Virus record (IMG/VR): IMGVR_UViG_3300025759_000019
Span: 1 to 39,247 of that record
From: a virus
Strand: one strand, 5' to 3'
DNA: 39,247 nucleotides
Shown: positions 1 through 39,247 of the stretch, one piece after another
Layout: every line of letters starts with the position of its first letter
Position numbering within the stretch: position 1 is the first letter of the stretch
The notes under the pieces: generated by a model
The model's input: the letters and a program-made list of their open reading frames with translations, nothing else
What the model was told of the DNA's origin: nothing
Databases searched by the model: none
Program-made: the position numbers and the translations under genes

Positions 1-128
1 ACACCATAAGTTAACATCTTATTTGTCTTGGTGTTAATAACCTTTTTACATCTTGTTACTTTTAGATGTGGTTGATCCTTAAAATACCAATATACTTTAA
101 ATGTTAAATTTACGTGTTCGTAGTTCAT
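1..128 (-). CDS. Small hypothetical protein, N-terminal part (gene crosses the circular join)
   Basis: ATG at 128 reads leftward to base 1 and continues at 39120 down to a TAA at 39030-39032, giving 72 aa once the circle is closed. The full product is basic, with a C-terminal stretch GKYYKRHQLNKML. I do not recognise a named family. It is the last gene of the leftward array, 42 bp after the preceding gene. Its uninterrupted reading across the join supports a circular 39,120-bp unit. Confidence 0.6.
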   Translation of the reverse strand, partial: MNYEHVNLTFKVYWYFKDQPHLKVTRCKKVINTKTNKMLTYG

Positions 129-169
129 TTTCAATTAGTTATGTGATTGTGTGTTAACTATACACCATT

Positions 170-425
170 GTTAGCAACAATTGTTTATGTAGTCATATAT
201 GTTACCTTTTACATCAATAGTCTTTAAACTAACATCTTTGTCTACTAATTCATTTTTGTCATATTCATACCTTTTATTAAGGTCATACGCATACGAAACT
301 TCCAAAGGCTCTAATTCTGTAACAACAAATAATCTTTGTCCGTTAACCGTTTGGTTTATATCTATGATACTTCCTTTTCTAATAATCTCGCCTTTTCGGT
401 CTGTTAACACACAACTGTTGCTAAC
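170..425 (-). repeat. Cassette inverted pair (GTTAGCAACA type)
   Basis: Read on the coding (minus) strand, the leading box is at 412-425 and the trailing box at 170-183. They are complementary over 14 bp with one G-T wobble (core GTTAGCAACA/TGTTGCTAAC). The leading box lies inside the 171-476 gene and encodes V-S-N-S. The trailing box encodes the last residues C-C and the stop. Confidence 0.75.
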
Positions 426-476
426 AACGTTTATACCTAATAGCTCTGCTTGTTCTTTAATCGTTTCTCTAGTCAT
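171..476 (-). CDS. Small phage protein, cassette-associated chimeric ORF
   Basis: The product is 101 aa, soluble and beta-rich in appearance, with no signal or membrane segment. Residues 1-15 carry a KEQ element (TIKEQAELLG) followed by NVVSNSC, the segment encoded by the leading inverted box. The rest (GEIIRKGSIIDINQTVNG, then a Y-rich acidic region) resembles a small-protein type I associate with flavobacterial phages, function unknown. The stop codon lies inside the trailing box. ATG at 476 follows an AT-rich spacer without a clear ribosome-binding site. Confidence 0.7.
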   Translation of the reverse strand: MTRETIKEQAELLGINVVSNSCVLTDRKGEIIRKGSIIDINQTVNGQRLFVVTELEPLEVSYAYDLNKRYEYDKNELVDKDVSLKTIDVKGNIYDYINNCC

Positions 477-544
477 TTTTATAAGTTTTATTTATTAATC
501 AATATTTATTTCTATTTGTACGCTACTAGGCATACACAAGTAAC

Positions 545-716
545 GTTGTAAAACATAGCCTTACTTCGTCAATATTTTAGATAACCATCTATAACAGTGT
601 TTAAAACCTATTGCACATTCTAATCTTGCAGTGGTTTCTTTTTCTGTATAGTAAGTTTCTACAAAGTCTTTTAATTCAATGTTAGCTTCTTCTAATGTCG
701 GCAACGATTTCACAAC
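545..716 (-). repeat. Cassette inverted pair (GTTGTGAAA type)
   Basis: On the minus strand the leading box GTTGTGAAA (708-716) lies in the 561-860 gene and encodes V-V-K. The trailing box TTTTACAAC (545-553) lies just after the stop. They pair over 9 bp with one G-T wobble. Confidence 0.6.
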
Positions 717-860
717 ACCAGATAAAGCCAAATTTTTAACTAAAGTATGTATAAGTCCTCTGCCTTCTTGCAAAAGTATTTTATCACTTTCATCTCTGTC
801 ATCATCTAAAAGTTCCCATAATATTTCATCAATTCTAAATAATCCTTTTTTTAATTCCAT
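561..860 (-). CDS. Hypothetical protein, cassette-associated
   Basis: The product is 99 aa, helical and acidic at the N-terminus (LLDDDRDESDK). LALSGVVKSLPTLEEAN in the middle contains the GVVKS segment encoded by the leading inverted box. Near the C-terminus, ETTARLECAIGFKHCYRWL is a helix with two cysteines. No known domain is recognised. It is separated from the upstream gene by a 47-bp spacer of the array type. Confidence 0.65.
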   Translation of the reverse strand: MELKKGLFRIDEILWELLDDDRDESDKILLQEGRGLIHTLVKNLALSGVVKSLPTLEEANIELKDFVETYYTEKETTARLECAIGFKHCYRWLSKILTK

Positions 861-906
861 TGTTTTGTTATTTTTTATTCATTAAAAATCAGTCCTTATC
901 CATCAC

Positions 907-1030
907 GTTAGCCACAATTAAAACCCTTAATATGGTTTTCTATATCCAGTTTTATATCATCAGGATGTGCATGGCTTTCTAAATCTACATACTCGCAAAA
1001 GGTTTTTAACAGTTCACGTTGTTGGCTAAC
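907..1030 (-). repeat. Cassette inverted pair (GTTAGCCA type)
   Basis: On the minus strand, leading box GTTAGCCA (1023-1030) and trailing box TGGCTAAC (907-914) are a perfect 8-bp complement. The leading box encodes V-S and the trailing box encodes the final C-G and stop of the 908-1162 gene. Confidence 0.75.
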
Positions 1031-1162
1031 ACTACCTATACGTAATTGCTCTTCAACGCCATTTAATTTGTGCAGTAATTTAGATTCTGCTTTTATAGAT
1101 ATTTCACCCATATTTTGAAGATGTAATACCTCGTATCTTAATTCTTTAATCTTGTCTTTCAT
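908..1162 (-). CDS. Hypothetical helical protein, cassette-associated chimeric ORF
   Basis: I place the start at ATG 1162 (MKDKIKELRYEVL, 84 aa). A longer frame opens at 1222, but its first 20 codons run through the inter-cassette spacer seen before several other genes. Residues 1-38 look like a coiled helix. EEQLRIGSVSQQRELL contains the leading inverted box, and GFNCG plus the stop comes from the trailing box. Function unknown. It shares EQL....VSQQRELL with the gene at 3174-3416. Confidence 0.65.
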   Translation of the reverse strand: MKDKIKELRYEVLHLQNMGEISIKAESKLLHKLNGVEEQLRIGSVSQQRELLKTFCEYVDLESHAHPDDIKLDIENHIKGFNCG

Positions 1163-1211
1163 TTTTGTTATCTTTAGTTTTAAATTCACGCAACTACGCA
1201 TAGCCTTGTCC

Positions 1212-1392
1212 GTTGTACACAATTAAAGGGTTTAGTGTTTTAAAGTTCCCTATATAAATCATACATTTCTTCTTTAGTATTTATTTGCTCATCGTCAACT
1301 ATGTATTTTTCATTCTCATTTTCAAAGCCAAGTAACCAATCCTCAAAGTCTTTAGTGTATTTGCCCTTTAACAGTTCGCTTTGCTGTACAAC
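1212..1392 (-). repeat. Cassette inverted pair (GTTGTACA type)
   Basis: On the minus strand, leading box GTTGTACA (1385-1392, inside the 1240-1527 gene, encoding V-V-Q) and trailing box TGTACAAC (1212-1219, after the stop) are a perfect 8-bp complement. Both boxes differ from the GTTAGCCA pair of the next cassette in the same positions. Confidence 0.75.
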
Positions 1393-1527
1393 ACCGTATA
1401 ACTTCAATTGCTCTTTTAGGTATTCTTGCAAGCCCCATCGCAAATTATTTTCGGCTTCTTTTCCTCGTGGGTTATTACCATTTAACAACACGTCTTTTAT
1501 AAATTTAATGGTTCTATCTTCTGTCAT
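1240..1527 (-). CDS. Hypothetical protein, cassette-associated chimeric ORF
   Basis: The product is 95 aa. The N-terminal half (GNNPRGKEAENNLRWGLQEY) runs into LKEQLKLYGVVQQSELLKG, which spans the leading inverted box. The C-terminal half is acidic (DFEDWLLGFENENEKYIVDD). There is no signal or membrane segment. ATG at 1527 follows AACTTAATAAACA, a spacer ending shared with several genes of the array. Function not recognised. Confidence 0.7.
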   Translation of the reverse strand: MTEDRTIKFIKDVLLNGNNPRGKEAENNLRWGLQEYLKEQLKLYGVVQQSELLKGKYTKDFEDWLLGFENENEKYIVDDEQINTKEEMYDLYREL

Positions 1528-1578
1528 TGTTTATTAAGTTTAGTTCCAAATTTACGCAACTGAAAGTTATACAATTAC

Positions 1579-1859
1579 GTTGTACACAATTAAAAAATAT
1601 CGTGTAGGTGGTCGCTTTCAAAGTTCATTCCTCCTAAATCTTCTTTGTTAGGTGGTTTTATTATTCCATCAGGTTTAGGTTTCCAATCAGGGAAAACCAT
1701 TTTAAAATCTTTAATTGCATCCCTTACCATGCTCGGTACGTAAGTGTGTCTACCATCTGCATATCGGATAGCCATCCAAATGGTTTCCTCAAATGCGTGT
1801 TTTAGCTTTTCTATTTTCTGTTTATCTGTCATAATGATATTTTTTAAAAGATGTACAAC
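1579..1859 (-). repeat. Cassette inverted pair (GTTGTACA type) enclosing a whole gene
   Basis: On the minus strand, leading box GTTGTACA (1852-1859) lies upstream of the 1590-1832 gene and trailing box TGTACAAC (1579-1586) lies just after its stop. They are a perfect 8-bp complement enclosing the complete ORF. Confidence 0.75.
1590..1832 (-). CDS. Hypothetical phage protein, whole-gene cassette
   Basis: The product is 80 aa. The central segment WMAIRYADGRHTYVPSMVRD is distinctive and familiar from small phage proteins, but I know no function. The tail is proline- and acid-rich (WKPKPDGIIKPP). Unlike its neighbours, the complete ORF lies between the two inverted boxes. The start is ATG 1832. 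Confidence 0.7.
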   Translation of the reverse strand: MTDKQKIEKLKHAFEETIWMAIRYADGRHTYVPSMVRDAIKDFKMVFPDWKPKPDGIIKPPNKEDLGGMNFESDHLHDIF

Positions 1860-1862
1860 ATT

Positions 1863-1893
1863 ATATAAAAGGCATTAAAACGACCTTTTATAT
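1863..1893 (-). repeat. Inter-cassette hairpin with conserved loop
   Basis: Ten-bp perfect arms ATATAAAAGG (1863-1872) and CCTTTTATAT (1884-1893) flank an 11-nt loop, CATTAAAACGA on the plus strand. The same loop occurs at 3137-3147 between different arms. The hairpin sits between the trailing box of one cassette (1899-1907) and the leading box of the next (1852-1859), giving a 56-bp site with two nested arm types. Confidence 0.65.
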
Positions 1894-1898
1894 TTAGC

Positions 1899-2076
1899 GT
1901 TAGCCACAATTTTTAACTATCCTATTTTCAGGAGTTATATTAAGGTATTTGTGTATTTTTAAGGCTAATTCCCATTCTGTTTTTTCAATATCTTTATCTT
2001 GGTTTTGGTCTATAGTTGTATTAAACCATTGTCTAATGTGGTTCAGTTCGTTATCATAAAAAAAACAGTGGCTAAC
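1899..2076 (-). repeat. Cassette inverted pair (GTTAGCCAC type)
   Basis: On the minus strand, leading box GTTAGCCAC (2068-2076, inside the 1900-2196 gene) and trailing box GTGGCTAAC (1899-1907, containing its stop codon) are a perfect 9-bp complement. Confidence 0.75.
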
Positions 2077-2196
2077 ACGTTGTATAAGTAATTGCTCTTT
2101 ACTGTATAATTCAATTAGTTCAGCCCATTGCTCTTTTATTGGTAACGGTATATTATTCTCTGGCCAATGCTTGTCTATAAATTTTGGTATTTCCAT
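1900..2196 (-). CDS. Hypothetical protein, cassette-associated chimeric ORF
   Basis: The product is 98 aa. The N-terminal half (PKFIDKHWPEN, then LYSKEQLLIQRVSHC) ends with the KEQL-x4-VS element at the leading box. The C-terminal half (IRQWFNTTIDQNQDKD, ALKIHKYLNI) ends in NCG plus a stop encoded by the trailing box. No known domain is recognised. It is soluble by inspection. Confidence 0.7.
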   Translation of the reverse strand: MEIPKFIDKHWPENNIPLPIKEQWAELIELYSKEQLLIQRVSHCFFYDNELNHIRQWFNTTIDQNQDKDIEKTEWELALKIHKYLNITPENRIVKNCG

Positions 2197-2257
2197 TTTA
2201 TTTTTTATTAAGTTTAGTTATTAATTTCATCGTCGCAACTACTCATACAACATCAAC

Positions 2258-2286
2258 GTTATGATGCAATTAAAAAAGCACATAAC
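2258..2286 (-). repeat. Short 'empty' inverted pair (GTTATG type)
   Basis: On the minus strand, GTTATGTGC (2278-2286) and GCATCATAAC (2258-2267) pair with one bulged base across an 11-nt AT-rich loop. Both ends fit the GTT(A/G) and (C/T)AAC pattern of the cassette boxes, but no gene lies between them. I read it as an empty or degenerated cassette, or a separate hairpin after the 2305-2454 gene. Confidence 0.45.
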
Positions 2287-2304
2287 AAAGGCTATAAATA
2301 ATAA

Positions 2305-2454
2305 CTACTTATAGATTGTTAAAATTTGGCTTTTGTGTATAATCAACAAATCACCCTTTTGCTTAAATTCTATAAAGTTCTCGTCTATATCCCATTCTTT
2401 CCAACTTTCAATGTATTGGTGTGTTGTTCCGTAATTTGTTCTAATACTGTACAT
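2305..2454 (-). CDS. Small hypothetical protein (49 aa)
   Basis: ATG at 2454 reads to TAG at 2305-2307. The product begins MYSIRTNYGTTHQYIESW and has a hydrophobic end (GDLLIIHKSQILTIYK) that could be a beta-strand pair. It fills the space between the 1900-2196 and 2552-3064 genes and follows an AAAACTTAATAAAT leader like its neighbours. Function unknown. Confidence 0.5.
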   Translation of the reverse strand: MYSIRTNYGTTHQYIESWKEWDIDENFIEFKQKGDLLIIHKSQILTIYK

Positions 2455-2551
2455 ATTTATTAAGTTTTGTAATTATTAATCCGTTACTATTCATAGCCAA
2501 ACCGTTGTAAATAATAAAAAAAAGCCACCTGTAAGTACGGCTTACTCATAT

Positions 2552-3064
2552 CTAAAAATGAGTACAAATATATTTAACTTGAATTGGTTCAAGTCTAAAA
2601 TACTCTCCTCTTACCCTAAACTCATTGTAAAGATTGTGTAACTTTTTTTCAATATCATAATTCCAAACCCTAACCATTTCTATACTTGGTTTTTCGCTTT
2701 GTAAAGTTCGCTCTCTAACTTTAGGATTTACGCTCTTACCTATTTTATATAAACCATTATGTTTATCTTTCATTAAATAAGTTTTTGTTTTAATATCATT
2801 ATCAACTGAATTATATTGTTGTCCATTTACAATGCCATTTTCCCAATTTAAAATAACTTCATCTGTTATTAAATATTTATTCCTTGTTTTTTTAATAAAA
2901 TCTTTTTTACATCGTTTTTGTACGGCTCTTTTAGATATACCTAATTTTATTGCAGTTTCTCCAACAGTATAAATTTTATTATCTTTTACATTATCACCTT
3001 CTAAAAGTTGTATTTTAAGTTCTAAAAGTTGTATTTTAAGTTCTAAAAGTTTATTATTTTCCAT
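2552..3064 (-). CDS. HTH plus T5orf172/Mug113 (GIY-YIG-like) protein
   Basis: The product is 170 aa. Residues 1-22 hold a heptad repeat (LELKIQL twice), probably a coiled coil. Residues 32-75 resemble a MerR/excisionase-type HTH (YTVGETAIKLGISKRAVQKR). Residues 94-168 match the T5orf172/Mug113 type of GIY-YIG-superfamily domain: TYLMKDKHNGLYKIGKS, arginines near 117-119, and GEYFRLEP. The family occurs in phage proteins with HTH or KilA-N-like partners; a DNA-binding or nuclease role is inferred. The whole gene lies within one inverted-box cassette. Confidence 0.7.
   Translation of the reverse strand: MENNKLLELKIQLLELKIQLLEGDNVKDNKIYTVGETAIKLGISKRAVQKRCKKDFIKKTRNKYLITDEVILNWENGIVNGQQYNSVDNDIKTKTYLMKDKHNGLYKIGKSVNPKVRERTLQSEKPSIEMVRVWNYDIEKKLHNLYNEFRVRGEYFRLEPIQVKYICTHF
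3001..3050. repeat. 21-bp tandem repeat, about 2.4 copies
   Basis: The 21-bp unit at 3001-3021 recurs identically at 3022-3042, followed by 8 bp of a third copy. It encodes the 7-residue repeat LELKIQL near the N-terminus of the HTH/GIY-YIG-like protein, so copy changes stay in frame and lengthen the coiled coil by one heptad. Confidence 0.8.
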
Positions 3065-3128
3065 TTTGTTTTAGTTTTATTTGCCTTACGGCATTTGCAT
3101 TCCTTTTTTTTACAATTCACAACACTAC

Positions 3129-3155
3129 CTAAAGCACATTAAAACGATGCTTTAG
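3129..3155 (-). repeat. Inter-cassette hairpin with conserved loop
   Basis: Eight-bp perfect arms CTAAAGCA (3129-3136) and TGCTTTAG (3148-3155) enclose the 11-nt loop CATTAAAACGA, identical to the loop of the hairpin at 1863-1893, where the arms are entirely different. It lies between the trailing box at 3163-3170 and the leading box at 3115-3123. Confidence 0.65.
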
Positions 3156-3162
3156 CTTTAAC

Positions 3163-3290
3163 GTTAGCCACAATTAATTGCTATAATTTTCTAAAAAGTC
3201 ATCTACATTTGCCTCATCGTGTCTTGCATACATTTTATCTTCTTCCATATATTTAGCAAACGCAATTAACAGTTCACGTTGTTGGCTAAC
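3163..3290 (-). repeat. Cassette inverted pair (GTTAGCCA type)
   Basis: On the minus strand, leading box GTTAGCCA (3283-3290, inside the 3174-3416 gene) and trailing box TGGCTAAC (3163-3170, just after its stop) are a perfect 8-bp complement. Confidence 0.75.
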
Positions 3291-3416
3291 ATTGTGTAAC
3301 AATAATTGCTCTTTACTGTAATCTTCAATCGCCTGTATAATGTCTTGCAATTCTGTAATATCAAATTCATCAAAGAATCCATTATAATTTTCACTTAAAT
3401 ACTTTTCTGCATCCAT
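3174..3416 (-). CDS. Hypothetical protein, cassette-associated chimeric ORF
   Basis: The product is 80 aa and strongly acidic. DYSKEQLLLHNVSQQRELL spans the leading inverted box and closely matches the corresponding part of the 908-1162 product. The flanking parts (N-terminal NYNGFFDEFDITELQ, C-terminal EEDKMYARHDEANVDD) are unrelated. Function unknown. Confidence 0.7.
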   Translation of the reverse strand: MDAEKYLSENYNGFFDEFDITELQDIIQAIEDYSKEQLLLHNVSQQRELLIAFAKYMEEDKMYARHDEANVDDFLENYSN

Positions 3417-3464
3417 ACTTGTTATATTTAGTTCTTAATCCACGCAACAATTGTTACACTTTCC

Positions 3465-3741
3465 GTTGTGCGTAATACTAATGCACTAATGTTACATAAA
3501 CTCTATCGTTTAGTCTAAATTTACCTTTCATAGAACTATACTGGTAAGGTAGTCTTAGGTTTAATATACCGCTATCAGTATCAGAGGTAGATGCAATTCC
3601 TTCTACTTTGAATTTTAATTCTTCATCTTGTGTTTTGTTTGCAATATTTTTTAATTCACTAATAGCTGTGTTTTTAGTTATTTCGTGATTGCAAAGTTTT
3701 TCAATAATTTCTTCTATTCTCATAATCGTACTACGCACAAC
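3465..3741 (-). repeat. Cassette inverted pair (GTTGTGCGTA type) enclosing a whole gene
   Basis: On the minus strand, the leading box (3728-3741) begins GTTGTGCGTA and the trailing box (3465-3478) ends TACGCACAAC. They pair over 14 bp with one G-T wobble. They enclose the 3478-3723 gene. Confidence 0.75.
3478..3723 (-). CDS. Hypothetical protein, whole-gene cassette
   Basis: I start at ATG 3723 (MRIEEIIEKLCNHEITKN, 81 aa). A frame opening at 3738 would translate the inverted box itself. The N-terminal half is helical; the C-terminal half (ILNLRLPYQYSS, KFRLNDRVYVTLVH) looks beta-rich. Its last codons overlap the trailing box. No family recognised. Confidence 0.65.
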   Translation of the reverse strand: MRIEEIIEKLCNHEITKNTAISELKNIANKTQDEELKFKVEGIASTSDTDSGILNLRLPYQYSSMKGKFRLNDRVYVTLVH

Positions 3742-3907
3742 ACTATATATAATTAATAGCCTGTGTTGTGCTTGTTTTAAAGGCTGTTAAGTGTTTAATA
3801 ATTTAGTTTTTAAATAGATAGTAATCGCTTATTTACGGCTACTAATCATATATTTTAACGTTAGCAAACATTAAAACGCACAATAACAATATGTATAAAT
3901 AATAAAA

Positions 3908-4096
3908 TTACTCATCATATACCCATTTAATAACTTCTACTATCATTCCACTCCCTGTAATAGCACAACGCCATTCAGTACATTTTTCATTAGCACAAGC
4001 ACATCTAAATAAGTGCCTTTCTTGTCCATCAGAACAAAGTGCTATTACATCTTTTCCTTTAATTGGTAGTTCCATATCCGTAATTTTACTATTCAT
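3908..4096 (-). CDS. Small cysteine-rich protein, possible zinc binder
   Basis: From ATG 4096 the product is 62 aa (MNSKITDMELPIKGKDV). An upstream ATG at 4126 in the same frame would add 10 residues and overlap the preceding ORF, so I prefer 4096. Cysteines in CSDGQERHLFRCACANEKC followed by TEWRC could form a zinc ribbon. It is reminiscent of small phage proteins with a WRxxITG motif. A 184-bp stretch to the next gene holds a degenerate cassette site, with CATTAAAACG at 3869-3878 and GCACAACAC/GTGTTGTGC arms at 3735-3743 and 3763-3771. Confidence 0.6.
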   Translation of the reverse strand: MNSKITDMELPIKGKDVIALCSDGQERHLFRCACANEKCTEWRCAITGSGMIVEVIKWVYDE

Positions 4097-4106
4097 ACAT
4101 TTAACG

Positions 4107-4211
4107 TTACCAACTTCTAAAACCATAAAGATTTATCATTATTGCAAACAGTGTTAAAACTATTATGGTAGATATTATTAATACTTTTACTTGTAGTGTT
4201 AGATTTTTCAT
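4107..4211 (-). CDS. Single-pass membrane peptide (34 aa)
   Basis: ATG 4211 reads to TAA 4107-4109. The start MKNLTLQVKVL is followed by a hydrophobic segment (LIISTIIVLTLFAIMI) and a short polar tail. It begins 2 bp after the HTH-like gene ends, consistent with cotranscription. No function is assigned. Confidence 0.45.
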   Translation of the reverse strand: MKNLTLQVKVLIISTIIVLTLFAIMINLYGFRSW

Positions 4212-4213
4212 GA

Positions 4214-4375
4214 TTATTTATTTAATAGGTTTTTAATTTTCTCTCTTGTCGTATAGTTTAACCGCTCCCAGTCCTTAGAACACCAGTAGTGTACTCGTTG
4301 ATGACTTAGATTGTGCTTCAATGCAAACTTATACATCGTTCCGTTTTGAAGTTCAATTACTTTCTTTAAATCCAT
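4214..4375 (-). CDS. Small HTH-like regulator (53 aa)
   Basis: ATG 4375 reads to TAA 4214-4216. The product MDLKKVIELQNGTMYKFALK continues into NLSHQRVHYWCSKDW, a pattern consistent with a small Cro/Cox-type helix-turn-helix, and is short, basic and without signal. It is the first gene of the leftward array and faces the rightward early operon across a 114-bp divergent control region, which is where a phage transcription switch would sit. DNA binding is inferred from size, pattern and position only. Confidence 0.5.
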   Translation of the reverse strand: MDLKKVIELQNGTMYKFALKHNLSHQRVHYWCSKDWERLNYTTREKIKNLLNK

Positions 4376-4428
4376 GTTTATTTTAATTTAGTGCAATATA
4401 CAAATAAAATATTTAATAAAAAAACTTA

Positions 4429-4465
4429 TTTTGTGTATTTATTAAAATAAAGTTTTGTATATTTG
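4429..4465 (+). promoter_or_regulatory. Rightward early promoter, Bacteroidota type
   Basis: TATATTTG at 4458-4465 matches the Bacteroidota -7 box TAnnTTTG, and TTTTG at 4429-4433 is a possible upstream element, slightly far at 24 bp. The start codon follows at 4490. On the other strand the same AT-rich interval could serve the leftward genes. A similar arrangement (TTTTGTATATTCG) occurs before the lipoprotein gene at 13769. Confidence 0.55.
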
Positions 4466-4489
4466 TCACATAAACAAAAACTTATAATT

Positions 4490-4699
4490 ATGGAAACGCA
4501 CAACATCACATTTTACGGAACACCTTTAGAGGTGACTGGAACTTATTACAAAGGTGGTTGGGGATCTTGGGAAGAGATGCCAACAGTAAGCCAATTCGAG
4601 ATTGATAAAGTAGAAATAAACGGAATAAATGTCAACGAACTACTTGAGGACAGAATGTTAGAATTAGAACACGAAATATTAGCTAAACACTACGATTAA
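4490..4699 (+). CDS. Small early phage protein
   Basis: The start at ATG 4490 gives METHNITFYGTPLEV and 69 aa. A TTG at 4463 in frame lies inside the promoter box and is not a credible start. The product is beta-rich at first (TGTYYKGGWGSWEEMP), then acidic and helical. It is the first gene of the rightward operon. I know this type as a small phage protein without a function. Confidence 0.7.
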   Translation: METHNITFYGTPLEVTGTYYKGGWGSWEEMPTVSQFEIDKVEINGINVNELLEDRMLELEHEILAKHYD

Positions 4700-4701
4700 T
4701 T

Positions 4702-4896
4702 ATGAAACTACACGAAGGAACAGCAAGAGAATTATTATTTACTCAGAAGGGTAAACGTATAATCGTAGAGACTAAGAAAGATATTAAAGACAGAAAAGTT
4801 AGACGTGAACAGAAAGCGTTTTTAATTGAATCTATATCTATAATAATTGCAGGTGCTATATTAGGTGCATGTATAATCACAATTTTAACAAACTAA
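4702..4896 (+). CDS. Small membrane protein, C-terminal anchor
   Basis: The product is 64 aa. The basic N-terminal two thirds (KDIKDRKVRREQKAF) are followed by one hydrophobic segment, about residues 42-62 (SISIIIAGAILGACIITIL). A tail-anchored inner-membrane position is likely. It starts 2 bp after the previous stop. Function unknown. Confidence 0.65.
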   Translation: MKLHEGTARELLFTQKGKRIIVETKKDIKDRKVRREQKAFLIESISIIIAGAILGACIITILTN

Positions 4897-4898
4897 TT

Positions 4899-5000
4899 AT
4901 GAGCGACAAAAGCAAAGAAACTAGCATGAAGATAGTAGTGTTATGTGTAATGATACTATCATGTATCGTAATCGGATTAAATATAGCAACTTTATTATGA
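4899..5000 (+). CDS. Single-pass membrane peptide (33 aa)
   Basis: ATG 4899 reads to TGA 4998-5000. A polar start MSDKSKETSMK precedes one hydrophobic segment (IVVLCVMILSCIVIGLNIATLL). It starts 2 bp after its neighbour and overlaps the next start by ATGA, so it is probably translated by coupling. Function unknown. Confidence 0.6.
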   Translation: MSDKSKETSMKIVVLCVMILSCIVIGLNIATLL

Positions 5001-5224
5001 GAATTATTATAGCAAAATTTGAGATAGAGGACAACGACTTAATTGAACATAAGTTGTTTCAAGAACTAGATAGTTTAGGTTGTAAAGACTTTACTAAACT
5101 ACCTGATACTAAGGATCTTTACGACACAGACCAAATATTTAGATCGTTATGTAGGGCTGAGAAAGTTGCTAAAAACAAGAAAAAAGACTATATTGCGAAG
5201 AACAAATTAAAACTAAAACAATGA
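4997..5224 (+). CDS. Hypothetical protein (75 aa)
   Basis: The start ATG 4997 overlaps the preceding stop (ATGA); a longer frame from about 4943 would run through the preceding membrane peptide gene. The product MRIIIAKFEIEDNDLIEHK ends in a lysine-rich tail (KNKKKDYIAKNKLKLKQ), suggesting nucleic-acid or protein contact. It overlaps the next gene by 4 bp. No family recognised. Confidence 0.65.
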   Translation: MRIIIAKFEIEDNDLIEHKLFQELDSLGCKDFTKLPDTKDLYDTDQIFRSLCRAEKVAKNKKKDYIAKNKLKLKQ

Positions 5225-5595
5225 AACGAGACAAAATTGCAGCGTTATACGCTAAGTACGAATTAGAAAAAGAAGATGTATTTAAGCATCAGCATTATCT
5301 AATCATTACCAGAAGTGGAATAGAAAAAATACAAGGGAGAGAAAAGATTGACATTAACTTTGATGTCATAAAGTGTGAACCTAATTTCTGCGTAGTGAAA
5401 GCTACATCAGGAGCATTACAAACGTTTGGCTCAGCTATCAAAGGTGCTACATTTAAAGATGGTAATACTAATTCATGGTATGTTATGGAAATGGCAGAGA
5501 AACGTGCGCTAAGTAGATTAGTATTAAAACTAACAGGGTTCTATGAGTTAGGTGTATTTGGTGAAGATGAATCAGAAGATTTTAAACGTGGATAA
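5221..5595 (+). CDS. Possible single-strand annealing/recombination protein
   Basis: The product is 124 aa. GIEKIQGREKIDINFDV, then FGSAIKGATFKDGNTNSWY and MAEKRALSRLVLKLTGFYE recall the core of ERF/Sak-type annealing proteins, where an A-(E/K)-KRA-x-x-R helix is common. The acidic end (FGEDESEDFKR) is short. It starts a cluster with the helical gene at 5567 and the SSB at 6126, a usual setting for phage annealing proteins. The assignment is an inference and the protein is shorter than typical ERF. Confidence 0.4.
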   Translation: MKRDKIAALYAKYELEKEDVFKHQHYLIITRSGIEKIQGREKIDINFDVIKCEPNFCVVKATSGALQTFGSAIKGATFKDGNTNSWYVMEMAEKRALSRLVLKLTGFYELGVFGEDESEDFKRG

Positions 5596-5884
5596 GATAC
5601 TAGACAAAATAAGTAGTATCATTGAAACCTATGAATCTGGTGCGTTTAAAGATTTACATGTTATGCATAGAGAACTAACGTGTAACATGTATTACCTAAG
5701 CCAAGAGCAAGTTAAAGCGCATCAGCACTGGAATAAGACCTACTACAATAGTAAAGAGAAAACAAACGCTGCTAAAGAGCGTGAGTGTGATAAATTAGTT
5801 CCTGAGTTATATTTATGTCGTAAGATAATGGAAACAGCAAAGGGTGTGAGTATAGCGATGGGCTATGAAATTAAAATGAATTAA
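5567..5884 (+). CDS. Helical hypothetical protein in recombination cluster
   Basis: I choose ATG 5567 (MNQKILNVDKILDK, 105 aa), which overlaps the previous gene by 29 bp; GTG 5588 is an alternative. The product is almost entirely helical (LSQEQVKAHQHWNKTYYN, KTNAAKERECDKLVPELY). Such helical proteins commonly lie between an annealing protein gene and SSB in phages; their role is not established. Confidence 0.6.
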   Translation: MNQKILNVDKILDKISSIIETYESGAFKDLHVMHRELTCNMYYLSQEQVKAHQHWNKTYYNSKEKTNAAKERECDKLVPELYLCRKIMETAKGVSIAMGYEIKMN

Positions 5885-5896
5885 AACAAATAAATT

Positions 5897-6115
5897 ATGT
5901 TAGAAGAAATAGCGTGTGAGTTTGCTAAATGGATGATTAACGAAGGTTATGAGGATAATTGGAAAGATGTAGATAATGATGGGAAAACATGGTCTAATAT
6001 TAACGATGAATTAGCATTATATGATAAAGGTAAAACACCAAATAGAACAAATGTGGAAAGATGTAAAATAGAAGATTTGTTAAATGATTTTTTAATTAAT
6101 AACGATTATAAATAA
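5897..6115 (+). CDS. Hypothetical protein (72 aa)
   Basis: The acidic product begins MLEEIACEFAKWMINEGYED, followed by WKDVDNDGKTWSNIND and a short helix at the end. No signal or membrane segment. It lies between the helical gene and SSB in the same operon. No function recognised. Confidence 0.65.
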   Translation: MLEEIACEFAKWMINEGYEDNWKDVDNDGKTWSNINDELALYDKGKTPNRTNVERCKIEDLLNDFLINNDYK

Positions 6116-6125
6116 ATAGTAAATT

Positions 6126-6503
6126 ATGGAAGTAACAGGTAAGATTACAAAGATTTTAGAAAAGGTAACAGGACAAAAGAAAGATGGTTCTGGTGATTGG
6201 GTTAAACAATCATTTACATTAGAAACATCAGAACAGTATAACAACTTATATTGCTTTGAGTTATTCGGTGAAGAAAAGGTAGAAAATTTTAATAAGTACA
6301 ATTCTATAGGACAAGATGTTAAGGTAGATTTTAACGTTAGTACTAATGAATGGAAAGGAAAGTACTTCACATCGTTACAAGCATGGAAGGTGTTTAAAGC
6401 AGAACCAGACACAACAGCTATTAATGCTGCTACTGCTAAAATAGATGCAACGTTTGAACCTGCTGGTGATTTAAACACACCTCAAGACGATCTGCCTTTT
6501 TAA
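6126..6503 (+). CDS. ssb: Single-stranded DNA-binding protein, DUF3127 family
   Basis: The product is 125 aa. Residues 1-95 form an OB-fold-like DUF3127 domain typical of Bacteroidota phages (MEVTGKITKILEKVTGQ, YCFELFGEEKVENF, SLQAWKV). A flexible linker follows, and the last residues are DDLPF, the acidic-hydrophobic tip that bacterial SSBs use to recruit replication and repair partners. It would coat single-stranded DNA during replication. The stop overlaps the start of the HNH-like gene. Confidence 0.8.
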   Translation: MEVTGKITKILEKVTGQKKDGSGDWVKQSFTLETSEQYNNLYCFELFGEEKVENFNKYNSIGQDVKVDFNVSTNEWKGKYFTSLQAWKVFKAEPDTTAINAATAKIDATFEPAGDLNTPQDDLPF

Positions 6504-6802
6504 TGAAGGCACACACTAAAATTTATTTAAAAGCATTAGGTTACGATGAAAGCGATTTCATGCCTTGTGAAATAACAGGCGCAACTGGTGTAGATATACA
6601 TCACATTGTAAATCGTGAAAACCGAATAGAAAACCTAATGCTTTTAACTAGGTTTCAGCACCAGGAACTAGGAGAGGTAAAATCTAAGATGTGTTACTTA
6701 CTAAAGGTACACATGGAATTTTTAGAAGCTAATGGTGTTAGATTTAGTACAGAATGGTTTGATGAACAACTAAAAAAGTATAGTATTTATGAAGGAGACT
6801 AA
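6503..6802 (+). CDS. HNH-like endonuclease/DNA-binding protein
   Basis: The product is 99 aa. CEITG (22-26), DIHHI (31-35), RIENLMLL (41-48) and H53 follow the order of an HNH beta-beta-alpha-metal fold, in which the first histidine pair and N44 would be key. The usual second cysteine pair is absent, so zinc binding looks incomplete. Likely a small phage HNH-family protein in DNA processing; nicking activity is inferred. Confidence 0.6.
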   Translation: MKAHTKIYLKALGYDESDFMPCEITGATGVDIHHIVNRENRIENLMLLTRFQHQELGEVKSKMCYLLKVHMEFLEANGVRFSTEWFDEQLKKYSIYEGD

Positions 6803-6896
6803 AAATATCATAAGGTTAATTATAATTTCTATTATGATGATGCCCCCGTTTTTATTTATAACTTTAATTTACATCTATTTTAAAAGGCAGAAATGA
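6789..6896 (+). CDS. Single-pass membrane peptide (35 aa)
   Basis: ATG 6789 reads to TGA 6894-6896. The product MKETKNIIRLIIISIMMMPP continues FLFITLIYIYFKRQK, a membrane segment with a basic end. It overlaps the previous gene by 14 bp and the next start by ATGA. Function unknown. Confidence 0.55.
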   Translation: MKETKNIIRLIIISIMMMPPFLFITLIYIYFKRQK

Positions 6897-7168
6897 GAAG
6901 AAACGCAAAGGTAGATATTAACCAACCAGAATTAGTAAAACAGATTAGATCGTTAGGTGGTTACGTACTGCATTGTCATCAACTTAAAAATGCATTCGAT
7001 ATACTTGTAGGTTACAACGGAAACCTGTACATAATAGAGATTAAAAACGATGCTAAAGGTAAGTTAACATCTGGTGAAATGAAATGTAAGATAGGCTTCG
7101 AGAAAGTTGGTGTACCTTACTACACAATATACAATATTGAACAATTTATAGAAATAACAAAACAATGA
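6893..7168 (+). CDS. PD-(D/E)XK (VRR-NUC-like) nuclease
   Basis: The product is 91 aa. D36 (NAFDILVG) followed by E49-I-K51 (LYIIEIKND) gives the D-x12-E-x-K motif of PD-(D/E)XK nucleases, and the following KGKLTSGEMKCKIGFE and PYYTIYNIEQF fit VRR-NUC-type small domains. A role in junction or flap cleavage during recombination is inferred from its place after SSB and the HNH-like gene. It overlaps both neighbours by 4 bp. Confidence 0.7.
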   Translation: MRRNAKVDINQPELVKQIRSLGGYVLHCHQLKNAFDILVGYNGNLYIIEIKNDAKGKLTSGEMKCKIGFEKVGVPYYTIYNIEQFIEITKQ

Positions 7169-7371
7169 AATACTACAAAAACGAACAAGACTACGATGTT
7201 ATAGACATCTGCACAGACTACAATCTAAACTTTAACAGAGGCAATATCCTTAAATACATCGTAAGGGCAGGTAAGAAAGATGATGAACTACAAGACCTTC
7301 ATAAAGCGTTAGATTACCTACTGCGAGAAGTAGAACATTTAGAAATAACACAAAACTATTATAAAATATGA
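7165..7371 (+). CDS. DUF3310 family protein
   Basis: The product is 68 aa. YDVIDICTDYNLNFNRGNIL, then KYIVRAGKKD and DLHKALDYLLREVEHLE are the conserved core of DUF3310, a common small phage protein of unknown biochemical role, often in nucleotide or replication modules. It overlaps both neighbours by 4 bp. Confidence 0.8.
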   Translation: MKYYKNEQDYDVIDICTDYNLNFNRGNILKYIVRAGKKDDELQDLHKALDYLLREVEHLEITQNYYKI

Positions 7372-7877
7372 AACTTGAAGAACTGATAAATATCATTGAC
7401 AATAAATTAGAATCTGATATTAAATCTAAAAGCCGAAAAAGAAATAACGTGTATGCTAGAAAACTTTACTGTAAACTAGCTTATGAGTGTGTTAAAGAAA
7501 TAGAAATATCAGAATATGGTGTAGAAATTAAGACACGTTATAGGTATCAAGATATAGCAGATACATTAAATGTTAATCACGATCTAATTTATTATCACAG
7601 AACTACTTTTGATGCTGTAAATGACAGATACAAAAACGTGTACAACGAAATTATAGATGAATACGATTTAGATATACGTAAATTAGGCGTAAAAAAAACT
7701 TATGCACCAGTTTTAAGCGAAGCACAAAAAACGCTTTTAAACGACTTAAAAAAATTAAGTGATAGTGATATACTAGAGTTTAGAGAAACACGCTTAAAAC
7801 CGTATCTAAATATGCTTAAAACAAGTGTTAAACAAAAACAAGCGATACAAGTTGTAGGAGCAAGATTAATAAGATAA
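7368..7877 (+). CDS. HTH-containing protein, DnaA domain IV-like
   Basis: The product is 169 aa. Residues 24-85 (NVYARKLYCKLAYE, then YRYQDIADTLNVNHDLIYYH) look like a helix-turn-helix of the DnaA domain IV kind, with a basic surface. The C-terminal half is helical (LSEAQKTLLNDLKKLSDS). It lies just before the structured 7880-8060 region, so origin or leader binding is possible; that is inference. Confidence 0.55.
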   Translation: MKLEELINIIDNKLESDIKSKSRKRNNVYARKLYCKLAYECVKEIEISEYGVEIKTRYRYQDIADTLNVNHDLIYYHRTTFDAVNDRYKNVYNEIIDEYDLDIRKLGVKKTYAPVLSEAQKTLLNDLKKLSDSDILEFRETRLKPYLNMLKTSVKQKQAIQVVGARLIR

Positions 7878-7881
7878 CAAA

Positions 7882-7934
7882 AGCCGAGCTTCGTTAATAT
7901 TAACGCTTTTAATTCGTCAAAAAGTGGCTCGGTT
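7882..7934 (+). terminator. Branched hairpin, possible terminator after 7877
   Basis: AGCCGAGC (7882-7889) pairs with GCTCGGTT (7927-7934), 8 bp with one G-T, followed by a T-rich stretch. Inside it lies a perfect 14-bp palindrome, CGTTAATATTAACG (7892-7905). The GC-rich outer stem is unusual for this genome. Termination or a structured transcript are both possible. Confidence 0.5.
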
Positions 7935-7954
7935 GTTTGTTTATTAAATATAAT

Positions 7955-8060
7955 TGTTGTAATATTGCAACAGTTACCGTCCGATATTATAGTAACAAAG
8001 AAATAACACAAACCCTATAATGAATCAGAAGTCGGACGCTGAGGATTTATAGGGTTTTAT
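7955..8060 (+). ncRNA. Candidate pseudoknotted RNA leader or origin structure
   Basis: Four arms interleave: CGTCCGA (7978-7984), AAACCCTATAA (8010-8020), TCGGACG (8032-8038), TTATAGGGTTT (8047-8057). Arm 1 pairs perfectly with arm 3 (7 bp) and arm 2 with arm 4 (11 bp), the order of an H-type pseudoknot. A near-palindrome, TGTTGTAATATTGCAACA (7955-7972), precedes it. The gene at 8072 starts 14 bp later, so the element may control it. Confidence 0.5.
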
Positions 8061-8071
8061 GTATTAATATT

Positions 8072-8722
8072 ATGGCAGAAGGTAAAAATAAAATAGTAGT
8101 TTATGCTGATTGGTTAGGTAATTTTGAAGACTTAACCGATGAAGAGTTAGGTAAATTAATGAGGCATTTCTTTGAGTACGTTAACGATCTAAACCCAGTA
8201 CTTGAAGATAGACTTTTAAGTATAGCATGGAAACCAATACAAGCAACTTTAAAAAGAGATTTAAAGAAGTGGGAAACATACGTTGAAAAGCAGAAAGCCA
8301 ATGGTAAAAAAGGTGGTAGACCTAAAGCCAAAAAACCCAAGCCTTTATTTGAAAACCCAGACGAACCCAAAAAAGCCGATAGTGTTAGTGTAAGTGATAG
8401 AGATAGTGATATTATATATAACGATTTATCATTTTTAGAATCTTGGTCAAAAGCAAGAAAGCACTATCTTAATAAACCTACTCACATAAAGAAATTAGAT
8501 TTTAACGAGGCTAATAACTTTAAAGACTTAGTTAAAGACTATACACCAGAAGAAATTAAAACAGGTATCTATGGACTATTTAAACAAAAGAATAGAAACA
8601 TTAGCAGTATGTATTTAAAGCCTAAACACTTCTTAGAGAACTTTGTTAAATACTACAACGCTGAACTATGTAAAGATTATGAGTTATACGGAAAAGGTGA
8701 AAAACTAAAAACAGAATTATGA
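8072..8722 (+). CDS. Replication initiator/helicase-loader-like protein (DUF6291-type)
   Basis: The product is 216 aa. The N-terminal part (FEDLTDEELGKLMRHFFEYV) matches the DUF6291-like domain common in Bacteroidota phage replication proteins. A lysine-rich linker follows (NGKKGGRPKAKKPKP), then a C-terminal DnaD-like helical part (IYGLFKQKNRNISSMYLKPK). It would act at the origin, probably loading or partnering the ATPase encoded next, with which it overlaps by 4 bp. Confidence 0.6.
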   Translation: MAEGKNKIVVYADWLGNFEDLTDEELGKLMRHFFEYVNDLNPVLEDRLLSIAWKPIQATLKRDLKKWETYVEKQKANGKKGGRPKAKKPKPLFENPDEPKKADSVSVSDRDSDIIYNDLSFLESWSKARKHYLNKPTHIKKLDFNEANNFKDLVKDYTPEEIKTGIYGLFKQKNRNISSMYLKPKHFLENFVKYYNAELCKDYELYGKGEKLKTEL

Positions 8723-9588
8723 TTAAAAAACTAGATATAAAAGACTTTGAAAATCAAGAGCCCGAATTTGACTACGATAAAATGTATCAAGATTGTTTTG
8801 TTGATTTAGATTTAGTAATAGAAAGACCACCTATGGCTATAAGTATTGGAACTTATGAGTTTAACGGTGAAACTTATGACAATGCTGTTCATACTTACGG
8901 AGAGTTTAGTGCAACTGTAGCACCATCTAAAACAAAGAAAACGTTTTATAAGTCTGCTTTAATATCTTCTTATATTGGTGGTGAAACTATAAACTTTTTT
9001 GATAATATGAAAAGCCACAGAGATAAGGAGTTTTATATTGTAGACATAGATACAGAACAAGGTAAATTTTACGCTCAACACGCTTTTAGAAGAGTTGAAT
9101 TGATGACAGGTGCTAAGTATAAAAATTACTTACCGTTTGCAATGAGAAGTAAAACACCTGAAGAGCGTGTTAAGTTTGTAGATTGTCTTTTAGAAGATCC
9201 AAGATACAAAGGAAAGATTAAATTTATATCTATTGATGGTATTGCTGATTTAGTAGAGAATACAAATGATATTATTATGAGTGCTAAGATAGCTCAGAAG
9301 GTTTTAAAATGGACTGATGTTTATGGTGTTCACTTGCATACGGTAATACATAAGCTAATGAATATGGAAAGGCCTACAGGTCATTTAGGTTCTTATATCT
9401 TAAAAAAGGCTGAGTCTGTTGTATTCTTAGAGAAGATTGATCCTGATGATAAGCACTCAGATATAAAGGTTATACATAAATACAGTAGAGGTAGAGACTT
9501 TCCAGATTTTGCTTTTAACATTGATAAAAATGGATTACCTTATAAAACAGATTACATTGATTTAAACAATACTGATCCAGATATATAA
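8719..9588 (+). CDS. RecA-fold ATPase, RepA/DnaB-like replication helicase candidate
   Basis: The product is 289 aa. APSKTKKTF (68-76) is a deviant Walker A loop, EFYIVDIDTEQGKFY (104-118) resembles the conserved strand after it, and KFISIDGIADLV (168-179) is a Walker B. HTVIHK and the late RGRDFPDF fit RepA-like AAA_25/DnaB-type ATPases. It probably unwinds or organises the phage fork with the upstream initiator-like protein. The Walker A lacks the usual second glycine before the lysine. Confidence 0.65.
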   Translation: MIKKLDIKDFENQEPEFDYDKMYQDCFVDLDLVIERPPMAISIGTYEFNGETYDNAVHTYGEFSATVAPSKTKKTFYKSALISSYIGGETINFFDNMKSHRDKEFYIVDIDTEQGKFYAQHAFRRVELMTGAKYKNYLPFAMRSKTPEERVKFVDCLLEDPRYKGKIKFISIDGIADLVENTNDIIMSAKIAQKVLKWTDVYGVHLHTVIHKLMNMERPTGHLGSYILKKAESVVFLEKIDPDDKHSDIKVIHKYSRGRDFPDFAFNIDKNGLPYKTDYIDLNNTDPDI

Positions 9589-9592
9589 AATT

Positions 9593-10255
9593 ATGAACAT
9601 ATTAGAATTATTCGCAGGTAGTAGGTCTTTTGGTAAAGTAGCAGATTTAAGAGGTCATCAAGTATTTAGCGTAGATTGGAAAGCCTTTGATGGTATTAGT
9701 TTAGTTATTGATATAGAAGATTTAGAGGAAGATATGTTGCCTTTTATTCCTGATGTTGTAATTGATGGTAGACCATGTACTACATATTCAATGGCTGCAA
9801 TATCACACCATAGACACGAAAACGGTAAACCTAAAACAGAATTTGCTGCAAAATGTGATAGGATGAATATAAAACTAAATAATTTCTATAAAAAATGGGA
9901 TTGTATTTATTATATTGAAAATCCTAGAGCGATGTTAAGAAAAATGGACTTTATGAAAGGAATGGATAGAACCACAGTCACATATTGCAGTTATGCTAAA
10001 GTATTAGGTGGTTCTGGTGATACTAGAATGAAACCTACAGACATATTTTCTAACAACATAAAAGATATGTTTAACCCTAACGGATGGCAGCCTAAACCAA
10101 TGTGTTTTAATGGCAATACTAAATGCCAACATGAACCTGCACCAAGAGGATCTAAAACAGGAACGCAAGGATTAAAAAACAACTACGAAAGGTCTAAAGT
10201 ACCTTATGAGTTAGTATTAGATATTATTAAAGCAACAGAAAACAAATTACTATGA
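9593..10255 (+). CDS. C5-cytosine DNA methyltransferase
   Basis: The product is 220 aa. Motif I is LELFAGSRSFGK (4-15), motif IV is GRPCTTYSMA (59-68) with the catalytic C62, and motif VI is ENP (109-111). These order as in C5 methyltransferases, which transfer a methyl group from S-adenosylmethionine to cytosine. The PPC of motif IV is RPC here and the protein is short for a full Dcm, as in some compact phage enzymes. Likely anti-restriction or genome marking; no cognate nuclease is adjacent. Confidence 0.7.
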   Translation: MNILELFAGSRSFGKVADLRGHQVFSVDWKAFDGISLVIDIEDLEEDMLPFIPDVVIDGRPCTTYSMAAISHHRHENGKPKTEFAAKCDRMNIKLNNFYKKWDCIYYIENPRAMLRKMDFMKGMDRTTVTYCSYAKVLGGSGDTRMKPTDIFSNNIKDMFNPNGWQPKPMCFNGNTKCQHEPAPRGSKTGTQGLKNNYERSKVPYELVLDIIKATENKLL

Positions 10256-10725
10256 TAAACACAATAACAAAAGCCATAAGCCATTTTAAATGGAGATTTC
10301 AAAACGGATGGAAACCTACACAAAGAGACGTGGAAGCATACAACCAGATAGTAGAGTTCACAGAAAAAAAACACGCTGAACAGTTTGTAAATCAAGAACT
10401 TTTCGCTAAATTGTACATCAAGTACTATAGCGAACTAATAAAATACTATAAAGCATCTGTTTTAGATAAAGAACCACAGAAAGAAATTAACCGTATTTTA
10501 GACACACCAATAGAACAACTAATACAGGAATTCTGCAAGACAGTTAAAGAAGTTGAACAAGGTATTAAGTTAGATGCAAGTGGTTTAGACTATGTTAAGC
10601 AACTAAACATGACAGACGAAGAAAGAGCAGCGATACCATTAGATGCAAAGGCAGAAGGGATTACAGAAGCAGAAGCAACAACAAATCTAACGGCAATGAT
10701 AAACTTTGCTTTAAATAATTACTAA
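10252..10725 (+). CDS. Hypothetical protein (157 aa)
   Basis: The product is mostly helical. KWRFQNGWKPTQRDVEAYNQ, then KLYIKYYSELIKYYK, and an alanine/glutamate-rich end (EGITEAEATTNLTAM). The start overlaps the methyltransferase stop (ATGA). I know similar small proteins only as hypothetical phage products. After it comes the cassette-type spacer that precedes the N6 methyltransferase. Confidence 0.65.
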   Translation: MINTITKAISHFKWRFQNGWKPTQRDVEAYNQIVEFTEKKHAEQFVNQELFAKLYIKYYSELIKYYKASVLDKEPQKEINRILDTPIEQLIQEFCKTVKEVEQGIKLDASGLDYVKQLNMTDEERAAIPLDAKAEGITEAEATTNLTAMINFALNNY

Positions 10726-10772
10726 CGGATGGTAATATGGTTAGTGGCTTTTCGCCATTAATTATATTTAGT

Positions 10773-11575
10773 GTTACCCACTGTTATTTTTGAGCGGTGG
10801 CAAATTAATTTGATAAAATTAAAATATGATAGATTTAAGATTAGGTGATTGCCTTGAAGTAATGAAAACAATTGAAGATAATAGTATTGACGCTATTATA
10901 ACAGACCCACCTTACGGAACGACTGCCTGTAAATGGGATAGTGTAATTGATTTTGATTTGATGTGGGAACAACTGAATAGAATAATAAAACCTAATGGTG
11001 CAATAGTTTTATTTGGTAATGAACCCTTTAGCAGTGTTTTAAGGGTTAGTAATATAAAAAATTACAAGTATGATTGGGTTTGGGATAAAAATAAGCCTAC
11101 AGGTATGCTAAACGCTAAAAGACAACCATTGAGAAGGTTTGAAAATGTAATGGTGTTTTATAAAAAGCAATGTACTTACAACCCACAAAAAACAATAAAC
11201 CCTAATGGACCAGAAAAAAGAAGCCTGTACGCTTACAATAGAGAAAATGAAGGTGGTGAAACAACAGGCGAAATAAAACAAGGTGGTGTTTCTTCTGATT
11301 ATGAAGCGGATAAATTACTGCCTGTTAATATACAAGTTTTCAAAAAACCTAATAAACCAAAACACCCAACACAAAAGCCTGTTTTATTAATGGAATACTT
11401 AGTAAAAACGTACACAAACGAAAACGAAACGGTTTTAGATTTTACTATGGGAAGTGGAACAACTATGTTAGCTTGTAAAAACCTTAATAGAAACGGAATA
11501 GGAATAGAGAAAGACCCGAAATACTATGCCGTTGCAGTAGCACGTGTAGATGGCTAAAAAATAATTGTGGGTAAC
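10773..11575 (+). repeat. Cassette inverted pair (GTTACCCAC type) enclosing the N6 methyltransferase
   Basis: Leading box GTTACCCAC (10773-10781) and trailing box GTGGGTAAC (11567-11575) are a perfect 9-bp complement flanking the whole 10826-11557 gene. The sequence differs from every pair in the minus-strand array but keeps GTT(A/G) and (C/T)AAC ends. A TGGC/GCCA hairpin lies upstream at 10745-10757. Confidence 0.75.
10826..11557 (+). CDS. N6-adenine-type DNA methyltransferase, beta class
   Basis: The product is 243 aa. DPPYG at 27-31 (catalytic motif IV) precedes DFTMGSGTTMLA (205-216, SAM-binding motif I), the order of the beta class. DPPY points to adenine N6 methylation, using S-adenosylmethionine. 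HPTQKP (around 182) is the conserved segment before motif I. No partner endonuclease is visible, so it is an orphan, probably protecting phage DNA. It sits in a cassette bounded by an inverted pair, suggesting separate acquisition. Confidence 0.8.
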   Translation: MIDLRLGDCLEVMKTIEDNSIDAIITDPPYGTTACKWDSVIDFDLMWEQLNRIIKPNGAIVLFGNEPFSSVLRVSNIKNYKYDWVWDKNKPTGMLNAKRQPLRRFENVMVFYKKQCTYNPQKTINPNGPEKRSLYAYNRENEGGETTGEIKQGGVSSDYEADKLLPVNIQVFKKPNKPKHPTQKPVLLMEYLVKTYTNENETVLDFTMGSGTTMLACKNLNRNGIGIEKDPKYYAVAVARVDG

Positions 11576-11623
11576 GTTAAAATGTATGGTTAGTTGCGTG
11601 AATAAAAACTAAACTTAATAAAA

Positions 11624-11881
11624 ATGAAAATAAATAAATTTCCAACAACTGAAAAAGAAGTGATAGCCTTTGAATTAAAACACAAAGACAACTACAAAGA
11701 ACCAAAAAAATGGGATACCATTGATGACATAATAAATAGTAAGCAATTAACTATACATAGTGTTAGCAAATCGTTTTTAAAAATACTTAAAACCTTTATA
11801 AATAAGCGATTAGTTTGGTTTAGTATTGTAGCTATTTGGTGTGCCTTTTGGGTGTTTATGATTTTTAAATATGTTTGCTAA
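11624..11881 (+). CDS. Small C-terminally anchored membrane protein, cassette-associated
   Basis: The product is 85 aa. A polar lysine-rich N-terminus (TEKEVIAFELKHKDN) leads to SKQLTIHSVSKSF, where GTTAGC of the leading box encodes V-S. One membrane segment follows (LVWFSIVAIWCAFWVFMIF), then KYVC and a stop from the trailing box. The leader (AACTAAACTTAATAAAA) matches those in the minus-strand array. Function unknown. Confidence 0.65.
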   Translation: MKINKFPTTEKEVIAFELKHKDNYKEPKKWDTIDDIINSKQLTIHSVSKSFLKILKTFINKRLVWFSIVAIWCAFWVFMIFKYVC

Positions 11882-11882
11882 C
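11762..11882 (+). repeat. Cassette inverted pair (GTTAGCAAA type)
   Basis: Leading box GTTAGCAAA (11762-11770) and trailing box TTTGCTAAC (11874-11882) are a perfect 9-bp complement. Further out, AACTATA before the leading box also matches TATAGTT after the trailing box, so the pair has inner and outer arms. Confidence 0.75.
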
Positions 11883-11946
11883 AATGGTATATAGTTAATA
11901 AATGTATTACTTTTAACCTAAAACATCAATAAATACAGCAATAGTT

Positions 11947-12147
11947 ATGACAGCAAAACAAGAAGCAACAAAATTAGTAGATAAATTCTATTATAGACTT
12001 TACGAACTACAACGTAATCCAGAAATTGAATTAGTTATGAATCAGGCAAAGGCTTGTGCTTTGATTTGTGTTAATGAGATGTTAGAAGAGGTTATAAAAG
12101 AAGATCGTTCTTATTGGGAAGAAGTTAAAAAAGAAATAAATAAATAA
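11947..12147 (+). CDS. Small conserved phage protein (66 aa)
   Basis: The helical product begins MTAKQEATKLVDKFYYRLYE. The segment QAKACALICVNEMLEEV followed by YWEEVKKEI is a pattern I know from many small phage proteins with no assigned function. ATG 11947 follows the end of the methyltransferase cassette region. Confidence 0.7.
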   Translation: MTAKQEATKLVDKFYYRLYELQRNPEIELVMNQAKACALICVNEMLEEVIKEDRSYWEEVKKEINK

Positions 12148-12149
12148 AT

Positions 12150-12311
12150 ATGAAAAAAGTATTATTAATATCAGCATTAGTATTTATATCAATGCAAACT
12201 AGAATCATTCACGTAGTTGAAGATGGAGAGTTACCAACACATACTCCGAAATGCAGAACGATTACAGAAGGTCAGATTAAATATGATTGTTTAACAATAG
12301 TAGAAAGATGA
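12150..12311 (+). CDS. Small secreted protein with signal peptide (53 aa)
   Basis: ATG 12150 reads to TGA 12309-12311. MKKVLLISALVFISMQT is a plausible signal peptide; the mature part (VVEDGELPTHTPK) has two cysteines (C35, C47) that could form a disulfide. It starts 2 bp after the previous stop and overlaps the next start by 4 bp. A periplasmic role is inferred; no function known. Confidence 0.55.
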   Translation: MKKVLLISALVFISMQTRIIHVVEDGELPTHTPKCRTITEGQIKYDCLTIVER

Positions 12312-12550
12312 ATATAACAGTAGAACTAAAGGAAGATAACTTAGTATTAAACGGTGTTAAGTTGGGTTATTATAACCAGGAAGAACTAAAAGAACTGGTT
12401 AAAGATATGGATTATATTGCACACCATAAGCACGATCTACCGCAGAAATATAAAGACCATTACGAAATATCTATAAGAGATATAAATATGGGTGTATGGG
12501 AAGTATCACAAATTAGACAACTTATTGAACAAGTAGAACTACATTGTTAA
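12308..12550 (+). CDS. Hypothetical protein (80 aa)
   Basis: The start ATG 12308 overlaps the preceding stop (ATGA); an in-frame alternative at 12287 would run into that gene. MNITVELKEDNLVLNGVKLG is a beta-rich opening, followed by helical EELKELVKDMDYIAHHKHD. No family recognised. Confidence 0.6.
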   Translation: MNITVELKEDNLVLNGVKLGYYNQEELKELVKDMDYIAHHKHDLPQKYKDHYEISIRDINMGVWEVSQIRQLIEQVELHC

Positions 12551-12571
12551 TTTTTTTTATTATATTGCAAT

Positions 12572-13033
12572 ATGTTAGACGAACTTAGTAAAAGAGATTC
12601 AGAATGGCGTAAGATAGCCTTAAAGATATGTGGTAATAAATCGCTATCTGATGATATTGTTAATGACATGTATCTAAAGATGTATAAACTTCAACCAAAT
12701 GAGATTAAGACTTCTTACATAGCTTATGCCATGTATCACATTTGGATCAACATGTTGAAAGTTAAAGAGAAAACATTATTTTTAGATGATATTAATTATA
12801 TCGAAACAAACGATAACGACTACACAACACAACTAAGGTTAAGAGTTAACAACGCTCTAGAAGAGTTAGGGCTATTAGATAAGGAAATGCTATTACACAC
12901 TCACGAGAAAAGCCTTCGTAAAACTGCAAAGATGCTAGACATGAGTTATGGAAAGGTATTCTATCAAAAGAATTTAGCCTTAGAGAAACTTTTAAAAACT
13001 AACGGTATTAAAGAATGGGAAAATGAAAGATAA
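12572..13033 (+). CDS. Putative phage RNA polymerase sigma factor
   Basis: The product is 153 aa. The N-terminal half (RKIALKICGNKSLSDDIVND) resembles sigma-70 region 2, and the C-terminal half (KSLRKTAKMLDMSYGKVFYQ) is a region 4-like helix-turn-helix that would read a promoter -35 or -33 element. The overall size fits small ECF-type sigmas. It is followed within 1-14 kb by repeated promoter motifs before virion genes, so it may switch on late transcription. Assignment rests on pattern and context. Confidence 0.55.
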   Translation: MLDELSKRDSEWRKIALKICGNKSLSDDIVNDMYLKMYKLQPNEIKTSYIAYAMYHIWINMLKVKEKTLFLDDINYIETNDNDYTTQLRLRVNNALEELGLLDKEMLLHTHEKSLRKTAKMLDMSYGKVFYQKNLALEKLLKTNGIKEWENER

Positions 13034-13478
13034 AGAATATTACGAAAACTTAGACAAGCGAACTAAGGAATACAAAGAGTGGAAAGATAGCCAACCATCA
13101 GAAGAACAATTAGAAGATGCTGCTGAAAATATAACTAAAGGTTTGGGTGATATGGTAGCCTCTGTAACTAAAGCGGTAGGTATTGAACCATGCGAAGGGT
13201 GTAAGAAGAGACAAAGTAAATTAAATTTATTAGGGCATCAAGCAGAATACTTCTTTAAGAAATACAAACCAAACCCTTTTACAGATACTGATATAATACA
13301 ATGGGAAGCGTTTACTAATAGAGATAATCAAAATCTAATTATACCTGCTGACCAGAAGCTAATAGTTAGACTGCTTAGAGACATTTTAAACATGTCTGTT
13401 AAACCTTGCTCAACTTGTAGTTCGTCAGTATGGAAAAAGTATATTAACATGATAGACACAGTATATGAGCGGAATTAA
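13023..13478 (+). CDS. Hypothetical protein with two CxxC pairs
   Basis: The product is 151 aa. CEGCKKRQ (about 58-65) and CSTCSS (about 131-136) could bind zinc together or separately. The N-terminal region is charged and helical (DKRTKEYKEWKDSQPSEEQL). It overlaps the sigma-like gene by 11 bp, suggesting coexpression. A partner of the transcription apparatus is possible, but nothing shows it. Confidence 0.6.
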   Translation: MKDKEYYENLDKRTKEYKEWKDSQPSEEQLEDAAENITKGLGDMVASVTKAVGIEPCEGCKKRQSKLNLLGHQAEYFFKKYKPNPFTDTDIIQWEAFTNRDNQNLIIPADQKLIVRLLRDILNMSVKPCSTCSSSVWKKYINMIDTVYERN

Positions 13479-13584
13479 AAACAAGAAACAAACACTAATA
13501 CAACGCATTAAAGTATTAGAGAAGATGGTGAGCTATTTATATTTCAAAGATAAGCAAAGAGATGAGCCAGATGAAGAGGAGTAA
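13465..13584 (+). CDS. Small basic-to-acidic peptide (39 aa)
   Basis: ATG 13465 reads to TAA 13582-13584. MSGIKNKKQTLIQRIKVLEK forms a basic helix, and the end is acidic (DEPDEEE). It overlaps both neighbours. Unknown function; the tight overlaps argue for translation. Confidence 0.5.
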   Translation: MSGIKNKKQTLIQRIKVLEKMVSYLYFKDKQRDEPDEEE

Positions 13585-13717
13585 AGAGATTAAAGAGCTA
13601 TACGACTATCTAAAAGACTTCATGGATAGAAATAACCTAAAGACTTTAAAAGTTAATTGTACGATGTCTATAACAGGTGAAACGCTTAATATGACAGAAT
13701 CACATAACTACAATTAG
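13562..13717 (+). CDS. Small hypothetical protein (51 aa)
   Basis: ATG 13562 reads to TAG 13715-13717. MSQMKRSKEIKELYDYLKDF is a helix, followed by a short beta-like region (LKVNCTMSITGETLNM). It overlaps the previous gene by 23 bp and ends just before the promoter of the lipoprotein gene. Confidence 0.5.
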   Translation: MSQMKRSKEIKELYDYLKDFMDRNNLKTLKVNCTMSITGETLNMTESHNYN

Positions 13718-13737
13718 ATTATATAAGATTTTTTTTG

Positions 13738-13745
13738 TATATTCG
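13738..13745 (+). promoter_or_regulatory. Promoter -7 box before the lipoprotein gene
   Basis: TATATTCG is close to the Bacteroidota box TAnnTTTG and sits in TTTTGTATATTCGTTTAAAC, similar to the early promoter at 4458. The start codon is at 13769. Confidence 0.4.
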
Positions 13746-13768
13746 TTTAAACAATAAAACTAAATATT

Positions 13769-14035
13769 ATGAAAACTTTAAAATTATTACTTATTGCGTT
13801 ACTATTTGCATCTTGCTCTGCTGAGAGTATAGACGAAGATCCAGAACCTATTTTTATTGATAGATGTGGTATCGTGGAATACAAACAATTTAATACAGGT
13901 GATTCAAGCTGCTACTATAGGATAGCAGTTAAGGTTGATGAATCTTCTACTTTTTACAGATGCTTGACAGAATTAGAGTTTGGAGAAATCGAAGTAGGTG
14001 ATGAGTATTGCTATGGACAAATACAAATTAATTAA
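13769..14035 (+). CDS. Small lipoprotein
   Basis: The product is 88 aa. MKTLKLLLIALLFASC is a type II signal peptide with C16 as the lipidated cysteine (LFASC). The mature part is acidic, with four further cysteines. It would sit on the host envelope. Phage lipoproteins in such positions often block superinfection, but no evidence here decides that. It has its own promoter-like box and precedes the terminase genes. Confidence 0.65.
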   Translation: MKTLKLLLIALLFASCSAESIDEDPEPIFIDRCGIVEYKQFNTGDSSCYYRIAVKVDESSTFYRCLTELEFGEIEVGDEYCYGQIQIN

Positions 14036-14062
14036 CAAAATAGACTGATTTTTGTTATATTA
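14033..14062 (+). promoter_or_regulatory. Repeated late-promoter motif, copy 1
   Basis: TAACAAA (14033-14039), 11 bases, then TTTGTTATATTA (14051-14062). The two 7-mers TAACAAA and TTTGTTA are inverted repeats. It precedes the small terminase gene at 14093. Confidence 0.6.
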
Positions 14063-14092
14063 GTAGAATCAATTAAATGATTTATTTTGATT

Positions 14093-14371
14093 ATGTCAGA
14101 TGGAAGAAAAAATAACGGTGCTAAAAAAGGTGTGCATCAAGGTCAAGGTAGAAAGCCTAAAGCAGATGAGCTAAAACTAATAGAAGAACTATCTATATAT
14201 GATGACATTGCTAAGAAGTGTTTAGAGAATGGTATTAAGGATGGTAACTATCAGTTTTGGAATAAGTTTATGGAATACAGATATGGTAAACCTAAAGAGC
14301 GTATGGATGTAACTTCAAATGATGAAACATTAAACCTACCAATTATAAACTTTGTTAAAACAAAATCCTAA
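14093..14371 (+). CDS. terS: Terminase small subunit candidate
   Basis: The product is 92 aa from ATG 14093 (MSDGRKNNGAKKGVHQGQGR); a TTG at 14087 in frame is less likely. GRKPKADELKLIEELS and FWNKFMEYRYGKPKERMDV are typical of small terminases of Bacteroidota phages, which recognise the packaging site and load the large subunit. It overlaps the large subunit by 20 bp and follows the late-promoter motif. Confidence 0.7.
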   Translation: MSDGRKNNGAKKGVHQGQGRKPKADELKLIEELSIYDDIAKKCLENGIKDGNYQFWNKFMEYRYGKPKERMDVTSNDETLNLPIINFVKTKS

Positions 14372-15578
14372 AGAGTTAGATTTAAACGATAAATACAATA
14401 GCCTTTGGTATGCTGACTGTAGATATTTTATTATAACAGGTGGTAGGGGTTCTGGTAAGTCGTATGCAGTAACAGTTTTCTTAACCTTGCTAACAATGGC
14501 TAAAGGTTTTAGGGTGCTGTTTACTCGTTTTACAATGATTTCAGCACACCTTTCTATTATACCTGAGTTCTTAGAAAAGATTACTTTAATGGGTTTAGAT
14601 AGTTTATTCAACATAAACAAAACAGAAGTAGTTAATACATCTACAAAAAGCGATATTATATTTAGAGGTATTAAAACATCAGCAGGTAACCAGACAGCAA
14701 ACCTAAAATCTTTACAAGGCGTAAGTACATGGGTTTATGATGAGTGCGAAGAGGAACAGTCAGAAGATAGATTTGATACAATTGATTTATCTATACGTCA
14801 AAAAGGAATACACAATAGAATTATATTAATACTAAACCCAACCACAAAAGAACATTGGATATATAAACGTTTCTTTGAAGCTAAAGGTGTAGAGGGTGGA
14901 TTTAATGGTGTTAAAGATGACGTGTGCTATATTCATTCTACATACTTAGATAATAAAGAAAACCTGTCAGAAAGCTATTTAAAACAGATTGAAAACATAA
15001 GAGTTACTAACCATAAGAAGTATCAACATAAGATAATGGGTGGTTGGCTAGATAAGGCAGAGGGTGTTGTCTTTGAAAATTGGCGTTTCGGTAAGTTTAA
15101 CCCTGACGGACTACAAACATCATGTGGTATGGATTTTGGTTTTAGTGTTGATCCTGATACGATAACAGAAGTAGCAATAGATAAGAAGCATAAAAAGATA
15201 TACTTAAAAGAATTACTATATCAGAACGGACTAAAGACTGATGACCTGGTTAAGATAGTATTAGATAGAGTAGGTAGAAAGTTAGTTATAGCAGATAGTG
15301 CAGAGCCTAGACTAATAGCAGACTTAAAATCTAAGGGTGTAAACATACAAGCAGTTAAGAAAGGAACTATTGAGAGTGGTATAACTATAATGCAAGGCTA
15401 TGAATTAATAGTAGAGCCTAATAGCAGCAACATTGCTAAAGAGTTAAACAACCATGTATTTGCGGACAAGGGTTCGAAATTATACGTTGATGATTTTAAC
15501 CATGCGATAGATGGAAGCCGTTATAATATCATCTACCATTTAGACAATCCAAACAGAGGAAACTACGACCTAAGATAA
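14352..15578 (+). CDS. terL: Terminase large subunit
   Basis: The product is 408 aa. Walker A is GGRGSGKS (30-37) and Walker B is WVYDE (127-131, with D130 and E131), followed by a coupling motif in LNPTT. The nuclease half shows D261 (GMDFGFS), D315 (IADSAEP) and D387 (HAIDGS), a plausible metal-binding triad. It cuts and pumps DNA into proheads. A TAA at 14346-14348 in frame leaves TTG 14352 as the first usable start, since no ATG precedes the Walker A motif. Confidence 0.9.
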   Translation: MLKQNPKELDLNDKYNSLWYADCRYFIITGGRGSGKSYAVTVFLTLLTMAKGFRVLFTRFTMISAHLSIIPEFLEKITLMGLDSLFNINKTEVVNTSTKSDIIFRGIKTSAGNQTANLKSLQGVSTWVYDECEEEQSEDRFDTIDLSIRQKGIHNRIILILNPTTKEHWIYKRFFEAKGVEGGFNGVKDDVCYIHSTYLDNKENLSESYLKQIENIRVTNHKKYQHKIMGGWLDKAEGVVFENWRFGKFNPDGLQTSCGMDFGFSVDPDTITEVAIDKKHKKIYLKELLYQNGLKTDDLVKIVLDRVGRKLVIADSAEPRLIADLKSKGVNIQAVKKGTIESGITIMQGYELIVEPNSSNIAKELNNHVFADKGSKLYVDDFNHAIDGSRYNIIYHLDNPNRGNYDLR

Positions 15579-15580
15579 AT

Positions 15581-15610
15581 TAACAAAAACACGATAAATT
15601 TGTTATATAA
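15581..15610 (+). promoter_or_regulatory. Repeated late-promoter motif, copy 2
   Basis: TAACAAA (15581-15587), 11 bases, TTTGTTATATAA (15599-15610). TAAATTTG (15595-15602) is an exact TAnnTTTG box. The start codon of the tail chaperone follows at 15614, leaving a leader of only a few bases. Confidence 0.65.
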
Positions 15611-15613
15611 AAG

Positions 15614-16344
15614 ATGACACAAGTAAAGATAACTATACCAACAAAACTAAGTGAGATTAAGCTCAGTCAATATCAGAAATTTGCACGTACAACTAAGGAT
15701 AGCGAAGATGATAAATTTATAGCACGTCAGATAGTAGGTATCTTCTGTGACATACCTGATACTGTAGTAGGACAGATTAAAGCGAAAGACTTTGAAAGCA
15801 TCGTAACAGACATTACAAATGTCCTAAGTATAAAACCTGAGTTTAAAACTAAGTTTGTATTAGATGGTGTAAAGTATGGATTCATTCCTGACCTAGAAGA
15901 TATAACAGTAGACGAAAAGGCAGACCTTGACACATACCTATCTGATATGGATAAGATGGATAAGGCAATGGCTGTAATGTACAGACCTATAACAACACAG
16001 ACAAAGCGTGGTTATCTTATAGAGGATTACAAAGGTGAAGGTAAAAGTTTAGATGTTAGTTTAGATATTGCGTTTGGTGCTAATGTTTTTTTTTCGACTT
16101 TAATGAAAGACTTACTGAGCTTTACCCAGAACTTTATCAACGATCAAGTGGAGCACAGTCCGAAGCTATCGCAAACTTTGGAAGCAAATGGGGTTGGTAC
16201 AACAGCTTTTATCAACTCTCTGGAGCAAACATTTTCAAGTTTAAAGACGTTGGTAAACTTAGACTACATGAAGCATTAATGTTTTTAAGTTTTGAAGCAG
16301 ATAAAAACCGATTAGAGGCAGACCTAATAAAGAAAAAGAAATGA
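15614..16344 (+). CDS. Tail assembly chaperone, -1 frameshift fusion
   Basis: The zero frame runs from ATG 15614 to TAA 16277-16279 (221 aa). LSEIKLSQYQKFA, YGFIPDLEDITVDE and KAMAVMYRPIT mark a Bacteroidota phage tail chaperone. At the T9 run (16086-16094), a -1 shift gives 83 further residues (FDFNERLTELYPE, then NFGSKWGWYNSFYQL and LHEALMFLSFE), 243 aa in all, ending at TGA 16342-16344, which overlaps the next ATG. The shifted frame reads like real protein and the zero-frame tail does not. As with lambda gpG/gpGT, the long form would guide tail-tube polymerisation. A homopolymer sequencing error is the alternative. Confidence 0.7.
16086..16094 (+). promoter_or_regulatory. Slippery T9 run for -1 frameshifting
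   Basis: Zero-frame codons GTT-TTT-TTT-TCG read over nine T residues contain the heptamer T-TTT-TTT. After a -1 slip the next codons are TTC-GAC, opening an 83-codon extension. No strong downstream stem was evident by eye. Confidence 0.6.
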
Positions 16345-16811
16345 GTTATAATAGTTTAATAGAAACACTTAAAGAAACGTTTGAATCAGATGCAATGGTT
16401 AGCACAGTTGTAACAGGTGATGCTACAGAGGTTGATAACTATAAAAAGAATCTATTTCCTTTGGTACATATCGAAGTAGACAACTCACCATTTTTAGGTG
16501 TAGCAAATACATCATCAAGCCAATACAATGTTATTATAACAGTGGTAGATATTAGAGATATAAATAAGGAAGAGGATAGAGATAAGTTTTGGAAGAACGA
16601 CAATAGACATGATAACTGGAACACCACAAGGCACATACTACGAACAGCAGAGGTTAAGATGATTAAGGAAGTATATGGTGAGAATATTAATTTAGTAACC
16701 ACTACAGGTGCTGAGTTGTTATCATTTGTTCGTGAAAATACATTAGATGGTTGGCAACAGACATGGACGATAGACGTGCCAGATGAATACGTAAGAGCTT
16801 GTGATGTCTAA
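16341..16811 (+). CDS. Tail terminator-like protein
   Basis: The product is 156 aa. KKNLFPLVHIEVDNSPFL, then YNVIITVVDIRDINKEEDRD and DGWQQTWTIDVPDEY fit the tail-terminator/completion type found in flavobacterial siphophages, which caps the tail tube and joins it to the neck. The start overlaps the frameshifted stop of the chaperone (ATGA), and the end overlaps the next gene by 8 bp. Confidence 0.6.
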   Translation: MSYNSLIETLKETFESDAMVSTVVTGDATEVDNYKKNLFPLVHIEVDNSPFLGVANTSSSQYNVIITVVDIRDINKEEDRDKFWKNDNRHDNWNTTRHILRTAEVKMIKEVYGENINLVTTTGAELLSFVRENTLDGWQQTWTIDVPDEYVRACDV

Positions 16812-17346
16812 GAAAATAGAACTTAACGAAACAGAAAAAGCGTTAGAGAAGTTTCTAAAGGACGTGATTAAACAAGCACGTAAGAACTTAGAAGCTAAAG
16901 GTATTAATGCATCAGGTAGGTTATCAAGTCGATTTAGACAAAGTTATAACGTAGGTGAAAATAGTATAGAGGGTACTATCACAGGCGAGGACTATGCTAA
17001 GTTTATTGATTTGGGTGTTGCGGGTGTTAAAGGTGGTAAATCTTTAGGAGGTTTTAAATACAAATCGAAAGGAGGAAAGACAGGACTAAAAGGTATGCCA
17101 CCGCCAAAAGCATTTGATAAGTGGAATATTAGAAGAGGTAGAGCAGACAGAGATGAGCAAGGTAGATTCTTGACACGTAAACAACTTAATTTTAAAACTG
17201 CTGTAGGTGTATTCAATTACGGTATTAAGCCGACTAGATTTTTTAGTAGTGCGTTTGAAGATGAGTTTAAAAATCTACCACAAGAATTAGTAGAGGCGTA
17301 CGGATTAGACGTAGAAACATTTATGCAATTTATATTAAAAGAATAA
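16804..17346 (+). CDS. HK97 gp10-like neck/tail completion protein
   Basis: The product is 180 aa from ATG 16804. FRQSYNVGENSIEGTITGED, YAKFIDLGVAGVKGG and GIKPTRFFSSAFEDEF follow the HK97 gp10-like pattern, in which a (Y/F)-x-x-F-(I/L)-(D/E)-x-G strand precedes a loop and a PxxFF segment. It would sit at the head-tail joint. The stop overlaps the next ATG by one base. Confidence 0.65.
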   Translation: MSKKIELNETEKALEKFLKDVIKQARKNLEAKGINASGRLSSRFRQSYNVGENSIEGTITGEDYAKFIDLGVAGVKGGKSLGGFKYKSKGGKTGLKGMPPPKAFDKWNIRRGRADRDEQGRFLTRKQLNFKTAVGVFNYGIKPTRFFSSAFEDEFKNLPQELVEAYGLDVETFMQFILKE

Positions 17347-18815
17347 TGGCAGATTTTAGTAGAGCAACGATAACATTTTTAATAGACTTCGATATAGACT
17401 ATGGCTGTAAGCTATCTTATATTGATGAGAATAGTGTATTTTCTAGTCAAGAGTGGACATGGGTAGCAACACGTTCAGCATCATTTGAAGTTACAACAGG
17501 AGTCCCAACAGTAACACCTGGTCAGACAACAACAACTTTTTTTGATAGTGCTTTTGATCTTGATAATCCAGTTGGTTTTACAACTTCGAGGAATGTAAAT
17601 GCTATAGAAATTATATCACAAGTAGAAGGTTTTAATTTTGATGGGCTTAAATGTACTGATGCATCAGGAACTAGATTAGTAGAGGGTGTTGATTTTACGA
17701 TTGTATTTGATAATTACGTTGCACCTGTAGATTATTCAAATATAGAGTTCGCATTAGTTAACTCTCCACACTATGTAAACATACCTTTTAACTTTACAAC
17801 AACAACATCAGCAACTATTAACCTATACGTTTGGGATGGTGCATTAGCATCTGTTCCTGTAACCCCTTCATATACCTTAACTATACCTAGACCATCAACA
17901 AACTTTTCAGAGTTTAATGTTGATTTAGCTAAGTTAATACAAGAACAACTAAACCCAAAACCAGTAATTGATTTAGCACTCACTACACAAGTTGTAGATA
18001 GTACAAGTAATTCTGTTAAGTGGGTTTACTTCACAGCAAGTTACACAGATGCAGTAGAAAGCATATCAGATATACAGGGTACATTTGTAGCAGTAGATGG
18101 ATATGGTTATTATAACGAAGGTGTAAATCCTACAAAGCCATCAGATAATATTTTAACATTAGCATCTATACGAAAGGTAAGCAGAGATGGTTTTATATTG
18201 TTTCCATTTATTAATAACGGTGTTATAACGTCTATTGATATTGATAGTGCTACAGAGATAAATGCAACAGAAGTTATCACAGGAACAGATAACAGTACTG
18301 ACATGGTTCAGTATTTAGAGGTTGATGTATCAGCATCATTAGTAGATGAGTATATTACAATTACAACACTACCGGCAGGTGACGTTATCACATACGAGGT
18401 TGTGGATGAATGTAGATATGATCCTAAGCAAATAGTGTTTAAAAATAAATACGGTGTGTATGATTGCTTAACAGTATTTAAGAAGTCTAATGTATCAACC
18501 AATGTGAACAGCAGTAATTTTATTAACAATTATATTAGTGGTGGCACATACGATACAACGAAGCACCAGAACCAAAAGATAAACATAACAGCGACAAAAA
18601 GCATAAAAGTTAATAGTGGATATATTAGCGAGGTCGAGAATACATTGTACGAGCAGATGTTGTATAGTGATACGGTATATTTTTATGAGGGTGGTGCGTT
18701 AGTACCTATCAATGTGAAGTCTAGTAGTTTAGAGTTTAAGACTAGAGTTAACGATAAGTTAGTTAATTATGAATTAGAATTAGAGTATGCATACAATACA
18801 ATTCAGAACGTATAA
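17346..18815 (+). CDS. Virion tail protein (489 aa)
   Basis: Long beta-rich, threonine/asparagine-rich product (TVTPGQTTTTFFDSAFDL). The C-terminal third, with ECRYDPKQIVFKNKYGVYDC and a late EFKTRVNDKLVNYELELEYA, is familiar from structural proteins of flavobacterial siphophages. Its exact place in the tail is not clear. The gene ends before a terminator at 18818. Confidence 0.6.
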   Translation: MADFSRATITFLIDFDIDYGCKLSYIDENSVFSSQEWTWVATRSASFEVTTGVPTVTPGQTTTTFFDSAFDLDNPVGFTTSRNVNAIEIISQVEGFNFDGLKCTDASGTRLVEGVDFTIVFDNYVAPVDYSNIEFALVNSPHYVNIPFNFTTTTSATINLYVWDGALASVPVTPSYTLTIPRPSTNFSEFNVDLAKLIQEQLNPKPVIDLALTTQVVDSTSNSVKWVYFTASYTDAVESISDIQGTFVAVDGYGYYNEGVNPTKPSDNILTLASIRKVSRDGFILFPFINNGVITSIDIDSATEINATEVITGTDNSTDMVQYLEVDVSASLVDEYITITTLPAGDVITYEVVDECRYDPKQIVFKNKYGVYDCLTVFKKSNVSTNVNSSNFINNYISGGTYDTTKHQNQKINITATKSIKVNSGYISEVENTLYEQMLYSDTVYFYEGGALVPINVKSSSLEFKTRVNDKLVNYELELEYAYNTIQNV

Positions 18816-18817
18816 AA

Positions 18818-18844
18818 AAAGCCCTACTGCGTATGTAAGGCTTT
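18818..18844 (+). terminator. Rho-independent-like terminator after 18815
   Basis: AAAGCCCTAC (18818-18827) pairs with GTAAGGCTTT (18835-18844), 10 positions with one mismatch and a 7-nt loop. The T tract is weak (CTTTAATTAA). A poly-A run precedes it. Confidence 0.55.
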
Positions 18845-18877
18845 AATTAACTAAAACAATTATGAAAACTAACTCTA

Positions 18878-18907
18878 TAACAAAGATAACATTATTTTAA
18901 ATATAAG
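18878..18907 (+). promoter_or_regulatory. Degenerate copy of the late-promoter motif
   Basis: TAACAAA (18878-18884), 11 bases, TTTAAATATAAG (18896-18907). Spacing matches the other copies, while TTTGTTATATAA is changed at three positions. It lies between a terminator and the start at 18916. Confidence 0.4.
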
Positions 18908-18915
18908 CAACTAAT

Positions 18916-21273
18916 TTGATAGTAAATGTTTACATAGAAGGACAAAGATTAGATTTATTTGAAGATGAGACTATAAGCATCACTCAAGGGGTTCAAGATG
19001 TAAAAGATATATCTAAATTGTTTGCTGATTTCTCACAGTCTTTTAGCGTTCCTGCATCTAGGAATAATAATATTTTGTTTAAGAATTACTATAACCAGGA
19101 CATAGATAATGGATTTGATGCAAGAACGAGAAAGCAAAGCAATATCACAATTAACACATTACCATTTAAAACTGGAAAGATACAGTTAAACGGTGTTAAG
19201 ATTGAAGATAACGCACCTGTATCATACAAGATTACTTTCTTTGGTGATGCTATAAAGGTTAAAGATTTAATTGGTGATGATAAGTTGCGTGATTTAGCAT
19301 GGTTGTCTAACTTCGATCATGAGTATTCAGATGTAATAGTTAAACAAGGTTTAATAAATGGTTTAGATTTCACTGTAGATGGTACGCTATATGAGAAGGC
19401 TATAATATACCCTTTGATTAGTTACGGTACACAATACTTTTACAGTTCAGATACTAGTGTTGATACATTAGGTGATGCAGTTAATATCGCTTATGATTTT
19501 GGTCGTAATAGCGGTGTAAGTTTTAGCGATTTAAAACCTGCTATTAAGTTAAGTATTATCATTGAGGCAATAGAACAAAAGTATGGTTTTAACTTTGTTG
19601 GTGGGTTCTTTGATTCACAACTATTTAAGGACATCTATGTAAATCTAAATAATAGTACAGATTCATTAGCTAACGGTATTGTAGTAGTTGAAGAAGTTAC
19701 AATACCAACACCAGTAGAAACAACTGTATCAGATGATATTGTTAGATATTTTGCTAATGTTTATCCTGATGACCCAACTATAGGTTATAAGATTAGAATC
19801 ACTATGAATGGTGTTGTAAAGCACGAAAGCAGTAATTATTTATTTGGCGATCAACAAAAGAATGGAACTATAAATGAACCTACAGGAGAGGCGATATGTA
19901 AATTTGAAGTAATAACAGAGGAAAATTTTACTTTTGATGCAAGAAGTAGATGTGATTATTTAGTAGGTTCTGCTGTAACCTTATTATATGAACAAAACTT
20001 CACTAATGTCACTATAGATTTACAATCAATTATAACAAACCTGATAAAAGATATTAAAACGTATAAGTTCTTAACATCTATGTTTAAGACCTTTAATTTA
20101 ATAGTTACACAATCAGGCGAAGATATACAGATAGAAGATTTGCAAACGTGGTATGCATCAGGTGCTATTATAGATGTCACTCAATACATAGATACTAAAA
20201 CAAAACAAGTAGATAAGGGTGTTATATTTAACGAGATAGATTTTAAGTTTGAAGAAAGCGAACAGATATTAGCAGACGAATTTAACCAGACTAATAATAG
20301 AATCTATGGGAATGAAGAGTTAACACTATACACCGATGAGACACAAGACGAAAAGTTAGACGGCACAACGTTAGATATAGAATCTATATTTGAAAATCCT
20401 ATTTTTGAAAGGCTTAGTGATTTAGATACTAATAGCCAAACTACTATACAATATTGTCCTTATTTTGACAGAGATTTAAAAAGCATTAGTGGTGAGCCTT
20501 TTATGTTATACGGACTATTAACAAGTGTGGCTGCAAATCCTATAGGCTTTAAAGGTTCTGGTACTGCTTATGACCCTATAAGTACGTCTATAATTATGCC
20601 AAGCCATACACGTATAATAGATGCAGAAAGTTTCGGTTTAAATTTTAGTGCTGAGTTTAATGAGTACACAAGTAATCTAAACGAAGATACAATATACAGT
20701 AGATTCTATGAAGATTATATAAGCGATATATTTAGTAATAAGAGACGTTTATATACCTATAAAGGCATATTACCATTGAGTATCTTAAACAGCCTTAAAT
20801 TAAACGATAGGTTGGTTATAGGCAACACTAGATACATCATAAATAAACTAACATCTAACCTAACAAAAAGAGAAGATAGTTTTGAGTTAATCAATGATAT
20901 TTATGATGCACCATTAGCATCTGATTTAGTTAACACATCTTTGTTTAGACCATCAAGCGCACGTTATTCTTATTTAGCAATAACAGATTCAACGCAGTAC
21001 ATAGGTATTAAAGATGCGGTAATAGAATTAGTAGATTATGGTGATGGTATAAGTTGGGCAACAATAACACCACCAAGTAAAACGCCATCAGTTATATCTA
21101 CTATAACATTTTCATTAGATGCTAATCTTACACCATCAGATAGAGTTGTAGGTATTAGGGTTTTAGATGGTATCAACAATCCTATATTTATAATAGTACA
21201 AGAAACAAAATTATACATACCAAGTTTAATATTTTCAGATTTTAGAAACAGTCAATACATCCCAATATTATGA
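18916..21273 (+). CDS. Large tail/baseplate protein (785 aa)
   Basis: TTG 18916 is the only start fitting the conserved opening (IVNVYIEGQRLDLFEDETIS, then DISKLFADFSQSFSVPASRN). That N-terminal region, with LPFKTGKIQLNGVKI and ITFFGDAIKVKDLIGDD, is typical of a large tail or baseplate protein in Bacteroidota siphophages. The middle and C-terminal parts are beta-rich. It probably forms the distal tail. The stop overlaps the next ATG by 4 bp. Confidence 0.6.
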   Translation: MIVNVYIEGQRLDLFEDETISITQGVQDVKDISKLFADFSQSFSVPASRNNNILFKNYYNQDIDNGFDARTRKQSNITINTLPFKTGKIQLNGVKIEDNAPVSYKITFFGDAIKVKDLIGDDKLRDLAWLSNFDHEYSDVIVKQGLINGLDFTVDGTLYEKAIIYPLISYGTQYFYSSDTSVDTLGDAVNIAYDFGRNSGVSFSDLKPAIKLSIIIEAIEQKYGFNFVGGFFDSQLFKDIYVNLNNSTDSLANGIVVVEEVTIPTPVETTVSDDIVRYFANVYPDDPTIGYKIRITMNGVVKHESSNYLFGDQQKNGTINEPTGEAICKFEVITEENFTFDARSRCDYLVGSAVTLLYEQNFTNVTIDLQSIITNLIKDIKTYKFLTSMFKTFNLIVTQSGEDIQIEDLQTWYASGAIIDVTQYIDTKTKQVDKGVIFNEIDFKFEESEQILADEFNQTNNRIYGNEELTLYTDETQDEKLDGTTLDIESIFENPIFERLSDLDTNSQTTIQYCPYFDRDLKSISGEPFMLYGLLTSVAANPIGFKGSGTAYDPISTSIIMPSHTRIIDAESFGLNFSAEFNEYTSNLNEDTIYSRFYEDYISDIFSNKRRLYTYKGILPLSILNSLKLNDRLVIGNTRYIINKLTSNLTKREDSFELINDIYDAPLASDLVNTSLFRPSSARYSYLAITDSTQYIGIKDAVIELVDYGDGISWATITPPSKTPSVISTITFSLDANLTPSDRVVGIRVLDGINNPIFIIVQETKLYIPSLIFSDFRNSQYIPIL

Positions 21274-22085
21274 GCACAATAAAAGTTAAGAACGGTGATA
21301 ACGCCGACAAATATTTTCAGACACAAGGAACAGGTACAGAACTTGATCCTTTTAGAATGGTTACAGATGTATCTATTCAATCAGGCACAACACCTCTATT
21401 TGTTGTAAACTTTAGTAATGTCGTAGCAGAAACAACATTAACAGGTGCAACTGCATTAGATGATTACATAATTAATGTTACAAGTTCTACAGGCTTTTTA
21501 ATAGGTCAGTATCTAACTATTTATAGTGTAGCAAGTAATAGAGTTTTCTTCGCAAAAGTATTAGTTATTATATCAGGAGCTATAACATTAGACAGACCTT
21601 TAGATTTTGCTTTTGCTATTGGTGATGATGTGACAGTAGGAAGCACAGAGATGAATGTAGACGGTAGTGTAACACCACAGATTTTTGGTGTGCGTAATCC
21701 TGGTATCGCAGACATACCTTTAGAAATAGATATATCTCGTTTAATGTTTGCAATGCTTACAGCAACAACACCAACACTAACTGATTTAGGTGATATACCA
21801 AACGGTGTAACAAGAGGTGTACAGATTAGACGTGTAGATGGCACATATCAAAACATATCAAACTTTAAGAGTAATAATGAAATGAAGAATTTGATGTATG
21901 ATATAGAGGTTCAAACAGTAGCACAAAATGCTCAAGATGGTTTAACAGGTCGATTTACATTTGAAAGATTAGGTCAGGTAGTGCGTATTGGTGCAGGTGA
22001 AGATCTACAGATAATAATACAAGATGATTTGACGTCTTTAAATTCATTCACAGCAATTGCCGAAGGCTCACAAGTAACAGACTAA
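21270..22085 (+). CDS. Virion tail-associated protein (271 aa)
   Basis: Beta-rich product (NADKYFQTQGTGTELDPFRM, then TTLTGATALDDYIINVT and RPLDFAFAIGDDVTVGS) resembling a conserved structural protein of flavobacterial phages. The C-terminal end (RLGQVVRIGAGEDLQIIIQD) may be a small beta domain. It overlaps both neighbours, as expected in a tail operon. Exact role not determined. Confidence 0.55.
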   Translation: MSTIKVKNGDNADKYFQTQGTGTELDPFRMVTDVSIQSGTTPLFVVNFSNVVAETTLTGATALDDYIINVTSSTGFLIGQYLTIYSVASNRVFFAKVLVIISGAITLDRPLDFAFAIGDDVTVGSTEMNVDGSVTPQIFGVRNPGIADIPLEIDISRLMFAMLTATTPTLTDLGDIPNGVTRGVQIRRVDGTYQNISNFKSNNEMKNLMYDIEVQTVAQNAQDGLTGRFTFERLGQVVRIGAGEDLQIIIQDDLTSLNSFTAIAEGSQVTD

Positions 22086-22234
22086 TGATAGACCTAATAC
22101 TTAAAATGCTAGACATTGATAAAATGTATGGTGTATCTAAGAATATAGATATAGCCAAAGGTGTAAATAAATTACCATTAACTTTTCGAGAGGGATGGGA
22201 ACAATATAAAAGAAAGATAAATGGCAGTTACTAA
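22085..22234 (+). CDS. Small tail-operon protein (49 aa)
   Basis: ATG 22085 reads to TAA 22232-22234. The product starts MIDLILKMLDIDKMYGVSKN and ends with a basic segment (EGWEQYKRKINGSY). It overlaps the tape measure gene by 14 bp. A small accessory to tail assembly is possible; no family recognised. Confidence 0.5.
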   Translation: MIDLILKMLDIDKMYGVSKNIDIAKGVNKLPLTFREGWEQYKRKINGSY

Positions 22235-23627
22235 ACACGTAATAATAGACGTACAGGAGCAAGGAATAGATGAACTTAACCATAAAGTAAACAAGCTAGA
22301 CAAAAATTTAGACGGTGTAGATTCATCATCTAAAAAAGCATCAGCAGGATTAAAAGATGTTGGTGATAATGGAGGTGCTATTGCTGTTTTAGATTCTGTT
22401 ACAGGTGGTTTAGCTACTAGAATAAGAGATGCAGCAGAAGCATCTAAACTATTTAGTTTTTCTCTTAAAGGTATGCGTACTGCATTAATCGCTACAGGTA
22501 TAGGTGCTTTAGTTGTAGCACTTGGAACTATTGCTTTATTTTGGGATGAGATAGTAGAACTTATTGAAAATGCCAACGGTAAGTTGCAAGAGCAAATAGA
22601 CTTATCTATTAAAGCACAAGAAACGACACAATTAAGAATAGATATATTAGATAAACAAATTGCCTTAAATGAAAAACTAGGTAAGGGTAATGAATTACTA
22701 CAAGAACAAAGAATTGCTTTAGTTAAAATATTAAGGGAACAGAACGCAGAAGAAATAGCAGGTTTAGAGTTACAAGCCGAAAAATTAAAAACATCTACTT
22801 TAGAATTAAGCACTAGAGAAAAGATATTACGTGCTGTAATGAACACTATCTCTATCGGTAGTGGTGATGCATTTATAGCTGAAAAGCAATTAGAAGCATC
22901 TAAACAATATTTAGACATACAGGCTTTAATACTAAAAGCTAAAGGTGAGCAGATAGATTTAGATACTAAATTATTTGATTTAGAAAACCCAGAAACAGAT
23001 GGAGGTGCAGGTGGTACAAAAAGAGAAAAAGTATCAACTGTAGGAGGTGAATTAACTACTGCACAATTAACAGAACTAGAAACAAACGCTGAATTTGAAA
23101 CTAGAAAAACAGCACAAGAGGCAGACGGAGCTAAAGCACGAGAAATAATAGCACAATTAGAAGCGGAAGCAAAAGCAGAGGCACTTAATTCTTATGCTAA
23201 TGCATTAGCAGATGTTTCACAGTTAGTAGGTAAAGAAACAGCAGCAGGTAAAGCATTAGCAATAGCATCTACTTTAATATCTACATATTTGGCAGCACAA
23301 CAAGCGTATGCAAGTCAGTTAGCGATACCTACACCAGATGCACCAATTAGAGCAGCATTAGCAGCAGGTGTAGCGGTAGCATCAGGTTTAGCAAATGTAA
23401 AAGCAATATTAGCAGTTAAAACTCCTTACGGTGGTTCTGGTGGTGGTGGCGGAGGGCAAACACCATCAGCACCATCATTTAACGTGGTAGGAAATAGCGG
23501 TGCATCACAAATAGCACAAACAATTAACCAAGACCAACAACCAGTAGAGGCGTATGTAGTAGCAGGTAATGTATCATCAGCACAAGAGTTAAACCGAAAT
23601 ATAGTAGAGACTGCTAGTATAGGGTAA
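22221..23627 (+). CDS. Tape measure protein
   Basis: The product is 468 aa. The N-terminal region is helical (GIDELNHKVNKLDKNLDGVD), followed by a hydrophobic segment (IATGIGALVVALGTIALFW, about 90-108). A long glutamate/glutamine-rich coiled part and an alanine-rich hydrophobic region (ISTYLAAQQAYASQLA) follow, then a glycine linker. That order is typical of tape measure proteins, which set tail length. At roughly 1.5 angstrom per residue, a rule for siphophages, the tail would be about 70 nm, a short siphovirus tail. Confidence 0.75.
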   Translation: MAVTKHVIIDVQEQGIDELNHKVNKLDKNLDGVDSSSKKASAGLKDVGDNGGAIAVLDSVTGGLATRIRDAAEASKLFSFSLKGMRTALIATGIGALVVALGTIALFWDEIVELIENANGKLQEQIDLSIKAQETTQLRIDILDKQIALNEKLGKGNELLQEQRIALVKILREQNAEEIAGLELQAEKLKTSTLELSTREKILRAVMNTISIGSGDAFIAEKQLEASKQYLDIQALILKAKGEQIDLDTKLFDLENPETDGGAGGTKREKVSTVGGELTTAQLTELETNAEFETRKTAQEADGAKAREIIAQLEAEAKAEALNSYANALADVSQLVGKETAAGKALAIASTLISTYLAAQQAYASQLAIPTPDAPIRAALAAGVAVASGLANVKAILAVKTPYGGSGGGGGGQTPSAPSFNVVGNSGASQIAQTINQDQQPVEAYVVAGNVSSAQELNRNIVETASIG

Positions 23628-23637
23628 ACAACTTTTA

Positions 23638-23667
23638 AAACAGTTAACATAAATTTTTGTTATATAA
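23638..23667 (+). promoter_or_regulatory. Degenerate copy of the late-promoter motif
   Basis: TTTGTTATATAA (23656-23667) is identical to the copies at 15599 and 26223. The upstream half (23638-23644, AAACAGT) matches TAACAAA only partly. The start codon of the protease gene is at 23671. Confidence 0.5.
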
Positions 23668-23670
23668 TAG

Positions 23671-24603
23671 ATGAAAGTGTACGAAGCAATTTTTGACGAG
23701 GATTCTACTAAAGGTGTTTATGGCATTTCTTTGGTAGAAAGTCCTGCGATTATGGAAGAGTGGGTTATGTTAGCCGACCATCCAAAAGAGGTTAAATTTT
23801 CTGCTGTAGATGATACTAAGAACCTTTTATTAGGTGCTGTATTAATCCCAGAGCAGAGGATTTATAGAAATATGAACGGTAACGAGTTTGAAATGAAGTT
23901 TTCTGCTGACACAATAGAAAAGTTAGCACATAATTTCCAAAAACAAAGTTATCAAAATAACTCTAGTTTAGAGCATGACACACCATTAACAGATGTAACT
24001 TTTTCTGAAACTTGGATCGTACAAGACCCAAACAACGATAAGAGTAACGCACACGGTAAAACTTACCCTAAAGGTACATGGGTTGCAATGAGCAAAGTTA
24101 GTGATTCAGTCTATGCTAAAGCTAAGAGCGGTGAAATAAAAGGTTTCTCAATTGATGGGATTCTACAATTAACAGAAGTAAATTTTAATAAAAACCAGAT
24201 AAATATGAATGTAGATTTAAAATCTGCTTTTGATGAATTTAAAGGAGAAATTAAAGCTCTATTAAATTTGGATAAAAAAGATGAACAAATTGAGGTAGTA
24301 GCCGAAGAGGTTGTTGCAGAAGTAGAAACGCCTGTATTAGAAGAGGATTCTTTTGATGTTGAAGCGTTTAAAAAAGACTTATCCGAGATGTTAGCACAGT
24401 TTAGTACTGATGTGGATGGTAAAATTGAAGCGGTTAAAGTTGAGTTTTCTAACGCTAAAGAGGTTTTAGTTAAGGAGAACGAAGATTTAAAAGTTGAATT
24501 ATCTAAAGAACCAGAAGTAGCACCTTTAAAAAAATTAGGTGAAGTAGATGTAAAGCTAACCAAAGCGGGTAGATTACTTGAATTAATGAGAAATAATAAA
24601 TAA
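23671..24603 (+). CDS. Prohead protease (XkdF-like) with scaffold domain
   Basis: The product is 310 aa. Residues 1-175 match XkdF-type proteases: KGVYGISLVESPAI, EHD at 101-103 and GFSIDG at 158-163, so H102 and S160 are the likely catalytic pair. Residues 190-310 are acidic and coiled (FKGEIKALLNLDKKDEQIEV), like a scaffold. One protein would thus shape the prohead and then cleave. It precedes the capsid gene by 4 bp. Confidence 0.75.
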   Translation: MKVYEAIFDEDSTKGVYGISLVESPAIMEEWVMLADHPKEVKFSAVDDTKNLLLGAVLIPEQRIYRNMNGNEFEMKFSADTIEKLAHNFQKQSYQNNSSLEHDTPLTDVTFSETWIVQDPNNDKSNAHGKTYPKGTWVAMSKVSDSVYAKAKSGEIKGFSIDGILQLTEVNFNKNQINMNVDLKSAFDEFKGEIKALLNLDKKDEQIEVVAEEVVAEVETPVLEEDSFDVEAFKKDLSEMLAQFSTDVDGKIEAVKVEFSNAKEVLVKENEDLKVELSKEPEVAPLKKLGEVDVKLTKAGRLLELMRNNK

Positions 24604-24607
24604 ATAA

Positions 24608-25540
24608 ATGGCAACAGTAACAACAGTATCGAGTAACTACGCAGGTAAGGTAGCAGGTTCGATTATAGGTGCAGCTTTTAAAGAAGCAGACACATTAAGA
24701 TTAGGTCTTTTAACAGTAGCGCAAAACGTTAACTTTGAAATGAACCTTAGAAAAATTGCGTACACAGATGGTACGGTAGACTACACATGTGGTCACGCAC
24801 CAGCAGGTACAATTACTTTATCAGAGAAAAAAATCACACCTAAGAAAGTGAAAAATGATTTCGACATCTGTAAAGAAGATTTCAGACAAACATGGTCAGA
24901 AGATAGCGAAGGTGCATCAGCATCTAATCCAAACGCACCTGCTGACATCATGGAAGCGATTTCAATGGAGATTCTAGGAGCACAAGCACAGAAAGTAGAT
25001 GATGAAATCTGGTCAGGTGTTAATGCAACAGCAGGAGAGATTGGTGATGGTCTTTTAGTACAATTTGCAGCAGATGCAGGTATCATCAAAGCAGGTAACG
25101 GTATTACAGCTTTAGCAGCAGCAACTACAGAAGCAAACGTAGAGGCTCATTTAAAAGCAGCATTATCAGCAGTACCAGTAGCAATCAGACGTAAGCAATT
25201 AACAGTTGCAGTTAGTCCTGATGTATTCCAGGCGTATTCTTTTTACTTAATTTCTAAAGGAATTTCTAACGATGGTACAGCAGACGAGAAACAAGCAAAA
25301 TTCGGTAAGTATATGTTAACAGAAGTTAACGGTTTACCTGATAATACGATTGTAGTATTTGAGAAAAGTAATGTAGTTTTCGCTACAGGTTTGTTAGGTG
25401 ATCATAATGAGATTGCTTTAGTTGATGAAGATTCTATTGGGCTTTTAACAGGTCAAGTAAGAGGTAAAGTAGTTTATAATGGTGGCGTAGGTTATTACAA
25501 TTCAGAAGAGATTGTATGGTTACTTACAACAGCAGTATAA
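24608..25540 (+). CDS. Major capsid protein, HK97-fold
   Basis: The product is 310 aa. The N-terminal arm, then GHAPAGTITLSEKKITPKKV, FDICKEDFRQTW (E-loop and P-domain-like) and VRGKVVYNGGVGYYN near the end are typical of capsid proteins of Bacteroidota siphophages. DNA composition is richer in gca and gct codons than its neighbours, as expected for a highly expressed gene. It follows the protease/scaffold gene and ends before a strong terminator. Confidence 0.8.
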   Translation: MATVTTVSSNYAGKVAGSIIGAAFKEADTLRLGLLTVAQNVNFEMNLRKIAYTDGTVDYTCGHAPAGTITLSEKKITPKKVKNDFDICKEDFRQTWSEDSEGASASNPNAPADIMEAISMEILGAQAQKVDDEIWSGVNATAGEIGDGLLVQFAADAGIIKAGNGITALAAATTEANVEAHLKAALSAVPVAIRRKQLTVAVSPDVFQAYSFYLISKGISNDGTADEKQAKFGKYMLTEVNGLPDNTIVVFEKSNVVFATGLLGDHNEIALVDEDSIGLLTGQVRGKVVYNGGVGYYNSEEIVWLLTTAV

Positions 25541-25560
25541 CACTTAATTAATAATCATAT

Positions 25561-25596
25561 AAAAAGGTGGTAATCAACAAGACTACCACCTTTTTT
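25561..25596 (+). terminator. Strong Rho-independent terminator after capsid gene
   Basis: AAAAAGGTGGTA (25561-25572) pairs perfectly with TACCACCTTTTT (25584-25595) over an 11-nt loop, followed by T residues. It would limit read-through from the capsid gene. Confidence 0.8.
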
Positions 25597-25615
25597 ATTA
25601 AAAATATATAATAAT

Positions 25616-26146
25616 ATGGCATGTGTATTAACAAGCGGAAGAACAGAACCTTGTAGAGATGCGATAGGTGGCTTAAAGGCTGCTTACTTCATCGACTTTC
25701 AAGAGGATTCTTTCACCATAGCAGCAGGTGAAGCTACTGCAATTGATGTTGGTGTTACAGAGGTTTTTAAGTACGAATTACTAGCAGATGGTAATACGCT
25801 TGTAGAAACTTTTACAGCAGATCAGAACAACGGCACTTCAATATATGAACAAGTATTAGCTTTGGCCTTAAAGAAGCAAGATAAAGAGACAGCAAACGAG
25901 TTGGCTTTAATTGTAAAAGCTAGACCTATTGTAGTAGTTCAGTTTAGAGATGGAACTTATAAAATAGTTGGTGTATCAGATGGTACAGTAGCGACAGGTG
26001 ATATTCAATCTGGAGGTGCGAAAGCAGACTTCAACGGATATAATTTAACCCTAACAGCAACGGAAGTAAGTCCTGCGCCTACATTAGATGCATTAACAGT
26101 AACAGCGTTATTAGCATTAGTGAGCGTAACAAATATTAATCCTTAG
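25616..26146 (+). CDS. Major tail tube-like protein, paralog A
   Basis: The product is 176 aa, starting MACVLTSGRTEPCRDAIGG. The opening C-x-LT-x-GRTE-x-C-R-x-x-IGG-x-K, the middle QVLALALKKQDKETANELAL, and GDIQSGGAKADFNGYNLTLT match the tail tube-like gene at 28950-29510 of this genome position by position. Tail tube subunits are abundant and stack around the tape measure. It lies between two terminators, giving its own transcript. Confidence 0.65.
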   Translation: MACVLTSGRTEPCRDAIGGLKAAYFIDFQEDSFTIAAGEATAIDVGVTEVFKYELLADGNTLVETFTADQNNGTSIYEQVLALALKKQDKETANELALIVKARPIVVVQFRDGTYKIVGVSDGTVATGDIQSGGAKADFNGYNLTLTATEVSPAPTLDALTVTALLALVSVTNINP

Positions 26147-26170
26147 TTTTTTTAGTTTTTTGTTTTTAGG

Positions 26171-26203
26171 ATGCCTTAATTAATTTTAGGGCATTTCTTT
26201 TTT
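26171..26203 (+). terminator. Rho-independent terminator after tail tube gene
   Basis: ATGCCTTAA (26171-26179) pairs with TTAGGGCAT (26186-26194), 9 bp with one G-T and a 6-nt loop, followed by TTCTTTTTT. Confidence 0.75.
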
Positions 26204-26204
26204 A

Positions 26205-26234
26205 TAACAAAAAACATCTTTATTTGTTATATAA
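26205..26234 (+). promoter_or_regulatory. Repeated late-promoter motif, copy 3
   Basis: TAACAAA (26205-26211), 11 bases, TTTGTTATATAA (26223-26234), then TAG and the start codon at 26238. It follows the terminator directly, so it should start a new transcript carrying portal and connector genes. Confidence 0.65.
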
Positions 26235-26237
26235 TAG

Positions 26238-26540
26238 ATGATAGTAGTAAACCCAACATTAGGCACGAATCCAATTAGTTTTTTACCTCGTTATTACGAA
26301 GATTCAACAACTAATATAGAAGTATTTATAACCAACGAAGACACTAGGCGTGATTTAGTACACAACTTAACTGATATTATTAAAAATGATGGTTTTATTT
26401 TCTTCACAACAGATGCAACTTTTATAAATAACAGTACTTATAGGCTTAAAGTAGTCGATAATACACAAGGATTAGTTATCTTTAGAGCTAAAGTGTTCGC
26501 AACTAATCAGATTAAACAAAACTATTCAATAAATGGATAA
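26238..26540 (+). CDS. Small virion-operon protein (100 aa)
   Basis: Beta-rich product (MIVVNPTLGTNPISFLPRYY, then FTTDATFINNSTYRLKVVDN) without a known domain. It precedes and overlaps the portal gene by 8 bp and starts immediately after a promoter motif. A small head or neck decoration role is possible, not shown. Confidence 0.6.
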   Translation: MIVVNPTLGTNPISFLPRYYEDSTTNIEVFITNEDTRRDLVHNLTDIIKNDGFIFFTTDATFINNSTYRLKVVDNTQGLVIFRAKVFATNQIKQNYSING

Positions 26541-28290
26541 TAACGATATAAAATTAATACAGTTAGGCTCTTATGTAAGACCTGATGTAAAAGAGTACTA
26601 CGGACGTAAATGGGTGCTTAACGGCGAAAAGAATAGTTATCCTCAGTATGTTATAGACAGACGTATTGGATCGCCAACGAACGGCAGTATTCTTGAAATT
26701 TTCTCTGAATTATTATATGGTAAAGGTTTATCTGTTAACGGTAGTGATGAAGTTTATGAAGAATTAGCAGAGATATTTCCTAAACGTGAGCAAAGGAAAT
26801 GCTTAGATGATTTTGAAACATTCGGATATTACTTCATGCAGATTCTAAAAGGCAAAGGTGCTGATAAAATTGCTAAGATTTTACATCTACCAGTTGATAA
26901 AATTGGACGTGATAAGATGGATGAGAACGGTGATATTAATGGTGCGTGGTATTGCGAAGATTGGAGCAACACATATAAATATAAACCTAAATATATCCCT
27001 GAGTTTAAAGGCAAAATGACAGAGCCTTTAATGGTTAAAAGTGTTGTACCTTATCAACAAGGGCAGGACTATTTTTCTTTACCTAACTATGTACAGGGTT
27101 TACAATACGCAGAAATGGAAGAAGAAATTTCTAACTATTGTATTAATCACATTAAAAACGGTTTATCCTTTGGTTACATAATCAACTTTAACAACGGTGG
27201 TAATTTAACACCAGAGCAAAAGAACGAAGTTGAAAAAATGATTAAAAACAAACTTACAGGTAGTTCTAATGCAGGTAAGTTTATATTATCGTTTAATGAT
27301 TCAAAGGAAGCAGAGGTTACAGTAGTACCTTTAGAGATAAACGATGCACATAGTCAATGGGAGTTTTTAACAAATGAAGCACGTCAGCAAATCTTCACAG
27401 CGCATGGTGCTTATCCTAATCTGTTTGGTATTGATTCAGGTAACGGTTTTAGCAATAATGCCGACGAATTAGATGTATCTTCTAAAATGCTACAAGATTA
27501 TAAAATTAGCCCTGTACAAAGTTATTTTATTGACGAATTAGCAGAGTTATTAGAATTAAACGGTTTAGAAACAGATTTAGTATTTATACCTTTAAGAGAT
27601 ACATATAAGAGTACAGAAGAAACACCAGAAGCAGAAGTAGTTGATGAGGTTGTTGATGAAAACGAATTAGAACAGGAAGATGTTAGGATGGCTGACCATG
27701 TTTGTTTATCTGATGATAACGAAGCGACAATAGAATTAGCAGATCATTTAATATCATTTGGTGAAGAATTAGACGAAAAAGAATGGTATCTATTAGCAGA
27801 AAACGAAGTAGACTATGAAACAGATGATTTAATTTATGAATCTATACAGTTTGCAACATCAACAGGTGTAGCAAGACCAAACGCAAAGAGTGAGCAAGAT
27901 AGCGAAGATATAGTAATAAGATATAGATACGTTGGTAATAAGTTACCAGAGCGTGATTTTTGTAGAAAGATGATGTTTGCCAATAAACTTTACAGAAAAG
28001 AAGATATACAGCAAATGGATCGTAGCGGTATTAATGATGGCTTTGGTTTAGGTGGCACTAATTCTTATAGTATTTGGCTATGGAAAGGCGGAGGTAAAAT
28101 GTCAACAGCATTTCCTAACGGAACTTGTAAGCATAAATGGAATAGAGAAATTTACCTAAAACGTGGTGGAGGTGTAGATGTTAATAGTCCATTAGCTAAG
28201 AAGATAAGCACAACAGCAGCTAGAAAGAAAGGTTATAAAGTACCTGTTAATGATTCAGATGTTTCAATAGCACCACATAGCAATAAATAA
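26533..28290 (+). CDS. Portal protein with MuF-like C-terminal region
   Basis: The product is 585 aa. Residues 1-370 look like a portal of Bacteroidota phages (YYGRKWVLNGEKNSYPQYVI, IFSELLYGKGLSVNG, ANLFGIDSG-like PNLFGIDSGNGFSNNADEL). Residues 370-585 form an acidic linker and a second region with RYRYVGNKLPERDFCRKMMF, SYSIWLWKGG and GTCKHKWNREIYL, recalling the Cys/His-rich end of Mu gpF-type minor head proteins. So a portal ring and a minor head function may be fused. The portal lies after the capsid gene, an unusual order. Confidence 0.65.
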   Translation: MDNNDIKLIQLGSYVRPDVKEYYGRKWVLNGEKNSYPQYVIDRRIGSPTNGSILEIFSELLYGKGLSVNGSDEVYEELAEIFPKREQRKCLDDFETFGYYFMQILKGKGADKIAKILHLPVDKIGRDKMDENGDINGAWYCEDWSNTYKYKPKYIPEFKGKMTEPLMVKSVVPYQQGQDYFSLPNYVQGLQYAEMEEEISNYCINHIKNGLSFGYIINFNNGGNLTPEQKNEVEKMIKNKLTGSSNAGKFILSFNDSKEAEVTVVPLEINDAHSQWEFLTNEARQQIFTAHGAYPNLFGIDSGNGFSNNADELDVSSKMLQDYKISPVQSYFIDELAELLELNGLETDLVFIPLRDTYKSTEETPEAEVVDEVVDENELEQEDVRMADHVCLSDDNEATIELADHLISFGEELDEKEWYLLAENEVDYETDDLIYESIQFATSTGVARPNAKSEQDSEDIVIRYRYVGNKLPERDFCRKMMFANKLYRKEDIQQMDRSGINDGFGLGGTNSYSIWLWKGGGKMSTAFPNGTCKHKWNREIYLKRGGGVDVNSPLAKKISTTAARKKGYKVPVNDSDVSIAPHSNK

Positions 28291-28291
28291 T

Positions 28292-28867
28292 ATGACATAT
28301 TTAATAACATCAGAAGAGATAAGACTAAATACACCAATGGGTGGGAATGTGGACAGCGACCGTTTCATTTCATTTATCAACGATGTACAGGTAATGGTTT
28401 TGGAGAATATATTAGGTACTAAACTTTTTGATAAAATAATTACAGACTTTGATAATGATGTTTTAGCAGGTTTATATTTACAAATGTTTACAGACTACAT
28501 TAAGCCTGTTTTATGGCACTCAGTATTTGCTGAGTATGTTAAGATAGGAAGTATTATTGTAGGTAATGGTGGTATGTATAAGCACGTAGCACAAGACGCA
28601 GAAACAGCATCACTAGAAGATATAAACTATGTTGCTAAAAACGCACAATCTAAAGCAGATACTTATATTGATAGACTTATACGTTTCCTTTCCGATCAAG
28701 ATGCAAATATACCAGAATACACAACTAATCAAGATAACGATTACGATATAGACCCTAAACACGCATTACAAACTATTAGCGGTTGGTATTTACAAAGTGA
28801 TGAGCGTGTAGATAATTGGGAAATATCAAGCTCAGGAAGTGGTGGTAACTTTATAGAATTAGAGTAG
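28292..28867 (+). CDS. Head-tail connector/head completion protein (DUF6712-like)
   Basis: The product is 191 aa. EEIRLNTPMGGNVDSDRFIS, FINDVQVMVLENILGTKLFD and LQMFTDYIKPVLWHSVFAEY form the helical core of gp6-like connectors of flavobacterial phages, which seal the portal and offer the neck surface. The gene starts 1 bp after the portal stop, supporting the role. Confidence 0.7.
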   Translation: MTYLITSEEIRLNTPMGGNVDSDRFISFINDVQVMVLENILGTKLFDKIITDFDNDVLAGLYLQMFTDYIKPVLWHSVFAEYVKIGSIIVGNGGMYKHVAQDAETASLEDINYVAKNAQSKADTYIDRLIRFLSDQDANIPEYTTNQDNDYDIDPKHALQTISGWYLQSDERVDNWEISSSGSGGNFIELE

Positions 28868-28981
28868 ATGCAATACAAAAGAAAAAAGAAGTACAACAAA
28901 CAAAAGGACGAAGATTTAAAAAAGGTTGAATTATACCTAAAAAAAGTACATGAGCTGCACGTTGACAAAAGGAAGGACTGA
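28868..28981 (+). CDS. Small lysine-rich peptide (37 aa)
   Basis: ATG 28868 reads to TGA 28979-28981. MQYKRKKKYNKQKDEDLKKV continues as a basic helix. It begins at the connector stop and overlaps the next gene by 32 bp. Possibly a small virion or assembly factor; the long overlap lowers confidence. Confidence 0.4.
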   Translation: MQYKRKKKYNKQKDEDLKKVELYLKKVHELHVDKRKD

Positions 28982-29510
28982 AATAGGATGCAGGAGCAAT
29001 ATAGGCGGTGTTAAAAGCGTTTATTTATTTCCTTTTGTAGATTATGCTTATAATTTAATTGGAGGCGTTAGAGGTGTTGAAATAACTTCTTTTCCATCAA
29101 CTACTTTATATAAATATGAAACAACAGGAGCAAACTTTTCTGAAACTATAACCAATGATGATAATGGTGTAAGTTATGAGCAGAGTTTGACGTTTACTTT
29201 ATTTAAACAAGATTTACTAACCACTAATGAACTAAACAGATTAACACAGATTGATTTAAGGTATATCGTAGAGTATAACGATGGTAGTTTTAAAATGGGT
29301 GGTGTTTATAACGGTGCAAGGCTAGAAGATTATAGTATAGAAAGCGGAGGAAACAAAGCCAGTCTAAATGGCTATAATTTAACTTTCAATAGTACAGAAG
29401 AATATAGTGCACCATTTTTAAGTGACTTAGGTATTTTAGGTGGTTACTTACTTTTAGAAGATAATTTTAACGTATTGCTAGAAACTAGCGAATTAATAAT
29501 TTTACAATAA
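28950..29510 (+). CDS. Major tail tube-like protein, paralog B
   Basis: The product is 186 aa, beginning MSCTLTKGRTEIGCRSNIGG and containing YEQSLTFTLFKQDLLTTNEL and IESGGNKASLNGYNLTFNST. These match the 25616-26146 product throughout, so the two are paralogs. Its C-terminus (FLSDLGILGGYLLLEDNFNV) differs and may be a short add-on. Being next to the fibre genes, it could be a specialised tube or tail-tip subunit. Confidence 0.6.
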   Translation: MSCTLTKGRTEIGCRSNIGGVKSVYLFPFVDYAYNLIGGVRGVEITSFPSTTLYKYETTGANFSETITNDDNGVSYEQSLTFTLFKQDLLTTNELNRLTQIDLRYIVEYNDGSFKMGGVYNGARLEDYSIESGGNKASLNGYNLTFNSTEEYSAPFLSDLGILGGYLLLEDNFNVLLETSELIILQ

Positions 29511-30838
29511 TGGCAAATAAAAAAATATCAGAGTTAACAGCAGTAGTTACTTTACCAGATGCAGCGTTAATAACAGCAGTAGATTTAACAAGGGCAGCAG
29601 GTGACCAAAATGTTAAGATAGCAAAATCTGATTTAATTACAGGTGGAGGTGGTGCTGTAGATAGCGTTAACACTCAAATAGGAGTGGTAGTATTAGATAC
29701 AGACGATATTGCAGACACAGCGACAAACAGATATACAAATGATACTGATGTAACAAGATTAGCTAATACTAGTGGTACTAATACAGGTAATGAAGAAGGA
29801 GACAGAGCAACAATTACAAACGTTATACCAATAACTAATATAGCAGGATCGAACTACAATTTTAATACGGCTAATACAGAAACGGCTTATACAGTAACTA
29901 GAAATAGTGTTATAAATCAATGGTGTCAAACTTTTATAAACACGTTAACAAAACCAACGCTAACTTTAGGAGGTGTGACATTTACAGAGGTTGGAGGAAT
30001 AGGTTGGACTGCTTCAACAGATTTATATCTATATTTAAGAGATTTAGGTGTTGATGGTATTCACTATTCATTTTTACCTAAAGCTGTTGGTAGTGGTGGA
30101 GGAACAGCACCAACGACAAATAAGTTCATACCAATAGGTTTAGGTGACTTAACAACATCTATAACAGTAGGAACAACAAAGGGTTATTTCAGAATGCCTT
30201 ACGGAGCAACTTTAGTAGGTGCTACTGTTTCTCTTTTAGATGCAGGAACAGTTACAGGAATAGACATAGATATTTTGCGTGAAGGGATTTCTATTTTAAG
30301 CACAAATCTAACAACTGATGCTACAGAAGATTCAAGCTCAACAGCAAGTATTCCTATGGTAATTTCAGATGCTACATTAAATTTTGATGATGCTATAACT
30401 TTTGATTTTATAGGAGTGCCAACAGCAGGAAAGGGTGTTATAGTTACACTAGAACTTACTCAAAATGTAGTTGTAGGAACTGAAAATTATGAATATATCC
30501 CTATACCATTGTCAGATTTAACAAGTGATTTAACGGTTGGTGTAGATAAAGGTTATTTCGATATGCCCTATGCAGGTACTTTAATAGATGCTGTTATAAG
30601 TTTAAAAGATGGTGGTACTGTTAATGGTATTACGGTTGACATTAATAAGAATGCAGTTAGTGTTTTAAGTACTAAAATAACAACCGACACAACAGAAACA
30701 ACAAGCGTAACAGCTACTACACCTTTAGTTATTTCTGATGCTGTTTTAGCCGTAAATGATAGATTAACATTTGATTTTGATATAGTACCAACAAGTGCAA
30801 AGGTTGCTATATTAACCTTAACAATAAACCCAGCGTAA
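29510..30838 (+). CDS. Tail fibre-like protein with a duplicated domain
   Basis: The product is 442 aa. The opening MANKKISELTAVVTLPDAAL is a common start of phage tail fibres. About residues 204-322 and 327-442 are two copies of one beta-rich domain: NKFIPIGLGDLTTSITVG versus YEYIPIPLSDLTSDLTVG, and both contain a GYF-MPY and an ILSTN/VLSTK strand. The domain resembles virion surface decoration modules. Probably a host-binding fibre. It starts at the last base of the tail tube-like gene. Confidence 0.65.
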   Translation: MANKKISELTAVVTLPDAALITAVDLTRAAGDQNVKIAKSDLITGGGGAVDSVNTQIGVVVLDTDDIADTATNRYTNDTDVTRLANTSGTNTGNEEGDRATITNVIPITNIAGSNYNFNTANTETAYTVTRNSVINQWCQTFINTLTKPTLTLGGVTFTEVGGIGWTASTDLYLYLRDLGVDGIHYSFLPKAVGSGGGTAPTTNKFIPIGLGDLTTSITVGTTKGYFRMPYGATLVGATVSLLDAGTVTGIDIDILREGISILSTNLTTDATEDSSSTASIPMVISDATLNFDDAITFDFIGVPTAGKGVIVTLELTQNVVVGTENYEYIPIPLSDLTSDLTVGVDKGYFDMPYAGTLIDAVISLKDGGTVNGITVDINKNAVSVLSTKITTDTTETTSVTATTPLVISDAVLAVNDRLTFDFDIVPTSAKVAILTLTINPA

Positions 30839-30839
30839 T

Positions 30840-33002
30840 ATGTTTAGACAAGTAGAAAATGCAGTTGACCCAAATATAGGCGAAGTATGGCGAGATGAAT
30901 TTAACGATTTAACGGGTATTTTTAATACAAAAGAAACGGGGGGAACAGTAACTATTCAAGACCCTATTGGCACGGCTGTATTGCCACAAAAAGCATTGAC
31001 AATTGAATGTGTTTCAGCAGGAACGTGGGCAGAAGTAGATTTAGGTGTTGCTTATAATGAAATTTACGTTCAATATTATGTTTCAATCATTAATGATGGT
31101 GGAACGAGTGGCTACGAGCAACAAGTCTTTGTGAGTGGTGGTGCTGGAGCTTCTCAAAACTCGTTTAGTGTTGTAACAAATCATAGTGTTGGAAATCATA
31201 GATATTATATAGACCCTACATTTGCTTATTTTGGTATGCGCCAAAAAGTAGGTCAATGGACTAAAATAGGTTTGCATATTGATAGAATTGGCTCAACGGT
31301 TACACGTTACCATGATGGCGAAATGATAGGAACTTCGGCAATAACGAGTAATGACATTAGATATTTATTATTCGGTGGTGGAGTATTACCAAATGGGTAT
31401 AAATTACAAATTGCATCATTAACAGCAAACACAAATAATTTTAGTGCTGGAGTGCCTAACGTTGATGGTATTGGCGAAGTTTCTAAAATATATGTTGATG
31501 CATCAATGGATAGTGGAATTGATGCAAGTGGTTTTAGTGGTTTACACAAAGAACCTTTTGACCCCGATGGTGGCACAAATTATATTGATGGTGCTTTAAG
31601 ATATAGCAAGGCACTAGATATAGAATATTTTAAATTAAACGGCGAGGTTTTATATAAAAAAGGTGTTAAACATAAGTTGTTAGATTTAAACACTTCTAAC
31701 GGAGTTAAAATCATTGGAGACCCAACAACGGAAATTTTAAACTATACCTTAAAAGGGTATGGTGATAGTGTAGAAAAACCTTATTTATACAATTCAATTG
31801 AATATAATGGAACTTGGACAGTTGAAGATGCTCCGAATAATGTTTATCGCAGTAATGCTATTACTGGAATTGCAAGATTATCGGGTGTTTGGTTTAATGA
31901 AAATTTAGGTCTTCGTGAAAGTGTGGATATTTTAGACTTTGGCACTTATAGTGGTATCTATTTTATTGATGGCACAGATGTTTTAGTAAAATTATGGGAT
32001 GGCACAGACCCATCTTTAGGTCAAATAGATTTAATTTCAAATATCGGATTTTTAATTAATAATTATTGTAATGTAAAAGGCTTACATTTTAAAATGGGTG
32101 GTATCACCACTTCAGATTATAGCACTTTAGAATATAATGACTTTAGTACTAATGCAGGGAGTACAATAGGAAACTTTGGTAAATTTAGATATAACAAGGC
32201 TTACGATAATTGGTCTGGTGGTCAATATGTAGATGCAACATTAGGAGGTAAAGGAGAGCCATTCACAGCAAACACAAACTCTTTATTTTATGGCAATGAA
32301 ATAGCAGATTCTTATGTAGGTATTCAGATCAATTATGGTCAAAAAAATGTTATGGTAGCTTTTAATATTGTTAAAAATATAATCGTAAATCATATACAAT
32401 TAAGTGGAACTGGTGGAGTTCCTCACATAGATTCCAGCGAATCTGTAAAAATTATAAATAATACAGTTTATGCAAGTCCGAGAGGTATATCTAATGACCC
32501 TTACCCGATGGTTCAAGCGAGTACTGGGCATGGGGTTGTATTACAAAGTGGTGGAACGGATACGTATGCAGAAATAATTAACAACCTATTCATGTTACAT
32601 TACAACAAATCCAATATGTCAGGTGGTGGTGGTGCTAACAATTGGTCAGGTGGTGGTGGTGTAGAAGGAATTGTGGATTACAATCGCTATTTTAAAACAG
32701 ATTTATCTGATAGTTTTGCCAATTATTTCGATGGCACAGATGATTTTGTAGTTCACAAAGCGACACTTTCCGCAGGTTTATTTACTGGCTTAGGTGGAAC
32801 TGTAGAGCAACATAGTGCAATAGTTACCACTTTACCAACGGAACAAGCAGATTTTACTTTAAATAGTGGTAAATGGTTAGATACAGATGCTACACCAACT
32901 ACTTTAGGGGGTGGTACTGAATATGATTTTAAAGCATACGGAATTTATGTTGATTCAAAGGGAAACAGAATATTAACAAGTAGAAATATAGGAGCAAAAT
33001 AA
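30840..33002 (+). CDS. Tail spike with lectin-like and beta-helix domains
   Basis: The product is 720 aa. Residues 15-205 resemble a concanavalin A/LamG-like sandwich (IYVQYYVSIINDGG, KVGQWTKIGLHIDRIGST, YHDGEMIG). Residues 215-720 look like a right-handed parallel beta-helix (SLFYGNEIADSYVGIQINYG, EIINNLFMLHYNKSNM), as in polysaccharide lyases and depolymerases. It would bind and degrade a surface or seaweed-type polysaccharide. Active-site residues are not assignable by eye. Confidence 0.65.
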   Translation: MFRQVENAVDPNIGEVWRDEFNDLTGIFNTKETGGTVTIQDPIGTAVLPQKALTIECVSAGTWAEVDLGVAYNEIYVQYYVSIINDGGTSGYEQQVFVSGGAGASQNSFSVVTNHSVGNHRYYIDPTFAYFGMRQKVGQWTKIGLHIDRIGSTVTRYHDGEMIGTSAITSNDIRYLLFGGGVLPNGYKLQIASLTANTNNFSAGVPNVDGIGEVSKIYVDASMDSGIDASGFSGLHKEPFDPDGGTNYIDGALRYSKALDIEYFKLNGEVLYKKGVKHKLLDLNTSNGVKIIGDPTTEILNYTLKGYGDSVEKPYLYNSIEYNGTWTVEDAPNNVYRSNAITGIARLSGVWFNENLGLRESVDILDFGTYSGIYFIDGTDVLVKLWDGTDPSLGQIDLISNIGFLINNYCNVKGLHFKMGGITTSDYSTLEYNDFSTNAGSTIGNFGKFRYNKAYDNWSGGQYVDATLGGKGEPFTANTNSLFYGNEIADSYVGIQINYGQKNVMVAFNIVKNIIVNHIQLSGTGGVPHIDSSESVKIINNTVYASPRGISNDPYPMVQASTGHGVVLQSGGTDTYAEIINNLFMLHYNKSNMSGGGGANNWSGGGGVEGIVDYNRYFKTDLSDSFANYFDGTDDFVVHKATLSAGLFTGLGGTVEQHSAIVTTLPTEQADFTLNSGKWLDTDATPTTLGGGTEYDFKAYGIYVDSKGNRILTSRNIGAK

Positions 33003-33003
33003 T

Positions 33004-33258
33004 ATGAAAAAAGATAAAATTAAACACGTAGTAGTAGGATTAATTATATTTATTTTAGGATGGTATTTTTGGTATTCTGATATAGGATTTATACTTGCTG
33101 GTGTTTTTGCAGTAGGTAAAGAGTTTAACGACTCCACTGGTATTATTAAGCCTTTATTAAGTAAAGGTAAAAAAACAGGATTTAGTTTTTTAGACATAGC
33201 TTATACAATAGCTATTCCTTTAATCATACAAATTTATTTAAACAATTTTATTAATTAA
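33004..33258 (+). CDS. Small membrane protein, holin candidate
   Basis: The product is 84 aa. KDKIKHVVVGLIIFILGWYF and SFLDIAYTIAIPLIIQIYL are membrane segments, with AGVFAVGKEFNDSTG between. The H-x5-G-x-x-KE-x-x-D type of arrangement occurs in small phage membrane proteins of unknown function. It lies between two spike genes, away from the amidase, so holin activity is only a possibility. Confidence 0.6.
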   Translation: MKKDKIKHVVVGLIIFILGWYFWYSDIGFILAGVFAVGKEFNDSTGIIKPLLSKGKKTGFSFLDIAYTIAIPLIIQIYLNNFIN

Positions 33259-33285
33259 ACAAAGACCTAAAAAGGCAATTTAAAA

Positions 33286-33594
33286 ATGAAGAAAGTAGTA
33301 TTAGTATTAGCATTAATGTGTTTTGGATTTACTTCCTGCGAAAAAGAAACAATTGAAAACGAAGATTTATCTTTATTACCAACGGCAAAAGCCATTAAAT
33401 TTTGCAACTACAGATTAACAGATGCGTATGGAACGGAAACAGAGTATTACTATGAGCAAGACCAATTTGGTAAATGGCATCAGATGCAGATAACAAGAGG
33501 CGAAACTTGGGGGTCTATGATTGGTGATGGTTCAATAGGGGAATCAATGGATAAATGTAAAAAAGATGGTTTCGGAAATTGGTATAATAACTAA
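33286..33594 (+). CDS. Small lipoprotein, spike-region
   Basis: The product is 102 aa. MKKVVLVLALMCFGFTSC is a lipoprotein signal with C18 as the lipidated residue. The mature part (TETEYYYEQDQFGKWHQMQI) has further cysteines (FCNYR, DKCKKD). Placed between two receptor-degrading spikes, it could alter the host surface against superinfection; this is inference. Confidence 0.6.
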   Translation: MKKVVLVLALMCFGFTSCEKETIENEDLSLLPTAKAIKFCNYRLTDAYGTETEYYYEQDQFGKWHQMQITRGETWGSMIGDGSIGESMDKCKKDGFGNWYNN

Positions 33595-33597
33595 TAA

Positions 33598-35397
33598 ATG
33601 ATAGAATTAGACAGTATTAGAAAGGGTTATTATGAAATTTGGGTGGATGGTGTTAAAATATCTCAACATACTGATCTAGTTAAAGCAAATTCAAGAGGCT
33701 TAGAAGAGAAGCATAATAATATGAATAGTGAGGTTGTTTTAAAACAGCCTTACTATAATTTTGAAGTAAAAATAGACACCACAGAAATAGATAGATTAAC
33801 GCAAGAAAATGAAGATATGTTACAGCAAATTATAGCCTTGCAATCTGCTGCTTCTAATGGAGGTGGAGCAGTTGTTGTTGACCCTCCAGTTATTCAAACC
33901 TTAAAAGCGTTTCCAGATGCGTATGGTGGAGGTGCTGATGCTACAGGTGGTAGAGGCGGTAACGTTTACCATGTTACTAACTTAAGTGACCCATTTATAA
34001 ATATAGATGGTACTAATTACCCTGATACTGACAGTGTAGATTATCCAGGTAGTTTCAGATGGGCTTTAAATCAAGCAAGACCTGCTACTATTGTTTTTGA
34101 TGTGAGTGGTATTCTTGTTATTCAAAGTTGGCTAGATTGGAGTGGTACAGATTTAACAATAGCAGGACAATCTGCTCCAGTTGGAGGTATTACAGTTTCA
34201 TCTGTTGCAGGAAACCGTTTTAGAATTAGAAGTAATGGTACAACAGATAATCTTATAATGAGATATATTAGAATTAGACCAGTTAGTGAAAGTGGTGATG
34301 ATGCTTTTGAACCGTTCGAGGATAATACTATTACAAATGTAATTTTTGACCATTTAAGCGTAAGTTATGGTGGTGATGAAGGATTTAGTATGCGTGTTAA
34401 TCCTGGTGGAACTATAAACAATATTACATTTCAAAGAAGTATTTTAGCAGAGAATAAAACGGGTTCTTTATACGGTACGTCATGGGATAACACAGTAGCA
34501 GGACAGGCTACTATTACAAGTTCTAATATGTCGTGGAACAATAACCTTAGTTTTAATAATTCACATAGAAGTCCTAACGTAACATCTAACGGTAGATTTG
34601 ATTATATAAATAATATTGTACATAATTGGGAAGATTCAGTTGGTGCAATGTATGGAAATATACAAGCTAATATAATGAACAACTATTTTTCTTTAGGCGA
34701 AAGAGCTACGTTTAATGGAGCTGCTATTTCATCTTACTCACAACACAATGGTTGGTCGTTAGACGATGAGCAAGATAATTTAGGTGGATTCTTTACACCA
34801 AGTCTTTATATAAATGGTAATGTTGCAGATAAATTAATTCCTACAGATGATGATTATGTTGTCAATGATGATAATTGGAACATGGTATGGCAGTGGAAAA
34901 ATGCATCTGGGCCAAACGATTATAGAGTAGAACAATCTAATATAGCTTTTAGAAACTTAACACCACCTACGCAAATAGGTCAAGCAATGACTGTACAAAG
35001 TGCTGTAGATGCTTATAATGATGTGAGAACAGATAGTGGCACTAATGCTAGTTTAAATGCAGATGGAACTGTTACATATCATACTGATATACCTGATACA
35101 GAATATTTAGCTACTATTGCTACAGAGGGTGATTTTATTCATTATAATCAATATGACCAATTTAAACCTTATGATTATAATCCAACATTTCCAACATATA
35201 AAGCGTCTGTTGTGGCGGTCGATGGAATTTCCTCCCCAATTAACACAAGACCTGAAGGATTTTATGTAAGTAACGCACACATACCAGAGGCTTATTTAAT
35301 TGCAAAAGGTTTACCACAAAATGCAACAGTACACAATGATTTGAATCCAACGGGTTACACCTATTTAGAACAGTATCTTAACGAGGTTGATAATTAA
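33598..35397 (+). CDS. Tail spike with pectate lyase-like (PL1) domain
   Basis: The product is 599 aa. Residues 1-60 are a beta region for virion attachment, 60-85 a short coiled coil, then a Gly-Pro linker. From about residue 103 the protein matches polysaccharide lyase family 1: AFPDAYGGGADATGGRGGNV, LTIAGQSAP, LIMRYIRIRP and DHLSVSYGGDEG (251-262), the region where calcium and catalytic residues lie in such lyases. It would cleave a uronate-rich polysaccharide during adsorption. The substrate is unknown. Confidence 0.8.
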   Translation: MIELDSIRKGYYEIWVDGVKISQHTDLVKANSRGLEEKHNNMNSEVVLKQPYYNFEVKIDTTEIDRLTQENEDMLQQIIALQSAASNGGGAVVVDPPVIQTLKAFPDAYGGGADATGGRGGNVYHVTNLSDPFINIDGTNYPDTDSVDYPGSFRWALNQARPATIVFDVSGILVIQSWLDWSGTDLTIAGQSAPVGGITVSSVAGNRFRIRSNGTTDNLIMRYIRIRPVSESGDDAFEPFEDNTITNVIFDHLSVSYGGDEGFSMRVNPGGTINNITFQRSILAENKTGSLYGTSWDNTVAGQATITSSNMSWNNNLSFNNSHRSPNVTSNGRFDYINNIVHNWEDSVGAMYGNIQANIMNNYFSLGERATFNGAAISSYSQHNGWSLDDEQDNLGGFFTPSLYINGNVADKLIPTDDDYVVNDDNWNMVWQWKNASGPNDYRVEQSNIAFRNLTPPTQIGQAMTVQSAVDAYNDVRTDSGTNASLNADGTVTYHTDIPDTEYLATIATEGDFIHYNQYDQFKPYDYNPTFPTYKASVVAVDGISSPINTRPEGFYVSNAHIPEAYLIAKGLPQNATVHNDLNPTGYTYLEQYLNEVDN

Positions 35398-35409
35398 AAT
35401 AAAATAAAT

Positions 35410-36030
35410 ATGAGTGCATCAGAGATTATTCCTCTAATATTATCAACAATCGGTGGTGGTGTGTTAGGCGCATTTTTAACATTTAAAATATCATTAAAGA
35501 AGCAGAACTTAACGGAATTTGAAGTACTTATAAATCAGTATAAGCATCTTGAAGAAAAGTTACAGAAGAGAGTTGATGGTTTAGAGGTTGAACAAAAGAG
35601 ACAAAATATAGTTGAAGATAAGTTGCGTGAAAAGGTAACAAGTTTACAAACTCAATTGAATCTATTTGAAAGTAGTTCTGTAGATATTCCTTTGCCTATG
35701 TGGATGAAAAACACAAACGGAGAAATGCTTTTTTTAAATAGAAACTACGAAGATTTATTTTTAATCCCTAGAGGTTATAATATGGCTGACTACATTGGTT
35801 ATAAAGATCATGCAGTATGGTCTAAAGATGTTGCTGATGAATTTGCTAAAAATGATTCTAAAGTAGTTAGAAGCAAAAGACCTGTAAGAAGTATAGAAAG
35901 ATTAGATGAGGTTAACAGTGGTGAAATTTGGGTAGAGATTTTAAAATACCCAAGAATAATAAACAATAAAGTTATAGGTATTAGTGGTATTGTTTTGAGA
36001 ACAGGAGACACTAAAGAGGAATTAAAATAA
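35410..36030 (+). CDS. Membrane-anchored PAS domain protein
   Basis: The product is 206 aa. Residues 5-27 form a membrane segment (IPLILSTIGGGVLGAFLTF) and 33-90 a coiled coil. Residues 93-200 resemble a PAS fold (DIPLPMWMKNTNGEMLFLNR, VWSKDVADEFAKNDSKVV, EILKYPRIINNKVIGISG), which binds small ligands or partners. It starts the lysis cluster. I know of PAS proteins in lysis regions of some marine phages; a role in timing lysis is inference. Confidence 0.65.
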   Translation: MSASEIIPLILSTIGGGVLGAFLTFKISLKKQNLTEFEVLINQYKHLEEKLQKRVDGLEVEQKRQNIVEDKLREKVTSLQTQLNLFESSSVDIPLPMWMKNTNGEMLFLNRNYEDLFLIPRGYNMADYIGYKDHAVWSKDVADEFAKNDSKVVRSKRPVRSIERLDEVNSGEIWVEILKYPRIINNKVIGISGIVLRTGDTKEELK

Positions 36031-36036
36031 TACAAA

Positions 36037-36285
36037 GTGAAAGATAGAAAAGAAAAGATTGACTTTTTAGATTTAGTAACCCCTTTAGTATGTGTTTATA
36101 TGGCTTTTTTGTGTGGTTATACTTACTTTTCTAGCCATGATTTAGATGCTAGTTTTAAAAGTGTTGCAATATTATTTAGCTGTAGCTTCTTTTTTTCTTA
36201 TGGGTTGTTTTCATTCTTTAGAGATTTAAAACTATTTGGAATTGTATGGATGCTAAAATCATTTAGAAAGTTTTTTAAAAAATGA
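36037..36285 (+). CDS. Small membrane protein, holin candidate
   Basis: GTG 36037 gives an 82-aa product (MKDRKEKIDFLDLV). Two membrane segments (VTPLVCVYMAFLCGYTYF and SVAILFSCSFFFSYGLF) and a basic tail (LKSFRKFFKK) fit a class II holin. It sits between the PAS protein and other membrane genes ahead of the amidase. Assignment rests on topology and place. Confidence 0.55.
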   Translation: MKDRKEKIDFLDLVTPLVCVYMAFLCGYTYFSSHDLDASFKSVAILFSCSFFFSYGLFSFFRDLKLFGIVWMLKSFRKFFKK

Positions 36286-36374
36286 GAGATTCAGATATTT
36301 TAATGATAGTCGGTGGTGTTTTTCTTATAGTTATTATTATAGTGCAAATTTGTCAATACATAAAAAATATATGA
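36282..36374 (+). CDS. Single-pass membrane peptide (30 aa)
   Basis: ATG 36282 reads to TGA 36372-36374. MRDSDILMIVGGVFLIVIII is one membrane segment. Both ends overlap neighbouring genes by ATGA, consistent with coupled translation. Possibly a small lysis regulator; not recognised. Confidence 0.55.
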   Translation: MRDSDILMIVGGVFLIVIIIVQICQYIKNI

Positions 36375-36976
36375 AAGGAAGTAGATTGATAGTTTTAGTA
36401 TCGTTAATAGTTGCAGTATCAACAGGAACGTTTTTAGCAATATTAAATAAGTATGGTAGTTGGTCAGACCATCAATTAACAGAGTTAAACCCTCTACTGT
36501 CTATTATATTAGCTGCTATTCAATGGACTTTCTTGTTATCTTATTCTGACCACCCTAAAAAGGAAAGAGAAATAACTAAAGTATTTAAAAAATCAGTGAG
36601 ATTAAAACACGGTTTAATAATAACAGCGTTCTTTTTTCTTTGTGTATTAGTATTAGGTCTTAACGAACCATCAGAAACGATACAAAAACTTCATTTAGTA
36701 GCAACTGGTTTAGCAATAACGACTGGTTATATTACTTTATTAACATATCCAGAAACACCTAAAGGACATAAGTACGCTAACATAGGTGCTGCAATAGGTT
36801 TAACAGGTTTTATTTTAGGATTTGTATTTAATTTATATAGCGTTTCATGGGCAGAGGTAATAGTTTCCATACCTTTAGCAATATTTATCTTTGTTACTTA
36901 CATAAAATTTCGTACTTTCGATAAAACTAAAAGATATGAGAGTTGCATTTGTAATAGGACACCATCAAAACAGTAA
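36371..36976 (+). CDS. Polytopic membrane protein
   Basis: The start ATG 36371 overlaps the preceding stop (ATGA); a longer frame from 36350 would run into it. The 201-aa product has about six membrane segments (LIVLVSLIVAVSTGTFLAIL, LSIILAAIQWTFLLSY, GLIITAFFFLCVLVLGL, ATGLAITTGYITLLTY and others). It resembles DUF998-like membrane proteins only loosely. It overlaps the amidase start by 41 bp. Function unknown. Confidence 0.6.
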   Translation: MKGSRLIVLVSLIVAVSTGTFLAILNKYGSWSDHQLTELNPLLSIILAAIQWTFLLSYSDHPKKEREITKVFKKSVRLKHGLIITAFFFLCVLVLGLNEPSETIQKLHLVATGLAITTGYITLLTYPETPKGHKYANIGAAIGLTGFILGFVFNLYSVSWAEVIVSIPLAIFIFVTYIKFRTFDKTKRYESCICNRTPSKQ

Positions 36977-37469
36977 AGGTGCATTATCAAAATACTTTGG
37001 ATTGCGTGAGTGGGATTTTTACAACGAAGTAGTTGAAAGTTTAGGTGATGTTTGTATATTTTACCACGATGAAAATATAGGTGGTTATACTTCTAGGATT
37101 AAAAAAACAGCAAGTAAAATAAATAAATATCCTTTTGATTTAGTTATAGAATTGCACTTTAATTCTGCCGTTCATCATTCTGCAAATGGATGTGAAACAC
37201 TTTACTATTATCGAAGCAATAACAGCAGAGACTACGCTAAATTATTTTCTGATGTAGTAAGTGCTGAGACAGGTATAAAATCTCGCAATAGTGGTTTAAA
37301 AGCCCTTACAAACAGAAATGATAGAGGTTTTGCTAGTGTGTATTATACAAAAGCACCTACCATCTTAATAGAACCATTTTTTGGTAGTAATGAAGATGAT
37401 TGTAAAAAGATTCAAAGCCCTGAGAACATGGCTAGAATAATTGAAAAATTTATATCTTTATGTATTTAG
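36936..37469 (+). CDS. N-acetylmuramoyl-L-alanine amidase (endolysin)
   Basis: The product is 177 aa. AFVIGHHQNSKGA (H9 or H10), REWDFYNEV (E25), LVIELHFNSA (H74) and TILIEPFFGSNEDD (E146) are the zinc ligands and catalytic glutamate of Amidase_3 enzymes, which cut between muramic acid and the peptide stem. No signal peptide, so export needs a holin. It ends the membrane gene cluster and overlaps the next gene by 10 bp. Confidence 0.8.
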   Translation: MRVAFVIGHHQNSKGALSKYFGLREWDFYNEVVESLGDVCIFYHDENIGGYTSRIKKTASKINKYPFDLVIELHFNSAVHHSANGCETLYYYRSNNSRDYAKLFSDVVSAETGIKSRNSGLKALTNRNDRGFASVYYTKAPTILIEPFFGSNEDDCKKIQSPENMARIIEKFISLCI

Positions 37470-37660
37470 AACTCCTGGTATTCGATGAAGATTTAGAAAA
37501 AGAGGTATTCGTTCCTTTCACTTTAGAAATAGAATTTGTTAATGGATTTTATTTAGATCCTGCTGATACAAATATAGTTAACCTTATTAGTTACGGACAA
37601 ACTTACAGCGTAAAGAAATCACACCCACTTATGGCTCAACTACAATACAAAATCAATTGA
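37460..37660 (+). CDS. Small hypothetical protein (66 aa)
   Basis: Beta-rich product (MYLELLVFDEDLEKEVFVPF, then YGQTYSVKKSHPLMAQL). It overlaps the amidase by 10 bp and the spanin candidate by TTGA. No domain recognised. Confidence 0.55.
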   Translation: MYLELLVFDEDLEKEVFVPFTLEIEFVNGFYLDPADTNIVNLISYGQTYSVKKSHPLMAQLQYKIN

Positions 37661-38211
37661 AAAGAAATATAATTTACATCATAATAGGTTTTATAGTAGC
37701 CTTTGCAGTATTAAAACAATGCGAAGGTAAACCAAGAACTATAACAAAGACAGTTACTAAGATTGAGACTATCTATGATACTATCAATAATACTATCATA
37801 AATGAAATTCCTAAACCTGTTTATATTGAGAAAACGAAAACGATTAAAGGTAAAGACTCTATTATTTACAAAGACAAGCCTAGCGAAAATACGATTACTT
37901 CATCCCAATTTGAGGTGGAACTTCTAAGCAATGATGCGTCTGCAATGCTTACTATAACAGCTAATGAACTTTATGACGTTCAAGGTGTAATAACATATCC
38001 AAGAATAGAAACGACCACAAAAACGATTAAAATACGTGACGCTAGTGGTCTTTTTATTTATGGTAACTTACCAATTAATAATATACAATCACCAGAAGTT
38101 GGTGTATTGTTTCAGATTAAAAATAAATTATTCATTTCTACAGGAGCACAATACAATCATCTTAGCCAACAACTAGATTACAAAGTTGGTTTAGGTGTTA
38201 AAATATGGTAA
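37657..38211 (+). CDS. Membrane-anchored envelope protein, spanin candidate
   Basis: TTG 37657 overlaps the preceding stop. The 184-aa product has an N-terminal membrane anchor (NIIYIIIGFIVAFAVL), a polar helical or extended region (TKTVTKIETIYDTINNTIIN) and a beta-rich end (EVGVLFQIKNKLFISTGAQY) closing in VGLGVKIW. It recalls proteins grouped as DUF6808 in Bacteroidota phages. After the amidase, a protein spanning the periplasm could disrupt the outer membrane. Spanin function is inferred. Confidence 0.5.
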   Translation: MKRNIIYIIIGFIVAFAVLKQCEGKPRTITKTVTKIETIYDTINNTIINEIPKPVYIEKTKTIKGKDSIIYKDKPSENTITSSQFEVELLSNDASAMLTITANELYDVQGVITYPRIETTTKTIKIRDASGLFIYGNLPINNIQSPEVGVLFQIKNKLFISTGAQYNHLSQQLDYKVGLGVKIW

Positions 38212-38274
38212 ACATATTAGTTGACAAAAAAAACAAAAAGTAAACTTATAAATTGACAAACTAAAACTAAAAAC

Positions 38275-38988
38275 ATGAGTGAAATTAGACCAAGATTAAA
38301 AGGAAAGATTAAAAAAGCGTACAACAACATTATAAAAAAGGAAAATAGAATCCTAGTGATAGGTGATTTGCATGAACCATTTTGTTTAGATGAATATTTA
38401 GAGCATTGTGTTAACACATACAATAATTATAATTGTAATAGGGTTGTGTTTATAGGTGATGTTATAGATAACCATTACAGTTCCTTTCATGAATCTGATC
38501 CAGATGGTTATGGTGCAGGTGAAGAATTAGAACGTGCTATAGATAGACTTCAAAGATGGTATAAGGCATTTCCAAAGGCAGACGTTACAATAGGAAATCA
38601 TGATCGTTTAATAAGACGTAAGGCTTTTACTGGTGGTATTCCTAAAGCATGGATAAAAGAGTATAGCGAAGTGTTAAACACACCTAATTGGAATTTTACT
38701 GATAGGGTTGTTATAGATAAGGTTCAATACATACATGGAGAAAGTGGTAAAGCTATTAAGAAAACTAAAGATGATATGATGAGCACAGTCCAAGGACACA
38801 GACATACAGAATTATGTATAGAATACGCTGTAGGTGTTAACTTTAAATTGTTCGGATTAAGTGTTGGGTGCGGAATAAACCATGAAAGCTACGCTATGGC
38901 GTATGGAAAAAACTTTAAAAAACCTGCTATTGGTTGCGGTGTTGTATTTGGTGGTAAGATTGGTTTACCTGTACCTATGGAACTATAA
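38275..38988 (+). CDS. Calcineurin-like metallophosphoesterase
   Basis: The product is 237 aa. GDLHEP (30-35), GDVID (61-65), GNHD (107-110), H154 and GHRH (174-177) are the metal and catalytic motifs of calcineurin-like phosphoesterases, acting on phosphoproteins, nucleotides or nucleic acid ends. An 86-bp... spacer-type AT-rich interval precedes it, so it may have its own promoter. Substrate unknown. The C-terminal region (GLSVGCGINHESYAMAYG) fits phage members of the family. Confidence 0.8.
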   Translation: MSEIRPRLKGKIKKAYNNIIKKENRILVIGDLHEPFCLDEYLEHCVNTYNNYNCNRVVFIGDVIDNHYSSFHESDPDGYGAGEELERAIDRLQRWYKAFPKADVTIGNHDRLIRRKAFTGGIPKAWIKEYSEVLNTPNWNFTDRVVIDKVQYIHGESGKAIKKTKDDMMSTVQGHRHTELCIEYAVGVNFKLFGLSVGCGINHESYAMAYGKNFKKPAIGCGVVFGGKIGLPVPMEL

Positions 38989-38993
38989 AAACT

Positions 38994-39043
38994 ATATGCC
39001 CTTATTAATGCATAATCTAAATTACGACGTTAAAAGGGCATAT
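38994..39043. terminator. Bidirectional hairpin between converging genes
   Basis: ATATGCCCTT (38994-39003) is the exact complement of AAGGGCATAT (39034-39043), with a 30-nt loop. A and T runs on both sides allow termination in either direction, between the phosphoesterase and the last leftward gene, whose end it overlaps. Confidence 0.5.
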
Positions 39044-39247
39044 TTATTTTCTCTATCTTAACAAGCATCTTATTTAATTGATGCCTTTTATAATACTTAC
39101 CACCAACATTAAAACCACGCACACCATAAGTTAACATCTTATTTGTCTTGGTGTTAATAACCTTTTTACATCTTGTTACTTTTAGATGTGGTTGATCCTT
39201 AAAATACCAATATACTTTAAATGTTAAATTTACGTGTTCGTAGTTCA
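39030..39247 (-). CDS. Small hypothetical protein crossing the circular join (72 aa)
   Basis: The reading frame enters from the window start (ATG at 128) and ends at TAA 39030-39032; in this copy only the first base of the ATG is missing. The product starts MNYEHVNLTFKVYWYFKDQP and ends VKIEKINMPF. It is basic with no signal. Function unknown. The terminal repeat at 39121-39247 is the second copy of 1-127. Confidence 0.6.
   Translation of the reverse strand, partial: NYEHVNLTFKVYWYFKDQPHLKVTRCKKVINTKTNKMLTYGVRGFNVGGKYYKRHQLNKMLVKIEKINMPF
39121..39247. repeat. Terminal direct repeat, 127 bp, identical to 1-127
   Basis: Every base of 39121-39247 equals 1-127. The length is that of a common assembler word size, and a gene reads through the junction, so it marks a circular or circularly permuted genome rather than a biological repeat. 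Confidence 0.9.

Follow-up and report, generated by a model that had tools for sequence, protein, structure and literature searches.

An integrase-less cassette array of probable integron type in a Flavobacteriia phage, with attC-like sites that may encode the beginnings of proteins

Integrons shuffle whole genes. Clusters of attC sites are also known from phages, as in Polaribacter phage P12002L, in a study in which two attC sites per phage were picked for assay and one P12002L site was recombined by IntI1 (Qi et al. 2023, PMC9892861). Since phage attC clusters have thus already been described, the kind of system considered here is a known one. The window that we analysed, a viral IMG/VR record of 39,247 nucleotides, resembles the P12002L CALIN in belonging to the same phage group, in having DNA methyltransferase cassettes and in being a phage without an integrase. 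The P12002L record (L007) contains two sites of the same type as those in the window, at 2041-2093 (E 2.6e-9) and 2940-2994 (E 1e-9), and the homologous methyltransferase of P12002L is bounded by GTTAGGCAC and GTGCCTAAC. By contrast, the P12002L paper (PMC9892861) reports no coding sites, no leader/body fusions and no gene orientation reversed with respect to attC. We consider it probable, at roughly 0.7 for the explanation as a whole, that the window carries an integrase-less, CALIN-like array of integron-type cassettes in a Flavobacteriia phage, a small virus of marine-type bacteria, with two orders of exchange and a host recombinase acting in trans. The ends of the record are repeated (1-127 equals 39121-39247), which indicates that it is circular or terminally redundant.

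The initial annotation listed nine minus-strand cassettes between 128 and 4110, each with a leading GTTR box (here R') complementary over 8-14 bp to a trailing YAAC box (R''). Each of the nine pairs could be located and is complementary, over a range of 8-15 bp and with G.T pairs being needed at 3123/2504 and 716/545. As to its extent, the array begins at about 4105, includes a tenth unit at 2286-2258, and has a counterpart elsewhere, a second array of two cassettes on the plus strand around a DNA methyltransferase gene (10727-11882). As in an integron array, the leading box of every cassette is complementary to its own trailing box, and upon permutation of the partners the total for own pairs was equalled in none of 100,000 cases. 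When exact pairs were counted (GTTR to YAACG, at least 8 bp exact, 100-700 bp apart), 6 were found in the array. In 1000 dinucleotide shuffles the mean was 0.165 and no shuffle had more than 2, and other 4.2-kb stretches of the same genome had 0-1. A second inverted repeat (L''/L') lies in every site between the trailing box and the following leading box, with arms of 14-19 bp that are 39-217 nt apart. These own pairs likewise scored above all permutations, the arm mean being 11.1 versus 5.4 off the diagonal, where the maximum was 9.

With every body and every site having inverted-repeat ends of its own, the units could be taken for transposon-like elements moved by a transposase. We regard this as the most improbable of the alternatives, as the ends vary between units, we noticed neither target duplications nor, in passing, a recognisable transposase in the record, and the common GTT/YAAC cores together with the linkage to a tyrosine recombinase described below fit attC better. 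No intI adjoins the array, as it would in a complete integron, and a PF00589 search of the 39-kb record gave no match. The proposal that integron-type cassettes are moved in trans is thus apt as regards the family, given this result, the attC-like inner arms and the related phage with an IntI1-active attC (PMC9892861); the classical gene-orientation layout that came with it does not apply.

The array reads as an alternation of sites and bodies on the minus strand, body coordinates being given here from the start of R' to the end of R''. Its first element, site 0 (3888..4105, 218 nt, from R'' GGTAAC to R' GTTATTGTGC, inner arms score 19.6), encloses a complete small ORF (3908-4096) in its loop and is followed by a degenerate gene-less unit of 28 nt that ends in TTTGCTAAC at ~3860. 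The attC-like site at 3742..3859 (118 nt, arms ATATATGATTAGTAGCC and GGCTATTAATTATATAT) is 73% similar to intergenic DNA of Cellulophaga phage phi19:3. Body 1 (3741/3465; R' GTTGTGCGTAGTAC, R'' GTATTACGCACAAC, 14 bp including one G.T) has the classical layout, its ORF, MRIEEII..., beginning downstream of R'. A site of 174 nt (3291..3464) with a start codon and a 42-aa leader, MDAEKYLS...LLLHN, precedes body 2 (3290/3163), in which R' GTTAGCCA contributes an in-frame Val to the C-terminal part VSQQRELLIAF... and R'' is TGGCTAAC. A short site of 39 nt with the loop TCGTTTTAATG (3124..3162) leads to body 3 (3123/2504; R' GTTGTGAAT, R'' ATTTACAAC, one G.T), with an ORF that has a weak HTH_17 and a MUG113/T5orf172 domain. 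The site at 2287..2503 (217 nt) encloses a complete 49-aa ORF (2305-2454), and next to it lies the gene-less mini cassette at 2258..2286, a hairpin of GTTATGTGC TTTTTTAATT GCATCATAAC. The following site (2077..2257, 181 nt) encodes the leader MEIPKF...LLIQR and adjoins body 5 (2076/1899; R' GTTAGCCAC in frame, VSHCFF..., R'' GTGGCTAAC), and a second short site of 39 nt with the loop TCGTTTTAATG (1860..1898) adjoins body 6 (1859/1579; R' GTTGTACA, ORF MTDKQKIEKL... of phrog_11947, R'' TGTACAAC).

The same boxes, GTTGTACA in frame and TGTACAAC, bound body 7 (1392/1212, VVQQSELLKGK...), which is preceded by a 186-nt site (1393..1578) with the leader MTEDRTIKF...LKLYG. Body 8 (1030/907, VSQQRELLKTF...) has the boxes GTTAGCCA, in frame, and TGGCTAAC, and follows a 181-nt site (1031..1211) with a leader ending in VEEQLRIGS. 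The site at 717..906 (190 nt, leader MELKKG...LVKNLALSG), the first part of which is 83% identical to a site of Polaribacter phage P12002S, precedes body 9 (716/545; R' GTTGTGAAA in frame, VVKSLPTLEE..., R'' TTTTACAAC with a G.T pair). Lastly, a 119-nt site (426..544) with the leader MTRETIKEQAELLGINV precedes body 10 (425/170; R' GTTAGCAACAGTTG in frame, VSNSCVLTDRKG..., R'' CAATTGTTGCTAAC). On the plus strand, the second array consists of a 46-nt site (10727..10772), a body with the DNA methyltransferase (10773..11575; R' GTTACCCAC, R'' GTGGGTAAC), a 186-nt site with the leader MKINKFPTTE...LTIHS (11576..11761), and a body with R' GTTAGCAAA in frame, VSKSFLKIL... and R'' TTTGCTAAC (11762..11882). 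No match was obtained in isolated phages by tblastn with one array protein, and a scan of genome contigs with the body 2 protein yielded no relative.

Units of site plus body are widespread, with 281 in 143 viral sequences versus 3-4 in shuffles, and the short site form with its conserved loop is present in more than 80 IMG/VR contigs. Its stem shows double compensatory changes at 9 of 10 pairs, and 94% of cells are paired versus 71% upon shuffling. A covariance model, R2, that was built without the sites of this record matched it at 1853-1905 (+; 64.7 bits, E 1.6e-11) and 3117-3169 (+; 59.8 bits, E 2e-10). A model that we derived from nine attC sites of class 1 gave no significant match in the record; as it missed the P12002L sites as well, this negative result does not discriminate. 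Like class 1 and chromosomal integron attC, the phage sites have YAAC/GTTR outer boxes that are self-complementary per cassette, an inner pair of arms, one strand that folds better and, judged by breakpoints, a recombination boundary at GTT. They differ in being AT-rich, in having a loop that may hold the start of a gene or an entire ORF, and in the source of the asymmetry of the arms, which stems from G.T wobbles and not from an extrahelical base.

The folds of the gene strand are more stable than those of the opposite strand, and T-rich stretches end some of the loops. Both properties would suit structures of the transcript, such as leader hairpins or terminators, that do not act as recombination sites in DNA. 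This view is, nevertheless, very improbable. G.T wobbles favour the same strand of the site in phages (567:103) and in the host arrays described below (323:66), also when the count was repeated without the G.T bonus that the site-detection score had first given; since phage and host genes run in opposite directions, being antisense to this asymmetry in the hosts, it tracks the site and not the mRNA. Moreover, an Rfam search gave no match, and the exchange of modules bounded by the boxes would be left unexplained.

In integrons, genes are usually, though not strictly, codirectional with attC, whereas for 126 of 128 intervals in the viral loci the direction is that of the YAACG..GTTR strand, that is, against canonical attC; in the host arrays 66 of 70 intervals run the other way. 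By their flanking bases, and when set against the host arrays, the phage sites have a canonical attC orientation that is opposite to that of the genes. This bears on the view that these are ordinary gene-orientation cassettes, recombined solely at the leading G|TT, with each site belonging to the preceding gene. The joins between leaders and bodies do fall at GTT, and the sequence common to P12002L and L063 runs from TGTTGTATG onward. Yet in shared bodies the break is invariably at the trailing AAC|G: of the six recent cases, not one retained the downstream site and three retained the upstream one, these three phage pairs having the site ahead of the gene and a break at AAC|G. The flanks YAACG...TGTTR are, in addition, the reverse of the class 1 flanks YAACA...CGTT, and the genes of host arrays run the other way. 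We therefore consider this view quite unlikely, and dropped canonical insertion at GTT alone as a full account because shared bodies never retain the downstream site.

The idea that breakpoints might be unrelated to the boxes was not borne out, as whole cassettes are present or absent between related phages with breaks at the core GTT or AAC, that is, at both boxes, albeit in few recent events. For example, locus L096 of IMG/VR has the block 1578-1901 (site plus body 6) at 89% identity, with ends at AAC|G on both sides. In 63 of 67 related long-site pairs the neighbours differ on both sides, and identity is ~0.9 before GTT, 1.0 at GTT and ~0.5 from +5, in pairs that are not mutually independent and that reflect few recent exchanges (six informative body-sharing pairs). 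A crude statistic over all homologous blocks (21 ends at AACG versus 11 expected, 12 at GTT versus 13 expected) is weak because most blocks represent ordinary phage homology, and the unit-based analysis was used instead. Could such exchanges arise with no site-specific enzyme, by homologous or illegitimate phage recombination within the ~20-30 bp of common sequence around L'-GTT and AAC-L'', with the repeats being relics or having another role? In leader-sharing pairs, ~20 bases ahead of GTT are well conserved and might initiate a crossover, and one deletion in L290 passes through short homology. However, identity drops within 4-5 bases of GTT, the two boxes of a body covary in spite of a separation of more than 100 nt, exchange on the trailing side requires just AACG in common, and own arms are kept in every site. 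This explanation is unlikely, although it is the strongest of the alternatives.

The leading boxes had been described as preceding the genes, but several of them sit within ORFs. Most ORFs begin within a site and run on across R', where GTT is read as a Val codon; 80 of 93 ORFs have it in phase 0 (p 1e-25), and a stop codon stands immediately ahead of R'' in 87 of the 93. Most leading boxes thus lie in coding sequence and appear to act as junctions between leader and body. One site-encoded N-terminal leader occurs with various bodies, and one body with various leaders, with breaks at the boxes. Body 2 recurs in locus L289 under another leader with both boxes changed jointly, the compensatory change being GTTAGCC/GGCTAAC versus GTTAGCA/TGCTAAC in L289, and body 10 recurs in L279 (93% aa) under another leader. 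Conversely, the leader of site 1393..1578 recurs in L285 with another body, the site at 426..544 has 93% DNA identity in L034 where the body is different, and its leader is also found in L281-L284 with further bodies.

In Flavobacteriaceae chromosomes, sites of this architecture adjoin the gene of a XerA/IntI-like tyrosine recombinase, which was found in 45 of 60 genomes. The sites lie mostly on the 3' side of this gene (93 versus 15 on the 5' side, 14 of the 15 at two loci), and 90 of the 93 have one orientation, while shuffles give 1; the gene is thus linked to an array of fixed orientation, as an IntI integrase gene would be. The chromosomal sites are mostly unlike the short phage sites in loop and sequence. 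The enzyme matches IntI4 (PDB 2a3v) with E 6e-39 and scores 206-211 bits with TIGR02249, under the cut-off of 265, and 236 (cut-off 220) and 214 bits with NF040815. As all 14 control genomes also match TIGR02249 (Xer family), a search with this profile alone does not discriminate, and the array linkage is the evidence, not the profile match. The enzyme thus resembles IntI (IntI4) and the archaeal XerA/XerC-like recombinases in its profile matches and in adjoining one-orientation arrays. It differs in that it has an N-terminal extension of ~100 residues, has its array 3' of the gene, and lacks the additional IntI-specific domain near patch III, residues 182-238 of IntI4 facing 16 residues and positions 180-240 of TIGR02249 being unmatched.

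On these sequence comparisons, the unit of movement would be a site together with a body. The site would act as an attC-like single-stranded hairpin with an outer YAAC/GTTR pair, inner L''/L' arms, and an interior that is either the loop TCGTTTTAATG or ~100-200 nt with a start codon and N-terminal leader; the body would comprise R', the rest of the gene and R'', the two boxes forming a complementary pair. Whole units would move through joins at the trailing AAC|G, corresponding to the canonical attC G|TT on the opposite strand, and a second kind of exchange, between leaders and bodies, would take place at the GTT of the leading box, which is read in frame as Val, and give chimeric proteins. 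We infer that both strands of a site may be recombinable; a canonical one-strand attC reaction would not predict exchange at R' if recombination occurs at R''. The enzyme would most likely be supplied in trans by the host, and the Flavobacteriaceae recombinase presumably acts on the phage sites. The leader-body fusion proteins are presumably made and of consequence.

Descriptions of coding attC sites that build leader-body fusions, or of the Flavobacteriaceae platform, were not found in the literature. Gene-less promoter cassettes of Vibrio superintegrons (PMC11014356) are comparable in being free of ORFs, like the 2286-2258 hairpin, and in carrying expression signals, but in the phage it is from the site itself that the next gene takes its start codon and N-terminus. 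It is a tentative proposal, to which we give slightly less than even odds, that this represents natural modular protein assembly by site-specific recombination, in which N-terminal leaders encoded within attC-like sites and C-terminal bodies carried by cassettes are joined in frame at a Val codon that is the recombination box. The reaction would be powered in trans by an integron-like platform of Flavobacteriaceae that is new to description, with a XerA/IntI-like recombinase without the IntI domain. If a recombinase makes the joins between leader and body, the recombination site would be a part of the protein, and shuffling would yield new proteins, in viruses, in a highly modular manner. The occurrence of empty hairpins (box-TCGTTTTAATG-box) beside gene-filled ones bears on the question of how cassettes are born. 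Finally, with the Flavobacteriaceae platform, integron-like systems would come to include a group that is missed by the standard criterion of the IntI domain.

The first array lies on the minus strand (~4105 to 170) and runs in the direction opposite to the remaining genome. The initial annotation had described nine cassettes here, each with a leading GTTR box (R') and a complementary trailing YAAC box (R''). All nine box pairs (9/9) were confirmed, and the summed complementarity of own partners was reached in none of 100,000 partner permutations. Likewise, the array contains 6 exact pairs of at least 8 bp, whereas 1000 dinucleotide shuffles averaged 0.165 and never gave more than 2; elsewhere in the window genome there are 0-1 such pairs. 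Between every R'' and the following R', the stretch that we term the site, lies a second inverted repeat (L''/L') of 14-19 bp, the arms of which are spaced by 39-217 nt in the window sites and score a mean of 11.1 with their own partners versus 5.4 when swapped. The gene is thus spanned by the R'/R'' pair and the site by the L''/L' pair, which is how attC sites are laid out in cassette arrays. On the plus strand, two further cassettes form a second array (10727-11882).

Two of the window sites are short, and both have the loop TCGTTTTAATG. In a pattern search, this loop with a covarying stem was found at more than 80 IMG/VR loci and also in flavobacterial genomes, and an alignment of 36 short sites revealed double compensatory changes at 9 of 10 inner pairs. 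A covariance model built from aligned short sites, with the window's own sites left out, matched the two window short sites with 64.7 and 59.8 bits. A tenth unit of the first array (2286-2258, minus strand) is a gene-less bare hairpin, GTTATGTGC-TTTTTTAATT-GCATCATAAC. Similar R'-loop-R'' hairpins were seen at the compared loci L091 (~2436), L093 (~2055) and L100 (~4782). These three are capped by TCGTTTTAATG, the same loop as on the inner arms; as those of L091 and L093 show, both the R'/R'' and the L''/L' stems can occur empty. Such hairpins are possibly empty or ancestral cassettes.

In 7 window units the ORF starts inside a long site, so that the L' arm is coding and the GTT that opens R' is read as Val. 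Among 93 viral-locus ORFs with long sites, GTT is in phase 0 in 80 (p 1e-25 versus one third, for ORF families that are not fully independent) and in 87 the stop codon falls in the last 40 nt of the stretch that R'' closes. The GenBank annotation of P12002S places ORF starts likewise. Many bodies (the part from R' to R'') open after R' with a conserved stretch such as CAACGAAGTGAACTGTTAAA (peptide VSQQRELL), for example in L006, L005 and the window (3290-3260).

Site-encoded N-terminal leaders and bodies occur in different combinations. The leader of window ORF 171-476 (MTxETIKEQAELLGINV) precedes different bodies in L034/L280/L281, L282, L283 and L284, and its body, 93% identical, carries another leader in L279. 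The leader of ORF 1240-1527 has another body in L285, with divergence directly after GTTGTA. In L289 a different leader precedes the body of ORF 3174-3416, and the two boxes, 120 bp apart, have changed in a compensatory way: R' from GTTAGCC to GTTAGCA and R'' from GGCTAAC to TGCTAAC. In 67 related long-site pairs, which are not mutually independent, identity stays at ~0.9 until GTT, reaches 1.0 there, and then drops to 0.70 at +4 and ~0.5 from +5; both flanks differ in 63 of the 67. A whole unit (1578-1901) is shared with L096 at 89% identity, from AAC|G to AAC|G. For six recent shared bodies, the upstream site was kept in three (L096, L064/L093, L026/L047), neither site in three (L279, L289, L097/L107), and the downstream site in none. 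Recombination of either strand would account for this exchange at both boxes; cassette birth by an unknown route might also explain it. In the open-access journal papers searched, no relevant description of coding attC sites or leader/body fusions was found.

Class 1 attC sites read YAACA...CGTTR along the cassette, whereas the phage sites read YAACG...TGTTR along the genes. Judged by these flanking bases, the canonical direction is opposite to that of the phage genes and the canonical G|TT corresponds to the phage AAC|G, which is consistent with the ends of shared units. With strand-neutral scoring, G.T juxtapositions in the arms favoured the YAACG...GTTR strand both in phages (567:103) and in host loci (323:66). 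Phage genes almost always follow this strand (126 of 128 intervals), whereas host genes mostly run against it (66 of 70 intervals). As the bias stays on the same site strand despite opposite gene directions, the asymmetry belongs to the site as folded DNA and not to a transcript.

The first and last 127 bases of the 39,247-base contig are the same (1-127/39121-39247), and the genome is circular or terminally redundant. The minus-strand array begins right beside this assembly break. Terminase, portal and tail genes are present. The sole recognisable domain content of the minus-strand array is a cassette protein (2552-3064) with a weak HTH_17 match and a MUG113/T5orf172 (GIY-YIG-like) match. The host is probably a flavobacterium, because a methyltransferase gene shares 85% identity with one of Flavobacterium phage snusmum6 and the sites and genes resemble those of Polaribacter and Cellulophaga phages.

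Qi et al. 2023 reported integrase-less attC clusters in phages, including Polaribacter phage P12002L, one attC site of which was recombined by IntI1 in E. coli (PMC9892861). Our covariance-model search found two sites of the window type in the P12002L record (L007). A model of class 1 attC sites matched neither the window sites nor even those of P12002L. Like the P12002L clusters, the window is without an integrase: a domain search found no tyrosine recombinase (PF00589) in its 39,247 bases. In Cellulophaga phage phi19:3 (L005, 4628-5884), the gene immediately after the cassette array, gp036, encodes a tyrosine recombinase.

Integrons have been reported in Bacteroidota (PMC8618304), and the accepted criterion for an integron integrase is the IntI-specific domain (PMC9668308). 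A tyrosine recombinase of 350-400 residues is present in at least 16 flavobacterial genomes holding such sites, and a relative in 45 of 60 sampled Flavobacteriaceae genomes. It scored 206-211 bits with the integron integrase model (cut-off 265); one of two proteins tested passed the NF040815 cut-off of 220 (236), the other lying just below. Unlike IntI, both lack the IntI-specific insertion. The 3' flanks of 36 recombinase genes (206 kb in all) hold 93 sites, 90 of them in one common orientation, versus 15 in the 5' flanks (302 kb), of which 14 are concentrated at two loci; shuffled sequence yielded 1. In Flavobacterium paronense, 12 sites within 9.7 kb adjoin the recombinase gene, and their box pairs covary cassette by cassette. 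Most host sites beside the recombinase gene lack the TCGTTTTAATG loop, and one Polaribacter glomeratus array holds both site types. In this array (L158, 1000-8000), gene units alternate with a spacer unit of ~150 nt that hardly varies, GTTAGCGAAG...TTCGCTAAC, and short TCGTTTTAATG sites and long sites point in opposite directions. At the Flavobacteriaceae loci L255-L271 and L298-L317, one-orientation arrays of attC-like sites lie 3' of the recombinase, which is XerA/IntI-like; many of these loci are at contig ends. We infer that the flavobacterial recombinase is the likely enzyme serving the phage sites, and these loci are candidates for an integron platform without the IntI domain.
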